The notes under the pieces are model-generated. The model had not been told where the DNA came from and ran no database searches. It saw only the letters and a program-made list of their open reading frames with translations. From Rubellicoccus peritrichatus (GTDB taxonomy: Bacteria; Verrucomicrobiota; Verrucomicrobiia; Opitutales; Cerasicoccaceae), in assembly GCF_033100135.1 (NCBI RefSeq), contig NZ_CP136920.1, forward strand, positions 3,281,001 to 3,345,000: a DNA stretch of 64,000 nucleotides, given 5' to 3'. Numbering within the stretch: the stretch's first letter is position 1; every line of letters starts with the position of its first letter. Positions 1 through 64,000 of the stretch are shown here, one piece after another. Both the position numbers and the translations under genes were made by a program.

Positions 1-419
1 AGCTCGATGCTCGCCGGTGTATTGCCTATCTTACGATTGAACACAAGGGAGCGATTCCGATTGAGTTTCGTCGTGGCATTGGTGATCGGGTTTATGGTTG
101 TGATGAATGTCTCGATGTCTGCCCCTGGAATCGTTTTGCCAAGCTGACCCGTGAAGCGAAGTTTACACCAATGCCGCATCCTGATTTGATTGAGTCACTG
201 GAGTTGACTCAGGAGCAGTTCGACGAGCAGTTTGCCGGCACGCCCATTCGGCGTTTGGGCTTATCACGCTGGAAGCGCAATACCTGTGTTGTTTTAGGGA
301 ATGTAGGAAACACGGATGATCTAGTGACGCTTAAGAAAATGGCTTTAAGCGATGATGAACTGGTAGCTGAACACGCCAGTTGGGCAATTCAGGAAATTGA
401 AGAGAGAAACAGGCATTAG
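1..419 (+). CDS. queG: Epoxyqueuosine reductase, 3' part
   Basis: This is the C-terminal part of the iron-sulfur, cobalamin-dependent enzyme that reduces epoxyqueuosine to queuosine in the wobble base of certain tRNAs. The gene enters from the left edge in frame (first full codon at position 3), so only about 138 residues are visible. The family hallmark is clear: a conserved RRGIGDRVYGCDECLDVCPWN-type stretch at about 72-135, which carries Cys ligands of a 4Fe-4S cluster. The following segment (GNVGNTDDLVTLKKMALSDD) resembles the HEAT-like repeat found at the end of long QueG proteins. The stop is TAG at 417-419. The family assignment is secure; the start lies outside the window. Confidence 0.93.
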   Translation, partial: LDARRCIAYLTIEHKGAIPIEFRRGIGDRVYGCDECLDVCPWNRFAKLTREAKFTPMPHPDLIESLELTQEQFDEQFAGTPIRRLGLSRWKRNTCVVLGNVGNTDDLVTLKKMALSDDELVAEHASWAIQEIEERNRH

Positions 420-483
420 ATTCAGTTAATGAAACCTCATCAGACATTTGATTTCAGTTTCAAAGGTAATCTCGTGACGTTGT

Positions 484-558
484 TTTTTGACAGAATTTAC
501 GGAATTAACAGAATTAGCTTACTAAAAATTCCTTTAATTCCGTAAATTCTGTCAAAAA
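484..558. repeat. Perfect 25-bp inverted repeat, dispersed-type intergenic element
   Basis: Positions 484-508 and 534-558 are exact reverse complements (arm begins TTTTTGACAGAATTTACGG) around a 25-nt spacer that carries a partial direct copy (GGAATTAACAGAATTA). The right arm runs straight into the terminator hairpin at 554-590. The layout, with inverted arms and internal direct repetition, resembles the element at 12002-12064, and such elements are often dispersed in intergenic space. Mobility is not shown. Confidence 0.7.
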
Positions 559-590
559 GGCACCCTCGGATACTCATACCCGAGGGTGCC
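554..590 (-). terminator. Rho-independent terminator of amtB
   Basis: An 11-bp GC-rich stem (559-569 with 580-590, GGCACCCTCGG/CCGAGGGTGCC) with a 10-nt loop is followed on the minus strand by TTTTT (558-554). It lies just downstream of the leftward ammonium transporter gene. On the plus strand it has no U-tract, so the polarity is mainly leftward. Confidence 0.85.
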
Positions 591-618
591 TCACATAAAC
601 CCCATAAACCAAATCGTA

Positions 619-2352
619 TTATCCGTTGGCTGGCTCTTCGGCTTCCGGCATTTCGTCAGCATACACTTGGAAGTCGGCATAAGCTTCGTTTCCATGCTCG
701 ACTATATCCAGGCCGCTTAGTTCGTCCTCTGGCTTCACGCGAATACCAACGGTTTTGCTCAATGCAGAAAAGAGAATGTAAGCTGCTGCAAAGGTGAAGG
801 CGAATACCGATGCCACACCGGCAGCCTGAACTAGCAACTGGTCCATGCCTCCACCGAGAAAGAGACCGTCCTTGATAGCCGTTTCGGAATCCCAGTAAAG
901 CACATCGATTGCGCTGCTTCCAAACAGTCCTATGCTAAGTGTGCCCCAGGCTCCGCAAACACCATGAACACTGATGGCACCGACAGGGTCGTCGACCTTC
1001 AATTTGTTTTCGATGAAGAGCGCGGAGAAGACCACAAGAACGCCACCGACTGCACCGATGATTGCGGCGGACGTTGTCGAAACACTCGCGCATGGCGCGG
1101 TGATGGAAACGAGTCCGGCCAGGCAGCCGTTGATCGACATGGTAAGGTCGGGTTTTCCAAACTTCCACCAGGTGGTGAGAGTGGCGGCAGCGGCACCGGC
1201 GGCAGCCGCAAGCAATGTCGTCACTGCCACGTGAGCCAAACCATCTGTGGCTGCCAGGGTTGATCCTGCGTTAAATCCGAACCATCCAAACCAAAGGATG
1301 AAGCAACCCAGACTGGCCATTGGGAGATTGTGTCCGGGGATTGGGCGAGGGCGACCTTCCTTGTCGAACTTTCCGGCGCGAGCACCGAGGATGATTGCAC
1401 CGGCCAGTCCAGCCCAGGCACCTACGGAGTGAACCACCGTGGAACCGGCAAAGTCACGCATCCCCATGGCGGCCAGCCAACCGTCGCCAGCCCAGATCCA
1501 GTGACCGGAGATTGGATAGATCAGTGCTGAGATGAAAATCGAATAAATCACGTATCCGATAAACTTCGTTCGCTCGGCCATGGCACCGCCAACGATGGTT
1601 GCTGCCGTGCCACAGAACACGACTTGGAATAACCAGCCGGCACTGAGTAAATTGTCCTGACCGTTGTTTGCGGTATCCAGAAAAACCAGACCTTTGTCCC
1701 AGCCGATGAAGGTGTTTCCCATTTCCCCATACATGAATGCGTATCCGATGGCCCAGAAGGCGAGGGCGGCAAAGGAGAAGTCGAGAATGTTTTTCATCAT
1801 GATGTTACACGCGTTCTTGGCGCGCGTCATTCCCGATTCCAACATCGCGAAACCAGCTTGCATGAAGAAGACGAGAACAGCTGCCAAAACCAGCCACAAT
1901 ATATCACCGGTTACTTGAGACATCCCGGGAGCGGCTGCTTCAGCTTCCTCTTCCACGGCAATTGCTTCCTCTGCCGGCAGCTCCGGCACTGCTTCCATTG
2001 CAGTGGTTGGTATTGCCTCAACTGGCGGTTCTTCGGGAACGGCTGGAGCTGGCTCGATGGCTGGTGGCGCTGTTTCTGTGGCAGCCGGTTCGGGAGCCTC
2101 AGCAGTCGCCGGCTGGCTGTTCATGACACTTGCGGCCTGGGCTGCGGCTGCGGCTTCCTGGGCTGCCGCCGCAGCAGCAGCGGCGGCCTGGGCGGCTTCC
2201 TGGGCTGCTTGTGCGGCAACAGTGGCAGCGTCACTGGTTGCTGTTTCGTTTTGGGCGAAAGTTTGGTTGGCGGTGAGACTGAGTGCGAGCAGGGCCAGAA
2301 CACAGCCACTTTTTGCATTGTGTAAGTACAGTCTTATTCGATTAATCATCAT
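619..2352 (-). CDS. amtB: Ammonium transporter (Amt family) with Ala/Pro/Glu-rich N-terminal extension
   Basis: Inner-membrane channel for NH4+/NH3 uptake. After a signal-like segment (MMINRIRLY..., hydrophobic to about residue 35) comes a low-complexity stretch of about 90 residues rich in Ala, Pro and Glu, then the Amt fold of about 11 membrane segments. The two pore histidines are identifiable in STVVHSVGAWAGL and in GAISVHGVCGAWG; NLPMASLGCFILWFGWFGFN is also typical. An upstream in-frame ATG at 2583 would add 77 residues that run back over the coding end of the neighbouring gene and look unlike protein, so 2352 (or 2349) is preferred. The usual PII partner glnK is not adjacent. The long hydrophilic N-terminus is unusual for the family; its role is unknown. 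A terminator follows at 554-590. Confidence 0.93.
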   Translation of the reverse strand: MMINRIRLYLHNAKSGCVLALLALSLTANQTFAQNETATSDAATVAAQAAQEAAQAAAAAAAAAQEAAAAAQAASVMNSQPATAEAPEPAATETAPPAIEPAPAVPEEPPVEAIPTTAMEAVPELPAEEAIAVEEEAEAAAPGMSQVTGDILWLVLAAVLVFFMQAGFAMLESGMTRAKNACNIMMKNILDFSFAALAFWAIGYAFMYGEMGNTFIGWDKGLVFLDTANNGQDNLLSAGWLFQVVFCGTAATIVGGAMAERTKFIGYVIYSIFISALIYPISGHWIWAGDGWLAAMGMRDFAGSTVVHSVGAWAGLAGAIILGARAGKFDKEGRPRPIPGHNLPMASLGCFILWFGWFGFNAGSTLAATDGLAHVAVTTLLAAAAGAAAATLTTWWKFGKPDLTMSINGCLAGLVSITAPCASVSTTSAAIIGAVGGVLVVFSALFIENKLKVDDPVGAISVHGVCGAWGTLSIGLFGSSAIDVLYWDSETAIKDGLFLGGGMDQLLVQAAGVASVFAFTFAAAYILFSALSKTVGIRVKPEDELSGLDIVEHGNEAYADFQVYADEMPEAEEPANG

Positions 2353-2393
2353 ACTGAGTTTAGTTATTAGCTGGTTAGAAATTGTTTTTTGTC

Positions 2394-3614
2394 CTAGACG
2401 GCAAAATCCGGATAGAGCAGCTTTTCGTCGGCTGCATTTTCCATCAGATCCGTGCTCGATGAGCTCTCGCCCATCAGGGGCTGGATGTGCCCCAGTTCGA
2501 TACTGCGGACTGGACAAATTGCGATGGCAGTTCGGAGCACATTGACCAGTTCGCTGTAGTTTCCTTTCCAGATCCACTTGCACATGTAGTCCATGGCCGA
2601 GTCATCAATAGACCGCGCATTGACGAAAGGGTGTAAAGTGGTCAGGTCGCTGAAGGTTTTTCGAATGATGGGTTCCAGGTCTGCTTTACGGTCACGCAAA
2701 GGTGGGATCCGGAAATGCGCATCCGCTTCGCTGATCAATTGTTTAAGCCAATGTTTGGCTTCCTTGCTTTGATGGTCGGCCGTTTCAATCGAACTCATCA
2801 CCAAACGGACGTGGCGTTTCGAACTTTGCTTGATGGAGTGAATGAAGTCCTGCAGTGATTTTTGGTAAGGCGGCTCAAGATCATCGATTTCGTGGATGTA
2901 AAGAATCGGTGGTGTTGATGCCCGCAGATAGGTCTGGGCGTTCAGTGATTCCAGATAGTCGCTTTTGATTAAATCATTTCGGCTGACATGGATGGGGAAT
3001 GTGTTGCCTGTTCCGGATAGGGTGTTCATCTCCCGCACCACCAGTTCAAATTCGGATCCGGCTTCGCCCGTCAGAATGACGAGATCGTTGAAGTTTCGTG
3101 AATACCAGAGCTTTTCAATCAACGCCTTGGAGGGAGGTGCCTTCGCTGTAACAAAACTGGGATTATAAAAGGTGGTTGAACCTTCTGTCTTGGTCTCAGG
3201 TTTGATTGGGATTTGCGGCCTGCTCTTAGGCTTCTTTCGCGTCGCAGGTTTGTTGATTACAATCTGCAGTATCTTCATCATCTCGCGGGGAGAAAGTGTC
3301 CTCACGATTTGTTGAACTTTCAGCACATCCAGGCGTGCATCCTTGATACGTTCCTCTTCGGTCAGCAGGACAAGATTGCAGGTTTTATTCACCTTGGCCA
3401 GTTCCCGGACAAGTGTGCTTCCATCGTAGCCGGGAATGTTGGATTCAACAACCGCAGCTGCGAAATTCATTTCATCACCGCCGAGATGTGTTGTCGCTTC
3501 ATCCGGGTCCGGACAGGAAATGACATTGACGCCCATTTCCCGAAGTAAAAGCGATAGCTTGCTTCTATCTCGTGCATCCTGGATGACGAGTAATACTGTT
3601 TTGGTCTGAGTCAT
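2394..3614 (-). CDS. Pseudoreceiver plus sigma-54-type AAA-like protein, degenerate
   Basis: 406 residues. Residues 5-115 have a response-regulator receiver fold, but the phosphoacceptor Asp position is Glu57 (VVESNIPGYDG) and the usual acidic pair is eroded. Residues about 150-390 resemble the AAA+ domain of sigma-54 activators. The Walker A GESGTGKE is replaced by GEAGSEFE (183-190, Lys lost), and the Walker B DE is HE (241-242). The arginine-finger region PPLRDRKADLEP is kept. No GAFTGA loop and no C-terminal DNA-binding helix-turn-helix are visible. I infer a protein that has lost phosphotransfer and ATP hydrolysis and acts as a scaffold or constitutive regulator. It follows two Roadblock-like genes on the same strand (108-nt gap) and precedes amtB (41-nt gap). 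Confidence 0.75.
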   Translation of the reverse strand: MTQTKTVLLVIQDARDRSKLSLLLREMGVNVISCPDPDEATTHLGGDEMNFAAAVVESNIPGYDGSTLVRELAKVNKTCNLVLLTEEERIKDARLDVLKVQQIVRTLSPREMMKILQIVINKPATRKKPKSRPQIPIKPETKTEGSTTFYNPSFVTAKAPPSKALIEKLWYSRNFNDLVILTGEAGSEFELVVREMNTLSGTGNTFPIHVSRNDLIKSDYLESLNAQTYLRASTPPILYIHEIDDLEPPYQKSLQDFIHSIKQSSKRHVRLVMSSIETADHQSKEAKHWLKQLISEADAHFRIPPLRDRKADLEPIIRKTFSDLTTLHPFVNARSIDDSAMDYMCKWIWKGNYSELVNVLRTAIAICPVRSIELGHIQPLMGESSSSTDLMENAADEKLLYPDFAV

Positions 3615-3722
3615 GCTTCCGTTTGTTGTGGCTTGAACGCTTAGGTGTCTGGGGCACTTCGTTCTTCCGTAAAACGGGGTAGTGTCGCGTTTGTTTTTGT
3701 GTTATGTAATAATATGTTTCAG

Positions 3723-4202
3723 TTAATAGGCAGTTCCGCGGTAAGTTCTCCCCCGGTTTGGTCGGACAACACGATTGGTTGCCCTTTCCGGGGTGGGGTT
3801 TGAAGTTGGTGGTGGTGTTGGAGGCTCCGGTTCCGGCGCTTTTGCCGGTGGTGCTTCCTTGGGAATTCCATGTTCGGCGATGTGCTTCAGTGCGCTGTTC
3901 GACACCATTCTTACGGTAATGGCATTGACTGTTTCGTTGGCGACAATCAGCAGGTAGTATTTGTCTCCGCGTCGCAGAATCAGTTTCTTTTGCGGATAGC
4001 GGAGAACATACTCATCGCAGGGGACAAAGTTGTCATCGACCGTTTCAAAGAGGGAAACCACCCTTCGTGAAACATCATCAAGAACGTCCGGCGGGTAAAC
4101 AGACCCCATCACCTGGAGCAGCACTTCGGCTTCGTCATTGAAGACACAAACGCCTTCAACTCCTGGTAAATCTGCAATGTTCTGAATAACTCGGTTTATC
4201 AT
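3723..4202 (-). CDS. Roadblock/LC7-like protein with Pro-rich tail
   Basis: 159 residues. Residues 1-110 fit the Roadblock/LC7 (MglB-like) fold: an opening helix, then PGVEGVCVFNDEAEVLLQ, the alternating strand pattern RRGDKYYLLIVANETVNAITVRM, and a final helix. Residues about 115-159 form a Pro/Glu-rich then Arg-rich disordered tail (PEPEPPTPPP, RGRTYRGTAY). Bacterial Roadblock proteins typically dimerise and act on small GTPases such as MglA, but no GTPase gene is visible here. It lies 27 nt downstream of a second gene of the same type, so the two could form a heterodimer (inference). The fold call is by pattern only. Confidence 0.6.
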   Translation of the reverse strand: MINRVIQNIADLPGVEGVCVFNDEAEVLLQVMGSVYPPDVLDDVSRRVVSLFETVDDNFVPCDEYVLRYPQKKLILRRGDKYYLLIVANETVNAITVRMVSNSALKHIAEHGIPKEAPPAKAPEPEPPTPPPTSNPTPERATNRVVRPNRGRTYRGTAY

Positions 4203-4229
4203 TTAGTTAATCTAATAGGTCGGGCCTTC

Positions 4230-4535
4230 TTAGTCTTCTACGACGACGGGCAGTATCTCCTCTATCTTGGCTCTTGAGTTGAAAATAACTCCTAGTGTTG
4301 AATCGTTTTTAGCCAGGCAAACGGTTGTGGTGGAGCGGCCAATGATGCGGGCTTCCTCCATCGGCTCGAAGCCCAGCGATTCTCCAATCAGGTCTGCAAT
4401 CTGCTGGAAGTAGATTAACACGCTTCCCAGTGCTTCGATATCGTCACCTTCGGATTTTAGAATCTCTCCCGTTTGATCGCATTCAATGTAGCCGATCAAT
4501 CCGTTAGATGCCTGGCTGGATAATAAGTTACTCAT
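4230..4535 (-). CDS. Small Roadblock/LC7-like protein
   Basis: 101 residues, first gene of the leftward cluster. The pattern ASNGLIGYIECDQTGEILKSEGDD, a long central helix (ALGSVLIYFQQIADLIGESLG), then two strands (ARIIGRSTTTVCLAKND, LGVIFNSRAKIEEIL) matches a minimal Roadblock/LC7 domain. There is no signal peptide, so it should be cytoplasmic. With the next two genes it makes a compact set of two Roadblock-like proteins and a degenerate receiver-AAA protein. Function unknown; a polarity or signalling scaffold is a guess from family behaviour. Confidence 0.55.
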   Translation of the reverse strand: MSNLLSSQASNGLIGYIECDQTGEILKSEGDDIEALGSVLIYFQQIADLIGESLGFEPMEEARIIGRSTTTVCLAKNDSTLGVIFNSRAKIEEILPVVVED

Positions 4536-4903
4536 GTGGAAAATTCATTTGAAATGATGTGATTAGTTTAGCATGGGAGATGCCAAATCATTCCAGGCCC
4601 ATGTGCCAAACCAGCGGAATGATTTACTTCCGTTGATTCCGTTTTCCCGCACTTACGGCACCAAAATTTAGGTGGAGTGCGCTGTGCCACCTTTAACGAT
4701 CTAGGTTTATGAAACCTGTTCTCAAATCATGAGTTGATACATACCGAGCTTTGCATGAATGATATTAATAGAAAGCGGACGGATAGCTTGAATTTATTTC
4801 ATCAAATGAATGAGGCGTGATGTTCGGCCTTTTAAGATGAAGCAGCCGATCTTAATTTTACATTCATTTTACGGCTGCACCATATTGTACAAATCACGTC
4901 TTC
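4536..4903. other. Intergenic region, no gene seen
   Basis: 368 bp between the 3' end of the hybrid kinase gene and the start of the Roadblock cluster; it should hold the cluster promoter. A weak inverted pair GCAGCCG/CGGCTGC with a loop of about 22 nt lies near 4843-4878, downstream of the kinase, but lacks a U-tract. No convincing ORF or RNA gene. Confidence 0.5.
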
Positions 4904-7900
4904 TTAAAACTCCACTGGATATTGCAGGATTTTATCAAGCATTGGCTTGATCACTTCCAGTCGCTTTTGAACTTCGCCTTCGTCCTTATTCAAGGCGGCT
5001 TCATGGAGCGCTTTGGCCTCACGTTGCAAATCTTCATCGCCGATGAGTCGGGCACTGCTCAGGGCCGAGTGGGTATACTTGTCGGCTTGTTCCCAGTCAC
5101 CCGAGTTCATGTACTTCCGGCAGTTGTCGAGCTGCTCCTGCAACTCTTTTAAAACGCCTGCCACCATGGACTTGAGTTTGGCCTCATCACCATTTGCGAT
5201 AAAGCGAAGCATTCCGAAGAGGCCCGACATTTTCGGTTCATCGCTGGTAGAAGCATCCAGCATGGCGTCGTCGATCAGGATTCTTGCAAGTGTTCTTTTC
5301 AGCTCGGAGTTGGTAAATGGCTTGGCCACGGTGGCATTGATTCCGATGCGGTCGTAGTTATCCCGGTCCCGCTTCGTCACGTGCGCGCTGATGGCAATAA
5401 TCGGTGTCTCACGCTTCTCGCCCGAGCGGATGACCTCGGCGACTTCGATGCCGGAGATGCCCGGAAGGTTATTGTCGAGCAGCACGACATCGAAGTGCTC
5501 TTCTTCGAATTTTTTCAGACCGATTTCGCCGCTCTCTGCTGAAACCACAGTCAGACCAAGCCGTGCCAATAACTCTTCGGCTACGATCCGGTTATACTCC
5601 TGGTCTTCGACCAGCAGGACATGCTTCCCGTGAAGCGCCGCAATGGTGGCTTCGGTGAGACCGGAAGCGTTGGCAAGGTCTCCCTGAACGATGGGCAGGG
5701 TGACATCAAAGTGAAACGTCGTGCCGCTGCTGTCGGAAGAGCTGAGGCCGATCTTTGCATCCATCATCGTTGCCAGTCGGCTTGAGATACTCAGGCCGAG
5801 TCCCATGCCGGAAGGTCCGCCTTTCTGATCAAAGACACCGCGCTGGAATTTGCCGAAAACCGTTTTCTGCAGCTCTTGGGGAATGCCCGGCCCGGTATCA
5901 ATGACAAGGCAATGCAGATCGGCCTGCGACTCATTGACCTCGACGCAGACCTCCAGCTTGACGCCGCCTTTTTCGGTGAACTTGATCGCATTGCCGATCA
6001 GGTTGGCCAGAATCTGGCGGACCTTGCCGGCGTCACCCAGCAGGGTCAAATTGGTTTCGCCGAGTTTAATGACTTCAAGGGTGAGGCTTTTCTTTTCGGC
6101 CACCGGACGGTAAATCTCCTCGATCGTATCGAGTTCATCACCGAGGTAAAAAGGTGAGGGCTTCAGGCTGACCTTGTTTTCCTCCAAGGCGGAAAAATCA
6201 AGCAGGTCATCCAATAACGATTTCAAATGGCCCGAAGTGGAATCAAGCTGCTTGATTTTCTCACCATACTCTTTGCTGTCATTCAAAGAGTCTTTCAGCA
6301 GGGCAGTCAGGCCGACGACGCCATTCATCGGGTTGCGGATCTCATGGCTGACGCTGGCCAGGAAGTCGTTCTTGGCCGAGTTGGCTTTGGCCAGTTGCAC
6401 GTTGGTTTGCACCAGCTCAATCGTCCGCTCTTCAACCGCTGCTTCCAGAGCCAGGTTTTTCTTCCGCAGGGCAATTGTTCGCCAGCGCATGTAGAGCCAG
6501 CCGATAAACAACAGCAGGACAACATAGACAATGTAGGCGGCTATCGTACGATACCATGGCGGCAAAACCACAAAGGAAAAAGATGCCGGGATGCTTGGGT
6601 TTTCTCCAGATGGATCAATCGAACGGGCTTCAAAGGTGTAGTGGCCTTCTGCTAAATTGGTGAATTCACGAAACGGCGTTGGGCTTGGTTCGCTCCAGTG
6701 GTTTTCCAAACCCATCATCCGCGTCTGATAGAGCTTTTTATCTTCAGTGAAAATCGGTGTGGCAAATTCAAAGTGGGCACGATCAACCGGGAAATTAAAT
6801 ACCGGCTGCGGGCTATTCACATCCATTTGTTCTTCATCCTGGTAGAACGTAGTTTGCGTCATCAAGGTGGCAACCGGCTCCGGCTCAGGGCGTTCTGTTA
6901 GTTCGTGCCGAACAATACCTCCCGATCCGCCAATCCATGCAAGCTCACCTTCGTCTTCAATCAAGAGGCTGTGTATGTCGCCCAATTCATCAATGCCTTC
7001 TGCATTCAGTATTTTGAACTCTGGAGGGTGATTTCCTGATGGCCAGGTTATCTTAGCCATTCTATAAATGCGTTTGCCGTTTTGTTCGATTGGATATGTT
7101 ATCCAAACTTGATCATCAAAGTTTCCGTTATCAAAATTAACTCCAAACGCATTTACACCTAACGAAAGAGGAGAATTTTTTACAGTAGTTAGTTTTGTAT
7201 TGCTTCCTTGAGTGTGAAAAATTCCAGCATCACTTATTATTAATATGCCTGCTGCCATTGGAACTACATAAGACCAAGAGAATGCTTCGTTATTTTCAGG
7301 ATTCAATATGCTATCGAATTTTGATTCTTCTTCAGAATTTATCATTCTACTGATATTACCTGATAAAAGACCTTTTTGTACTGTTCCAAACCAAACTAGA
7401 TTGTCATCCAAATATGCGACAGAGGTTATTCCTCCGAAAAGAGGCCATTCTTTAAAAATTGAAAATTTAGCTCCATCCCAACTGAGAATAGCCAAATCAC
7501 TGTAGATACCAGATAGATACAAGTCAGTCTTTCCAGGAATTTTTTCTAGAAACGTACAAGCTCTATTTGACTCAAATACGATTTCTGAATCTTTGGACTG
7601 AATTTTTTCTATGTTTCTTTCCAAGGAGGCGAACATACCTGCACTGTCTGATGTTAGGTTCCATACGATTTGGTTGTTGTTACCTACGGAATACCAATAA
7701 GGCGATGTGCCTTTGGGGGTCCCGGGTTCAAGCATGTAAATTCCATTATAGGTTCCTGCATAAAGTTTACCGTCTCTGCGTTCCAGATCGAAAATGACTT
7801 CAGCGTTCAAGCCATGCCTTTTATCGAATAGAGTATATGGAGCAGAAAGCTGGACTAGACTAATACCTCTATTCTGTGGAATCCATAAATCTCCAAAACG

Positions 7901-8800
7901 ATCAACGAATACATTCCATGCAGAATCGCCTAGCAGCCCTGTCTCTTCTCCAAAACGATCGATAAATTCCCCGTTGAAATCTAGTAGAAAAACACCATGA
8001 TTATAAGTTCCTGCGGCAATGCTTTGATTGTCAATAAGTGTGCTGTTTGATCCTAAAAAATTGGAAAAACTTTTGCTAAACTCAGTATCAACGGGTTCTA
8101 CCTTTCTTCCGTCGTAATAGAAAAAACCTTTGTCGAATGTACCAATTATCATTCTTTCATCATCAATATTCTCTATGAAATTAATGCCACCATTCGCTAC
8201 CTCTGTATCCGTGAAAAGTAACTTATGTTCAGGGTTTGTTACATCTTTAAGTCCTTCTCCTCGTTGATGAATTAGAAGTCGGTCACCAAGTTGCATGGGG
8301 ACAAGTCTTCCTTCACTTTTCATGAATTCATATGAGATGGCTTCGTTTTGCCAATTGATCAGCCTTTGAGCTGAAACTATTATTATTTTGTCTTTATCTT
8401 CAAAAAGATGCCAAGTTTCACCGAGAGGGTTTTCTTCACTTGTGACTTTTTCTTTTAGTGAAGTAAAAGTATTGGAGTCTATATCAATCCATCCAAAATC
8501 ATGGCTGCCTGCTACCCAGATGCGTCCGTCGCGGGTTGGTTTTACATCACGTGTTAAGCCACTTTCTCCTGTATCGAGTAATGACCAATATTCACCATCA
8601 TAAACTAAGACACCATCGCTATTAGCAAAATACATTAAGCCATCATCACTTTGAGCTGCTGCGGTGTTTTGTGCTCCTGCATTATATTCGTCCGGGGTGA
8701 AAGTTCGGACCGGCGGGGTCCCTTTTTCAAGCGCTATTAGACCGAATGGTGTAAATGTGAGAAGTAACAACGCGTACCAGTGCTTTGGTAGATGAGACAT
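4904..8800 (-). CDS. Hybrid sensor histidine kinase: propeller, Y_Y_Y, HisKA, HATPase, receiver, HPt
   Basis: A one-protein phosphorelay of about 1,298 residues. A signal sequence (MSHLPKHWYALLLLTF) is followed by a large periplasmic two-component-regulator propeller (about 40-620, repeats such as DGRIWVAGSHDFGW and FGDLWIPQNRGIS) and a Y_Y_Y-type domain. A single membrane helix (YIVYVVLLLFIGWLYM) then leads to HisKA with the phospho-His near 819 (SVSHEIRNPMNG), HATPase (NLIGNAIKFTEKGG, DTGPGIP, GMGLGLSIS), a receiver with Asp near 1107 (VVLLDNNLPG), and a terminal HPt-like domain with His near 1244 (KYTHSALSS). Such proteins often sense glycan fragments. In-frame ATGs up to 8887 would only put a non-signal extension in front, so 8800 is preferred. 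No partner DNA-binding regulator is adjacent. The divergent neighbour is the YcaO locus. Confidence 0.9.
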   Translation of the reverse strand: MSHLPKHWYALLLLTFTPFGLIALEKGTPPVRTFTPDEYNAGAQNTAAAQSDDGLMYFANSDGVLVYDGEYWSLLDTGESGLTRDVKPTRDGRIWVAGSHDFGWIDIDSNTFTSLKEKVTSEENPLGETWHLFEDKDKIIIVSAQRLINWQNEAISYEFMKSEGRLVPMQLGDRLLIHQRGEGLKDVTNPEHKLLFTDTEVANGGINFIENIDDERMIIGTFDKGFFYYDGRKVEPVDTEFSKSFSNFLGSNSTLIDNQSIAAGTYNHGVFLLDFNGEFIDRFGEETGLLGDSAWNVFVDRFGDLWIPQNRGISLVQLSAPYTLFDKRHGLNAEVIFDLERRDGKLYAGTYNGIYMLEPGTPKGTSPYWYSVGNNNQIVWNLTSDSAGMFASLERNIEKIQSKDSEIVFESNRACTFLEKIPGKTDLYLSGIYSDLAILSWDGAKFSIFKEWPLFGGITSVAYLDDNLVWFGTVQKGLLSGNISRMINSEEESKFDSILNPENNEAFSWSYVVPMAAGILIISDAGIFHTQGSNTKLTTVKNSPLSLGVNAFGVNFDNGNFDDQVWITYPIEQNGKRIYRMAKITWPSGNHPPEFKILNAEGIDELGDIHSLLIEDEGELAWIGGSGGIVRHELTERPEPEPVATLMTQTTFYQDEEQMDVNSPQPVFNFPVDRAHFEFATPIFTEDKKLYQTRMMGLENHWSEPSPTPFREFTNLAEGHYTFEARSIDPSGENPSIPASFSFVVLPPWYRTIAAYIVYVVLLLFIGWLYMRWRTIALRKKNLALEAAVEERTIELVQTNVQLAKANSAKNDFLASVSHEIRNPMNGVVGLTALLKDSLNDSKEYGEKIKQLDSTSGHLKSLLDDLLDFSALEENKVSLKPSPFYLGDELDTIEEIYRPVAEKKSLTLEVIKLGETNLTLLGDAGKVRQILANLIGNAIKFTEKGGVKLEVCVEVNESQADLHCLVIDTGPGIPQELQKTVFGKFQRGVFDQKGGPSGMGLGLSISSRLATMMDAKIGLSSSDSSGTTFHFDVTLPIVQGDLANASGLTEATIAALHGKHVLLVEDQEYNRIVAEELLARLGLTVVSAESGEIGLKKFEEEHFDVVLLDNNLPGISGIEVAEVIRSGEKRETPIIAISAHVTKRDRDNYDRIGINATVAKPFTNSELKRTLARILIDDAMLDASTSDEPKMSGLFGMLRFIANGDEAKLKSMVAGVLKELQEQLDNCRKYMNSGDWEQADKYTHSALSSARLIGDEDLQREAKALHEAALNKDEGEVQKRLEVIKPMLDKILQYPVEF

Positions 8801-8880
8801 TGTCATACACATTAGAGATCCCTTAATTTTTAGGGTATAGAGTGCTTTCCCTATTGGTTTCGACATTATAGCTTTGAAAC

Positions 8881-8900
8881 GTGGCATGTGCTACGTGACA
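8881..8900. promoter_or_regulatory. Imperfect palindrome, copy A of a shared 20-bp element
   Basis: GTGGCATGTGCTACGTGACA lies in the divergent space between the kinase and the 40-aa peptide gene. Its core (CGTGGCA/TGCTACG) is palindromic with one mismatch. The same element, 17 of 20 bases identical, sits at 52467-52486 upstream of the first autotransporter. A regulator binding site is inferred. Confidence 0.35.
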
Positions 8901-8931
8901 GAAAACCAAAAAAAGACTAAGTAAGACAATC

Positions 8932-9054
8932 ATGAAAAAGATCATTACCTCCCTGGCTCGCACTCTATTCTACAATCTCGGCATTCGTCGTAATCAAGCT
9001 GTAGGTGAAGTGAGTTCCAAGGCATGGCCCTCAGTTGGGACCGAAATTAACTAA
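8932..9054 (+). CDS. 40-residue peptide, candidate RiPP precursor for the adjacent YcaO protein
   Basis: A complete small ORF from ATG 8932 to TAA 9052-9054, immediately upstream of the YcaO gene on the same strand. The first half is basic and amphipathic (MKKIITSLARTLFYNLGIRR), as expected of a leader or membrane-active segment. The second half (residues 21-40) carries Ser28, Ser29, Ser34 and Thr37, Trp32-Pro33 and a C-terminal Asn. There is no cysteine, so any azoline would have to be oxazoline-type; other YcaO chemistries on the backbone are equally possible. The start has no strong Shine-Dalgarno sequence, but neither do several certain genes nearby. Coding status rests on position, a proper start and stop, and the adjacent enzyme. 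Confidence 0.5.
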   Translation: MKKIITSLARTLFYNLGIRRNQAVGEVSSKAWPSVGTEIN

Positions 9055-9126
9055 TTCCAGTCTGCTGAGGTGATCTCCACCATTTTCTCTGTTGAATAAG
9101 ATTGTCGCTCTATTGAATCAAAAAAG

Positions 9127-9162
9127 TCGCCGTCGCAGGACCCAACTCTTCTGCGGCGGCGA
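9127..9162 (+). promoter_or_regulatory. Strong hairpin between peptide and YcaO genes
   Basis: A 12-bp stem, TCGCCGTCGCAG (9127-9138) with CTGCGGCGGCGA (9151-9162), has a single G-U pair and a 12-nt loop. It has no U-tract on the plus strand; an A-run lies upstream. It may be a partial terminator or RNA-processing element that sets the ratio of peptide to enzyme transcript (inference). Confidence 0.5.
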
Positions 9163-9209
9163 TACCACTTTCAAGAACCGTTAAATCTCTAAAAAGCCGT
9201 CATATAACA

Positions 9210-10115
9210 ATGAACCTAGCACCGTTTAAATTTCGTAATGCACTTGCTGAAGATGGTGGCCCGATCAGCCGGATCGAGGAAGGTCACGAGGTGATCTTCG
9301 GGCGCCACCAGTACTGCGCTATGGCTTATTTGCGCGAAGATCTTGTGAGCCGCGGCAATCAGGGAGTCTCTGTCCCTGTCCCGGATGGCGCTGGTAGCGG
9401 GAACGATTTGCAGACCGCCCGCTACCGCGCCATATCGGAGGCGGTTGAGCGCTGGGCTTTGCGTGATTGCCTGCAAAGCCCGGAAGCCCGCAAGGACTAC
9501 GGTTTTGATTATGACCGTTGTTCGAATGGGATGGCAGCTTATCCCGGGCTGTTTAACACGCCGGCCCGTAATGCTGCCATGCGCGAAGCGATTGAACGGC
9601 ATTGCCTGATCCAGTGGTGGGAAGGCAATCTCGGCAGCCATCATATCGCCTGTCCGATTCAGGAATTGAAGGCGATTCGGATCGAAAACCCCTTCAGCAA
9701 GGACGTGGTGGTCCTGCTTTTACAGTTCCGCAAGGAAAGCTACTTCGTCTACGGGTTTGGCATCGGACCGACTGAGGATGATGCCTGCTGGCGGGCCGCG
9801 ATTGAGCTGCACCGGACGGGGGCCATCGTGGACAAGCACTACGAGGATCGAGATTCGATTTCCCACGCCTATATCGAAAGCCATGAGCACCTTTATGAGC
9901 GCCGTTCGCTTTTCTTTTCCCATCCGGACGGCTTCGAACTGGTCTTGAAGCGCATGCGCAAGAATGCGCCCGCCCACCGGCCCAAACCTTTAAAAATGCT
10001 GGTAGACCGAGAGATTGCCGGTCCCTGGAGTCAGTATGCCACGGTTTGGCGTATTGTGCTCGAACAACCATCAATGGACTATCTTGGCCCACGGAGTGAT
10101 GTATTTTTCTGGTAA
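9210..10115 (+). CDS. Stand-alone YcaO-domain protein
   Basis: 301 residues. YcaO proteins use ATP to activate peptide backbone amides, giving azolines, thioamides or amidines; members also have other roles. The family's three signatures are visible: SEAVER (76-81) within GNDLQTARYRAISEAVERWAL, REAIER (125-130) in the second helix, and TEDDACWRAAIEL (188-200) matching the late helix; these supply the acidic Mg-ATP ligands and Arg contacts. It is shorter than typical members (about 380-590). It has no fused E1-like or docking domain and lacks the C-terminal PxPxP of azoline-forming enzymes, ending SDVFFW. No tfuA-like gene, protease or exporter is adjacent. It lies 155 nt after a 40-aa ORF and is followed by a terminator, so the two form a self-contained unit. 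Peptide modification is inferred. Confidence 0.8.
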   Translation: MNLAPFKFRNALAEDGGPISRIEEGHEVIFGRHQYCAMAYLREDLVSRGNQGVSVPVPDGAGSGNDLQTARYRAISEAVERWALRDCLQSPEARKDYGFDYDRCSNGMAAYPGLFNTPARNAAMREAIERHCLIQWWEGNLGSHHIACPIQELKAIRIENPFSKDVVVLLLQFRKESYFVYGFGIGPTEDDACWRAAIELHRTGAIVDKHYEDRDSISHAYIESHEHLYERRSLFFSHPDGFELVLKRMRKNAPAHRPKPLKMLVDREIAGPWSQYATVWRIVLEQPSMDYLGPRSDVFFW

Positions 10116-10239
10116 CACTTTTCCTATCTGTCAACTGGGGTTGTCTAGATGCGATAGGGCGACAATCGGCTGCATTCATCTGCTCAGACCGAATGTTGCC
10201 TTCTACTATAGCTAACTACACATATGGGAATGACGGACC

Positions 10240-10308
10240 GCGACCTTCCATCAGTATAAAAGCGAGTGCGCTTGGGGAGCTGATGGATGGTCGCACCGTT
10301 TATTTTTT
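10240..10308 (+). terminator. Rho-independent terminator of the YcaO unit
   Basis: A 15-bp stem (10240-10254 with 10280-10294, GCGACCTTCCATCAG/CTGATGGATGGTCGC, one mismatch) is followed by a T-rich tract ending TTTATTTTTT (10299-10308). It closes the peptide-YcaO unit, about 125 nt after the stop codon. Confidence 0.75.
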
Positions 10309-10322
10309 GAGAAGCTTTTAGG

Positions 10323-10406
10323 GGTAGGGCGCAGTCTCCAGACAAGCCGAGCGTCACGCAAAGCTATACGTCATGTTGGCGGCTTGTCTGGAGACTGCGC
10401 CCTACC
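10323..10406. repeat. Perfect 27-bp inverted repeat
   Basis: 10323-10349 (GGTAGGGCGCAGTCTCCAGA...) and 10380-10406 are exact reverse complements around a 30-nt loop. It sits between the convergent ends of the YcaO and EVE genes. A related fragment, GGGGCGAAGTCTCCAG, occurs near 52353 after ffh, pointing to a dispersed REP-like family. There is no coding content. Confidence 0.75.
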
Positions 10407-10419
10407 TAAAAGAAAGAGC

Positions 10420-10890
10420 CTACACCTTCTTCTTGGCCAGTTTGCAGATGTGATCAAACTCGGCCTTGGTCACCGGGGTGATGGAGAGGCGGTTGCCGCG
10501 TTGGGCGATGCGCATTTCCGAGAGTTTTGGGTCTGCTTTGACTTCGGCCAGGGTGACGGTCCGGGGAAAAGTCTCCTTGTGGGTCATGGCGATCATGAAC
10601 CAGCGCGGGTTGTCCTTGTCCGTCTTCGGGTCGAAATGCTTGTCTTTAGGGTCCCAGGCGGTGTGATCGGGGTGAGACTCGCGGGAGATTTCCCCGACGC
10701 CAACGATACCGGTCTCGTCACAGTTGGAATGATAGAAGAGGGCGATGTCGCCCTTTTTCATGTCATCCCGCATGAAGTTCCGGGCCTGATAATTGCGAAC
10801 CCCATCCCAGGATTCGCCCTTTTTGCCCCGCGCCTTGAGGTCATGGATGGAAAATTCGTCCGGTTCGGATTTGAAAAGCCAGTATTTCAT
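10420..10890 (-). CDS. EVE domain (PUA-like) protein
   Basis: 156 residues, a single EVE domain related to thymocyte nuclear protein 1. EVE domains have a PUA-like fold and are thought to bind modified bases in DNA or RNA. Typical features are the opening MKYWLFKSEPDEFSI, WDGVRNYQARNFMRDDMKKGD, the strand ALFYHSNCDETGIVGVGEI, and PRWFMIAMTHKETFPR. Length and ends match the family. It stands alone, convergent with the YcaO unit and separated from it by a terminator and an inverted repeat. The target base is not known from sequence. Confidence 0.93.
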   Translation of the reverse strand: MKYWLFKSEPDEFSIHDLKARGKKGESWDGVRNYQARNFMRDDMKKGDIALFYHSNCDETGIVGVGEISRESHPDHTAWDPKDKHFDPKTDKDNPRWFMIAMTHKETFPRTVTLAEVKADPKLSEMRIAQRGNRLSITPVTKAEFDHICKLAKKKV

Positions 10891-11056
10891 TGAGTTGGTT
10901 TGGTTAGGAATTCAGGCCTAGGGACAAGGATGCCCCACGGCTAAAATAGGATTCACAAAATGAATTCAACGAAGCCAGATGGTTGCTTTGTTTTGTGTCT
11001 TTTCGTGCATTTTGGTGGCTGCTGAAATTCATGATGATGATTTACCAGAAGCCGCA

Positions 11057-11824
11057 CTAATTCTTCCCGTAGAACTTCTTGGCCCACTTGAGCTGGCTGT
11101 CGTTGGCTTCGCGGATGTAGGGCGTGAGGACGGAAGCGCGGAGGACAAATTTGTTGAGCAGCTTGGCCGGGAAGTTGATCGGGCGTTCGAAATCGACAAA
11201 AAGCACCACGCGGTAGCCATCGGTTTCGTTCCAGACTTCGTGGTTGAAGCAATCGTCGAAGACAATGCCTTCGCCTTGCTGCCAGACATGATACTCCTCA
11301 CCGATGCGGATGCGGCACTGGTCCGCGGGCTCGGGGACAATCAGGCCAAGATGGTAACGAAGCACGCCGTTATACGGACCGCGATGCGCCGGGATGTGCT
11401 TACCCGGGGAAAGAATGGAGAACATTGCGGTTTTTAAACCCGGGATGCTCTCAACGATCCGTGCTGTTTCCGGGCATTGGCGGCAGTTTTCCTCCACACG
11501 AACACCATACCCCATCAGGAAGAAGGTTTTCCACTGGTCATCCTTGGTGATGGTCTCGACTTCACTGCTGACCTCGTGAAAGCTTTGCAGCTCATCGCGC
11601 CGTTTCAGGATGACGTCCAGCTCGCCCTTGATGGTCTTCCATTCCTTTTCAATCGTCTGGGTCCAGGGGAAAAGGTTCTTGTCGTAGATGGGTGGATTAC
11701 CGACTTTGGAGTGATTGACGTTCTTTTCCTCCACCCAGCTGAGGAAGCGGGTGAATATGCGGTCAAATCGAGTAGTTGGTGCCTTCAGTTGTTTTTCGTT
11801 CAACCGTTGGTGATCTGCGCTCAT
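11057..11824 (-). CDS. Aspartyl/asparaginyl beta-hydroxylase-family dioxygenase
   Basis: 255 residues of the AspH/LpxO family of Fe(II)/2-oxoglutarate hydroxylases. The core motif HIPAHRGPYNGVLRYHLGL gives the first iron His and the HRGP signature. IVFDDCFNHEVWNETDGYRVVLFVDFERP contains the distal His and the 2-oxoglutarate-binding Arg. There is no membrane helix or signal, so it should be cytoplasmic. The N-terminal 90 residues (coiled, charged) are less conserved. The substrate could be a protein Asp/Asn or a lipid A acyl chain; the sequence does not decide. It is monocistronic, with 166 bp to the EVE gene and no visible partner. Confidence 0.88.
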   Translation of the reverse strand: MSADHQRLNEKQLKAPTTRFDRIFTRFLSWVEEKNVNHSKVGNPPIYDKNLFPWTQTIEKEWKTIKGELDVILKRRDELQSFHEVSSEVETITKDDQWKTFFLMGYGVRVEENCRQCPETARIVESIPGLKTAMFSILSPGKHIPAHRGPYNGVLRYHLGLIVPEPADQCRIRIGEEYHVWQQGEGIVFDDCFNHEVWNETDGYRVVLFVDFERPINFPAKLLNKFVLRASVLTPYIREANDSQLKWAKKFYGKN

Positions 11825-12218
11825 GGGCGTAAATAAGTAGTTTGATTCAGGTATAGATTGGACATTCCAGTGTCACAAAATTGGAACAGAAGAATGAACC
11901 GCCTCTTCAATTCAAATTCAACTTAAAAGAGAAATATCGTCCGTTCTGCTGACTTGTTTAGCTCTCCCTAATCTTCATTCTCATCAATGCGATAGGCTTT
12001 TACCACGAAAGACACGAAACTGGAATCAATGTTATTGCTTCGTGCTCTTCGTGTCTTTCGTGGTCCAAAAAATCATTGGATAGTTTCCTGGCTAAAGCGA
12101 TTTTTCCCGCAATTGAAGGGAAACTTGCCGTTTGTTGGCTAATGTCTCGCCCTTTAAGGTCGAAATAAACACTAGCAGAAGCCTCTCTAATATCGTTAAA
12201 TCTGCTTGAAACTCCAGA
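11825..12218. other. Divergent intergenic region
   Basis: 394 bp between the divergent hydroxylase and exosortase genes; it should contain both promoters. It holds the inverted repeat at 12002-12064 and a small hairpin (TTTCCC/GGGAAA) near 12105-12122. No ORF of note. Confidence 0.5.
12002..12064. repeat. 17-bp perfect inverted repeat, CACGAAAGACACGAA type
   Basis: ACCACGAAAGACACGAA (12002-12018) and its exact complement (12048-12064) flank a 29-nt spacer that carries another partial copy (CTTCGTGCTC). Elements of this consensus are familiar as dispersed intergenic repeats in diverse bacterial genomes (general knowledge). Confidence 0.7.
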
Positions 12219-13799
12219 ATGTCACAGCACACGAGCAACAAGGCCTCTTTGTTACCTGCTTCCAATTTTGCGTTGCTGCTGGTTTTCTGGGGAACTTTGT
12301 TCCTGCAACTGGCCTATGAGTGGAGCCATAACGATCAATACAGCTATGGCTTGTTCGTTCCTTTTCTGGGGCTCTATTTGTTCTATTTGCGCTGGGAAGA
12401 TCGTCCGATGCCCATTCCTGGAACAAAAAAGGGCATTTCCAGAGGAGTTCTCTGCTTTGTCGGACTGCTGGCGGTGGCGTATTACCCGATAAAAGTCATA
12501 TTTGAGGCGAATGCAGACTGGCGGCTGGTGCTTTGGTCCCAGGCATTGGCCATTTATGCGGTGACCTTGCTTGTACTTTACCGCTGGGGCGGGTTTCGCT
12601 GGGTGGTGCATTTCGGGATGCCTTTTTTCTTTTTTCTTACGGCTATTCCGTGGCCGCGCTGGCTCGAGAACGAGCTGGTTGTTCACCTGATGGAGATTGT
12701 TGCCACCGCCACGGTCGAAGCTGTCAACATGCTGGGTTATTATGCGAAGCAGTCCGGCAATATCATTACATTGAGAAACGGAGTTGTCAGTGTGGAAGAG
12801 GCGTGTAGCGGAGTGCGTTCTTTTCAATCGACCATCATGGGGGCGATTTTTCTTGGTGAACTTTTCCGTTTTGTTGTGGGGTGGCGTTTTATTCTGGTTA
12901 TTGCAGGTGCCGGACTGGCTGTTTTCTTTAATTTCTGTCGCACGCTGACTCTGACCCTTATCAGTGCCGACCATGGGGCGGAGGTTATGAATCGCTGGCA
13001 TGATCCTGCAGGTTACATGGTTTTTATTTCCAGCATGGTTTCACTGGGCTTACTTTGCTGGCTGATTCGCGTAACGCTTTCACCCAGAAAGGTACGTCCT
13101 GAGCTAACGGGTGGCCCTTTTGTGCGCGAGCCGCACTGGCTGCCTTTTTCCAGCATGGCAACTGTCATTGTGCTGGTCGTTCTTTCCGAGCCGTTTACTT
13201 ACGTTTGGTATGCGATTCGTGGACCGGATTCCCAGCATAATCTGTCCTGGGAAATGGATTGGTATGAGGGAACGCAGGACTTGAAATTCGAAGATATCCA
13301 GCCGCGGATCAAAGACATTCTCTTTTTTGACAAAGGCGAGTTGGTTCGCTGGAAAACTCCCAACAACTACCGATGGATTGCTTACTTTTTTGAATGGAAC
13401 TCAGGCAAGGCCGCGCAGTTAGGTGGCGTTCATAATCCGGAGTTATGCCTGCCGGCGGTAGGGTGGGTCATGGACGAACTGGCTGATGATTTGATCTGGG
13501 AAGGCCCGGATGATTTGAAACTGATTTTTAACAGCTATCGTTTCAGCAATCCGAATCAGGAGGTTTATGTGTTTTACTGTCAATGGGACCCGCAGGGGTA
13601 TCCCTATCACACGAAAAGCGGCCGTTTCCGTCTTGATCGATTGCATGACGCCTGGATTGGAGATCGAAAAGCAGGCAAGCAGCAGTTGGAAGTTATCATT
13701 GAAGGCCCGAGATCCATGTCAGCCGCGAAAAAAGCACTGGTTTCCTTCCTCAACGATTCCATTATAGTTGAGACTGAGAGCAAGCCAGGCACGGGGTAG
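12219..13799 (+). CDS. Exosortase fused to an EpsI-type C-terminal domain
   Basis: 526 residues. Exosortases are multispanning membrane transpeptidases that process PEP-CTERM-like surface proteins. The catalytic triad positions are present: Cys196 in EEACSGVRS, Arg241 in FFNFCRTLT and His261 in WHDPAGYMVF. About eight to nine membrane helices occupy residues 15-330. The last 190 residues are soluble and resemble the EpsI/DUF3485 domain (GGVHNPELCLPAVGW, about 405-420), often a separate gene. The start ATG at 12219 gives a normal cytoplasmic N-terminus. No protein in this window ends in an obvious PEP-CTERM tail, so substrates lie elsewhere. A methyltransferase gene follows after 80 bp. Confidence 0.9.
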   Translation: MSQHTSNKASLLPASNFALLLVFWGTLFLQLAYEWSHNDQYSYGLFVPFLGLYLFYLRWEDRPMPIPGTKKGISRGVLCFVGLLAVAYYPIKVIFEANADWRLVLWSQALAIYAVTLLVLYRWGGFRWVVHFGMPFFFFLTAIPWPRWLENELVVHLMEIVATATVEAVNMLGYYAKQSGNIITLRNGVVSVEEACSGVRSFQSTIMGAIFLGELFRFVVGWRFILVIAGAGLAVFFNFCRTLTLTLISADHGAEVMNRWHDPAGYMVFISSMVSLGLLCWLIRVTLSPRKVRPELTGGPFVREPHWLPFSSMATVIVLVVLSEPFTYVWYAIRGPDSQHNLSWEMDWYEGTQDLKFEDIQPRIKDILFFDKGELVRWKTPNNYRWIAYFFEWNSGKAAQLGGVHNPELCLPAVGWVMDELADDLIWEGPDDLKLIFNSYRFSNPNQEVYVFYCQWDPQGYPYHTKSGRFRLDRLHDAWIGDRKAGKQQLEVIIEGPRSMSAAKKALVSFLNDSIIVETESKPGTG

Positions 13800-13879
13800 G
13801 ATAACGGAAGCAGGTGGTCCTGCTTGGCAAGGTTTGAAATGATTCGCTTTGGAGGATCTCGACAGCATATTTAAATGGT

Positions 13880-14929
13880 ATGAGTCATCAGCCTCCTTCT
13901 CATCCTTTTCCACCTGTGGATGACAATCTGCTTTGGGATCTGAATTGCAGCTTCATTCATTTCCCGACGGTGATCGTTGCCGATGAACTCGGACTTTTCG
14001 CGATACTTGATGAGGAAGCGCGGACGCGCGATGCCATTGCGGATAAACTCCAGCTTGGTAGTCGAGCGACCGAGGCGATGCTGGGTGTGTTGACTTCACT
14101 CAAGTTCCTGACTTGTGAAGGCGAACGGTATTACCTCACTCCGGTTTCCAAGAATTACCTTCTGCCAAGCAGTGAATATTACTGGGGAGATGTATTTGCG
14201 ATGAACCGTCAGTTGCTCCTGGGGGCTGAACCACTCAAGCGGGCAATGCTGGAGAATCAGACCAGCCCATATCTTGGTAAAGACAGCGATGAATCACTTA
14301 TTGATGAGTGGGATTCAGGCGAGGTCGATGAGGATACCGCGCGCGGTTTCACCAAGTGCATGCATGCGCTTTTCTGGGGGCATGCTCAGGCGCTGGCCGC
14401 TATGATCGACATTGGCCCGGTTACTCGCCTGCTGGACGTTGGCGGTGGATCAGGTTGTTTTTCAATCGCACTATCTCGCAAAAATCCTGACCTGAAATGT
14501 ACTATCATGGATCTCAAACCAGTCTGCTTGGTCACGCAGGAATTCATTAAAAAACTGAATGCTGCAGACCAGGTAGATGCTCAGGCAGGTAACATGTTTT
14601 CTCCAGATTGGCCAAGTGGCTATGATGGCGTATTCTTCAGTAATATTTTTCATGACTGGTGGGAGGAGCGTTGTCGTCTGGTCGCGCGCAACAGTTTCGA
14701 AGCCCTGCCTTCAGGAGGGCGTATTTTTCTTTTCGAAATGCTGCTCGATGATACTCGGAACGGGCCTCTAACCTGTGCCGGATTCTCCATGTTCATGGTC
14801 TATTACATGCGTGGAAAACAGTATAGTGCCTGCGAATTGCGTAGCTTTTTGGAAGATGCTGGTTTCGTTGATTTTGAGGTCCGTACCATTTTCGGCTATT
14901 TTTCTCTGGTTTCTGCACGCAAGCCCTAA
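13880..14929 (+). CDS. SAM-dependent O-methyltransferase (plant COMT/HIOMT-like family 2)
   Basis: 349 residues. An N-terminal winged-helix dimerisation domain (about 1-120: FHFPTVIVADELGLFAIL, ATEAMLGVLTSLKFL) precedes the Rossmann methyltransferase domain. SAM-binding motif I is RLLDVGGGSGCFSIAL (about 177-192), with the acidic loop near CTIMDLK. The catalytic-base His region is SNIFHDWWEERC, followed by LPSGGRIFLFEMLLDD. The architecture matches small-molecule O-methyltransferases that act on phenols or polyketides. It lies on the same strand as the exosortase gene, but the 80-bp gap does not prove co-transcription. The substrate is unknown. Confidence 0.88.
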   Translation: MSHQPPSHPFPPVDDNLLWDLNCSFIHFPTVIVADELGLFAILDEEARTRDAIADKLQLGSRATEAMLGVLTSLKFLTCEGERYYLTPVSKNYLLPSSEYYWGDVFAMNRQLLLGAEPLKRAMLENQTSPYLGKDSDESLIDEWDSGEVDEDTARGFTKCMHALFWGHAQALAAMIDIGPVTRLLDVGGGSGCFSIALSRKNPDLKCTIMDLKPVCLVTQEFIKKLNAADQVDAQAGNMFSPDWPSGYDGVFFSNIFHDWWEERCRLVARNSFEALPSGGRIFLFEMLLDDTRNGPLTCAGFSMFMVYYMRGKQYSACELRSFLEDAGFVDFEVRTIFGYFSLVSARKP

Positions 14930-15023
14930 GGGGCCTCAAGCTATATTAATCTGAAAATCCAGAGAGAAAGCCTTTTCCATATTTAAGCTAAGCCGAAAGG
15001 CTGACTGTTAGGATGAACAGTAC

Positions 15024-17273
15024 TCACCATTGAGCTGGAAGGAATTCTTCAACATTTTCTATCGTGATAATCCTTTGCGGAAGGTAGCGGACGGCATCGA
15101 CAGGTTTGCCGTTAAACCAATCGGCAGCCAGTTGCATGGGGATGGCTCCATCGGCCTCGGGTGACTGAAAGGTAATTGCCTTGAGGCTGCCATATTGGAT
15201 GAATTCCATCCCGACTTTGCTGTTTCCGGCTGCCACACGTATTATATCTTCGCGGTCAGCATTGGCCACGGCTTCATTAATGCCAACTTGTGCGCCGGAG
15301 TCATCGCAGCTGACGATACCTTTTAGTTCCGGTCCAAAGCGTGTGATCCAGTCAGAAACAACCTGCATTGACTTTTCGGCTTCCAGGTCGGTGGTTTGCA
15401 TTGCGAGGAGTTCCATCTTCGGAGCGATTTTTTTCAGCTCGGTTATGATGGCAAAAGTCCGGGCAAAGTAAGGCGAGCTTCCCGGGCGGTGCCTGACAAT
15501 GCAGTAACCCCCTTCGTAGTTCATCAGCTCGGCAAAGTCACGGGCAAGCATCCGCATTTGTCCCCAGTCATCGGGGCCTGTCCATGCCAGTGTGTAGGCC
15601 ATCGCTTCATCCGAGGGGAGGACATTGCTGGCAATGATTGGAATACCGGCTTGATTGAGTTTGCGGAAAAGTGGGAGACAGGCTTTGGCATCAACCGGAT
15701 TGATGATGACCAGATCCGCGCCTTCATTGATGACCTGGTCGACTTGCTGAGCCTGGGTGTTGATGTCTGCATTGGCCACCATCGTTTTCATTTCGATGCC
15801 ATACATGTCGGCGATCTTTTGCATGCCGCGTTCGTTGGCAGTTTGATAAGGATGGTCGACCATCTTGAGGAAAGCGACTTTCTTGCCTCGTGTTCCATCG
15901 GCTGGTGATTGAGGTATATTGATCTTATCCAGTCCCCAACCGGCATATTCCATGTCATACCAATATCCTGCGTCATGCTCCTCCAGGGCTTCAGGATTCG
16001 CTGGTCGCTCGGGGATTGTTTTTGGGGAACTGGGAGGAATGAGCAGTTGACCATCCACTGATGTCAGATCCGAAGCATCAATTGCAAGCGACCACTCCAG
16101 ATTGCTTTGCCCATTTGCAGTTGCAGGTGATGCAGGCACATTTGTATGAGCCGGCATGGCGACCATGGTAGCGGCTGAGTTCTTGGCTAGTCTGAGATTA
16201 AACATCGCAAAGATGGCAACTATTGCCACGCAAGCGACTGCTGATACGCAAACAATTGCCAGAGTGTTATCATTCTTCTTTTGCATAGTCGTGTCCTCCA
16301 GAATTTCGAGTTGTTCTAATAATTCGTGACGCTGGCCTTTGACTTGTTCTTTTCGGTATTGAACCCATGCGTCATACAAAATGACTGAAGCTAAGACAAG
16401 TCCGCCTGTGATTTTCTGTATTTCCCAACCGGCTCCCATTGCACTGAATCCATTGGCCAGCATCGTCAGCGCAATCAGGGCGATCATGCTTTTGAAAACG
16501 CTGCCTTTGCCGCCGTTCATGGATGTGCCACCAATGATGACAGCAGCAACGACAACCATCAATGAAGTGACTCCCATCGTGGTTGTGGCCGAGTTGATAC
16601 TAATACTAAATAATGCACCCCCCAGTGCTGATAATCCACCCGAGATAACAAATGCACTGGTTACATAACGATCAACCGGGATACCAGCATGCCAGGCCGT
16701 GGTTGCATTACCGCCAACCAAGTAAAAGGCGCGGCCCATTGATGTCTTTTTCAAAAATGCTTCAAAGACCAGCACGATCAGGATGACGAGCAGGATACGT
16801 GGGCTAAGTAATGGTAGAAAACTACTTTCCATCCAGTCACCAAGAGCAAAGTTTTCCACCACCAGAGTGTCGCCACCACTGTATTGGTAAACAAAACCCT
16901 GGACTATGATCATGGTGCCGAGAGTGGCTATGAAGGAATCTACCTTGGCTTTGGTTACTAGAAACCCATTCAGATATCCGACTGCACAACCGGCGGCAAC
17001 TGCCACTGCAATACTGCCACCCCATCCGAGCTGTGGCTGCAGTCCCACTGTAAGCATACCTCCGAGAGTCAGGACACTGCCGATTGAAAGGTCGAGCTGC
17101 CTCGTGATCATGACGATGGTAAAACCAATCGCGGGCAGGGCCTGCAGGCTCATGCCCTTCATAATCGAAGTTTGATTGTTCCAGGTCAGGAAGTTTGGAG
17201 CCAGACTTGCCATCAATGCGAAGATTGCAATGAGGACAAGATAGATCCGGTTTTCAGCGAGCCAGTGCTTCAT
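15024..17273 (-). CDS. Sugar ABC transporter permease fused to substrate-binding protein
   Basis: 749 residues joining two normally separate proteins. Residues 1-320 are a RbsC/XylH-type permease (multiple helices; RQLDLSIGSVLTLGG; VIIGGTSMNGGKGSVFKS). A charged linker (KGQRHELLEQLEILEDTT) and an added membrane helix (about 336-357) follow. Residues about 460-749 are a RbsB-type binding protein (KKVAFLKMVDHPYQTANERG, ADLVIINPVDAKA, GIVSCDDSGAQVGINEA). The extra helix places the binding domain outside the membrane, so the topology works. Met330 at 16286 could also act as an internal start giving a free anchored binding protein. The gene overlaps the preceding permease gene by 4 bp (ATGA) and is last in the operon. 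The family points to pentoses or hexoses; the exact sugar is not readable. Confidence 0.9.
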   Translation of the reverse strand: MKHWLAENRIYLVLIAIFALMASLAPNFLTWNNQTSIMKGMSLQALPAIGFTIVMITRQLDLSIGSVLTLGGMLTVGLQPQLGWGGSIAVAVAAGCAVGYLNGFLVTKAKVDSFIATLGTMIIVQGFVYQYSGGDTLVVENFALGDWMESSFLPLLSPRILLVILIVLVFEAFLKKTSMGRAFYLVGGNATTAWHAGIPVDRYVTSAFVISGGLSALGGALFSISINSATTTMGVTSLMVVVAAVIIGGTSMNGGKGSVFKSMIALIALTMLANGFSAMGAGWEIQKITGGLVLASVILYDAWVQYRKEQVKGQRHELLEQLEILEDTTMQKKNDNTLAIVCVSAVACVAIVAIFAMFNLRLAKNSAATMVAMPAHTNVPASPATANGQSNLEWSLAIDASDLTSVDGQLLIPPSSPKTIPERPANPEALEEHDAGYWYDMEYAGWGLDKINIPQSPADGTRGKKVAFLKMVDHPYQTANERGMQKIADMYGIEMKTMVANADINTQAQQVDQVINEGADLVIINPVDAKACLPLFRKLNQAGIPIIASNVLPSDEAMAYTLAWTGPDDWGQMRMLARDFAELMNYEGGYCIVRHRPGSSPYFARTFAIITELKKIAPKMELLAMQTTDLEAEKSMQVVSDWITRFGPELKGIVSCDDSGAQVGINEAVANADREDIIRVAAGNSKVGMEFIQYGSLKAITFQSPEADGAIPMQLAADWFNGKPVDAVRYLPQRIITIENVEEFLPAQW

Positions 17274-18283
17274 CCTTCAGCCCTCCCGGATTTGCGTGAA
17301 AACCACGCTGTTGCACCAACCACGATGATAAAGACAATGCCTTTCAGCATGAGTTGTGTGAAGTAATCCAGCCCGGCCAATGTCATGACGTTGGAGAGTA
17401 CTCCGATGAACAAAACGCCTCCGGTGACACCAATGATGGAACCCTTGCCGCCGTTAAGCATAATCCCTCCAAGGACAATGGCAGTTATCGCATTGAAGTC
17501 GTAGCCAAGGCCATTTGAAAAGGTAGCCTGCTTTGAAAGTGAGGTGAGCAGGATGCCGGCAATTGCGCTGGTGAAGGAAGAGATAACGAGACAGAGTAAT
17601 ACGATTCGCTGGACGTTGACTCCACTCGTCCGTGCTACTTCGTAAGAACTTCCAACCAGTTGGATATGGAGACCAAGGCGTGTGCGCTTCATGATCCACT
17701 GTCCCAAACAGGCGAGTAGAAGCCACCCCGCGCTGATCATGGGAATACCAGCAAACTCATGGCGTGCCAGTCCGATGAATGCGGCCCCCGCTGAAGTCGA
17801 TGGGTCCGGATAAATTTGATTACCGCCATAAATCCATCGCATGAATCCTGCCATGAGAAAGGCCAAGGCAAGCGTCCAGATGATTGGATTGAGGCGTAGA
17901 TAACCAATAGCCCAACCATTGATCAAACCAAGTACAAGGCCTGCGGCGACTCCACTGAGAAGTGAAGCAAACAAACCGAAGGGCAGGGCACTGACAGCAG
18001 CAAACCCGGAGAATGCCATGATCACTGGAATGGACAAATCGACATAATGCCCGCTGTAAGTGATGAACGCACATCCTGTTGCTACGATGCCAAGTAGGGC
18101 AACTGCATGGAATACTTTGATGAGATTACCGCCACTTAGGAAATCGGGAGAGATTAACATACCGACAGGAAGCAGCAGCAGTAAGATCACATAAATCCCC
18201 ATGCTGTTAAGGGCTCTTTTCCATACCGGAATTTTAAGAGAGCGATCACTCGTCTCTGCTTTGCTGGTCGTGCTCTGCTCCAT
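17270..18283 (-). CDS. Sugar ABC transporter permease (RbsC-like)
   Basis: 337 residues, about 8-10 membrane helices, of the branched RbsC/AraH/YtfT permease family. Recognisable features are GCAFITYSGHYVDLSIPVIMA (equivalent of the GIDLS motif), GLINGWAIGYLRLNPIIWTL, and AIVLGGIMLNGGKGSIIGV near the C-terminus, the family's most conserved stretch. Its start overlaps the ATPase stop by one base and its stop overlaps the next gene by 4 bp, so translation is probably coupled. With the fused permease it would form a heterodimeric membrane pore. There is no regulator in the operon. Confidence 0.9.
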   Translation of the reverse strand: MEQSTTSKAETSDRSLKIPVWKRALNSMGIYVILLLLLPVGMLISPDFLSGGNLIKVFHAVALLGIVATGCAFITYSGHYVDLSIPVIMAFSGFAAVSALPFGLFASLLSGVAAGLVLGLINGWAIGYLRLNPIIWTLALAFLMAGFMRWIYGGNQIYPDPSTSAGAAFIGLARHEFAGIPMISAGWLLLACLGQWIMKRTRLGLHIQLVGSSYEVARTSGVNVQRIVLLCLVISSFTSAIAGILLTSLSKQATFSNGLGYDFNAITAIVLGGIMLNGGKGSIIGVTGGVLFIGVLSNVMTLAGLDYFTQLMLKGIVFIIVVGATAWFSRKSGRAEG

Positions 18284-19788
18284 CAGGCGACGTCCTCTCC
18301 GTTGGCTGCCAGGAGTATACTGTTTTCAGTGAACTTGCCGGCTTTCATTTCGGTGAAAACTCTGCCTTGGCGGAGAACGACTACTCGGTCTGACAAATGA
18401 ACAAGTTCGGGAAGGTCCGAAGAAATCACAATGATACTCGTGCCTGCATCAGCGAGATTGATAATGGCCTGATGGATTACCTGCTTTGCTCCGATGTCCA
18501 CACCTCGTGTTGGTTCATCAAGAATGAGGACGCGAGGGGCTGTAGCCAGCCACTTGGCCAGAAGAATCTTTTGTTGATTGCCGCCTGAAAGTTGCGAGAT
18601 GAGCCGTTTGGGTTCAGCTGGATAGATTTGCAATTGGTCGGCTTGTTCGTTGAAGACTTCCATGCCCTTTCTGTTACCAACGATGCGCGACTCTTTTACG
18701 TTCAGCCCGGTTAACGTGTTTGTCAGCAAGTCCAAGTCCAGTGCAAGGCCTTGCAATTTGCGGTCTTCAGTCATGTAGGCGATGCCTTGTTTCAAGCGAT
18801 CGCGCATGTTGCCTGTGGGAAGCTCGTCGCCTTCCAAATAAATGGTGCCTTCATCTATCGGATCAAGTCCACCAATGCAACGGGCGAGTTCTGTGCGACC
18901 GGACCCGGCCAGTCCTCCAATGCCCAGGATCTCGCCTTGGTGTAAATCAAACGAGACTTCATGAAAAAATCCGTAGCGGGTAAGATTATCCAGCCGGAGA
19001 CGTCTTTCGCCGGATGACGCATCGCGTTCATTGCATTGGTCAACAACGGAGCGACCAACCATCATTTCGACCATGCGGTCCGGAGTCAGTTCACTGATTG
19101 GGTGGCTGCCCACGAGTTTGCCATCCCGCAGTATCGTGACGGCATCAGAAACTTCAAATACCTCAGGGATATGGTGACTGATGTAGACAATTGCCAAGCC
19201 TTGCGCTTTAAGTTCTGCGATGATGTCGAAAAGAATATGAACCTCCTTACGGCTGAGAGAGGAGGTTGGCTCATCCATGATGACAATGGATGGATTGTTG
19301 CTTAACGCCTTTGCAATTTCAACCAACTGGGCTTCATGTGGGCTCAGGGTTTCAACGGCGGCAAGCGGATCAATATGTTCAAGTCCGACCCGCTTCAGCC
19401 ACATATGAGTTTCCGCCAGCATAGTCGACTTGTCCAACCAAACGCCTGCTTTACGCGGAAGTCTTCCTGCGAGGACATTCTCTGCAATACTAATGGGTTG
19501 AGCCAGACTTAGCTCCTGGTAAATCATTTCAATGCCACTGGCTTTGGCCATGGCGGGTGAGCGTAATTGAACATCTCTGTCATTGATTTCAATATCGCCA
19601 ATATAGTCCGAGAAGGAGCCGGCTAGCATTTTCATCAATGACGATTTGCCTGCACCATTTTCTCCCATCAGCGCATGAACTTCGCCTTTGCGGACTTCAA
19701 AGTCTACGCAATCAACGGCAAGAGTTCCAGGGTATCTCTTGGACACATTACGCATACGAAGTGCGTATGAGGTATTACTTTGAGGCAT
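18283..19788 (-). CDS. Sugar ABC transporter ATPase with two nucleotide-binding domains (RbsA/MglA-like)
   Basis: 501 residues, cytoplasmic, first gene of the operon. Domain 1 has Walker A GENGAGKSS, signature LSPHEAQLVEIAKAL, Walker B IVIMDEPTSSLS and H-loop YISHH. Domain 2 has a Walker A-like GLAGSGRTELAR (variant, as usual for this family), signature LSGGNQQKILLAKWL and Walker B VLILDEPTRGVD. It powers the two permeases downstream for monosaccharide import. The 270 bp upstream contain a hairpin GCATAGGC/GCCTATGC (19827-19853) that could be an operator or a remnant repeat; no other gene was seen there. Confidence 0.94.
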   Translation of the reverse strand: MPQSNTSYALRMRNVSKRYPGTLAVDCVDFEVRKGEVHALMGENGAGKSSLMKMLAGSFSDYIGDIEINDRDVQLRSPAMAKASGIEMIYQELSLAQPISIAENVLAGRLPRKAGVWLDKSTMLAETHMWLKRVGLEHIDPLAAVETLSPHEAQLVEIAKALSNNPSIVIMDEPTSSLSRKEVHILFDIIAELKAQGLAIVYISHHIPEVFEVSDAVTILRDGKLVGSHPISELTPDRMVEMMVGRSVVDQCNERDASSGERRLRLDNLTRYGFFHEVSFDLHQGEILGIGGLAGSGRTELARCIGGLDPIDEGTIYLEGDELPTGNMRDRLKQGIAYMTEDRKLQGLALDLDLLTNTLTGLNVKESRIVGNRKGMEVFNEQADQLQIYPAEPKRLISQLSGGNQQKILLAKWLATAPRVLILDEPTRGVDIGAKQVIHQAIINLADAGTSIIVISSDLPELVHLSDRVVVLRQGRVFTEMKAGKFTENSILLAANGEDVA

Positions 19789-20058
19789 ATCTTAGCTGAC
19801 TCCAATCATTCGTTGAAGCAGCTAAGGCATAGGCGAAGTAAAGGTGCCTATGCAAACGATTTTAACAGAATACGCGGATAATTAATGGCCAAATTAATCA
19901 GTGCTGTATTTTGCTCAATGCTGCGTCATCTCCTGCGTTGTGGAGGAAAGCGGGCTCATTGTATTAAGTCATGTGCGTGCTTTGCGTCTTTGCGCCTTGA
20001 GCAAAGTGGGCGTACCTTTTTGTGCTTACACTATGCCATAAACTTTGAAGTCGTTACA

Positions 20059-23000
20059 CTAGCGCGCCAGATTGAGTTCGGTGAAGATGGAATCATAATT
20101 TGCGAAATCAAGCTGCGCCTTGTAGCGCAAAGTTTCAGTGCCATCGCCATTGGATGTGACGGTAGGATCGCCAAATAGATCATGCCCAAATCCAAAGCCA
20201 CCCAGCGTAAACATGACTTTGGGCCGAATGTCATAATCCGACCGTCCCTCTTTTCTTGTGAACTCGTAGAAGAGCTCGTTGCCGACAAGAAGCAATTGGC
20301 CTGAGTCTGCAAAATCGGAAGAGTTTGGATCAGTATCCTGAACATACTCAAGCAAGTTGAGGCGGTTGTCCAAATCAGGGTCAGCGTTTTGTCCGGAGAT
20401 GGCCAGGTTGCTTTCCTGTCCCGGGAAGTTCGCCGCAACCCAAATTGCATACGCGCTTGGGCCAGCGGTCAGGGTGTCGGAGGTGATTGGGAATGTGCTG
20501 CCCGTAGTTGGGCTTGCGGCGACGCCCGAAGCGGGGAGGGTGGCGACAACATTCGTTGAAGCAGCTAGTTCCAAAATCAAGTCATCACCATTGGTTATGG
20601 TATCGGCCATTTTGTAGACAACCAGCCATGTTTGGGTTTCTCCCGGATTCAGAGTTGGGTTGTTCAAGTCCACGGCAACAGTTCCATCATTGGATGCAAA
20701 TGTGGTAGGTCCACCAAGCAATACATCGCCACTCGAAAGGATGCCATTGTCATCTGCGTCCCAATAAACCTCCACACTGTTGACAATTGCGGATTCGTCA
20801 ATATTCCCGGATGCGGTGAAGGTCATCCGACTGAAAGTGACACGTGTGTTCTGCGCACCGACATCCAATGAAAGTACTGTTTGAGTGGTGCGATCACTGG
20901 CAAAAGTTGACGCGCCGGGAGTTCCATTGTCGGAGCGGCTGATATTGTATTGCGGATTGATTGCCACTTCGCCAAAGCCTGAAGTGGAACCTGTGGTTGG
21001 ATTGGTAACTGTGACAGACAGCCCTGCAAAACCGAGATAGCTCAAACCGCTGACCTCCCAGGTTCCATCATCGCGAACCGTTGTTTCGCCAATAAAGCTG
21101 AAACCCTCGGCGGAACCACTTGCTGAATCGCTAAAGACCTGGATGATACTGCCCGGAGGAGCATTTACGAGATCAGGAGTCGTTGAGCTGAGCGTTTCAC
21201 CGTCATAGACGCATGTTGTCGGAACTCCCTGGTTGCCATTGCCACCGTTTAATAACTGGATGCCCAATCCGGTATTTCCAGTAATGCTGTTGTTAGTGAT
21301 TGTGTTGCCAGTTGTTGAGGCACCATTGACTTGAACGCCAGCACCGCCACTGCGTGCAATCGTGTTTCGCATTGGCAGCTCAACCATTGAGCCTTTGATA
21401 TCGACGGCGGCACGCCCACCAATGGTATTATTACTGGCACCGTTTTCCAGAATTATGCCTATACCGTCATTGGCCAGATAATCTTCATCAGCTGACATTT
21501 CATGTTCGTTCAATGCGCCGATACGATTGTTGATGATCCGATTATTGATGGACCCGCTTCCGTCCAGATGGATACCAGGACCTTCATTCTGGACGATGGT
21601 GTTGCCACCATTCTGGTAAGGATCACCGATAATGTTGTTGGCGGAATTGAAAAGATAGATGCTGCTGCCTTTGTTGCCGAGCCTGCGGTCAGTTGGAGTG
21701 CGTTCCTTTTCTTCAATTTCTCCAAAAAGGTTTCCAACAACTTGATTGCCACTGGTGCTGGCCAGCATGAGTGCACCATCACGGGTGAAGTCGGTGTCTC
21801 CATTGTTGATGAAGAAATTACTTGGTTCATCCTGAGACCCACCAACACGATTATTTGACCCTCCTCGAATGACATGACCAACGTTGCGGCTGTCTTCGAT
21901 AATATTACCTTGGATAATACTATTGGTTGTGTTCTCGAGATAGACTCCAAAGTTGTTACTCTTGAAGTGATTTGGAGTGTTCAGGTCTTCTCCGAAAATG
22001 ATTTTGTCGCAATTACGCAGAAGCAAGCCAATGCCTGGTGGCGTGAAAGTTCTCGCATCGTAGTCGCCACGCCTGAAGAGCCCGTTGAAAATAAATGTAT
22101 TATTGAGGAAGCGATTTCGATGCTCAGGTGTCGGGTAACTCACTCCATCTATCAGAACACCAGCTTCGTTTGCTCCACTGAATCGATTGGCAGAGAGTGG
22201 ATCGTCTCCACCGAAGATATTTCCATAAGAGGCGCCCGTTATTTTAAGACCATTGACGACATTGCCTGAGCCTTGCCGTTCATCCCGGATGCCGATCATG
22301 TTGCCTTCAAAAATATTTGGATTGGTGACGGTGCCATCTTCTTCGATTGTCGCACCGGATCCCTCAACCCAGATCGAGGCCTCGGTATTTGAGTAGATGA
22401 AGTTGAACGGACGGTAGAGGATTGTGGACTCTTCAGGTGAAAATACATTCCCCAGGACAATCTCCTCAAAGTTTAAGTCGTTAATATCTCCAGGCATTCC
22501 AATTTCATTTCCACTGGAGCCATTACGCAGGTGAATCCCGACTTTGTTTGCAGCGAAGTCACAGCCTACAATTATGTTATCGTGTGCGTTGTCCAATAAG
22601 ATCCCAGCGCCATCTGATGCTCCACGGAAAGAACAGGCGAGGGTGCGTTGCAGCTGTATAATACTTTGAGTGGACTCACTGATCGTTACCCACATGGAAG
22701 CAATATCACCGATTTCGTTTTCACGTGATCCATTGTTGATCAGCAAATTGTTTTCACCGTTTGTGCGGTCGATACCAAAGGTGGAGCCACCGACATAAGT
22801 CGTTTGAATAAAGCAGCCGTGTGAATCGGGTCCTTCGATATGGATTCCATTCTTTTCATTCGCATAAAAATAATTGCGATCATCGTTACCACCTGTGCCT
22901 AAGAAGCCTGGAGGGAAACGCTCTTTCTCTGAGCTGCCGATAAAGATGAAGCTTGCTCCGCCACCAATGTAAAGGCCATTGCCTGTGTTTGGTGAGCGAA

Positions 23001-26000
23001 ATTCTTCAAAGAACTCATCAATGCCAACACCCGTACGAACGCCAATGATTTTGTGACCTACGCTGTCTGCGCCATCGATACGTATTCCGTCACCAGCATT
23101 ATTGTAGATATCACAATAACGCATCAGGATCTCGGCACTGTCACCGGCGATGTGTATACCGTGTCCACTATTATTGCTGACAATATTGTCACTTGAGCTA
23201 AAGGCAAATGCGCCTTCGTCAGCTCCCAGGATTGTGTTGTGGGCTGCGCCATCGATTCGAATGCCACCAAGGGAATTATTGGATGCTTCATTAAAGCGGA
23301 TGTTATTGGAAGTTGCGCCACCTTTTACATGAACTCCATAGCCGCTTGTTGATCCGCTGAATTGATTGAATTTTGAAAAATCAAAACTGATGTTGGGCTC
23401 AACGATGTTGTTGGAAGCGCCGGGGCCATCGAAGAGCAATGCGTCTCCGACTGTCCCATTTACTCTTACGGCCCGCAGGGTGTTGGCGTTGGCGTGACCT
23501 TCAAAAGCGACACCCCGTCCACCCATGCTGTTGAAGTTAACACGGAAAAGTAAGTTGTCAGTGCTTGGTTCGTCCACGTTTGTGCTACTGAAGACGGCGC
23601 CATCACCAGAGAAGTTCCGAAAGGTTACCTCCTGCACCTTGACTCCTTGAACACCGTCAAACCTAAGCGCCGGTGACGAGCCTGCATTTGTGCCATCAAT
23701 TATCAGGTCGGAAAGAAGAATTTCATCTCCCGACGTCAGTGGAGGCAACGCACGATCCGGTGTCCAGACAAGGTTTGTACCACCATCGATAAGGTCTCTT
23801 AAGTTTTCGTTTAAGACAATTCGATCCCTGCCCAGCAAGCCGCCACCACTCCATTGAGTTGGAGTCGTTTCATCGGTTGGATTGTTTTCCAGAGTGAGCG
23901 CACTGGGGTTTAAAATGTGATCATAGTCGCGAGCTACCTGAGGACAACTAATGAGTGCCGAGGGGGTTTCGCATATCGCAGGCCCTTCGAGGACTGTTCT
24001 TCCAGGTAGGCCGGCAATGCCTTCTGAAGCAATGATGAGTGCTTCAATCAGAGTTAGTTCACCATCTTCAGCAATAACGTTTGAGAGTGATGAAACCTGC
24101 ATGATCAATCCGCCTCCAAGCATTGGTTCAGGGACTGGATTAACGGTGAAACTAAATGGGACCGGGTTTAATGGACGGACTTCTTCTGTGAAACTGACTT
24201 GCTCCGGATCATGAATCCTTACTTTGGCCTGGACGGTGGCACTCATTGTTACCGGTGGGTCATCGGGATCCAGATTGGGAGCGATGGAGTCGAATTTGAT
24301 TGTGATCGAACTGGTGTTGACTGAGATGATTTCAGCACCGTTGGGTGTAAGGTCGTTGTTTGAAGCATCAAAAACGTGCACTTCTATATCGCGGACTTCA
24401 CTGTCAAATAGGGTATTGGTAAAAATTTCGAGTGAACCTTGATTGGCCTGAACGGAGTTATCCTGATTGAATCCGATTCTCACGACTTCGATATCGGGTA
24501 TGTAGTTGAAGCCGAATTGTCCGCGGAGTCTGCCGGAATTAAACTCATCGCCATCAAATGTTTCTACGCAGATGGATGCTCCGCGTTCATCACCAAATTC
24601 AAGTTCCCATGTATCCGGGACTTGAGCACGAATAATTCCACTCTCAACAGACAGTATCGTAGCTGCCAGTTCACGGTCTGGTTCCTGGCTGGTGTCACCA
24701 TTGGGAAAGGCGCAAAAGCTAACCGAAAGGATCCGGCTTGTCCCATCATCGTCCGTGAAGTTGTCACCGAGAATACTGATCACGGTGCCGCTGCGTCCTC
24801 GACCTGGTGAGACTGAGGTAACAAATGGGCGGAATGGATTGTCGATCACGACAAGAGAACGTTCAAGGGCGCGGGTATTACCTCCGAGCAGTCCATCCAG
24901 GCGTTGAGTGGCTTGGGCAAATGATGAAACTTTTCCTACGACATCAACAGCTTTGAGAAACTTCTTGAATCCGATCCCAGCTGATTGCTTGAAACCTGCC
25001 GGACTGGCAATGCACTTAATCTGATCGTCAATGCCATTGAGAATTAAATTGAAGATGACTTGCAGCTTGGATTGTAAGACTTGCAAAAAGACTTCCTCGG
25101 TTCGCTTTCTGCTGGATGGTCCTGCCTCTGTTTCTGATGAGGCCAGGGCGATTGTTTTTCCGAAATTGACGAGGATGGTTTCGTAGATTGTTGAGAAGTC
25201 ATCAATCAGCTTCTTTTGATCAAGTAAGCTACCTGATTTGGTCTTTAATAAGTCCTTCGCAGAGGTCAGTGCGGATACGTAATCGATTGTAATCGCAAGT
25301 GCATTACTCGCTCCTGCCCATTTCCAGAGACCATTTACATCATATTTGACGAGGAGATCCGCCTGATCTGTGGAGCTTGGGTTGGGCAGAAAGTTTTTGA
25401 TACCATAAAAGATATTTCCACTGTAGGCTTGGACCACATATAAGCCAGGATCGTCCAGCGATAATGTAAAGGTCGTTGAGGGGGAGGCCAGCTTCGTTGC
25501 TTTTTCCGTGAGCCAGGTGGCAATCACTTCAATGATATCGAGTCTTGCGGTGATGAGGTCAGCTCGAACGTAGCTGGAAAAAATGGGCTTTTGATTGTTA
25601 AGCAATCGTGGTTCAAAATCGCCCGGAAGGGTGCGGGCTTCGGTCAAGTTTTGATAGAGCCCGGGGTCGATTCGATAGACTTCGACATACCAGTCAACGG
25701 GTTGAAACCCTTTTATGTCAGCCTTCACCTCAATCTCCACTTCGCGCTTCTTGGTGTTCGTGACTGGTCTCAAGGATAGTCTGTCAACAGGAGTGGATCG
25801 ATCAAAGGTTTGGTTTTTTCGAATAATTTCTCCTCCTGTAAAACTTACATTGTCATTGCCCGCATCGACGGTGGAGTTCGAAATCCTGAGGCCAGAAGAT
25901 ACAAGTGGTGCGACTGGGGCTTGCAAATCGGTAACAGCTCCATTGATAACTGACTCCAGATGAGTTTGCAGTCTTCCATCCAGCATATAATCAACGCCAG

Positions 26001-26700
26001 GAGCACTGATTGCTTCGATCAAATCAACAATTTGAGGAAACTGACTCTGGTTTTTGATTGCCTGAACGCGTTGGTCGATACCGGCGGGATCGCTTGTCAT
26101 CAATCCAGGATTAAGTATGGCCAGGGTCGCGGCTGTTGATTCTGCGTTCAGCTCGAAGTTGTTTTGGTTTGGGGGGATGATTCCAAAAAAAGCCGGGTCA
26201 TCCTCAGACTGAGGATTGTAGGCTATGGTAATGAGCACTTTGTTGGCTGGAAGCATTGTAAATGCGAAATTGCCATCGCTGTCGGCTTTGACAATTTCCA
26301 GTCCGGCCATGATATCATAAGCGTCTTCATTGACACCAGGTGGCAGGTTTATCGTGCCTGCAATACCACGCAGTGGTGTAAGTGGGTCGGGTGCGGTGAT
26401 CGTTCGCTCTCCATCGCTGACGATAATCGGCGCTGCGGTAAAGCCGACTGGTGCGGTGAATTCGATCGTTGTGGTCGTTAGATTGGTGACGGTTGCCGGT
26501 AACGTGCCAACCATCACCGTGTAGGTGGCTCCAGTATCAAAGCCGGTGCCGGTTAGCGTTACGGTTTCGCCGTGTTCAGCCAGTGCAGGGCTGACGAAAT
26601 CGATGTTCCAATCCGCTTGAGCACGCCCAAAAACGGGGATCATCAACACGGCAGCGAGTATCGCTCGTGTCAGGTAGAAGGAGAGTGAAGAGTGATTCAT
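20059..26700 (-). CDS. Giant secreted protein with IPT/TIG domains and right-handed parallel beta-helix
   Basis: 2,213 residues, with a signal peptide (to about residue 29, VFGRAQA). Residues about 32-110 form an IPT/TIG Ig-like domain (FVSPALAEHGETVTLTGTGF), followed by a carboxypeptidase-regulatory-like segment near 120-180. A second TIG-like domain lies near 640-730 (VTSVSPGRGRSGTVISILG). Residues about 950-1760 are many imperfect parallel beta-helix coils of the form NNxIxxNxGxGIxIxG (SDNIVSNNSGHGIHIAG, NTITNNSITGNTGLGIQL). The end contains a beta-sandwich and a C-terminal module (DPDLDNRLNLLEYVQDTDPN). Parallel beta-helices commonly bind or cleave polysaccharide or form adhesins; no catalytic triad could be assigned. 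It is a single gene with no operon partner. Confidence 0.85.
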   Translation of the reverse strand: MNHSSLSFYLTRAILAAVLMIPVFGRAQADWNIDFVSPALAEHGETVTLTGTGFDTGATYTVMVGTLPATVTNLTTTTIEFTAPVGFTAAPIIVSDGERTITAPDPLTPLRGIAGTINLPPGVNEDAYDIMAGLEIVKADSDGNFAFTMLPANKVLITIAYNPQSEDDPAFFGIIPPNQNNFELNAESTAATLAILNPGLMTSDPAGIDQRVQAIKNQSQFPQIVDLIEAISAPGVDYMLDGRLQTHLESVINGAVTDLQAPVAPLVSSGLRISNSTVDAGNDNVSFTGGEIIRKNQTFDRSTPVDRLSLRPVTNTKKREVEIEVKADIKGFQPVDWYVEVYRIDPGLYQNLTEARTLPGDFEPRLLNNQKPIFSSYVRADLITARLDIIEVIATWLTEKATKLASPSTTFTLSLDDPGLYVVQAYSGNIFYGIKNFLPNPSSTDQADLLVKYDVNGLWKWAGASNALAITIDYVSALTSAKDLLKTKSGSLLDQKKLIDDFSTIYETILVNFGKTIALASSETEAGPSSRKRTEEVFLQVLQSKLQVIFNLILNGIDDQIKCIASPAGFKQSAGIGFKKFLKAVDVVGKVSSFAQATQRLDGLLGGNTRALERSLVVIDNPFRPFVTSVSPGRGRSGTVISILGDNFTDDDGTSRILSVSFCAFPNGDTSQEPDRELAATILSVESGIIRAQVPDTWELEFGDERGASICVETFDGDEFNSGRLRGQFGFNYIPDIEVVRIGFNQDNSVQANQGSLEIFTNTLFDSEVRDIEVHVFDASNNDLTPNGAEIISVNTSSITIKFDSIAPNLDPDDPPVTMSATVQAKVRIHDPEQVSFTEEVRPLNPVPFSFTVNPVPEPMLGGGLIMQVSSLSNVIAEDGELTLIEALIIASEGIAGLPGRTVLEGPAICETPSALISCPQVARDYDHILNPSALTLENNPTDETTPTQWSGGGLLGRDRIVLNENLRDLIDGGTNLVWTPDRALPPLTSGDEILLSDLIIDGTNAGSSPALRFDGVQGVKVQEVTFRNFSGDGAVFSSTNVDEPSTDNLLFRVNFNSMGGRGVAFEGHANANTLRAVRVNGTVGDALLFDGPGASNNIVEPNISFDFSKFNQFSGSTSGYGVHVKGGATSNNIRFNEASNNSLGGIRIDGAAHNTILGADEGAFAFSSSDNIVSNNSGHGIHIAGDSAEILMRYCDIYNNAGDGIRIDGADSVGHKIIGVRTGVGIDEFFEEFRSPNTGNGLYIGGGASFIFIGSSEKERFPPGFLGTGGNDDRNYFYANEKNGIHIEGPDSHGCFIQTTYVGGSTFGIDRTNGENNLLINNGSRENEIGDIASMWVTISESTQSIIQLQRTLACSFRGASDGAGILLDNAHDNIIVGCDFAANKVGIHLRNGSSGNEIGMPGDINDLNFEEIVLGNVFSPEESTILYRPFNFIYSNTEASIWVEGSGATIEEDGTVTNPNIFEGNMIGIRDERQGSGNVVNGLKITGASYGNIFGGDDPLSANRFSGANEAGVLIDGVSYPTPEHRNRFLNNTFIFNGLFRRGDYDARTFTPPGIGLLLRNCDKIIFGEDLNTPNHFKSNNFGVYLENTTNSIIQGNIIEDSRNVGHVIRGGSNNRVGGSQDEPSNFFINNGDTDFTRDGALMLASTSGNQVVGNLFGEIEEKERTPTDRRLGNKGSSIYLFNSANNIIGDPYQNGGNTIVQNEGPGIHLDGSGSINNRIINNRIGALNEHEMSADEDYLANDGIGIILENGASNNTIGGRAAVDIKGSMVELPMRNTIARSGGAGVQVNGASTTGNTITNNSITGNTGLGIQLLNGGNGNQGVPTTCVYDGETLSSTTPDLVNAPPGSIIQVFSDSASGSAEGFSFIGETTVRDDGTWEVSGLSYLGFAGLSVTVTNPTTGSTSGFGEVAINPQYNISRSDNGTPGASTFASDRTTQTVLSLDVGAQNTRVTFSRMTFTASGNIDESAIVNSVEVYWDADDNGILSSGDVLLGGPTTFASNDGTVAVDLNNPTLNPGETQTWLVVYKMADTITNGDDLILELAASTNVVATLPASGVAASPTTGSTFPITSDTLTAGPSAYAIWVAANFPGQESNLAISGQNADPDLDNRLNLLEYVQDTDPNSSDFADSGQLLLVGNELFYEFTRKEGRSDYDIRPKVMFTLGGFGFGHDLFGDPTVTSNGDGTETLRYKAQLDFANYDSIFTELNLAR

Positions 26701-27311
26701 AAATTCCGGATGCAGATGAGTTGTGAGAGTGATTCAAAACCTGCCTATGCCCACTGCTGAGCACAGCACCTGATGCCCGAAATCTCGAAACACAGGTAGT
26801 AGTCAAAGTGGAAACAGGAATATAGGTGATTCTACTGAAAATCTCAAGATTAATGAGGGATGATAACCCTATGAGCACGGCTCGGCGGGTATTATTTCAA
26901 TGAAAATCAAATGGATTTAATGGTGGTGCCAGGTGTTTCTGCCAAAAAGCCGATGGAAGGATGTTATTTGTAGCGCTTGGAGTGTTTCGTTGACCTATTG
27001 GATGGAAGTTAGGTGTTTTCATAGTGAAATCAGGTTTCTGTTTTCAGCAGTCCGTAGCTTCTCATGAGAGAATAATAATCACAATGGTGGCGAATGAGTA
27101 CATGTGCTCAATTGCAGTCCAATTGCTATGGTCATTTGGTCGCAATCGATCGTGATCTGGTGATCTCTGCATTACCAATCAATCGTTCAAAGAAACATTG
27201 ATATTGTTTTAATTGTTTTTCATCGTGGTTTGGAGATCCAGATCATAACAAATGTTTTGAGATGATGGCTTTTTCTTATGCCATCTTGATTTCTTGTGGA
27301 AAATAGCACGC
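26701..27311. other. Long divergent intergenic region
   Basis: 611 bp between the divergent beta-helix gene and the GntR-LacI regulator. It is AT-rich towards the regulator and contains a 16-bp near-palindrome at 27095-27110. A TTG at 27294 could extend the regulator by six codons, but ATG 27312 is preferred. No ORF or RNA gene recognised. Confidence 0.5.
27095..27110. promoter_or_regulatory. Candidate operator, 16-bp near-palindrome
   Basis: TGAGTACATGTGCTCA is symmetric except for one pair and lies about 200 bp upstream of the GntR-LacI regulator gene. It may be an autoregulatory site. This rests on symmetry and location only. Confidence 0.25.
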
Positions 27312-28517
27312 ATGACTAGAAAAGGCCGAAGCAGGCAGCAGCAGATTTACGATGTGCTGAAGCGGGAAATACAGCGCAATACCTACAAGCCAGGAGATTA
27401 TCTCCCTACGGTGCGTGAATTGGCCAAGCGCTTTGAAACCAGTATCACCCCGGTTTATCAGGCCGTGAACAGTTTGGCGAGCGAAGGCTATCTTTCTCTG
27501 ACTCAGGGCTCAGGTATTATGATGCTGGGGCCGGAAGAGGGTGTTGGGAATCGCCGGAAGCCAATGATCGATTTTTTAGGTACGACCAGGCATTTCAGCC
27601 AAAATGAACCGCCTCAGATAAGCCGTCTGACCACAGCAGCGGCGGATTGGCTATTGTGGGGATTGAGCCATTCAAAGGAGGTTCGTGTCTCTGTGACGCA
27701 TTTTCCTTTCCAGGATGACCAGGATTTCTATGAAGCTTTGACTGACAGCCTTCATTCAGACTCTGAAATCATCACCTTTTCTGATCCGGAAAAGCTCGAT
27801 GCTGAAGCAATGCGGCTTTTAAGCCAGATACATAAAGCAGGTAAGCGTATTGTTTACCTGGCCAATATGGTGGATGTGCCGGAATTTGATCGAGTAAGAA
27901 GCGATTTCCGTAATGGCAGTTATGCTTTGACCTGGCACTTACTGGAGCAAGGGCACACTTGCTTGCTGCGCTTTCATACTTCGCTTGATAACTGGTATGA
28001 AACCCAAAAGGAGGAGGGCTTTCAGGCTGCAATTAAGGACTGGAATCAGACGCATTCAGCTAATGTCGTTGGATTGAGACATTTGTCCTTTGACGAAAAC
28101 CTCGGCGTGGCAGGGATTAAGGAAGAAGCGTGGAGTTTGAATGAACTTCGAAGTATAGTAGAGCAACACCCAGTTACGGCTTTGCTGGCAACATCAGATC
28201 CGTCTGTCCTATATCTTCGACATGCGGCAAGTGCATTGGGACGTGAAGATCTTGAGATAACTGGCTATGATTTGATCTGGAGTGAATTAGCACAGGTAAG
28301 TGGTCATTCTGAATTTATAAAGAAGCACTCGGATGCTGTTCGATATTCGGAGCCACCAATATCGGTTGAAGTCAACGCTCCACTTTTAGGCAGTGAGCTG
28401 GCAAAGCTCGCGATTCAACGCGCAATGGGGACAGTGCCCTCTAAGCCTCAGGTCGTTTTGGTTCCTCAGAAGCTGCATACGAAGCCCGAATTGCAGAAAC
28501 TTAACCGCATTGTATAG
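27312..28517 (+). CDS. GntR-type regulator with LacI-like effector domain
   Basis: About 401 residues. The N-terminal winged helix-turn-helix is a classic GntR domain (QQIYDVLKREIQRNTYKPGDYLPTVRELA, then SITPVYQAVNSLASEGYL). The C-terminal part (about 95-390) has a periplasmic-binding-protein-like fold as in LacI and AraR (TALLATSDPSVLYLRHAASALG, EITGYDLIWSELA). Such hybrids sense sugars and control carbohydrate genes. ATG 27312 was chosen over the upstream TTG 27294. The target is unclear: it is divergent from the giant beta-helix gene and not next to a transport operon. Confidence 0.87.
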   Translation: MTRKGRSRQQQIYDVLKREIQRNTYKPGDYLPTVRELAKRFETSITPVYQAVNSLASEGYLSLTQGSGIMMLGPEEGVGNRRKPMIDFLGTTRHFSQNEPPQISRLTTAAADWLLWGLSHSKEVRVSVTHFPFQDDQDFYEALTDSLHSDSEIITFSDPEKLDAEAMRLLSQIHKAGKRIVYLANMVDVPEFDRVRSDFRNGSYALTWHLLEQGHTCLLRFHTSLDNWYETQKEEGFQAAIKDWNQTHSANVVGLRHLSFDENLGVAGIKEEAWSLNELRSIVEQHPVTALLATSDPSVLYLRHAASALGREDLEITGYDLIWSELAQVSGHSEFIKKHSDAVRYSEPPISVEVNAPLLGSELAKLAIQRAMGTVPSKPQVVLVPQKLHTKPELQKLNRIV

Positions 28518-28663
28518 CAGGAACCTATGCGGCGGCCTTAAAAATGGAGTGTGCATGAAACTCCCATCTTAGGCCCTCTTTTTATGAATAAAATTTTCCT
28601 GAATGAAATTGTAGAAATGGAGTTGACAGGCCCGATATAACCCACAGTCTCCTCCGCTTTGAT

Positions 28664-28741
28664 CGGGGCATAGCGCAGTCTGGCTAGCGCATCTGCTTTG
28701 GGAGCAGAGGGTCGGGGGTTCGAATCCCTCTGCCCCGACCA
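28664..28741 (+). tRNA. tRNA-Pro (anticodon UGG)
   Basis: A full cloverleaf is readable: acceptor CGGGGCA/TGCCCCG with discriminator A and encoded CCA (28739-28741), and anticodon stem TCTGC/GCAGA with loop TTTGGGA, giving anticodon TGG at 28699-28701. The T-arm has GGGGGTTCGAATCCCTC. Initial C1 is typical of bacterial tRNA-Pro. No integrase or attachment repeat was seen beside it. Confidence 0.97.
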
Positions 28742-29397
28742 ATGTCACCTTTTGTCAGTTAAGGAAAATCGGCGACAGATGCCTCGAAATCAATGAATTT
28801 TGAATCTTCTTCTCCGTCACTGCAATTGTCAGAATGCTACTGCCAAAGCCTCGAAAAGTCAGATTTTTGCCAGTATATATGTTTTTGTCCGCTTGTTTAG
28901 TTGTTGCTGGAAAAGGAGTAACTGGTGCAGTTAATAGGCCAAAATATACCTTGATCTACGTTAATGAAGTGAAGATTCAACAAGGCGGATTACCCAATTC
29001 CGATTCGTTACGCGAATCTCCACGAGTGTCCTAATCGTTAGGCCGACAGCTCGCTTCACTGGACTTGTCCTAACGTGTACAGCGTGTTGCAATCTGCTTG
29101 GTTTATCCGCCGTGAGCGGCGTCCTAACCATGGGTATGCAGTTGACTTACTTTTTATGAAATTAAAATTTTAATGTGCTTCGCAACTGATACGCCGCACA
29201 CATTATATTATAATGGAAATCCTATGGGAATTAAGCAGTTACTTTAACGGTATGCGTTTGAAGAGGTATAAAGTGGATAGGCAGAAGTGTTTATGAAAAC
29301 CCACGTAAAGAATTGTAGTTTATTTGGTGATTCTCGATGTTACGCTCTGAGATTATTGAATAATTATGTTTGCTCTCGCATTTCTTGAGAGTTGAAA
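28742..29397. other. Intergenic region with repetitive fragments, no gene seen
   Basis: 656 bp downstream of tRNA-Pro. It contains a small palindrome GATTCG/CGAATC (29002-29018) and three copies of GTCCTAA (29028, 29067, 29121). Distant complementary segments GGCGGAT (28985) and ATCCGCC (near 29105) also occur. It looks like a decayed intergenic repeat. A 66-codon ORF at 28834-29034 has no protein-like support. The last 200 bp are AT-rich. Confidence 0.4.
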
Positions 29398-30693
29398 TCA
29401 GCTGGCTGCCAAAGCCTGCTCCAAGTCAGCCTGGATGTCTTCGAAATTCTCAATACCGATCGAGAGGCGGACGTAGTCGTCGCTCACACCTGAAGTTGTC
29501 TGCTCCTCCGGACTTAATTGGCTGTGGGTTGTGGTTGCTGGATGGATTGCCAGGCTTTTGGCATCGCCTATATTTGCCAGATGGCTGAAGAGCTTGAGAT
29601 TGTCGATGAAGTTTGCACCTGCCTCGGCACCGCCTTTGATACCAAAGCCGAGGAGAGCACCGAATCCGCCGGAGAGGTACTTCTTGGCGTTGGTATGATG
29701 CGGATGATCGGAAAGTCCGGGGTAATTGACCCACGCTACTTTGTTGTGGGACTTTAAGAACTCAGCGGTCCTCAGTGCGTTTTCACTGTGGCGCTGCATT
29801 CGAAGCTCCAGAGTCTCAACTCCAAGTAAGGTATAGAAGCTGTTCTGTGGACTTGGGCAGGCACCCATGTCGCGTAGGAGTTGCAGTCGCAGCTTCATAG
29901 CAAAGGCGACGTTGATACCACCAAATGGTTCGAAGGTCTGGAAAGTTTCACCGTGGACGAGACCATGGTAACTTGGGTCTGGTTCGGTGAATCCGGGAAA
30001 GCGCCCGCTTGCGACCCAATCAAAGTTTCCGCCATCGACAACCATTCCGCCAATGGCAACACCATGTCCGCCGATGAACTTTGTGGTGCTGTGCACAACG
30101 ATATTACAGCCGTCTTCAATCGGGCGGCAGAGGGCAGGGGAGAGTGCAGTATTGTCGAGGATCAGGGGAATGCCGAGCTCCTTACCGATCGCGGCAACTT
30201 CCGCGGTTGGAAAGATATTCAGGCTTGGATTACCAAGCGTTTCTCCAAAGAAAGCCTTGGTGTTGTCCTTTGCCGCTTTGCGGAAGTTCTCCGGGTCATT
30301 TCCATCGATGAAACTGATCTCTATGCCAAGCTTCGGCAGTGTGTAATGGAAAAGATTGTAGGTGCCGCCGTAGAGCTGTGAAACAGAGACGATGTGGTCA
30401 CCAGCTCCGGCGATATTCAGGATGGCATTGGTGATTGCCGCCGAACCACTGGCGAAGCCCAGCCCAGCGGTGCCGCCTTCCATCGCCGCGATGCGTTTTT
30501 CGAGCACATCGGTCGTTGGGTTCATAATCCGTGTGTAGATCATGCCCAACTCTTTCAGGGCGAACAAATTTGCTGCGTGTTCCGTGTCGCGAAAGACGTA
30601 ACTTGTGGTCTGGTGAACTGGGACTGCTCGTGAACCGAATGATCCATCAGGTTCTTGCCCGGCGTGTAGTGCTTTAGTTCCGATTCCTTGCAT
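29398..30693 (-). CDS. metY: O-acetylhomoserine sulfhydrylase
   Basis: 431 residues, a PLP enzyme of the Cys/Met metabolism family that makes homocysteine from O-acetylhomoserine and sulfide in the cytoplasm. Signatures are TKALHAGQEPDGSFGSRAVP, the phosphate-binding YTRIMNPTTDVLEKRIAAMEGG, ASGSAAITNAI, FGETLGNPSLN, and the PLP lysine in VVHSTTKFIGGHG. The C-terminal IHPATTTHSQLSPEEQ and DYVRLSIGIEN are typical. The length (about 425-435) matches MetY rather than the shorter MetB/MetC. An AraC-type gene lies upstream on the same strand after 60 bp, but a functional link is doubtful. Confidence 0.92.
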   Translation of the reverse strand: MQGIGTKALHAGQEPDGSFGSRAVPVHQTTSYVFRDTEHAANLFALKELGMIYTRIMNPTTDVLEKRIAAMEGGTAGLGFASGSAAITNAILNIAGAGDHIVSVSQLYGGTYNLFHYTLPKLGIEISFIDGNDPENFRKAAKDNTKAFFGETLGNPSLNIFPTAEVAAIGKELGIPLILDNTALSPALCRPIEDGCNIVVHSTTKFIGGHGVAIGGMVVDGGNFDWVASGRFPGFTEPDPSYHGLVHGETFQTFEPFGGINVAFAMKLRLQLLRDMGACPSPQNSFYTLLGVETLELRMQRHSENALRTAEFLKSHNKVAWVNYPGLSDHPHHTNAKKYLSGGFGALLGFGIKGGAEAGANFIDNLKLFSHLANIGDAKSLAIHPATTTHSQLSPEEQTTSGVSDDYVRLSIGIENFEDIQADLEQALAAS

Positions 30694-30753
30694 AATTGGT
30701 GGAGGTGTTTAAGTATGACATTCAGGTAATGAAATCCAGCGAGCAAGGCTTTT

Positions 30754-31665
30754 CTAAGTAGATTCTCCAGATAAAATTCGGGCCCGGAGCTCACGTGGTG
30801 TCTGTCCACTCATACGGCGAATGAAATGTGTAAACACAGACTGAGAGTTGAAACCGCTTAATTCAGCAATGTCAGAAATGCTGAATTCCTGATTCCGCAT
30901 CAATGAGATGGCAAGATGGAGTTGGTAATTGCTTCGATGGTCCCGCAATGAAATCCCCATCTGCGCTTCGAAGCGATTGCGCAGATGACGTTCGGAAAGA
31001 CCTGCTCGCCTGGCCACTTCTTCAAGTGACCAATGCTCACGTACGGATTGAAAAATGAGGCTTTCGATGCGAACAATCCATTCACTTTTTGTAGATAGCG
31101 ACTCTTCTGTTAATGGTGGTTCGAATTTGGAGCTTGAATGGATACGAGTTAGTAACCGGTCTAATATTGGCAGTAACTCAACACGATTATCCAGATGTTC
31201 ATCTACCCACAAATTCGCAATTTCAGACCACATAAGGTCTGTCTTTGTGTCCGGATTAATAACCTGATGACTTAGCTTTCCTAATTGTGTCTCTCCTTTC
31301 TCGAGCTCGAAGGTTATAAACAGCCAGTGAAGCTCATCTGCTGCTAAATCAATATAGTGATGAAACTGATATGGTGTCATTAATAATGCAGCACCTTCTT
31401 TCAGATGCAGGGCTTTTCCATCAACACTGATAACGCCAGCAGTTTGGAGTGACCGTATAAGAACGTAGCGGTGATGCATTCGACCCGCTAAATTCTTTCT
31501 CTGGAGTGCCCCTTTAATCTTTTGCTGAAGCGCGCCCCTTGTCCTCCGCTCAAAGAGCAGGACATTGCGTGAAATAATACGATCCGCAACGTCCAGGCCA
31601 GTGTAGTAATTGGCAGGGTTCTCGATCATGCTCGGAAAGAGATCTAGCTTAATTGATTCGTTCAA
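30754..31665 (-). CDS. AraC-family transcriptional regulator
   Basis: 303 residues. The N-terminal cupin-like sensing half includes GKALHLKEGAALLMTPYQFHHYID. The C-terminal half has the two helix-turn-helix motifs (HWSLEEVARRAGLSERHLRNRFEAQMG; FSISDIAELSGFNSQSVFTHFIRRM, ending GQTPRELR). It is divergently transcribed from the four-gene MFS/oxidoreductase/DUF1080 operon across only 77 bp, so it most likely senses that operon's sugar and controls it from the shared region (inference from arrangement). Confidence 0.92.
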   Translation of the reverse strand: MNESIKLDLFPSMIENPANYYTGLDVADRIISRNVLLFERRTRGALQQKIKGALQRKNLAGRMHHRYVLIRSLQTAGVISVDGKALHLKEGAALLMTPYQFHHYIDLAADELHWLFITFELEKGETQLGKLSHQVINPDTKTDLMWSEIANLWVDEHLDNRVELLPILDRLLTRIHSSSKFEPPLTEESLSTKSEWIVRIESLIFQSVREHWSLEEVARRAGLSERHLRNRFEAQMGISLRDHRSNYQLHLAISLMRNQEFSISDIAELSGFNSQSVFTHFIRRMSGQTPRELRARILSGEST

Positions 31666-31742
31666 ACTTCCGAAATCATCAAATTATTAGCCGAAATGAG
31701 CAAGTATTTTTATGTTTTGAGATGCTAATATAGGAAAATGTC

Positions 31743-33092
31743 ATGACAAGTGTCAGTCGTATTCAGTTATCAGCAATGATGTTTCTCCAATTTTTTATTT
31801 GGGGAGCTTGGTACGTCACCGCACCGAATTACCTGAGTGGAATTGGTTTCACTGGAAGTGAATTTGCCTGGACTTATTCAGTTGGTCCTATTGCCGGAAT
31901 GGTAACTCCGTTCTTTGTGGGCATGGTTGCGGATCGTTTTTTTTCTGCGCAGCTTGTTCTGGGCGTCTTAAATTTGTTGGGAGCTGCTTTGCTCATACTG
32001 GCTACTTCATTTATGAAAGGAGGCCAATCACCCGATGCAATCAATATGGTTTTCCTAGGGTATATGATGACCTATTACCCAACGCTTGCTATCAGTAATA
32101 CTATTGTGATGCGCCATGTCGAAGATTCAAAGAAAGAGTTTCCCTTGATCCGGGTATTTGGGACGATTGGTTGGATTATTGCTGGATTGTGTCTGAGCTG
32201 GCTGTCATGGGATACAAGCATAAGTATGTTTTATCTTGCTGCTGCCGCAGCTACAACACTTGGTCTTTTCAGTTTTTTCTTACCCGCGACACCTCCAGAA
32301 AGCAGTTCTGAAAAAGTTTCAATAGGGCAGATATTTGGAGTCGATGCATTTGTTTTGTTCAAAGACCGCTCTTTTCTCGTATTCCTGATTAGCTCAGTCC
32401 TCGTTTGTATTCCACTTGCCTTCTATTATCAACTGGCAAGTCGGGTTGTTGAAATGCTGCATTTACCTATTGCCCGGACCATGTCCTATGGGCAGATGTC
32501 CGAAATTCTTTTCATGTTGGTGATGCCGCTTTTCTTTGTACGCCTCGGAGTGAAGTGGATGCTGTTCATTGGCATGATGGCTTGGGTGTTGCGTTATGTT
32601 CTTTTTAGTATTGGGGCATCTGATGGGATTGCATGGATGATTATTTCAGGAATCGTTCTTCATGGCATTTGCTACGATTTCTTTTTTGTTACAGGGCAGA
32701 TTTACACTGATAGAATTGCGTCTCCAAAAATACGGGCGCAAGCACAGGGACTGCTTGTCTTCTTCACCCTTGGGTTGGGGATGTTAATAGGGGCTAATGT
32801 TGCTGGTCGACTGGAAGTCTTCTATACTCCTGCGGAATCAATTGAATTGAAGACAAAAGTTCAGCAGATTGCTGCCGAACTCGCTGTCCTGCAAAACAGT
32901 TCAGATGCGGATGGAGGGACGCTCGCAGATTTGAGTCAGAAGATGCGCAAATATAGAACTGAAGAGCTGCAAGCTATGGACTGGGGAAAAATATGGGGCA
33001 TACCTACTGCAATGGCAGGTTTTGTATTACTATTTTTCACCCTTTTCTTTAAGGAGCCACAATCTGAGGAAGGCAGCTCAATTACATTATGA
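31743..33092 (+). CDS. MFS transporter, nucleoside:H+ symporter-like
   Basis: 449 residues with about 12 membrane segments. The opening [18 protein letters not shown] and the GMVADRFF loop match the nucleoside/H+ symporter (NupG/XapB) branch common in Bacteroidota, Planctomycetota and Verrucomicrobiota, where relatives sit in sugar operons. A hydrophilic insertion (about 370-410, [16 protein letters not shown]) lies between late helices. It is the first gene of the operon and overlaps the next by 4 bp (ATGA). By context it probably imports the keto-sugar or monosaccharide released by the exported enzymes. Confidence 0.87.
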
Positions 33093-34417
33093 ATAAGTTG
33101 AAATCAATTCCAGTAACCCGTCGCACTGTATTGAAGAGTCTTTCTTTGGCGGCTGCATATTCGATACTGCCCAGAGCGGCCAGAGCAAATACAATTGAAG
33201 GTAAATTACGCATTGCCCAAGTAGGAGTAGGTGGGCAGGGGAAAACGAACCTCGGAGCATTACTACGACACCCCAGCGCGGATGTCGTTGCCTTGTGCGA
33301 TGTGGATAGTGACAAGCTCGCCGTAGCAGTTGAATTATGCCCCGAAGCTGAAACTTACCGAGACTACAGAGTTCTTTTTGACGAAATGTCTGATGAGATC
33401 GATGCTGTTTTGGTTTCAACTCCTGACCATATGCACGCTCCCATAGCCATGGCGGCCATGGAGCTTGGGAAACATGTTTATTGTGAAAAGCCCTTGGCTC
33501 ATAATGTGGTCGAAAATCGAGAGCTTCGTCTGATGGCTGATGAAATGGGTTTGGTGACGCAGATGGGCATTCAACTCAGTTCTTCAATTGGCCAGCGTAT
33601 GACAGTTGAGTACATTCGTAGTGGGCTTATAGGGAAGGTATCAGAAGTACATGTCTGGTCTTCCAAAAGCTGGGGGAGTGATGATGATTCGTTGAAAGCT
33701 CCAGTGACTGAACCACCTGAGAAGCTGGATTGGGAACTTTGGTTGGGCATAGCCGAAGAGCGGCCTTATCGTAACAGGACATACCATCCTGCTTTGTGGC
33801 GTCGTCTTGTCGATTTTGGAACTGGAACGCTTGGAGATATGGGAGTGCATATTTTTGATACACCTTACCGTGCACTGAAACTGACGGCACCCCTTTCAGT
33901 TCGAAGTGAGTGCCGTCAACCCAATGGTATTTATCATCCGAAAAGCGTTATTACGGAATACACATTTCCATCGACTTCTTATACTGCAGAAAAATTGAAA
34001 TGGGTGTGGTATGATGGACGGAATGCACCCCCTGCTTCGATACCTGGGCTTGAATTGGAAGAGGGCATGAGAATGCCGGAGCAAGGCTGCGTAATGGTTG
34101 GTGAGAACGCTACTTTGATGATGCCGCACCATAGCGCACCGCGGACATTTCCAAGGGATTTGATACGCAGCGTGCCGCGTCCAAAACTCAAGCCCATCGA
34201 TCATCATGGTCAGTGGATCGAAGCTTGTTTGACTGGAGGAACAACTGGCGCACCGTTTTCATATGGTGGTCCATTATGTGAAGCGCTTCAGATTGGTGTT
34301 GTGGCGAACCGGTTTCCGGGACAAACTTTGGAGTGGGATGCAGATAATATGCGAGTGACAAATCTTCCTGAAGCAAATCGATACTTGAGCAGAAAATACA
34401 GAGCTTTTGCTAGCTGA
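33089..34417 (+). CDS. Gfo/Idh/MocA-family oxidoreductase with Tat signal
   Basis: 442 residues. The N-terminus carries a twin-arginine signal ([15 protein letters not shown], residues about 9-23, cleavage near ARA), so the folded, cofactor-loaded enzyme should be exported. Rossmann motif [14 protein letters not shown] and [11 protein letters not shown] (the EKP motif) identify the NAD(P)-binding fold; the C-terminal domain is the usual open beta-sheet. Exported members of this family oxidise sugar hydroxyls such as C3-OH of glycosides with tightly bound cofactor. Neighbours (a second family member and a DUF1080 protein) support a 3-keto-glycoside route. Confidence 0.9.
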
Positions 34418-34422
34418 ATCCT

Positions 34423-35505
34423 ATGACTATAAATAAAAGACATCGTGTGTTATGTGTCGGTGCCGGCAATATGGGGCGGGCCCATGCCCTGGCATATCAT
34501 CGATTGGATGGTTTCGAAATCGTTGGCATATGTACCCGTAAACCAGAGTCACGAAAAGCACTCATTGCTGAGCTTGGCACTGGTTATCCGGAGTTTAATG
34601 ATTATACTGAAGCATTGGCTAAGACTCAGCCAGATGCAGTTTGTATTGCGACTTATCCGGACACTCACTTCGCTTATGCCAAGCAGGCTTTGGAGGCGGG
34701 ATGTCATGTGTTTGTGGAAAAGCCTTTGGCAGAAACGATTGGTCAGGCAGAAAAGTTGGTCTCATTGGCTAAAAAAGTAGATCGCAAATTAGTGGTTGGC
34801 TATATTCTACGGCACCACCCGAGTTGGAAACGTTTCGTGGAAACAGCCCGAACGCTGGGGAAGCCATTAGTTATGCGCATGAACCTAAATCAACAGTCTT
34901 CCGGCAAACAATGGCAAACACACCTTAATCTGCTTTCATCCATTTCTCCAGTTGTTGACTGTGGGGTTCACTATGTCGATGTCATGTGCCAGATGACTCA
35001 ATCACGACCCGTGCGCGTCTCAGGAATTGGAGCACGGCTGAGTGGTGATTTACCAGATGGGAAAATTAACTATGCCCAGCTACAAGTGACTTTTGCTGAC
35101 GGATCGGTCGGCTGGTATGAAGCTGGTTGGGGCCCTATGATGAGCGAAGCCGCATTCTTCATTAAAGATGTGATTGGGCCTCGTGGGAGTCTTTCAATTG
35201 TCGCAAATAAAGCGGGAGCCTCAGGAGAGAGCGCGAATGTTGAAGCGCATACGGGAACTCAGAGTCTGCAATTCCACCATAGTGCGTTGAATGCCGATGG
35301 TGAGTTTCAACATGAGGACGAATGGATACCGATGGAGTCGGAACCTGACCATGATGCACTTTTTCAATTGGAGCAGGAGTATTTTCTAAAAACTCTTGAT
35401 GAAGATCTGGATGTCACGGATCTCCTTCAAGCCGCCTGCAATGCCAGTCGGATTGTTCTGGCTGCTGATGAGAGCTTTCGCACTGGAAAAACAATTGAGC
35501 TTTGA
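34423..35505 (+). CDS. Gfo/Idh/MocA-family oxidoreductase, cytoplasmic
   Basis: 360 residues without a signal peptide. Motifs are LCVGAGNMGRAHALAY (nucleotide binding), CHVFVEKPLAETIGQAEKLV (catalytic EKP) and LVVGYILRHHPSWKRF. PVVDCGVHYVDVMC supplies the usual active-site His-containing segment. It starts 5 nt after the Tat-exported paralog. With one exported and one cytoplasmic dehydrogenase, the pair could oxidise a glycoside outside and reduce the imported keto-sugar inside (inference). Confidence 0.9.
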   Translation: MTINKRHRVLCVGAGNMGRAHALAYHRLDGFEIVGICTRKPESRKALIAELGTGYPEFNDYTEALAKTQPDAVCIATYPDTHFAYAKQALEAGCHVFVEKPLAETIGQAEKLVSLAKKVDRKLVVGYILRHHPSWKRFVETARTLGKPLVMRMNLNQQSSGKQWQTHLNLLSSISPVVDCGVHYVDVMCQMTQSRPVRVSGIGARLSGDLPDGKINYAQLQVTFADGSVGWYEAGWGPMMSEAAFFIKDVIGPRGSLSIVANKAGASGESANVEAHTGTQSLQFHHSALNADGEFQHEDEWIPMESEPDHDALFQLEQEYFLKTLDEDLDVTDLLQAACNASRIVLAADESFRTGKTIEL

Positions 35506-36566
35506 TGAAATATATTACCGCGTTCGTATTCATCATTCTGATTGATCCGCTATTTGCTGATATTACAGAACCGCGCATAGGTTTTAATCCGTTGTTTGAT
35601 GAAAATAGTTCGTCTGATTCGCTTGCTAATTTCTCAACTCTTGATCGTGAGTACGGTGATATTGAATTGATACTCGATTTTAAATCAAGTTCTGGCGAGG
35701 TAAGTGGGCTCTACCTGAGAGGTGACAATGAGATTCATACAGGGATTGAGACGGAACCGAATAAATGGAACAAGCTGAAGCTTCGTCATATTGGTAATCG
35801 CATGTGGATCTGGCTGAATGATGATCTAATTCTGGATGGCTTGGAAACTTGCCCATTTATTGAGAATCAAGAATCTCTACCTGCGAAGGGACGCATTCGC
35901 CTGGAATCAGCAGATGGCGTAATGAAATGGGCGAATATTTGGGTTCGTGAACTTGTACCAGAAGAAGCGAATGAGTATTTGCGCGTAAATGAATCGGGTA
36001 TTGGCTTCTCTCCAGTTTTTAACGGTAAGGACCTTGATGGATGGCGGGGAGATAAGGTTGGCAAATCTGTTCATGATGAGGTCTTAAAATGGGAAGGTGG
36101 CGGACATCTTTATACAGAAGATCAATACACTGACTTTATTTTACGATTTGAATTTACGCTGTCTCCGGGGGCAAATAATGGCTTGGCGATTCGTTCTACT
36201 GGTCATGGGAATCCAGCTTACGATGCGATGACAGAATTACAGATTCTCGACAATAACTCCCAAAGATACGAAGAGCTGGATTCGCGTCAGTATCACGGAA
36301 GTGCTTATGGCATGGCAGCTGCGCGGCGTGGTTATTTGCGTAACCCCGGAGAATGGAATTACCAGGAAGTACAAGTTATCGGTTCGACTATTCGTGTTGA
36401 GTTAAATGGGACGGTTATTCTCGAAACTGACTTATCTGAAGTCACGGACTATTTGCAAAACAAGGAACATCCTGGGAAAATGCTGGAAGAGGGTTACATT
36501 GGATTTGCTGGGCATGGTAATCACGCACTGCAATTCAGAAATATCAGTATCAAAGAGGTTGATTAA
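35505..36566 (+). CDS. Secreted DUF1080 (3-keto-glycoside hydrolase/lyase-like) protein
   Basis: About 353 residues with a signal peptide (MKYITAFVFIILIDPLFA). The C-terminal half (about 170-353) is a full DUF1080 concanavalin-like domain: GFSPVFNGKDLDGWRG, the sheet ILRFEFTLSPGANNGLAIR, TELQILDN, and GYIGFAGHGNHALQFRNISIKEV at the end. The N-terminal half is a shorter, diverged copy (GFNPLFDENSSSDSLANF, GLYLRGDNE, KGRIRLESADG). DUF1080 members cleave glycosidic bonds after C3 oxidation. ATG 35505 overlaps the previous stop by one base; an in-frame TTG at 35502 is the alternative start. Last gene of the operon. Confidence 0.85.
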   Translation: MKYITAFVFIILIDPLFADITEPRIGFNPLFDENSSSDSLANFSTLDREYGDIELILDFKSSSGEVSGLYLRGDNEIHTGIETEPNKWNKLKLRHIGNRMWIWLNDDLILDGLETCPFIENQESLPAKGRIRLESADGVMKWANIWVRELVPEEANEYLRVNESGIGFSPVFNGKDLDGWRGDKVGKSVHDEVLKWEGGGHLYTEDQYTDFILRFEFTLSPGANNGLAIRSTGHGNPAYDAMTELQILDNNSQRYEELDSRQYHGSAYGMAAARRGYLRNPGEWNYQEVQVIGSTIRVELNGTVILETDLSEVTDYLQNKEHPGKMLEEGYIGFAGHGNHALQFRNISIKEVD

Positions 36567-36630
36567 GTCCGGCTGTTGTTGGTCAAGGTGCCAGATAAAG
36601 CATTTGAGCTTAAAATCGTATTGCAGAAAC

Positions 36631-36661
36631 AAAAAAACGCCGCCGGATATTTCCGACGGCG
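36631..36661 (-). terminator. Rho-independent terminator of htpG
   Basis: The stem 36638-36647 with 36652-36661 (CGCCGCCGGA/TCCGACGGCG, one mismatch) has a 4-nt loop and is followed on the minus strand by seven T (36637-36631). It lies between convergent htpG and the sugar operon and may slow transcription in both directions. Confidence 0.85.
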
Positions 36662-36689
36662 TAACCTTGTATAAAAGCTTATTAAATAC

Positions 36690-38555
<1,866 letters not shown>

Positions 38556-38646
38556 GATGCTGATCTAGGTTTCTGAAAAAACCTTAATCACTAGCATTTC
38601 TCGGCCATGAATCAAGCAGAAGTGTAGGGCAAATTCGGAACTGATT

Positions 38647-39108
38647 CTACAGGAGTGTTAAAGCGATTTGGGAATCATTTCCTCTAAGCTGCCCTGACGA
38701 TATATCACCGTCGTCCAGCTTTCTATCGACTAATTCAATGACTCGAGCACTTATGTTACTGCTACGAATGACAAGTCTGGCGTCTTCGCCCGGAGGATGC
38801 TCGAAAAAGTAGTTACCACCAACTGGGCTTTCATTAGTCCAGGCATGTGAAAGGAAGCCGTCCATACCTGCCGGAAACTCACCTGCATTATCATTGGGAT
38901 GAGGCCATCCACCTTCGAGAATGTTGTATTCGTGAAGTGCGTCGGAAAAAACCCTAAAGTCGTTTGCTATAGCACTGGCCCGGCTATTCTCCTTCATTTT
39001 GCGAAATCCAGGCACGGCCATAGCGATCAATAAGCCAATAATCACGACAACCATCATGATTTCAAGCAGGGTAAAGCCTCTCTTCTTTTTATTGCAATAA
39101 GTGTGCAT
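38647..39108 (-). CDS. Type II/IV pseudopilin-like protein
   Basis: 153 residues. The N-terminus is a class III prepilin signal: a basic leader (NKKKR), the cleavage site G/FTLLEIM with Glu at mature position 5, and a hydrophobic helix (VVVIIGLLIAMAVPGF). The globular part has a GspG-like helix (IANDFRVFSDALHEYNILEGGWP) and short strands; GspG calcium-site residues are not clear. This type of isolated, secreted pseudopilin is abundant in Verrucomicrobiota/Planctomycetota. No secretion machinery genes are adjacent. Confidence 0.87.
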   Translation of the reverse strand: MHTYCNKKKRGFTLLEIMMVVVIIGLLIAMAVPGFRKMKENSRASAIANDFRVFSDALHEYNILEGGWPHPNDNAGEFPAGMDGFLSHAWTNESPVGGNYFFEHPPGEDARLVIRSSNISARVIELVDRKLDDGDISSGQLRGNDSQIALTLL

Positions 39109-39488
39109 AGGGGAATCCGGTTACTTGAGTACGATATAAGTCGCGGTAAGCCGGTATTCCTTACAACCAAATGAATGATTCAATTTTTAGGTCTGAGTAC
39201 TTACCTCTATAAAATAATCATAGGAGATTTCTGCCAGGAGAAAGAGTATATCAGATTTATGGCTTAGTGTTATATGTGTTTTTGGGGTTTCGATACCCGG
39301 TCATTAGTCGGAAGATTGCTTCTAATCCTTCTCCTTAAGAGGGATTCGGAAGATTAAGTGCCAAAATGTGTCCAGCAATTTTATGAAAAATCTTCGGAGA
39401 GCCTATCAACTGACTTCTTGCGAGGATTCATAATCTTGCCTACCGGCTTATTGGTGATGGCTATGCAACGTAGCCATTACTTTGTCCA
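39109..39488. other. Intergenic region upstream of the mannosidase
   Basis: 380 bp between divergent pseudopilin and alpha-mannosidase genes; AT-rich, with promoter(s) expected. It contains the palindrome at 39457-39477. No ORF or RNA recognised. Confidence 0.45.
39457..39477. promoter_or_regulatory. Candidate operator just upstream of the GH38 gene
   Basis: ATGGCTA (39457-39463) and TAGCCAT (39471-39477) form a perfect 7-bp inverted repeat with a 7-nt spacer, ending 11 nt before the start codon. It could be a repressor site or a translation-affecting hairpin. Confidence 0.3.
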
Positions 39489-42400
39489 ATGAAGTCCTTA
39501 ACTGACAACCTTTGTAAACTACGCGATCAATTACGTAGTGCAGTCTATATGCCTGTATGTCAGTTGCATATTGATGTATGGTCTACTACAGAGCCATTGA
39601 CCTTTATTCAAAGAACCAGAGGGAAGCATCGAATATTGTCAGTTGGCGAAACTTGGGGAGAGCAACTGTTCGATTGTGCCTGGATGCGATTTTCCTCAAA
39701 GGTGCCGGAGTGTGACCCATTTAGCCTAGTTGCCCGTATCGATATCAATGGCGAATTGTGTATAGTCGATGCTTTGGGAGTTCCACTTCGCGGGCTTACC
39801 AATAAAAGCTCTGAATTTGCACCGTCGCTGGGGAAGCCCGGTAAGGATATTTGTCCACTTGATCCTGACCATATTCAGGGAGATCGCATTGAGATCTGGG
39901 GCGACGCTGGATTCAATGACCTATTTGGAAGCTTGCGTGGTGAGGGGCGAATAGAAACGGCCGAGCTCTGTCATGTCCGTGAAGACATCCGAGCGCTTTT
40001 CTATGACTTTGAAGTGCTGTGTGAACTGTTGGATGAGCAAGTTAGTGATATCTCTATTTGCGAGAAGGTTCGTGAGCAAATGGAACTAGCGGCGGCCGAA
40101 CTTGAAACAGGCTTTGACAGGGTCGCGATTGGTAGAGCCAGAGAAATTATAGAACAGATATTTAACGAGACCAGAAGTGGGGGAAAGCTAACTATCTCGG
40201 CGGTTGGTCATGGCCATTTGGATTTGGCCTGGCTATGGCCCATTCGTGAAACGAAGCGAAAGGGAGCGCGGACTTTGGCCACAGCTCTGAGGAATACTGA
40301 GCGTTATCCGGGTTATGTCTTTGGTTGTAGTCAGCCTCAGCTTTTTCAGTGGATGAAAGAGGACTACCCAGTGCTTTATGATCAGATCAAGCTAGCGGTT
40401 GCTGAAGGGCGTATTGAATTACAGGGCACTTTTTGGGTTGAGCCGGATTGCAACATTCCCAATGGCGAGTCATTGATTCGCCAGATTTTGTATGGTCGCA
40501 AGTTTTTCCGTGATGAATTTGGGAAGATCCCTGAGCATTGCTGGCAACCTGATGTTTTTGGCTATAATGGCCAGTTGCCCCAGATTTTAAGCAAAAGCGG
40601 GCACAAGGTTTTCATGACGCAAAAATTGTCATGGAACGCCATCAATCGCTTTCCTCATCACTCATTTAACTGGATTGGTATTGATGGTTCGTCGATTCCG
40701 ACTCACATGCTGGCAGAGGAAACTTATAATAGTCCGGCTGCACCGCGTTCGGTTAAAAAGATTCGGGACGAATATGCCGAGCGAGATATATCTAACCATG
40801 CCTTGATGGTTTTCGGAATAGGAGATGGCGGTGGCGGTCCTGGGGAAGAACACCTTGAGCGTTTGCAACGATTAAAAAATGTTGGCGGGCTCCCTGCGAT
40901 TGAAATGCGTAGTTCGGAGGCTTTTTTCGAGTTATGGCTAAATGAATCCCATCTCTTACCGGAGTGGAATGGGGAACTATATTTAGAGAAGCATCAGGGG
41001 ACGTATACGACCCAGGCAAGAGTTAAACGCTATAACCGGCTTTGTGAGACGCGTTTGAGAGAATTGGAATTTGTCGCTGTTGTTGCGGAATGGCTGGGAG
41101 AGAAAGCTTATCCGACTGATGCTCTGGATTTAATCTGGAAGGAGGTGTTGCTGTATCAGTTTCATGATGTCCTTCCGGGGTCTTCGATCAAGCGTGTCTA
41201 TGATGAATGTAATCCACGCTATGAAACCCTACTCAAGCAGATTGAGGAACTTACTGTAGACACATACAATGCTATACTTGAAACAACGAATTTGCCTGGA
41301 GGAAATATTGCTTTCAATGCCTTGAACTGGAGGAGAGAGGAATGGATTAAGCAGGATGGTTATTGGTATTTCGCATCTCTTCCTTCGATGGGGTGGGCTC
41401 AATTAATACCAATAGATAATGCAGGTTATGAAAAATTGATTTGTTCAACAGATCGGTTGGAGAACGCCTGCCTTCGGGTTGATTTCAATGCTAATGGGAC
41501 AATACGCTCAATTTTCAATAAAGCCACATGTTTGGAGACGATTGGAACAAATACAAATGCCAACGAGTTCCGTATCATTCCTGATTATGGTGATGCATGG
41601 GATTTTGATGTGGAGTCTGAAAGCAATAATGTGTGGAAGTATTTAGAAGAGACTGTTGTCGTTCCAGAATTGGAGAGTTCGTGCGCATGGATAGATGGTC
41701 CTAGGGGAATCGTCGAGCAGACCTATCGTTATGGCGAATCGACCATCTGGCAATGTATCCACCTTGATTCCGGATCTCACCAACTGGTCTTTAATACGAA
41801 AGTTAACTGGCAAGAGAAGGCAACGATGTTACGCGTGGCTTTTCCCGCTAATATTGTCTCTGATACAGCACGATTTGAAATCCCATTTGGTTCCGTTCAC
41901 CGTTCAGCATTGGATGATAGTATGGTCGATAAAGCGCAGTTGGAGGTTCCTGCGCAACAATGGGTTGATCTTTCTGATCAGAAGGGTGGAGTTGCACTTT
42001 TCAATGACTGCAAATATGGCTTTCGCGTTAAAGGCCAAGTGATTGATATGTGCCTGATTCGTAGTGTTCCACATCCTAAGTGCGCAGTCATTGAAGTCGG
42101 AGATTCGGGCAATACAAAAAGCCCGGACGAAAGTATTTATACAGATATTGGCGAACATGAATTCAGCTATGCACTGATGCCGCATAATGGTAAGCTCGAC
42201 GAAGCTACACTTACGCAATATGCACGTGCATTGAATTCTCCGATACGTGTTGTTAAGAACAAAGTGGGATCTACTACTAGTTCCGCTGTTGAAGAATCAT
42301 TTGTTTCTATTGAAGGTCATGGGGTTGAGCTTTCAACATGCAAGAAAGCTGAAGATGGCGATGGTGTTATTATTCGTTTGGTTAATCTCAATCCAACGAA

Positions 42401-42605
42401 TACTGAAATTGCCTTCTCCACTGCACTACCGTTCAAGCATATTACAGAAGTCGATCTGACAGAGGAAAAAAATCTTGCTGAATTGGATGTTAAAGATGGA
42501 AAGGTCTCACTTATGTTTGATGCTTTCGAAATCAAGACGCTTCTTCTCAAAAAATGGCGTCCAGAGTTTGATGGTTGGATAAACGAAAAAAAAGCCGACT
42601 CCTGA
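39489..42605 (+). CDS. Alpha-mannosidase, glycoside hydrolase family 38
   Basis: 1,038 residues, no signal peptide, presumably cytoplasmic. The GH38 catalytic domain starts near 235 with the zinc-binding AVGHGHLDLAWLWPIRETKR. TFWVEPDCNIPNGESLIRQ follows. The nucleophile is Asp355 in CWQPDVFGYNGQLPQIL. Further motifs are FNWIGIDGSSIPTHM and the helical-bundle KEVLLYQFHDVLPGSSIKRVYDE. The C-terminal beta-sandwich includes FNALNWRREEW and HEFSYALMPHNG. It resembles long class II alpha-mannosidases that trim mannosides or N-glycan-like oligosaccharides. It is monocistronic; its last codons lie inside the convergent terminator. Confidence 0.95.
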   Translation: MKSLTDNLCKLRDQLRSAVYMPVCQLHIDVWSTTEPLTFIQRTRGKHRILSVGETWGEQLFDCAWMRFSSKVPECDPFSLVARIDINGELCIVDALGVPLRGLTNKSSEFAPSLGKPGKDICPLDPDHIQGDRIEIWGDAGFNDLFGSLRGEGRIETAELCHVREDIRALFYDFEVLCELLDEQVSDISICEKVREQMELAAAELETGFDRVAIGRAREIIEQIFNETRSGGKLTISAVGHGHLDLAWLWPIRETKRKGARTLATALRNTERYPGYVFGCSQPQLFQWMKEDYPVLYDQIKLAVAEGRIELQGTFWVEPDCNIPNGESLIRQILYGRKFFRDEFGKIPEHCWQPDVFGYNGQLPQILSKSGHKVFMTQKLSWNAINRFPHHSFNWIGIDGSSIPTHMLAEETYNSPAAPRSVKKIRDEYAERDISNHALMVFGIGDGGGGPGEEHLERLQRLKNVGGLPAIEMRSSEAFFELWLNESHLLPEWNGELYLEKHQGTYTTQARVKRYNRLCETRLRELEFVAVVAEWLGEKAYPTDALDLIWKEVLLYQFHDVLPGSSIKRVYDECNPRYETLLKQIEELTVDTYNAILETTNLPGGNIAFNALNWRREEWIKQDGYWYFASLPSMGWAQLIPIDNAGYEKLICSTDRLENACLRVDFNANGTIRSIFNKATCLETIGTNTNANEFRIIPDYGDAWDFDVESESNNVWKYLEETVVVPELESSCAWIDGPRGIVEQTYRYGESTIWQCIHLDSGSHQLVFNTKVNWQEKATMLRVAFPANIVSDTARFEIPFGSVHRSALDDSMVDKAQLEVPAQQWVDLSDQKGGVALFNDCKYGFRVKGQVIDMCLIRSVPHPKCAVIEVGDSGNTKSPDESIYTDIGEHEFSYALMPHNGKLDEATLTQYARALNSPIRVVKNKVGSTTSSAVEESFVSIEGHGVELSTCKKAEDGDGVIIRLVNLNPTNTEIAFSTALPFKHITEVDLTEEKNLAELDVKDGKVSLMFDAFEIKTLLLKKWRPEFDGWINEKKADS

Positions 42606-42613
42606 GAGTCGGC
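42586..42613 (-). terminator. Rho-independent terminator of the 1,928-residue protein gene
   Basis: A perfect 8-bp stem GCCGACTC (42594-42601)/GAGTCGGC (42606-42613) with a 4-nt loop is followed on the minus strand by eight T (42593-42586). The loop is the TGA-containing end of the convergent mannosidase gene, so the terminator is embedded in that coding end. Confidence 0.85.
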
Positions 42614-42642
42614 CTTGAAAGTGTTATTAGTTTTTTCTGAAT

Positions 42643-45600
42643 TTAGCGAATGCGGCGCCAGGCTTGCTGGGCATTACTGAAGACATAAGCTTCTTCGCCA
42701 ATTTGAAGCAAGTAGAGCCAGTTTTGTTCGGCGACACTGAATACGAATGGGTCAACATCGTCACTGGTGAAGTGCCAGCTTTCTTCGTCGAAGTCGTAGA
42801 ACCAGAGAGCGTCTTCGACATCTTCCTGGACTTCAGGGAAGAAGATTTCGCCCCAGGCATCGTGAACACCGATTCCACCATTTTCGTTGACGATGAAGAA
42901 ACGTCCGAACCAGTTATTCTGGAAAGAACCGTCTTCGTTCTCAACGATATCCTGTGGAACACGTCCACGGTTTTCTTCGCTGACATTCGGGATGTTTTCT
43001 CCCTGATCCACGAGGAAACGCAGGCCAGCGATTTCAACGCGTCCTGAACGGGCGCTGCCAGTATTACGGGCTACTTCGAGAATCACGAGCCCATCGCCTT
43101 CGCCGGCACGACCACGCTGAATCGAAATCCATTCAACTTGTGAGATCGATTGCCAGGTTGCACCTTCTGTTCCTGTGACTGTAACGATGACCGTTCCACC
43201 CAGGCCACTGAGGACTTGAACATTACGATCCAGCTCAAACGTTGCGTCATCTTCGGCTGTTCCATCCTGACGTACAACGATGGCTTGACCAGCAATGATG
43301 ATATCACCGCCGCGTGGGCTGGTGCTGTCATTTGCATCGATAACGACTTCAACCGTTGCCGGGCCATTTCCTGTGGTTGTGTCCGTTGCCAGGAGTCGGC
43401 TGATAACCAGCCAGTCGAGCTCTTCTTCAGTTTTCCAGGCACCGTTGGTTACGGTTTCAACTGCAACCTGGAAGGTTCCACCGGCAGCAGGAGCTGTAAT
43501 CAAACTCGACTCAACATCGAAACCAGGAACAAGGCCATCGTTACGAGAGCCAAGATTCTGGATACGCTGGTCAAGTGCTGCAGCCGTTTCAATAACGCTG
43601 AACGGGGTATTTGCGAAGAGCTCCAGTAGATATTCTGCCAGAGCATCCTGTTCGCCGCCCGGATCAGAGAAGTCAATCTCACCATCGTCGGTCAAGACAT
43701 CACCCAACTGAACAACATTATCTGCGAATGCAGGGAACGGATAACCGTCACCTCCAATGAAGTCGCTGCTTGAGAAGATGCCCCAGAGGAAGTTGAGTGT
43801 GACCATGCGGATTTCATAATCTGCTGGTGCAACAAGAACTCCATCCTGCATGATCTGAACATCAGGTTGACCGTTTTCGTTGAGCAGGACTACATTCTTT
43901 ACGCGTGTTCCAGCTGTGACAACATTGGCTTCGTCATCGAACTCAACAGCTGTTCCTGTTGGATCGAAGGAGAAGGCGAGGCCACCAACTTGTGGGAACT
44001 GACCAGGTGTTGCACCTTCTGCAGTTCCTGCGACAGCATGTTCCAGTAACCAGACGAGTTCTTGTGCTGTAACGGTAAGCAGTGTCAGTCCGTTATTGAA
44101 ACGCAATGAATTCTCGATATCCAATTGTGAGATTTCTCCAACTTCCTTACCGGAGAGTGCATTTGCCTGAGGAGGAAGAAGCAGGCCGTTGTTACCAACT
44201 ACCTCACCGATTGTTGCACGAATACCACCACCGTTCTTAAGAGAAACGCGAACAGTGCTATCGAACTGTTGGGCGACCCAGAGGTTTGCATCAGCAGTCA
44301 GATTACCAAGAGTAGTCTCTTCTGTTCTTACTTTGGAACGACGACCTTCGATGAAGACATTGGTCAGACCGAGGATGTTGCTATCCTTTGCGATAATAAC
44401 CGGGAAGATACCATCATTGACCAAGCGTTGAACGAGTTCAGCGCGGGTCCCTTCTGCGAATGGATCTTCTTCACCCCAGAGTGCCTCAACAACACTATCG
44501 ACGGTTGCATAAGGTCCGATAAGATCATTATCAAGACTGTCAGTGATGAGTTTACCTTCGAGGTCGAAGGCAACCACTAAACGCCCAACGTAGCTGTATT
44601 CTCCATCGGTGCTGACGATGACAACTGAATCACCATCCGCGTTTGTGGTTACGAATGGATAAGCTTCTTCGGCTGTATCACCATCACGAAGTGTATTCTC
44701 TTCATTTGCCTGTAAGGTATCCGAACCACCCGCAATGATGATATCAACTCCTTCGAGCAAACCAGCGAGTTCCTTTTCAAGTGCGATTTGCTGTAGGTGT
44801 GAGACAATTACGATCTTATTGGTCATCGGCAGCAGACGGTCGATTTGTGGCTGGATTACAGCGGCCAGAGCAACCATGTCGTTTGCATCACCTGTGGTTT
44901 CCAAAACATCGCCAGGAGAGGAGATTGTCTGGATAACCTGAGTCGTGGCACCCACAACCCCGAGATACTCTGCACCTATCTGGATGACTGTGGCAGGAGC
45001 AAGTTTTGGTGCATTACCCGCTGTATCCAGATCGCTTGGATGTGATTGGAAGTCTGTATTTGGCAGAATGTCATTGGTGAAGAAATCACCAAGGCCATCA
45101 TTGGAGAAATCGAGGTTGGAGCTCAAGTAAGGGAATTGAGCGCCGAGCCAGCGAACATCACCAAGGCTGTCTCCACGAATGTCAGTGAGGATAATGTCTT
45201 CGATGGAAGAAGTCCCAGCGTCAAACTCATGGTTACCTACTGCTGAAGCGTCAAAGCCGATAGCATTCATGATTGAAATATCAACACGACCGTTTCCTTC
45301 GCGGAGATTGGTCAAACCGTCTTCCGAGAAGAAGTCCTGATAAACATCCTGAAGGACGGTGCGGAGAGCGGAGTCACCAGCAGCACTGAAGAATGGACCT
45401 GGGATGTAGTTGTCACCTGCGGAGAGGACAACGCTTGGGATTCCATGGTCGTCAGTTTGATTTTCAAGTCCTTCAACAATTGCAGCGAAGTCAGGGGCTG
45501 CTTCCAAAGCTTCAACCCCACCTTCGAGATCGGAAGCGTGGAGAATCTGAAGCAGTGTGGTACCTTCAAGACCCCAGACTGAAGTCGATCCGGAAACTTC

Positions 45601-48429
45601 GTTACCTACCAGGAGGAACGGAGCACCAGTTGGACTGTAGAGTGCTGGAACGAACTCGATGCTTTCTGGACCAAGATCACCGGCTTCGCCTGCTGCTGCA
45701 TCGCCGCTGAAGTCGCGACTGCTTAGAATGTCGACATAGTATGCTTGGGCAGGGTTGGTGATGTCGAAGACCATAACCGCGCTTTGGCGCTCAAGGGCAA
45801 TGAAGGCAAAGGTCTTTGCACCGATCTTACCGATTGCTACAGCTTCCGGCTCAGTGCCTTTATTGTCACTGCGGCTTTCGAAGCTGTCGTTTTCGTCGTT
45901 ATTCGAATTGAAGTCGTCAGGGAAAAGCTCTGCGATTTTTTCCGCGATGATGGAACCGCTGTCGAAAACAAGACTTCCTTTTTCGTCAAAGATTGAGAAA
46001 GAACGTCCACCAAATCCGAAGATCTGATCGAGGGCATTGTCACCATCCAGGTCACCCATGGTGGTTGTGATGGTGTAGCGTCCTAGATTTTCATCTTCAG
46101 TGATGCTGGAGTCCGGGAAGATTTCAGAATCCAGCTCAAGGCCGACGTCTCCCAGATCTTTAATGCGCGATTCCTCTTCGAATGGATCGTATTCACGGGC
46201 ATCACCTTCGTTGGCTGTTACGATATATGTTGCACCATTGATTTCAACTGCGGCAATCGTGTCTGGCATGAACATACCGAAGACAGGCCAGTTGGCGATG
46301 TTGATGGCATCATCCCTGTCGCTTGGGTCGAGGCCGTTTTCACCTTCAGGGAATGAGATGATTCCAATTACTGGGTCAAGGTCACCGAAGTCATTGTCGT
46401 TGATCACGGCGAGTGAGCCGTCTTCCAGCATGGTCAGGCCTTCTGGTTTATCCCCAGCGAGGTAACCAAGGGAAGGAAGGTTTGTGACCTTGATTTTATT
46501 AACCGGCTGAATGCCAGCTTCGACGAGTGCGTCGATTGTCTGGGCTTCAAACTCAGTGCCATTGGAAAGACCGCCAAGTGGTAAGGTGTTGGTTGCACCC
46601 TTGAGGTCTATTTTGAAGATGTTCTTGCGGCCCGTTGCGGTAACGGATGAATCACGTTCGATGACGTAGAACTGGCCGTTGCCTGCGTAAACGGCATCAC
46701 CGATTTTATCAACACGGCCCTTGATGCCTGCATTACTGTTACCTTCAAGAAAGTAAAGATACTCTGCAACCGGGTTACCGTTTGATGCGTCGATTTCAAG
46801 AATACGGAGCACATCTGAATTGCGGATGCTGCTATCCGGATTGTCCATCGGAGTTTGGATGAATGCAAAAATGCGATCATTGTCCGTATCCAATGCAAGT
46901 CCTTCGAAGCCACGATTTGGGCGGCGGTTGTTGTATTCTTCAGGGAAGGTTTCTGTGCCGTAGGTGCCTTCGGCAACTGGTGTATCACCGAGGTCTGATG
47001 CATTGATCGGAACAAAACGGTCAATCAAATCACCATTTGCGTCAAAGTGATAAATTGCTGGACGGTATTCGTCACACATCCAGAAAGTGCCGTCGAGGTC
47101 TTTGACGATACCTTCCATATCAGCACCGAACTCATCGTAGGAAAGAACATTGCCGGCGCCGTCGACGGGAACTTCGTCTTTACCTGGGATGTTTGGCAGA
47201 CCTGTGATTGGTGTCACACCGTCCTGGCGGAAGAGGTCAATGGTCTCTGCAACGGTGACCTCACCGGTGTCTGTGTCCAATTCGATACGAAGAATCGCCG
47301 CCTGATAATCAGGGATGAGGAATGGGCGCTGACCGTTTACGGTATCTCCGTTTGGTCCGCGGTCTCCAATCGTGTAGAATGAGAGTATCGATCCACCAGA
47401 GTTATCCGAGTCATAATCGAGACCGGAAAAACCGCCCGCGAGAATGTCGCCGCCACCTGGCTCTGTAGACACGCCAAGCACTGGACGATTGGCTGCAACG
47501 AATGGATACTGACTGAGCGTTGGCAATCCGCGGCTGTGGTCTTTATAACCAAGTGCAAGAATGTCGAGGACTTCAGCAGTTTCCAGATCGATTACAGCGA
47601 GTGCATTGTTTTCCTGCAGTGCAACATAGGCATAACCATTTGGTGCAATTGCAATGTATTCGGGTTCAAGATCCTGGGAAACAGTTGGATCACCGAAACC
47701 GAAGATGCGGATACCTGCGTTGATCAATTCGGCTTTGCGACTATCCCAGGCGTTGAAGTTGATTTGTGTCGTAGTGAAGCTATTACCGGAGAAGAGTGCC
47801 GCATATTCTGCAGCGCTCATACCTTCTTCGACACCACTGACAACTACGTGAGTAACGGAGCCTTCAGGATCGTTGTCGTAGGCATCGTTTGGCTCGCCCT
47901 CATTGGCAGCGAGGATGTATTTGCCATCCTTGCTCATGACAACATTGTCAGGCAATGCACCAGCTGGGATACGAGCCAGCTCAGTCAGATCGCTGGCTGA
48001 GTAAATCGCAATCTCGCCATTGTCCTGAGCAGTTGCACCTTCTACGGCAGCGACAAAGACACCATTCCAGACATCAACACTGTTGACGCTACCGCCAACA
48101 TTGACCTGTTGGATCAGGGTCGGAGTGGTTGGGTCGCTTAGGTCAATGACATCGACCATACCGGCATCCGAGTTGACAATGAAGCCACGCATCGTAGCGG
48201 GGTCGAAGGCGACAATTTCAGATGCGCCTTCGTCGAATATGTCCGTTTCATAACGGCCAATCAGGCTACCGGAAAGGTTCGGTTGAGCGCTGATGAGATC
48301 GGCGAGCGGATCCACATCGGCCAGGGCGCTGGATGTCGGCATTACCATGGCGGCAGCCGCGAGTGGAACGCCAAGGCCTCGAAGGGCTATTCGTTCCAAC
48401 AGTGTAGGTGTTCTTAAAGCAGAGAACAT
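42643..48429 (-). CDS. Giant secreted propeller, phytase-like and 5'-nucleotidase protein with BACON-like domains
   Basis: 1,928 residues, signal peptide to about 37. Order: choice-of-anchor I beta-propeller (about 45-300; KDGKYILAANEGEPND), an esterase/phytase-like propeller (about 300-650), another anchor-I segment (about 650-990; ATYIVTANEGDARE), then a metallophosphoesterase/5'-nucleotidase (about 995-1560). The last has LQILHASDLEGG, AGDNYIPGP, GNHEFDAG, the late His VSHLQQIALEKELAG, and the nucleotide-binding SLKNGGGIRA. Two BACON-like Ig domains (about 1600-1690 and 1700-1785) and a Trp-rich C-terminal module follow. It probably releases phosphate from organic phosphates at the surface. 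No phosphate regulator is nearby. The terminator lies at 42586-42613. Confidence 0.87.
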   Translation of the reverse strand: MFSALRTPTLLERIALRGLGVPLAAAAMVMPTSSALADVDPLADLISAQPNLSGSLIGRYETDIFDEGASEIVAFDPATMRGFIVNSDAGMVDVIDLSDPTTPTLIQQVNVGGSVNSVDVWNGVFVAAVEGATAQDNGEIAIYSASDLTELARIPAGALPDNVVMSKDGKYILAANEGEPNDAYDNDPEGSVTHVVVSGVEEGMSAAEYAALFSGNSFTTTQINFNAWDSRKAELINAGIRIFGFGDPTVSQDLEPEYIAIAPNGYAYVALQENNALAVIDLETAEVLDILALGYKDHSRGLPTLSQYPFVAANRPVLGVSTEPGGGDILAGGFSGLDYDSDNSGGSILSFYTIGDRGPNGDTVNGQRPFLIPDYQAAILRIELDTDTGEVTVAETIDLFRQDGVTPITGLPNIPGKDEVPVDGAGNVLSYDEFGADMEGIVKDLDGTFWMCDEYRPAIYHFDANGDLIDRFVPINASDLGDTPVAEGTYGTETFPEEYNNRRPNRGFEGLALDTDNDRIFAFIQTPMDNPDSSIRNSDVLRILEIDASNGNPVAEYLYFLEGNSNAGIKGRVDKIGDAVYAGNGQFYVIERDSSVTATGRKNIFKIDLKGATNTLPLGGLSNGTEFEAQTIDALVEAGIQPVNKIKVTNLPSLGYLAGDKPEGLTMLEDGSLAVINDNDFGDLDPVIGIISFPEGENGLDPSDRDDAINIANWPVFGMFMPDTIAAVEINGATYIVTANEGDAREYDPFEEESRIKDLGDVGLELDSEIFPDSSITEDENLGRYTITTTMGDLDGDNALDQIFGFGGRSFSIFDEKGSLVFDSGSIIAEKIAELFPDDFNSNNDENDSFESRSDNKGTEPEAVAIGKIGAKTFAFIALERQSAVMVFDITNPAQAYYVDILSSRDFSGDAAAGEAGDLGPESIEFVPALYSPTGAPFLLVGNEVSGSTSVWGLEGTTLLQILHASDLEGGVEALEAAPDFAAIVEGLENQTDDHGIPSVVLSAGDNYIPGPFFSAAGDSALRTVLQDVYQDFFSEDGLTNLREGNGRVDISIMNAIGFDASAVGNHEFDAGTSSIEDIILTDIRGDSLGDVRWLGAQFPYLSSNLDFSNDGLGDFFTNDILPNTDFQSHPSDLDTAGNAPKLAPATVIQIGAEYLGVVGATTQVIQTISSPGDVLETTGDANDMVALAAVIQPQIDRLLPMTNKIVIVSHLQQIALEKELAGLLEGVDIIIAGGSDTLQANEENTLRDGDTAEEAYPFVTTNADGDSVVIVSTDGEYSYVGRLVVAFDLEGKLITDSLDNDLIGPYATVDSVVEALWGEEDPFAEGTRAELVQRLVNDGIFPVIIAKDSNILGLTNVFIEGRRSKVRTEETTLGNLTADANLWVAQQFDSTVRVSLKNGGGIRATIGEVVGNNGLLLPPQANALSGKEVGEISQLDIENSLRFNNGLTLLTVTAQELVWLLEHAVAGTAEGATPGQFPQVGGLAFSFDPTGTAVEFDDEANVVTAGTRVKNVVLLNENGQPDVQIMQDGVLVAPADYEIRMVTLNFLWGIFSSSDFIGGDGYPFPAFADNVVQLGDVLTDDGEIDFSDPGGEQDALAEYLLELFANTPFSVIETAAALDQRIQNLGSRNDGLVPGFDVESSLITAPAAGGTFQVAVETVTNGAWKTEEELDWLVISRLLATDTTTGNGPATVEVVIDANDSTSPRGGDIIIAGQAIVVRQDGTAEDDATFELDRNVQVLSGLGGTVIVTVTGTEGATWQSISQVEWISIQRGRAGEGDGLVILEVARNTGSARSGRVEIAGLRFLVDQGENIPNVSEENRGRVPQDIVENEDGSFQNNWFGRFFIVNENGGIGVHDAWGEIFFPEVQEDVEDALWFYDFDEESWHFTSDDVDPFVFSVAEQNWLYLLQIGEEAYVFSNAQQAWRRIR

Positions 48430-48626
48430 GATCGTGATTTTATTCGGATTTTAGGTTTGGGAAATTCCGTTGAGCGGAGTGAAGGCTCTAGGAAATCTCT
48501 TCAGAATCCGTCTGCATGATCTCTGTCAAAGGGGTTAACCTCACCGTGATAAAGGTTTACCCAATCGCCATTAAGCCACACAGGCGTCACAATTGTAACG
48601 CCTGGATTGATAACATACCAAACGAC

Positions 48627-49394
48627 CTATTCTGTACGGGCGACACAGCTTATCAAAGCAGGTACGTCTTTGGTGCCGTAGAGAGGTATTAGCTCTGGTG
48701 GCCAGTCCATATTGTAGTAATCGATGTGTTCGATGACGAAACCGGCTTCCTGCAAAGTCCGTGAGAGAACGACCTTATCAAAGAAGTGTACAAACCTGGG
48801 CATGGACTCTGGCGGTAGATATTCACTGATCAATGGGTTGAAGTAATGCTCCAGGGCCTTTTCATACATTTCTCCTGGCCAGCGAACTCCATTTTGCAAT
48901 AAGCGTTCATATTCCGGAGCGAAATTCTCCACTAAAGGCAAATAAGGTGTGGCTGTATTGATAAAGAGCTTACCATTTGAGGTGAGCCACTCTTTTATAC
49001 TCTTCAGTCCAGCTACGAGTTTTTCGCCCGTCAAAAAATGAAGAACATAAGAAGAGTGGAAGGCGGCCAGGCTATTAGGAGTAAATGAATAGTCTTCAGG
49101 AAAGTGGCCTGTTCGCGTGGTTAATCCACTTAAATTTCTTCTCTCTGCTTCGCGCTTAAGCTCTGCAATGTGTCTGGGTTCAAGGTCGCATGCGATGACA
49201 TTCGCTCCTTTCTCCAAAGCAGGGAGTGTTGCTACACCATAAGCGCAACCCATGTCGACGACGGGTAAGTCTGTGCTGGCGGCAAATTCGATAAAGGCCT
49301 TACTGTTTTTACACAGTTGTTTGACCATGATGCCCTGATTATTCAAAGTTGGTTGTATCCAGTTTTTAACATCTGGACTCAGTTCTGAACTCAT
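48627..49394 (-). CDS. Class I SAM-dependent methyltransferase
   Basis: About 255 residues from ATG 49394 (MSSELSPDVKNWIQ). An in-frame ATG at 49475 would add 27 residues that are not needed for the fold. SAM motif I is PVVDMGCAYGVATLPALEKG, the acidic end of strand 2 is VIACDLEPRHIAEL, and the motif near FHSSYVLHFLTGEKLVAGL marks the catalytic side. The C-terminal substrate cap is distinctive (RFVHFFDKVVLSRTLQEAGF). The substrate is unknown. It lies between two secreted-protein genes, with no operon link. Confidence 0.82.
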   Translation of the reverse strand: MSSELSPDVKNWIQPTLNNQGIMVKQLCKNSKAFIEFAASTDLPVVDMGCAYGVATLPALEKGANVIACDLEPRHIAELKREAERRNLSGLTTRTGHFPEDYSFTPNSLAAFHSSYVLHFLTGEKLVAGLKSIKEWLTSNGKLFINTATPYLPLVENFAPEYERLLQNGVRWPGEMYEKALEHYFNPLISEYLPPESMPRFVHFFDKVVLSRTLQEAGFVIEHIDYYNMDWPPELIPLYGTKDVPALISCVARTE

Positions 49395-49562
49395 TGGAAA
49401 TACTATTTGTGTTTGTCTTAATACGAACCTAGTGAGCGGGCTTAAAATATGACACAAACTTTGAACTCCCCACACTGTTCTCTCAAGGCAGAAATATTAT
49501 TAGTGATACCGCAGAGAACGCTATTGGTATCCCGCGGTATGTTTTCTCAAGCCAGTAATGGA

Positions 49563-50717
49563 TCAAAAGAGGGCATTCGACGCTGAGTCGTAGAAATACC
49601 AGCGATTATTCTGCAGACGGAAATGCCATGCAGCGAGGCTGGCGGAGGTATAGAGCCAGTTATTTTGCTCCACCGAGTAACACCAGAGATCCGGAGAGTA
49701 ATCGCCAACCGGGTAAAGCCAGCCCATCAATGCGGTGTAAACCCAGTCTGAGTTTGAGTCCGTAAAGTAGAAACCAAGATTGGCATCGAAATAGGAATTT
49801 CCTCCGGTTGGGGCTGAATTTCTCCATCGGTTGGTGCTTGGAGATGTCGTGCTGCGCTCAATAGTAAAGGTTCCGCGTGCAGTGCCACTTCCTGATGCAT
49901 CCTGATCGAACCCATCAAAAACCCCACTGTTTTCTGAGTAAAAGAACAGGCATTTGTTGCCGCGTGCCAAAGAATCTTCCTCATACTGGCTGAAATCGTA
50001 GTCGAAAAGGAGACAGTTTTGAGTATTGCCATCCAATGAATCACTTGATGGCGAAATGGTGAAACCGGCTTGTGGTTCGCTGACAGTGGTGGTTGATCCC
50101 CCTTCAGTGTGAAGTCGCGTGTCTGTTTCAAAGACATAGGTAATGAGCGTTCCCGGAGGAACGATGCTACCGTTGATCTCGCGTATCTCAATGGTGAGGC
50201 GATCACCTGGCTGTGGAGTCCAGTCTCCGCTTTGGACGGTTCCATTAGGTGTCGGCCATGGAGTTTTGTTCGTAGTGCTGCCTCCGGAGTTCTGCAATCC
50301 GAATCCGATCTCATCTCTTGGAGTGTATCCATCGTTGATCGAAGCACCAGTGAACTCAGAAAGGACAAGCGTGATATACCAGGATTGTCCACTTGGAGGC
50401 CGGGAATAGGAAACTGTGCCACTCGATACATTGACGAAACTGCTTTTTCCATTGAGGGTTCCAATCGTGTGAGTGGCTAACTTGTACCCTGAAAAGCCTG
50501 CGGTTAGGGCAATCGGGGCAGATGTGGCCCAGAGCTCAAGACGGACCGTCCCGGAGCGATTGGAATCCTGATTGGTAATCCGATCCGCCTTCAGGACCAC
50601 GGTTGTCTGGCCATTATTAGTCTGGTAGGAGACACTTGCAGTGAAATCCAGATTTGTCGCCTTGAGGAGTGGTGAAAGCAGAATCGTAGCCGTAGCAATA
50701 ACTATCAAGGTGCGCAT
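49563..50717 (-). CDS. Secreted protein of unknown function with Trp-rich C-terminal module
   Basis: 384 residues. A signal peptide (MRTLIVIATATILLSPLLKA) is followed by a beta-rich region (about 25-300) with no recognised domain but repeated Ser/Thr/Gly stretches and strand patterns (SFVNVSSGTVSYSRPPSGQ, WYITLVLSEFTGAS). The last 70 residues are aromatic-rich: DWVYTALMGWLYPVG, LWCYSVEQNNWLYTS, NRWYFYDS. The same module ends the 1,928-residue protein nearby and is typical of surface proteins in this phylum, so a cell-surface or attachment role is likely for the module. Function of the rest is unknown. Confidence 0.75.
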   Translation of the reverse strand: MRTLIVIATATILLSPLLKATNLDFTASVSYQTNNGQTTVVLKADRITNQDSNRSGTVRLELWATSAPIALTAGFSGYKLATHTIGTLNGKSSFVNVSSGTVSYSRPPSGQSWYITLVLSEFTGASINDGYTPRDEIGFGLQNSGGSTTNKTPWPTPNGTVQSGDWTPQPGDRLTIEIREINGSIVPPGTLITYVFETDTRLHTEGGSTTTVSEPQAGFTISPSSDSLDGNTQNCLLFDYDFSQYEEDSLARGNKCLFFYSENSGVFDGFDQDASGSGTARGTFTIERSTTSPSTNRWRNSAPTGGNSYFDANLGFYFTDSNSDWVYTALMGWLYPVGDYSPDLWCYSVEQNNWLYTSASLAAWHFRLQNNRWYFYDSASNALF

Positions 50718-50860
50718 AATGAATTGTCTATTCTTTTGGGGGCCTTATCAAGTTGAAACTAGTGTCTACTCCTTGAAGATGCGATTGCTCTATTTATTTC
50801 AAATTTCCAGCTTGGCGTTGACGTCGGGGCCGTTTTGGTCTGCTTTGTCCGGCTTTTCCT

Positions 50861-52285
50861 ATGCTTGAATCACTGACCGATAGAATGACTTCTGTCATGC
50901 GCAACCTGCGTGGCATTAGCAAATTGTCTGAGGATAACATGGCTGAGGCCCTCAAAGAGGTGCGTACAGCCTTACTTTCGGCTGATGTACATTTCAAAGT
51001 GGCGCGTCAGTTCGTCGAAGATGTCAAGCAGGCGGCTGTGGGCCAGGAAGTGCTCAAATCCGTCACCCCAGGCCAGCAAATCGTCAAGATCATCAGTGAT
51101 GAGCTGGAAAAGCTTTTGGGTGAAGGTGCCTCTCGCTTAGCCGAGAAGAAGCCGCTTCGGATCATGATGGTTGGTCTGCATGGTTCGGGTAAAACCACCT
51201 CGACTGCCAAGTTGGCCAAACGTCTGGCCAAGGATGGTTACAAGCCTGCGGTTATCGCCTGCGATGTTTATCGCCCGGCGGCGATTGATCAGCTGGAAAC
51301 CCTGGCCAAGCAAATTGATGTTCCCTGCTACACCGATCGGAGCTCCCAGGATGTTCCCAAAATTGGGCGTGCGGGACTGGATTGGGCCAAAGAGCAGGAC
51401 CGTGACCTTATCATTTTTGACACTGCAGGCCGCCTGCAGATTGACAATGACTTGATTAAGGAAATCCAGAAGCTGAAGGACAAGATTGTCCCTGATGAAG
51501 TGCTTCTGGTGGCTGACTCAGCGTTGGGGCAGGAAGCGGTTAATGTCGCCCAACATTTTAACGATGCGGTCAAGCTGACTGGTATTGTTCTGACCAAGCT
51601 CGACGGTGACGCACGGGGTGGGGCTGCGCTTTCGATGAAGGCCATCACAGGTGTGCCAATCAAGTTTATGGGCACGGGGGAAAAAGTCGATGAGTTCGAT
51701 ATTTTCCATCCTGATCGCATGGCCCAGCGAATTCTGGGGATGGGCGACGTGGTTTCGCTCGTGGAGAAAGCCCAGGAAACAGTCGATCAGGACGAGGCTG
51801 AGCGTCTGGCCAAAAAGATGCAGGGCGCAGACTTCAACTTCGAAGATTTTCTCGCTCAGATGCGTCAGGTGAAGAAAATGGGTTCACTTGGTGGCTTGAT
51901 GAAGATGATGCCCGGAATGAGTGGCATACAGATCGGTGACAAGGAAGAGAATCAACTCAAGCGCACCGAAGCGATTATCCTGTCGATGACTCCGGGAGAG
52001 CGCCAGACACCTCGTCTGCTCAATGGCTCACGCCGCAAGCGTATTGCGGCCGGCTCAGGAGTCGAAGTAAAAGACGTCAACCAGCTCATCAAGCAGTTTC
52101 AGCAGATGCAGAAAATGATGAAGATGATGCGTGGCTCCAAGGGCAAAAAGATGATGAAGAAAATGGGTAAGATGGGCGGCATGCCTGGCGGCGGCGGTTT
52201 CCGAGGTGGAGGTATGCCTGGTGGTGGCCTTCCCGGTGGTGGAAGTGGTGGTCTTCCCGATATCAGCAGCTTGCCAAAGCTGTAG
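50861..52285 (+). CDS. ffh: Signal recognition particle protein Ffh
   Basis: 474 residues. Ffh is the SRP GTPase that binds signal sequences and 4.5S RNA. The N domain ([18 protein letters not shown]) precedes the G domain: [15 protein letters not shown] (P-loop, about 105), [41 protein letters not shown] and [14 protein letters not shown]. The methionine-rich M domain has [23 protein letters not shown] and [13 protein letters not shown] Gly/Pro-rich tail ([13 protein letters not shown]) ends the protein. The start at 50861 fits the family. Confidence 0.97.
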
Positions 52286-52752
52286 GTATGTTTTGTACGT
52301 TTGTTTTTGCAACGAGGAATTTCACATCGTAAAGCAAAGCTTGATGAAGATGGGGCGAAGTCTCCAGGCCAGTTGAGGATTATATGATTCAGTTAAGGTC
52401 ATAGGCTCTAGCAGTAAGCAACAAGGAGCATATGCGCTCTTATGTGCCTCAAGTGACATCGACCATGTGGCATATGCCACGTCACATGCTGCTTATGCCA
52501 TTGCAGATGACGCATAGGGCGTCCACATGTTTTGAATGAATCCACCTGAGGTGTGCTTTGTTGAAGCTACGATTGTAGAAAACAGCTTCATTCTTCAGGT
52601 GTCAAATTGCCTTGCGTAATGTGATACTGTTAGGTAATATGAATGTTAAATAGTTTAAGATTAATATTACCTTGATAAGCTTAATATTACATTAAGATCA
52701 TACCCCTACATAGCGTTTAAAAACGCGGAATCTAAGCTGAAAAGGATTATAG
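52286..52752. other. Intergenic region upstream of the first autotransporter
   Basis: 467 bp. It contains a fragment GGGGCGAAGTCTCCAG (near 52353) related to the inverted repeat at 10323-10406, then a palindromic cluster around 52464-52488. An AT-rich tract follows (52630-52700) with two TTAATATTAC copies about 20 bp apart. A Shine-Dalgarno-like AAAGGA at 52741-52746 sits 6 nt before the ATG. No ORF. Confidence 0.5.
52467..52486. promoter_or_regulatory. Palindrome, copy B of the shared 20-bp element
   Basis: The core GTGGCATATGCCAC (52467-52480) is a perfect 14-bp palindrome, flanked by CATG/CACATG that extends the symmetry. Over 20 bp it matches 8881-8900 at 17 positions. It lies about 270 bp upstream of the autotransporter start. 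Confidence 0.4.
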
Positions 52753-55700
52753 ATGAGTAATTATATTATAAAATCATTTATTAAAGTGATGAGAATCGTA
52801 ATGGGCATAAATGTTGATAAAAGTAACTGGATGGGCTTCGCTCTGTGTGTTTGGGCCGGCAGCATCATGCTGGTTCAACAAGCTTCAGCGTTTACCTGTG
52901 AGACGGAAGACAGTTCATCGAGTTTTTTAGAAATCTGCACTGGCGAAATTGGCATCGTTGATTTCAGTGATAACGTTTCTAGCGGCGAGGAAGAAAAGAC
53001 CTGGCGGATGGATCTGGTAGGCCCATTCACCGAATCATCCGAACAGATTCTCAGCGCGACTTTCGCGATTGCGTCGCCCAATGCATCCGGCACTTCAAAC
53101 AAAGATGCTCGTGACGTGAATTCCACTCAACTATCCATTGATGGTGAGGGTTCATCATTGACGCTGGATAACGATTCATCCGGAACCAATCTGAATATCG
53201 CTTCGGTCAGTGTAATGACAGGGCATGGGCACTCCGGTCAAACCAACGACTTTGGCAGTGAGGGAAAGCGCGGAGGTAACGGCGGAAGCATCATTGGAGA
53301 TTTTGGATTAGATGTTCAGGATTTGGCCTTTACGGCCAATAACGTAGAGACCGCCTTCTATGCAGCCGCAATTGCAAATTATGGTAATACCGGTGGCGAT
53401 GCCGATGACACTCTTGGTGTCAACCATGCCACTGGCGGCACCGGTGGGCAAGGTGGAAGCATCACTGGTAATGTCATCTTGTCGCTGGATAACACCCAAA
53501 TAACTGAATCGACAATGAACGAACTGATCGTCGTTGATGTAGAAGCTGGTGCAGGAGGTAACGGAGGCAAAGCCACTGCAGACGGCGGTGGAGGCGACTC
53601 TGGTGATGGCGGAGACGGAGGCAGTATCGATGGAGACGTTACTGTTTCGATTAAAGACAGCAACATTGATGCCTCAGTTTCCGATCTTGGAGTTTCTGTG
53701 AATGTTGCATCTGGTGCTGGAGGTAACGGAGGCAAGATGTCATCTGCAATCACCGGGCATACGATCGAAGGAGGTGCTGGAGGCAATGGAGGTGATATTA
53801 GTTCATCAGTCTCACTCTCCCTAGATGCTTCGACCATCAATCTGACCAATGGGGGCTTTGATCTTGTGGTGGCAGCTGGAACTGGCGGTGATGGCGGCAA
53901 AGTCGAATCTGGCGGTGATGGTGAATTAGACCCCAGTGGTGGAGGAGATGGGGGTAGCATCGAGGCTTCTCCCGTTTTATTTTTAGTTAGCTCTTCAACC
54001 GTTAACTTAACGAATGATGGTTTTTCAATCAGGGCGGAAGCCGGTACGGGCGGCCAAGGTGGTGATGGGGACAACACCCTGAATGCTGTTGTTACCGGAG
54101 GTAAAGGCGGCGTAGGCGGTTCTATAAATTTTGATTCGAATACGTCTTTGCTGATACAATCCTCCTCGATTGGAATAACACTAGCAGATGGTAACACGGA
54201 GCCTGGAATTTCGGTGGTTTCTCAAGCCGGCACAGGAGGAAGAGGTGGAGACGGCGAATCATCGAATGGAATAACATTAGATGGAGGTGACGGTGCGGTA
54301 GGTGGATCGCTAAGCAACCAGACGTTATTGCAGATCGAATCTTCCTCCATAGAAATTAATATATCCGATGCGACTGACGCTTCTGCCATTTATGTGGCTT
54401 CGCAGGGCGGCACTGGCGGAAAGGGTGGGCATGTTGTAAACGACGATCTTGCTACTACTACTTCCAGAGGCGGAGACGGTGGCCTCGGTGGTGACGCGAG
54501 CACGGCAGAGCTTGTTTTGGGAGGAAGCGGTGATGATACTGCAGCTTTATCTATCGAGTCGGGCGCGACTGACCATGCGGCAATTCATGTATTGTCGCAA
54601 GGCGGTGCTGGTGGAGCCGGTAACTTTACGAATACTTTTGGTTCTCATAAGGCGGGTAATGGTGGAGACGGTCGTACTGCCGGGATTGCTGCGCTTATTC
54701 TGAATGAAGGCTCTGATTTAAATATTGTAACTACGGGCGATAATGCTGAGGCGATCTTGATAGAAAGCATCGGCGGTACGGGTGGCCAAGGGGGATGGGC
54801 TTTTCAGGACGGTGCAGGCGATGCGGGTGATGGCGGTTTCGCGGCATTACCTGAAGTGGGTTTGATTGGTGGCGAAATCCGAACCGAGGGTGAAGGATCA
54901 CATGGCATTCGCGTTTACAGCGCAGCTGGCGCCGGAGGCATGGGAGCAGAGTATCCTGACGATCGTCCGTACGGAGGCGATTCCGGTAATGGCGGCAATG
55001 GCGGCAATGGCTGGATATTAGTCGGCTATCTTGAATCGACTACGGTTGAGACTCTCGGGAACAATGCAGTTGCGGTTTACATTAAGAGTGAAGGCGGCGC
55101 AGGTGGTGCCGGTGGCAGTGCCCATACTCAAGATTACAAAGGCGGTAATGGTGGCGATGGAGGAGACGCTGGCCTTATCGCAGTCGAATTTAATTCACTC
55201 GACCTCAATACGGCAGGAGAAAGTTCAGTCGCTCTCTACATTGCAAGCACGGGTGGCGCTGCAGGCTCAGCAGGTCAGGGTCACGGTCTAGGGAGAGATG
55301 GATCCACAGGTCTCTCCGGGTCAGCCAGCACCGTGGTTGGAGAGCTGTATGACAGCACGATTAGCACCACTGGAAAAGGAGCTCACGGGGTCGTGATACA
55401 GAGCACGAGTAACTCGGGTCGTCATGGCGGTGGTGGAGATCGAGTGGAGTTCTACGGTAGTGGAGAAATTGAGGTTCTTGGAGATCAGGCACACGGCGTG
55501 GTCGCGCAGAGCATGGCTAACGTTGCTTCTTTTTCGGACTACGTGGCGATTGCCTCTAGCTCCGGTAACACGGATTATAATTCTGAGAATGTTGTCGTCG
55601 TGCTCGAGACCGACATCACGACATATGGGGAATCCAGCTTCGGAATTCTCGCTGAAAGCATATCGGCTAATAGTGGCACCGTTTTTATTGATACCTCGGG

Positions 55701-57783
55701 AGATATTACACTTAGTGGAAATAATTCCACTGCGATTCGTGCGTCTTCTCAGGGAAACAATTCCAGCGGCCCAGTTCAAATCTACGTTAATGGTGCCATT
55801 TCTGCTAGTGGAGACAATAGCAGCGGGATCTACGCCAATAGCACAAGCTCAATCACTTCCTCAATTTTACTTGTGATTGAAGATGGAGGTTCTGTTTTGG
55901 TTGGAGAAAACGGAAATCATGCAATTGAGTTTTCGGGCGGTGATGATAATAACATTATAAACGCGGGGACAATCTCGAAACCCGACAGCGATTCATCAAC
56001 CGGATACGCCATCTACACTTCCGGCGGAGGAATGAATTTTTCCAACAGTGGGACTTTCATAGGTTCTGTTTTCATGGATTCTGAGGACGAAATTCACGAC
56101 AACTTCATTAAAAATGAAGACTCGGGAATCTTCATGTCCGGGGCTGAAGTATCTCTAGCGAATCTTGGAGAAGACTTTGGTTTTTTTGAAAACTTCGGAA
56201 CGTTCTCTCCCGGTGGACCGGGAGTTCTACAAACGACGACCTATATAGGTGGTGCTTTTTGGCAATATTCTACCGGCATCTTAGAGATCGATTTGAATGT
56301 CACTAGCGGCGAAGTCGATGTTTTCCAGACGGCTCAAAGCGATATTAACCTGCTTGGTACTGTTTCCGTATCTTTGCTGGAATCAACATCCATTCAGGAC
56401 GGCGCAACCGGTGTTGTTGAATTTATCAAAGCGGCCCAAGGTAATGTTGATAGCAGTATGCTAGAGGTGGAGAGCGGCGCCGTTATTGATTACTCCTTAA
56501 GCCAGGAAGATATCGGTTCTGAGATCACTATCGACGGTGTTACTTTCAACAGCTATACCGCAGTCGAACTGGGCTACACCGTTGATTTTACGGGTGGCCT
56601 GGACGAGATTGGCCATACGAACGGAGTTGGCTTTGGGAACTACTGGGCCGACATCATCGACTCTGTGAATCAAGACTCTGTTGAGGAGGGTGAAGCGGAA
56701 ACGGCTTTCGCGCCTCTCTCGCTGTCTTCGACAGATAGCGTTAGTTCGCTAAATACAACAAGCAGCGCAGTACTCACGGATGTTCAAAGTCTTATCCTGT
56801 CGGTATCGACCCAAGAGGCACTGCAAAGTCTCTATGATGGCTATGTCGTGGACGAAGCCGCAGTACCCGTGCTTTCCGGTATCCAGAGCATGCTGGACTT
56901 AATGGACACGATGCATAGTCGTCCGCAGTTGTCGATGGACCCGGATCACTTTCTTCGCTTGCGAGAGCGCACTACTTTACAGGCCATTGGCGGATACACA
57001 GATCGTGATAACACTGCAAACAATGGCGGTTATAATCAGAACAACTACGGCGTGACCGGGTCGATCCAGCAGGAGATCGGTAACGGTTTGTTTTATGAGT
57101 TCGGTGGCATCTTCGAGTCGGTGCAGATTTCTGGGAATAACTACTCCCAGGATGGCGAGCGTTATCAACTGGCTTTAGCCCTTAAGTACGAAGACGGTCC
57201 CTTGACTGTCTCGGGCACTGTGGGCGGAGGTTACTATGACTTGGACTATGACCGCAACTACTTCAGTGTCTCGGGCAACCAAAGTGCATCGGCAGATATT
57301 ACCGGTGGCTATATCGCGGCCGAGGCTCGCGTCTCCTACCTCATACAGCAGAATGGTTATTACCTCCGGCCGATTGGCGCGTTGACAGTAACACACAACA
57401 TGCAGGACGGATTTTCCGAAACGGGTTCAGGCCCGATCAACTGGAACGTTGATAGCATTGCTGAAACCGATGCCTTCGCCCGTTTCATGCTTGAACTAGG
57501 CGGTTCCTTCGAGATCAGTGGCCTGCCAACGCTTGCATTTGTTCGTCCGGGCCTAACCACCTACTTGACTAATCGTGACGTTGGTGTCGACGCCACTCTA
57601 AGTGGTTTAAGTACGAACTCCTTGTCCAGTAACTTCAAGGACGACCAGTTGTTTGGCGAGCTCACCCTGGGGATCGAAACTGATATAAACTCATCCCTGT
57701 CGGTTGCTTTAGAAGCTGACGGCGCTGTCTCCGCAAATGTTAACGCTATTGGCGGAACCTTCAGAGTCTCCTATGGATTTTGA
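52753..57783 (+). CDS. Type V autotransporter with Gly-rich passenger, copy 1
   Basis: 1,676 residues. An extended N-terminus leads to a signal helix (WMGFALCVWAGSIMLVQQASA), then two close cysteines (FTCETED, EICTGEIG). The passenger (about 60-1300) alternates beta-strand segments (SLDNTQITEST) with Gly-rich loops (GAGGNGGK, GGDSGDGGDGGS), consistent with a beta-solenoid adhesin. Residues about 1390-1676 are the autotransporter barrel, starting near RLRERTTLQAIGGY and ending FRVSYGF with the terminal Phe expected for barrel assembly. No catalytic motif is seen. A Shine-Dalgarno sequence supports the start. Its 3' half is nearly identical to the next gene. Confidence 0.92.
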   Translation: MSNYIIKSFIKVMRIVMGINVDKSNWMGFALCVWAGSIMLVQQASAFTCETEDSSSSFLEICTGEIGIVDFSDNVSSGEEEKTWRMDLVGPFTESSEQILSATFAIASPNASGTSNKDARDVNSTQLSIDGEGSSLTLDNDSSGTNLNIASVSVMTGHGHSGQTNDFGSEGKRGGNGGSIIGDFGLDVQDLAFTANNVETAFYAAAIANYGNTGGDADDTLGVNHATGGTGGQGGSITGNVILSLDNTQITESTMNELIVVDVEAGAGGNGGKATADGGGGDSGDGGDGGSIDGDVTVSIKDSNIDASVSDLGVSVNVASGAGGNGGKMSSAITGHTIEGGAGGNGGDISSSVSLSLDASTINLTNGGFDLVVAAGTGGDGGKVESGGDGELDPSGGGDGGSIEASPVLFLVSSSTVNLTNDGFSIRAEAGTGGQGGDGDNTLNAVVTGGKGGVGGSINFDSNTSLLIQSSSIGITLADGNTEPGISVVSQAGTGGRGGDGESSNGITLDGGDGAVGGSLSNQTLLQIESSSIEINISDATDASAIYVASQGGTGGKGGHVVNDDLATTTSRGGDGGLGGDASTAELVLGGSGDDTAALSIESGATDHAAIHVLSQGGAGGAGNFTNTFGSHKAGNGGDGRTAGIAALILNEGSDLNIVTTGDNAEAILIESIGGTGGQGGWAFQDGAGDAGDGGFAALPEVGLIGGEIRTEGEGSHGIRVYSAAGAGGMGAEYPDDRPYGGDSGNGGNGGNGWILVGYLESTTVETLGNNAVAVYIKSEGGAGGAGGSAHTQDYKGGNGGDGGDAGLIAVEFNSLDLNTAGESSVALYIASTGGAAGSAGQGHGLGRDGSTGLSGSASTVVGELYDSTISTTGKGAHGVVIQSTSNSGRHGGGGDRVEFYGSGEIEVLGDQAHGVVAQSMANVASFSDYVAIASSSGNTDYNSENVVVVLETDITTYGESSFGILAESISANSGTVFIDTSGDITLSGNNSTAIRASSQGNNSSGPVQIYVNGAISASGDNSSGIYANSTSSITSSILLVIEDGGSVLVGENGNHAIEFSGGDDNNIINAGTISKPDSDSSTGYAIYTSGGGMNFSNSGTFIGSVFMDSEDEIHDNFIKNEDSGIFMSGAEVSLANLGEDFGFFENFGTFSPGGPGVLQTTTYIGGAFWQYSTGILEIDLNVTSGEVDVFQTAQSDINLLGTVSVSLLESTSIQDGATGVVEFIKAAQGNVDSSMLEVESGAVIDYSLSQEDIGSEITIDGVTFNSYTAVELGYTVDFTGGLDEIGHTNGVGFGNYWADIIDSVNQDSVEEGEAETAFAPLSLSSTDSVSSLNTTSSAVLTDVQSLILSVSTQEALQSLYDGYVVDEAAVPVLSGIQSMLDLMDTMHSRPQLSMDPDHFLRLRERTTLQAIGGYTDRDNTANNGGYNQNNYGVTGSIQQEIGNGLFYEFGGIFESVQISGNNYSQDGERYQLALALKYEDGPLTVSGTVGGGYYDLDYDRNYFSVSGNQSASADITGGYIAAEARVSYLIQQNGYYLRPIGALTVTHNMQDGFSETGSGPINWNVDSIAETDAFARFMLELGGSFEISGLPTLAFVRPGLTTYLTNRDVGVDATLSGLSTNSLSSNFKDDQLFGELTLGIETDINSSLSVALEADGAVSANVNAIGGTFRVSYGF

Positions 57784-57893
57784 TCAGTCTTAGGTACTTG
57801 CTGGCTGAGTCCAGGCAGCACGGAAGCCCCGGCATGGAGGAAGAGTTGGGCGCAGTACTCGTTGGCTGGACGCTGGACGATCAGGTTGGGCTT
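56557..57893 (+). repeat. Homologous block shared with 61981-63317
   Basis: From the codons TAVELGYTVDFTGG onward, the two autotransporter genes are nearly identical through the stop codon and into the ABC ATPase end. Identity is patchy: an exact 140-bp block (57587-57726 = 63011-63150) and another near 56860-56953, separated by mostly third-position differences. Upstream passenger regions are clearly more diverged. Confidence 0.85.
57771..57893 (-). pseudogene. Orphan 3' fragment of the ABC ATPase gene
   Basis: On the minus strand these 123 bases encode 40 residues plus TAG, identical in protein sequence to the end of the intact ATPase at 63195 (KPNLIVQRPANEY to the C-terminus). Homology stops at the Lys codon, where the remnant has TAA upstream. 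All eight base differences from the intact copy are synonymous. It is not expressed as a protein in any obvious way. Confidence 0.88.
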
Positions 57894-58155
57894 TTATGGC
57901 TCATGTCCGCTGGCTTAAGACTCAAAGCAAACTAATAAACACATATTTATAGTTTCAATGTCTATTTGTTAAAGTATTTTTAATCAAAATCATCATGTTT
58001 AATTCATGTTACATTCATGTGATGCGCGTTATAATACTTCGCATCATGAAAGTTTTGATAATTGAGGACAATGGTCATTCACAGAAATAAGATTTTCTTG
58101 AAAATACAGAACTACACTACGCTTCAATTATACAATTCAAGTTGCAAAGTTAAAA
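57784..58155. other. Spacer between the tandem autotransporters
   Basis: 372 bp. The first 110 bp are the ATPase-gene remnant. The rest is AT-rich, with a TATAAT at 58030-58035, preceded by TTACAT 15 nt upstream, as a possible promoter. Eleven bases after the TATAAT is a 14-codon ORF resembling a response-regulator start (58046-58090). Confidence 0.55.
58046..58090 (+). pseudogene. Possible 5' remnant of a response-regulator gene
   Basis: ATG AAA GTT TTG... encodes MKVLIIEDNGHSQK then TAA. MKVLIIEDN is the standard start of receiver domains, with the acidic pair ED. It follows a TATAAT box closely. The match covers only nine residues, so chance cannot be excluded; a truncated regulator gene, or an expressed short leader, are the options. 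Confidence 0.35.
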
Positions 58156-61100
58156 ATGATAGGAAGCAAAATGAATGACTGTACCCCATTGATTAAAACA
58201 AAATGCTTTGCTCTAGGCATCGGTATTGAGAAAAACAGCAAGATGCGTTCTGCTATATTCTTCTGGGCCTGCAGCATTCTAATAGCTCAGCAAGCCTTAG
58301 CATTTACCTGTGAGACGGAAGACAGTGCATCAAGCTTTGTAGAAACCTGCACTGGCGAAATTGGTATCGTTAATGTGATCGATCATGTTGCTAGCGGCGA
58401 ACAGGAAAAGACCTGGCGGATGGATCTCGTGGGGCCGTTCACAGAGTCATCCGAGCAGATTCTCAGTGCGACTTTCGATATTGAATCGCCCAATGCATCG
58501 AGTACCAGCAACAAAGATGCTCGTGATGTGAATTCTACTGAATTATCCATTGAAGGCGGGAATTCATCACTTACGATTGATAATATTACATCCGAAGGTA
58601 ATCTGAATATCGCTTCAGTCAGCGCAACTACAGGGCATGGGCATTCCGGCCAAACGAACAATGGAAGTGAAGGAAAACGCGGGGGAAATGGTGGTAGCAT
58701 CATGGGAGATTTTGGACTGTTTGTCCAGGATTTAGCTTTTAAAGCCAGTAATGTGGGGACCGGTTTTTATGCAGGGGCGATTGCAAATCGTGGTAATACC
58801 GGTGGCGATGCAAAGGACCCTTTTGCTTTCAGTGATGCGAATGGCGGAGGTGGAGGCAAAGGCGGAAGCATCTCTGGTAATGTAATCCTGTCACTGGAGA
58901 ATACTGAAATCACTGAATCGACAATGAACGAATGGATTGTCGTTGATGTAATAGCTGGTCTCGGTGGAGATGGAGGAGATGCAAAGACAAAATCCGCTTC
59001 AGGTAGTTCTGGTGATGGTGGAGACGGAGGTAGTATCGATGGAGACGTTACGTTTTCGATTAAAAACAGTAACATTGATACCTCAGTTTCCGATCTTGGA
59101 GCTTCTATGAGCGTGGTAACGGGCGCTGGAGGTGACGGAGGCAAGATGTCTTCTAATATTACTGCCTTAACTATCGATGGAGGAACTGGAGGCGACGGAG
59201 GCTCGATTAGCTCATCGGTTTCAATGGCTATAGATACTTCGACTATTAATCTGGCCAATGGTGGGATTGATCTTGAGGTAGCAACTGGAGCTGGCGGTGA
59301 TGGCGGCCTGGTCGAGTCTGGCGGTGACGGTAAATTAAAAGCTCATGGCGGAGGAGATGGAGGTAATATCGACGCTCCTCAGGTTTCATTTTCAATTACC
59401 TCTTCGACAATAAATTTGACGAATGATGGTCTTTCAATCAAGACGGAAGCCGGCTCGGGCGGAGAAGGCGGAGATGCGAATAATAGTCTAGATGCGGTTG
59501 CTGACGCAGGTCATGGAGGAGCAGGCGGTTCGATAAGTGCTGATACTAATACATCTATGCTGATTCAATCCTCCTCGGTTGAAATCGCTCTATCAGGCAA
59601 TGCAGCTGCGCTCGGAATTTCGGTGGTGTCTCAAGGCGGTTCTGGCGGAAAAGGGGGAAACGCCCAAACAGTTAATGGGGCATCACCAAGCGGAGGTAAT
59701 GGTGGAGCAGGCGGTAGTGCAAATGCCACATCGCTATTGCAAATCGAATCCTCTTCGATAGAAGTTAATATGACTGATGGTGCTGCTTCTGCCATTTATG
59801 TTGCTTCTCAGGGCGGCTCTGGGGGGAAAGGTGGAAATGTTAAAAACTTCGATACTGATATTTTTTCTGATTCCACTGCTGGAGACGGTGGAGTTGGTGG
59901 TGATGCGGGCACAGCCGAATTCATACTGGGAACCGGTGATGATACTGTAGACTTATCCATTCAGTCTGATGCTCCTGATTTTGCGGCGATTCATGTGTTG
60001 GCGCAAGGCGGTGCGGGCGGTGACGGCAACAATGCAGATGCTTTTGGTGATTCAATCGCTGGGAATGGCGCAGACGGTGGCCTTGGCGGTATCGCCGCTC
60101 TCATCTTGCGTGAGGGTTCTAGCTTAAAGGTCGTGACTACTGGCGATAATGCGGCCGCGATATTGGTAGAAAGTATCGGCGGCATGGGTGGCGAAGGTGG
60201 ATGGGCTCGGAATAATCCGCCAGGTAGTGCGGGTGATGGTGGTTTAGCGACTTTACCCGAGGTGAGTTTAGTTGGCGGTGACATTCGAACCGAAGGTGAC
60301 GGATCACATGGCATTTGGGTTTACAGCGCAGGTGGCGCAGGTGGCCTTGGAGTCACAAACCATGATAATGTAAGCAATGGTGGAGATGGCGGTAATGGAG
60401 GTAGTGGCTGGATATTAGGCGGCAATCTTGAATTGACTAGTATTGAGACCCTCGGGAACGATGCGGTTGCGCTTGCTTTCAAGAGTGAGGGTGGTGCAGG
60501 CGGCAAAGGTGGGAACGGCGCGAGCGAAGATGAGGATGGCGGAGATGGTGGAGATGGTGGAGATGCTGGCATCATTGCAGTCGAAATGGAATCGCTTGAC
60601 CTTAAGACGACAGGAGAAAATTCAGTTGCCCTCTATATTGCAAGCACGGGAGGCGCCGCTGGCGCAGGTGGGAGCGGTCATGGTACTATAGGGCATGATG
60701 GCGTCCAAGGTGAGTCTGGATCCGGCAGTAGTGTTATTGGTGAACTCTACGATAGTAAAATTAGCACCACTGGAGCAGGAGCGCACGGAGTCGTGATACA
60801 AAGCACGAGCAATTCTGGCAACCGTGGTGGAAGCGGTAATCGAGTGGAGTTCTACGGTAGTGGAGAAATCGAGGTCTTCGGAGATCAAGCATCCGGTGTG
60901 GTGGCCCAGAGCATTGCAAATGTTGCTTCTTTTTCGGACTACGTGGCGGTTGCCAGTGGAGGCAGCACCTTTTCTGGCAGTGCTGAGAATGTGGTTGTCG
61001 TGCTTGAGAGCAATATCACGACTTATGGTGAATCCAGCTTCGGAATTCTCGCCGAAAGCAATTCAGCTATAAGCAGTAGCGGCGATTCTGGCACCGTTTT

Positions 61101-63207
61101 TATTGATACCTCGGGAGATATTACTCTCACGGGAAATAGCTCTACCGCGATCTATGGGGTTTCTAAGGCAAAAAATTCCAGTGGCCCTGTTCAAATCTAC
61201 GTCAATAGTGCTATTTCAGCTACTGGAGAAAATAGCAGAGGGATCTACGCCGAGAGCACAGGTTCAACCGCCACTTCCTCAATACTGCTTGTGATTGAAG
61301 ATGGAGGATCCGTTTCGGTTGGAGAGGGTGGAAATAACGTGATTGAATTCTTGGGCGGTGATGACAACAATATTATAAGCGCTGGAGTCATCGCGAAACC
61401 CGATAGTGATTCATCAACAGGATATGCCATTTATACTTCTGGCGGAGGAATGAATTTCTCCAACAGTGGGACCATCTCAGGATCCGTTTTCATGGATTCT
61501 GAAAACGATACTCACAACAATTTCATCAAAAACGAGGATTCCGGGATTTTCATGTCCGGAGAAGAATTATCGTTAGCAAATGTTGGGGAAGATTTTGGTT
61601 TTTTCGAAAACTACGGAACGTTCTCCCCGGGTGGACCCGGAACTCTGCAAACAACGACCTATACAGGTGGCACTTTTCGGCAATACTCCACCGGCGTCTT
61701 AGAGATTGACTTGAATATCGCTAGCGGCGAATCAGACATATTACAGATGGCTGAGACCGATCTTCAGTTATTTGGCAATGTTTCGGTATCTTTGATCGAA
61801 TCGACCTCTATCCAAGACGGCATAACTGGTGTTGTTGAGTTCATCAAAGTGGCCCCGGTCGGAAGTGAAGTTGATTCTAGTATGCTGGAGGTGGAGAACG
61901 GAGCGGTCATTGATTACTCTCTAAGCCAGCAAGACATTGCTAAGAATATCACTATCGACGGTACTCTCTATTTCAACTATACCGCAGTCGAACTGGGCTA
62001 CACCGTTGATTTTACGGGTGGTCTAGGCGAAATTGGCCATGTCAACGGAGTTCGTTTTGGGAACTACTGGGCCGATATCATCGACTCTGTCAACCAAGAC
62101 TCTGTCGAAGAGAGTGGTGCAGAAACGGCGTTCGCGCCCCTAGCATTGTCTTCGACAGATAGCGTCGCTTCGCTAAATACCATCAGCAGCGCAGGGCTGA
62201 ATGACATTCAAAGTCTTATCCTTTCGGTGTCGACCCAAGAGGCCCTGCAAAGCCTCTATGATGGCTATGTTGTAGACGAAGCCGCAGTACCCGTGCTTTC
62301 CGGTATCCAGAGCATGCTGGACTTAATGGACACGATGCATAGTCGTCCGCAGTTGTCGATGGACCCGGATCACTTTCTACGTTTGCGAGAGCGCACTACT
62401 TTACAGACCATTGGCGGATACACAGATCGAGATAACACTGCAAACAATGGTGGTTATAATCAAAACAACTACGGTGTGACCGGTTCAATACAGCAGGAGA
62501 TCGGTAACGGTTTGTTTTATGAGTTCGGTGGAATTTTCGAGTCGGTGCAGATTTCCGGTAACAACTACTCCCAGGATGGCGAGCGCTATCAACTGGCTTT
62601 GGCCCTCAAGTACGAAGACGGCCCTTTGACTGTGTCGGGCAACGTGGGCGGAGGTTACTATGACTTGGACTATGACCGCAATTACTTCAGTGTCTCGGGC
62701 AACCAAAGTGCATCGGCAAATATTACCGGTGGCTATATCGCTGCTGAAACTCGCGTCTCCTACCTCATTCAGCAGAATGGTTATTACCTCCGGCCGATTG
62801 GCGCGCTGACAGTAACACACAACATGCAAGACGGATTTACTGAAACAGGCTCTGGCCCGATCAACTGGAACGTTGATAGCATTGCTGAAACCGATGCTTT
62901 CGCCCGCTTCATGCTTGAACTGGGCGGTTCCTTCGAGATCAGCGGGCTGCCGACTCTCGCATTCATTCGTCCGGGTCTAACCACTTACCTTACGAATCGT
63001 GACGTGGGTATCGACGCCACTCTAAGTGGTTTAAGTACGAACTCCTTGTCCAGTAACTTCAAGGACGACCAGTTGTTTGGCGAGCTCACCCTGGGGATCG
63101 AAACTGATATAAACTCATCCCTGTCGGTTGCTTTAGAAGCTGACGGCGCTATCTCCGAAAACATCAACGCTATTGGCGGAACCTTCAGAGTCTCCTATGG
63201 ATTTTGA
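58156..63207 (+). CDS. Type V autotransporter with Gly-rich passenger, copy 2
   Basis: 1,683 residues, paralog of the preceding gene with the same order. An extended N-terminus leads to a signal helix (MRSAIFFWACSILIAQQALA), the two-cysteine start (FTCETED, ETCTGEIG), the Gly-rich repeat passenger (GAGGDGGK, GGDGGDGGDAG) and the barrel ending FRVSYGF. The barrel differs from copy 1 at only about ten residues, while the passenger has diverged. ATG 58156 lacks a Shine-Dalgarno sequence; Met6 (58171) or Met30 (58243) are alternative starts that keep the signal. The stop overlaps the convergent ATPase gene by 13 bp. The two copies may display variant surface ligands. Confidence 0.9.
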   Translation: MIGSKMNDCTPLIKTKCFALGIGIEKNSKMRSAIFFWACSILIAQQALAFTCETEDSASSFVETCTGEIGIVNVIDHVASGEQEKTWRMDLVGPFTESSEQILSATFDIESPNASSTSNKDARDVNSTELSIEGGNSSLTIDNITSEGNLNIASVSATTGHGHSGQTNNGSEGKRGGNGGSIMGDFGLFVQDLAFKASNVGTGFYAGAIANRGNTGGDAKDPFAFSDANGGGGGKGGSISGNVILSLENTEITESTMNEWIVVDVIAGLGGDGGDAKTKSASGSSGDGGDGGSIDGDVTFSIKNSNIDTSVSDLGASMSVVTGAGGDGGKMSSNITALTIDGGTGGDGGSISSSVSMAIDTSTINLANGGIDLEVATGAGGDGGLVESGGDGKLKAHGGGDGGNIDAPQVSFSITSSTINLTNDGLSIKTEAGSGGEGGDANNSLDAVADAGHGGAGGSISADTNTSMLIQSSSVEIALSGNAAALGISVVSQGGSGGKGGNAQTVNGASPSGGNGGAGGSANATSLLQIESSSIEVNMTDGAASAIYVASQGGSGGKGGNVKNFDTDIFSDSTAGDGGVGGDAGTAEFILGTGDDTVDLSIQSDAPDFAAIHVLAQGGAGGDGNNADAFGDSIAGNGADGGLGGIAALILREGSSLKVVTTGDNAAAILVESIGGMGGEGGWARNNPPGSAGDGGLATLPEVSLVGGDIRTEGDGSHGIWVYSAGGAGGLGVTNHDNVSNGGDGGNGGSGWILGGNLELTSIETLGNDAVALAFKSEGGAGGKGGNGASEDEDGGDGGDGGDAGIIAVEMESLDLKTTGENSVALYIASTGGAAGAGGSGHGTIGHDGVQGESGSGSSVIGELYDSKISTTGAGAHGVVIQSTSNSGNRGGSGNRVEFYGSGEIEVFGDQASGVVAQSIANVASFSDYVAVASGGSTFSGSAENVVVVLESNITTYGESSFGILAESNSAISSSGDSGTVFIDTSGDITLTGNSSTAIYGVSKAKNSSGPVQIYVNSAISATGENSRGIYAESTGSTATSSILLVIEDGGSVSVGEGGNNVIEFLGGDDNNIISAGVIAKPDSDSSTGYAIYTSGGGMNFSNSGTISGSVFMDSENDTHNNFIKNEDSGIFMSGEELSLANVGEDFGFFENYGTFSPGGPGTLQTTTYTGGTFRQYSTGVLEIDLNIASGESDILQMAETDLQLFGNVSVSLIESTSIQDGITGVVEFIKVAPVGSEVDSSMLEVENGAVIDYSLSQQDIAKNITIDGTLYFNYTAVELGYTVDFTGGLGEIGHVNGVRFGNYWADIIDSVNQDSVEESGAETAFAPLALSSTDSVASLNTISSAGLNDIQSLILSVSTQEALQSLYDGYVVDEAAVPVLSGIQSMLDLMDTMHSRPQLSMDPDHFLRLRERTTLQTIGGYTDRDNTANNGGYNQNNYGVTGSIQQEIGNGLFYEFGGIFESVQISGNNYSQDGERYQLALALKYEDGPLTVSGNVGGGYYDLDYDRNYFSVSGNQSASANITGGYIAAETRVSYLIQQNGYYLRPIGALTVTHNMQDGFTETGSGPINWNVDSIAETDAFARFMLELGGSFEISGLPTLAFIRPGLTTYLTNRDVGIDATLSGLSTNSLSSNFKDDQLFGELTLGIETDINSSLSVALEADGAISENINAIGGTFRVSYGF

Positions 63208-63971
63208 TCAGTCTTAGGTACTTGCTGGCTGAGTCCAGGCAGCACGGAAGCCCCGGCATGGAGGAAGAGTTGTGCGCAGTATTCGTTGGCTGGACGCTGA
63301 ACGATTAAGTTCGGTTTGCCGACTTGCTGTAGATTGCCTTTACGCATTACAGCAACACGATCGCCGAAGTTCATCGCATCACTTATGTCATGCGTGACAA
63401 GGATACAGGTCGTTTTAACTTCACGGAGAATGCCGCTAAGGTCCTTGCGAAGGCGTTCACGCAGGTAGGGATCGAGATTACTGAAAGGCTCATCCAGAAG
63501 AATCGCACTTGGCTTTGGGGCAAGGGCACGGGCAATGGCGACTCGCTGACGTTCTCCGCCGGACAATTCATGAGGATATCGCTTTTGAGCATCCGGCAGG
63601 CCGATGAGTTTCAACATGTCCTCGACGACAGACTTGCGCTCATTCCTGGATTTACGATGGAGGCCGTATGCGATATTCGCAGCAACATCCAGATGTGGAA
63701 AAAGAGCACCACCCTGGAAGACAAGGCCGATGCCTCGCTTTTCAGCAGGAACCCAGCTTACTTCACTTGCAACCTCCTTGTCTCCAATATGGATACTTCC
63801 GGCATCCGGTGCTTCCAGCCCAACGAGTAAACGCAGGAGAGTCGTTTTGCCACAACCACTTTCTCCAACCAATGCCATATGCTCACCTTCATCAATGGAC
63901 AAGCTCACCGCATTGACCGCGGCATGTTCGCCTCGGGCATAGCTTTTGGTGATTTGTTCCAGTCTGAGCAT
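63195..63971 (-). CDS. ABC transporter ATPase, PotA/FbpC-type
   Basis: 258 residues. Walker A GESGCGKTT, Q-loop LVFQGGALFPHL, signature LSGGERQRVAIARAL, Walker B AILLDEPFSNLD and H-loop LVTHD are intact, with the phrase PAEKRGIGLVFQ typical of polyamine/iron/thiosulfate importers. It lacks the C-terminal TOBE extension of full FbpC/PotA (about 350 aa). The gene starts 29 bp from the window edge, so permease and binding-protein partners are probably outside. Its 3' end overlaps the autotransporter stop by 13 bp. A copy of its last 40 codons is stranded at 57771-57893. Confidence 0.92.
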   Translation of the reverse strand: MLRLEQITKSYARGEHAAVNAVSLSIDEGEHMALVGESGCGKTTLLRLLVGLEAPDAGSIHIGDKEVASEVSWVPAEKRGIGLVFQGGALFPHLDVAANIAYGLHRKSRNERKSVVEDMLKLIGLPDAQKRYPHELSGGERQRVAIARALAPKPSAILLDEPFSNLDPYLRERLRKDLSGILREVKTTCILVTHDISDAMNFGDRVAVMRKGNLQQVGKPNLIVQRPANEYCAQLFLHAGASVLPGLSQQVPKTDQNP

Positions 63972-64000
63972 TGGTTTTCTTGTTTCTAATGGTTCGTTTG

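Follow-up and report, generated by a model that had tools for sequence, protein, structure and literature searches.

We show that a small precursor-peptide gene, a gene for a stand-alone YcaO enzyme and a divergently oriented gene for a hybrid histidine kinase are conserved as a unit, often with a DNA-binding regulator, among relatives of a locus in Rubellicoccus peritrichatus, whose genome is a single 5.8-Mb contig and in which we analysed a stretch of 64,000 nucleotides (the window, to which all positions refer). Since the kinase nearly always adjoins the peptide–YcaO pair in these relatives, the arrangement looks less like a lone enzyme–peptide pair than like a cassette for peptide signalling or peptide sensing. 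We put at even chances the reading that precursor, YcaO and kinase make up a three-part, autoregulated RiPP signalling cassette in which the modified peptide is sensed by its own kinase.

The precursor ORF lies at positions 8932–9054 on the + strand and encodes a 40-residue peptide (MKKIITSLARTLFYNLGIRRNQAVGEVSSKAWPSVGTEIN); ycaO follows after 155 nt (9210–10115, + strand), and 3' of it stands a terminator-like hairpin with a U-rich tail (10235–10308, + strand). The 40-codon ORF, the gap, the 301-residue YcaO protein and the terminator had all been named in a preliminary description of this DNA and all are present on the + strand, the terminator by folding, in which the hairpin at 10235–10297 reached −34.8 kcal/mol (z −4.05) and was followed by TTTATTTTTT; a simple terminator scanner did not have this hairpin in its list. 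Four Cerasicoccus relatives have an equivalent ORF ahead of ycaO (L022, L023, L024 and G290/L018: MKKLFRTVLFTVKYNCGVRSKPSMPTLETKAPPTYPTEV, MKKAIVSILQTVIYNAGIRVGHTSEKIVAKAPPTWPCEV, MKKAIVSILRTVVYNVGFRSSPSGEKIQTKAYPTFPTEV and MKKAIVSIISTITYNVGLRSQSSMDKMQTKAWPSYPCEV). Compared with these, the window ORF was 64–69% identical at second codon positions and 33–41% at third positions, and its BLOSUM score was 65–92 in frame versus at most 23 in shifted frames. Judged by this comparison of sequences, the 40-codon ORF is a coding gene, and a chance ORF at 8932–9054 was ruled out by the codon-position conservation. An alignment places a putative core, KAWPSVGTEIN, at 9019–9051 (+ strand), the leader/core border being likewise putative, opposite KAPPTYPTEV, KAPPTWPCEV, KAYPTFPTEV and KAWPSYPCEV of the relatives. 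The peptides of this clade have no canonical signal peptide (12-residue hydrophobicity 0.81–1.57), and a strict A-x-A motif was absent from those of the window, L022 and L024. Their leader is shorter and less hydrophobic than that of the other relatives, and their core has T/S and T/C at positions where other precursors carry Cys.

The wider comparison drew on 80 loci, the best 80 of 102 relatives from an alignment scan of named genomes in which a single-protein scan had found no YcaO relatives. Of the 77 loci that include DNA 5' of ycaO (L047, L097 and L098, with at most 135 bp of it, were left out), 76 have a precursor ORF there, 72 of them by a leader HMM that had been iterated on the same loci as were later counted, with weak matches in L027, L029 and L058 (E 0.06–0.4), and four by eye (L022, L023, L024 and L090). 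In the exception, L096, kinase and ycaO are present with no precursor visible to the HMM or by eye. Iteration of the HMM began with eight seeds, and every six-frame ORF in the 80 loci was searched with it. In 71 loci it matched no more than 700 bp upstream of ycaO, and in L030 slightly further away; of just two matches in other places, one is a second precursor, in L035, and the other has E 0.16. The preliminary description had made its case depend on a conserved small ORF preceding orthologous ycaO genes, and its view of the peptide–YcaO pair as a real RiPP-type locus is borne out by this near-constant arrangement.

Precursors of the family generally consist of a conserved hydrophobic leader, often signal-peptide-like, a variable spacer and a C-terminal C-x-x-P-C core, sometimes repeated (in L083, L099 and L052), as occurs in some RiPP precursors. 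Among 75 of the 80 precursors (at least 45 aa long; those of the window, L022–L024 and L058 were left out), conservation reached 96%, 96% and 93% of aligned residues at G20, A25 and D29 of the leader and 90%, 80% and 88% at C51, P54 and C55 of the core, the spacer between them being hardly conserved. In counts for which the script wrongly picked the start codons of some precursors (L045 and L058), Pro and Cys made up 11.1% and 5.5% after residue 28 versus 0.7% and 0.8% before it, and leaders resembling signal peptides numbered 26 of 80 by a strict rule (A-x-A plus a hydrophobic stretch). A permissive rule gave 56 of 80, both being rules rather than trained predictors. The strict C-x-x-P-C motif is present in 25 of the 80 precursors, and the window peptide and six others have no Cys after residue 28. 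Five precursors tested against Pfam and NCBIfam found no credible model; weak hits below the cut-off, to DUF2789 and a proline-rich stretch, were disregarded. The small precursor gene, conserved leader, variable part and adjoining modifying enzyme by which a RiPP locus is recognized are all found here.

The 301-residue protein matches the Pfam YcaO family PF02624 at E 9e-10 (38.8 bits, cut-off 25.7). Its AlphaFold2 model (pLDDT 91.1) aligned with the solved YcaO enzymes 6cib (Z 16.1), microcin synthetase 6gri chain D (Z 16.0) and heterocyclase 4v1t (Z 15.4), and the protein thus combines an above-cut-off domain with the YcaO fold, as members of the superfamily do. A PF02624 search of the whole genome gave no matches, with three candidates scored; because the direct scan clears the cut-off, we take the first look of that search to have been without this ORF. 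A profile of 18 YcaO relatives found no sequence match among PDB chains. Across those 18, E77, E80, E129 and E199 are invariant and R81 nearly so, as candidates for ATP/Mg-binding residues. With 18.6 bits for TIGR03604, the enzyme scores far below the SagD-family cut-off of 219.25. No E1-like protein, TfuA, protease or exporter stood out among recurring neighbours of the relatives (ORFs of at least 90 aa, read by eye) or appeared in a Pfam scan of the kinase and six other window proteins, nor was an MNIO enzyme seen among the recurring neighbour clusters, again read by eye. The YcaO here appears to need only its substrate as partner.

As to the chemistry, the preliminary description had argued from the lack of Cys in the peptide that something other than thiazoline formation is implied. 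This argument has to be amended: the lack of Cys rules out thiazoline in the window peptide, which may still carry oxazoline or methyloxazoline, and the core of the family is C-x-x-P-C. Azoline formation by cyclodehydration is most likely, as far as the core alignments can tell, since a cyclodehydratase could accept Cys, Ser or Thr in place of one another at set positions of the core.

The kinase gene, which the preliminary description leaves unmentioned, occupies 4904–8800 on the − strand and encodes about 1300 residues with Y_Y_Y, HisKA, HATPase and REC domains in Pfam, followed by a weak Hpt-like C-terminus (E 0.0054, below the cut-off); no C-terminal DNA-binding domain was found in Pfam at E up to 0.1. 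Although the reading frame extends without a stop to 8887, we chose the start at 8800 because MSHLPKHWYALLLL then yields a hydrophobic N-terminus; if this choice is correct, the kinase starts 131 bp from the peptide gene. The model of the sensor, a periplasmic double propeller plus Y_Y_Y (pLDDT 88.3), aligned with the periplasmic domain of the Bacteroides sensor BT4663 (4a2l) at Z 32.1 across 665 residues, nearly its full length. On the predicted structure, the protein has the double propeller with Y_Y_Y, the kinase and the receiver that characterize a Bacteroides-type HTCS.

Counting any opposite-strand kinase match whose end lay to the left of ycaO or in the first 300 bp of that gene, we found a kinase homologue upstream in 73 of the 80 loci, that is, in 73 of the 75 with more than 1 kb of upstream DNA. 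Only L026 and L030 had precursor and ycaO with no kinase. The edge of the kinase model lies a median of 156 bp from the peptide start (range 55–745 in 72 loci, the largest in L029). Sensor identity between the window kinase and those of eight relatives is 20–30%, and kinase-domain identity 34–44%. Moreover, sensor and YcaO matches co-occur in the same nine of 36 related genomes (the window genome counted among the 36) and are both absent from the same 27, a coincidence for which a simple p-value is inappropriate because the genomes are kin. Within the order, 41 of 372 genomes have YcaO relatives, the match in G544 covering only 26 residues (E 2.5e-4). A sample of 387 genomes from the whole phylum gave 14, every one of them in the order. 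Outside the order none was convincing; three same-class fragments, from the 14 matches of a 288-genome scan, were dropped (E 6e-4 to 7.5e-4, internal stops). Searches of viral contigs with the single protein and with an 18-row alignment confirmed no relatives in a phage or mobile context.

A response-regulator family is found near 41 of the 80 loci, tail-to-tail with the kinase in 37 and downstream of ycaO in four; a Pfam scan of one member identified a receiver and a LuxR-type domain. The neighbour families next in frequency, read by eye, reach at most 17 of the 80 loci. The best homologue of the regulator in the window genome is 53% identical and lies about 0.44 Mb off; it adjoins a gene that reads by eye as a TonB receptor.

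Kinase and peptide genes share a divergent promoter region (8801–8931 in the window), where relatives carry dyads. An exact TACC-N8-GGTA dyad no more than 130 bp from the peptide start was present in 21 of 75 divergent promoters, compared to one of 73 downstream regions and none of 75 coding regions, and was absent from 54 of the 75 promoters, the window's included. Most copies lie at −63 to −65 or at −86 to −87, and L062 has three copies and L032 two, at a spacing of 22 bp. The inner bases vary between loci on both sides, being GGAATTCC in some and TTTTAAAA in others; this retention of symmetry while the letters vary is the behaviour of a regulator site. Eleven genomes selected because they carry the first form of the dyad had one to 11 sites each at up to two mismatches, the peptide promoter included, versus zero or one for the reversed pattern; many of the sites retrieved lie 40–140 bp 5' of an ORF and many others do not. 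The window promoter has an imperfect dyad, ACGTGGCATGTGCTACGT (8879–8896; seven of nine pairs, not significant alone), as a weak candidate for a regulator site, and a second window site resembling it lies at 52465, 5' of a large ORF, with a chance expectation of matches of 0.03. A pattern made from these two sites gave four and eight matches per strand in the window genome at up to two mismatches, versus three and three for the control, which leaves only the two exact sites as noteworthy. With a kinase partner, a response regulator and a promoter dyad recurring at these frequencies, the terms minimal and self-contained used in the preliminary description no longer suit the locus.

In the proposed mechanism, the stand-alone YcaO would act on the 40-residue precursor in the cytoplasm, ATP-dependent cyclodehydration probably turning two conserved Cys, Ser or Thr residues of the core into azolines. 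The hydrophobic leader, which resembles a signal peptide in most relatives and is degenerate in the window's clade, would carry the product across the inner membrane and be removed there, and the matured peptide, as the presumed ligand, would be sensed in the periplasm by the double-propeller hybrid histidine kinase. The kinase would then pass phosphate via its REC and Hpt-like domains to the LuxR-type response regulator, which lies beside it in many relatives and is apparently unlinked in the window genome. This regulator may bind the dyad and act on the shared divergent promoter and perhaps a few other promoters. On these comparisons we suggest, with a little less than even confidence, that in Verrucomicrobiota a peptide modified by YcaO serves as an autoinducer or peptide signal and that a hybrid kinase of the glycan-sensor type reads it, which would represent a new class of Gram-negative peptide signalling with one or two separate circuits per genome.

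The sensor fold is used for glycans in Bacteroides, and the kinase may therefore sense something other than the peptide. Kinase and regulator could answer to an environmental signal, for instance a glycan; the peptide would then be output rather than input, a secreted RiPP that they turn on and that acts on others as antibiotic or effector. We consider this unlikely, though it is the foremost of the alternatives. It draws on the nearly full-length likeness of the sensor to BT4663, titled a heparin/heparan sulphate sensor, on the promoter dyad, which suggests a regulated peptide operon, and on the excess of dyad sites over the reversed pattern in the 11 dyad-selected genomes. However, no immunity, export or glycan-use family, read by eye, recurs beyond a minority of loci, and the partner common to the kinase loci is the peptide–ycaO pair.

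Less probable still is a metallophore or metal buffer, a RiPP that would bind metal with its C-x-x-P-C core and enter through TonB receptors, with the kinase monitoring its loaded or free form. In the kinase-less L026, a long locus, the upstream genes on the ycaO strand include those for a TonB receptor, a periplasmic binding protein and a FecCD permease; dyads precede a TonB-plug protein in L180 (by Pfam) and a similar protein in L184 (by eye); the regulator homologue of the window genome has its putative TonB receptor as neighbour; and copper-chelating, Sec-exported, Cys-containing RiPPs, the bufferins, are described in PMC12452194. Nonetheless, no TonB or metal-uptake-like family, read by eye, recurs near the other loci, and the core on which such a product would depend lacks Cys in the window peptide and the six other precursors noted above and takes its strict form in under a third of the 80. 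A self-contained two-gene RiPP locus with the kinase as a bystander would suit the tight peptide–ycaO unit closed by its hairpin in the window, as well as L026 and L030, but is hard to reconcile with a kinase in place at all other loci of sufficient length and with sensor and YcaO matches falling in the same genomes, and we regard it as very improbable. The mere 40 codons of the small ORF and its 155-nt spacer might suggest that it arose by chance or serves as a regulatory leader, YcaO having a different protein as substrate; this is hardly credible in view of the in-frame conservation, the separate conservation of leader and core, and the repeated cores.

The signalling cassette that we favour resembles known systems in part. 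YcaO-dependent RiPPs, which include linear azol(in)e peptides, thioamitides and amidine peptides such as bottromycin, share with it the YcaO fold, an adjoining small precursor gene and a conserved core of Cys, Ser or Thr. The ItfB product (PMC10352776) is a further such amidine peptide. In contrast to such systems, none of the recurring neighbours here stood out by eye as a gene for an E1-like protein, a dehydrogenase, TfuA, a protease or an exporter, the SagD-family score is far below its cut-off, the leader resembles a signal peptide and a kinase is a near-constant partner. Bufferins and oxazolins are MNIO-modified RiPPs with Sec signal peptides and Cys-containing cores, described in PMC12452194 as rare among bacterial RiPPs, and they are like the present family in these two respects, given its signal-peptide-like leaders. 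They differ in that the enzyme here is YcaO and not MNIO, and the partner a hybrid kinase. Bacteroides hybrid two-component systems of the BT4663 type have the same sensor fold and the same order of Y_Y_Y, HisKA, HATPase and REC. Whereas those systems carry a C-terminal DNA-binding domain of AraC type, the kinase here ends in a weak Hpt with no DNA-binding domain in Pfam and is tied to a RiPP precursor. By analogy, a further parallel is peptide autoinduction of the Agr and lantibiotic kinds, both peptide pheromone systems with histidine kinases, in which peptide, maturation enzyme, kinase and often a regulator share one locus. AgrC, treated in PMC8534201, is the histidine kinase of the Agr system. 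Here, in contrast, the maturase is a YcaO enzyme and the sensor a periplasmic propeller that is presumed to sense the peptide.

No description of a precursor, YcaO and kinase so arranged was found in the open-access literature searched, which included PMC7794033, PMC7298704, PMC8692599 and PMC12193912. If the proposal holds, it would add a RiPP family whose five tested precursors have no Pfam or NCBIfam model, would bring candidate peptide signalling to a phylum with none described in that literature, and would widen the range of the propeller/Y_Y_Y sensor from its known glycans to a ribosomal peptide. With a named candidate for each part, from precursor and enzyme to receptor, regulator and operator, the system is directly testable.

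Kinase homologues unlinked to ycaO also occur. In a kinase tree, 15 of 16 of them form one clade (support 0.998) with no ycaO-linked member, weaker evidence than the number suggests because 13 of the 16 come from a single genome, G296; the tree also contains one wrongly picked ORF, for L088, whose true kinase was found in the opposite-strand count. Both G119 and G296 have an unlinked kinase that is a better match to the window sensor than their ycaO-linked one. The idea of a single YcaO serving several kinase–peptide pairs gained no support, as the leader HMM found no precursor in 13 regions holding unlinked kinases, the flank of one L206 kinase lying nearly outside its region. Two assemblies each have two complete loci, with kinase pairs that are 26% and 43% identical; the 26% pair differs clearly in precursors, dyads and kinases, the 43% pair has similar precursors, and two complete loci per assembly fit separate circuits.

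Beyond the imperfect dyad of the peptide promoter (8879-8896), the window holds a second dyad-like site, ATGTGGCATATGCCACGT, at 52465-52482, which matches the promoter dyad at 15 of 18 bases; 0.03 matches to such a pattern would be expected by chance in the whole window. An ORF of 1676 aa, for which a Pfam scan returned no match, begins ~270 bp beyond this site. Palindromes resembling the peptide-promoter dyad were also found at loci of other genomes, where they precede a TonB-plug-like protein (L180 and L184) or a protein reading as a receiver domain (L181 and L190), the receiver-like protein lying 1172 bp from the palindrome in L172. The palindromes of these five loci may mark a small regulon.

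Among homologues of the window's hybrid histidine kinase located away from ycaO, that at L206:9381-13382 clusters in the tree with the ycaO-linked kinases and is possibly the remnant of a lost cassette. A single genome (G296; L202-L211 and L216) carries 14 ORFs of >1000 residues matching the window's kinase. L026 is the single long locus without a kinase, and upstream of its precursor and ycaO genes are uptake-type genes (2990-7700) encoding, by Pfam, a TonB receptor, a periplasmic binding protein and a FecCD permease, together with a frame judged by eye to be ATPase-like.

In the window, a perfect 27-nt inverted repeat with arms 30 nt apart (10323-10406) lies directly past the ycaO terminator, and genes for an exosortase (EpsH family) and then an O-methyltransferase (12219-14929) occur close to the peptide-ycaO locus.
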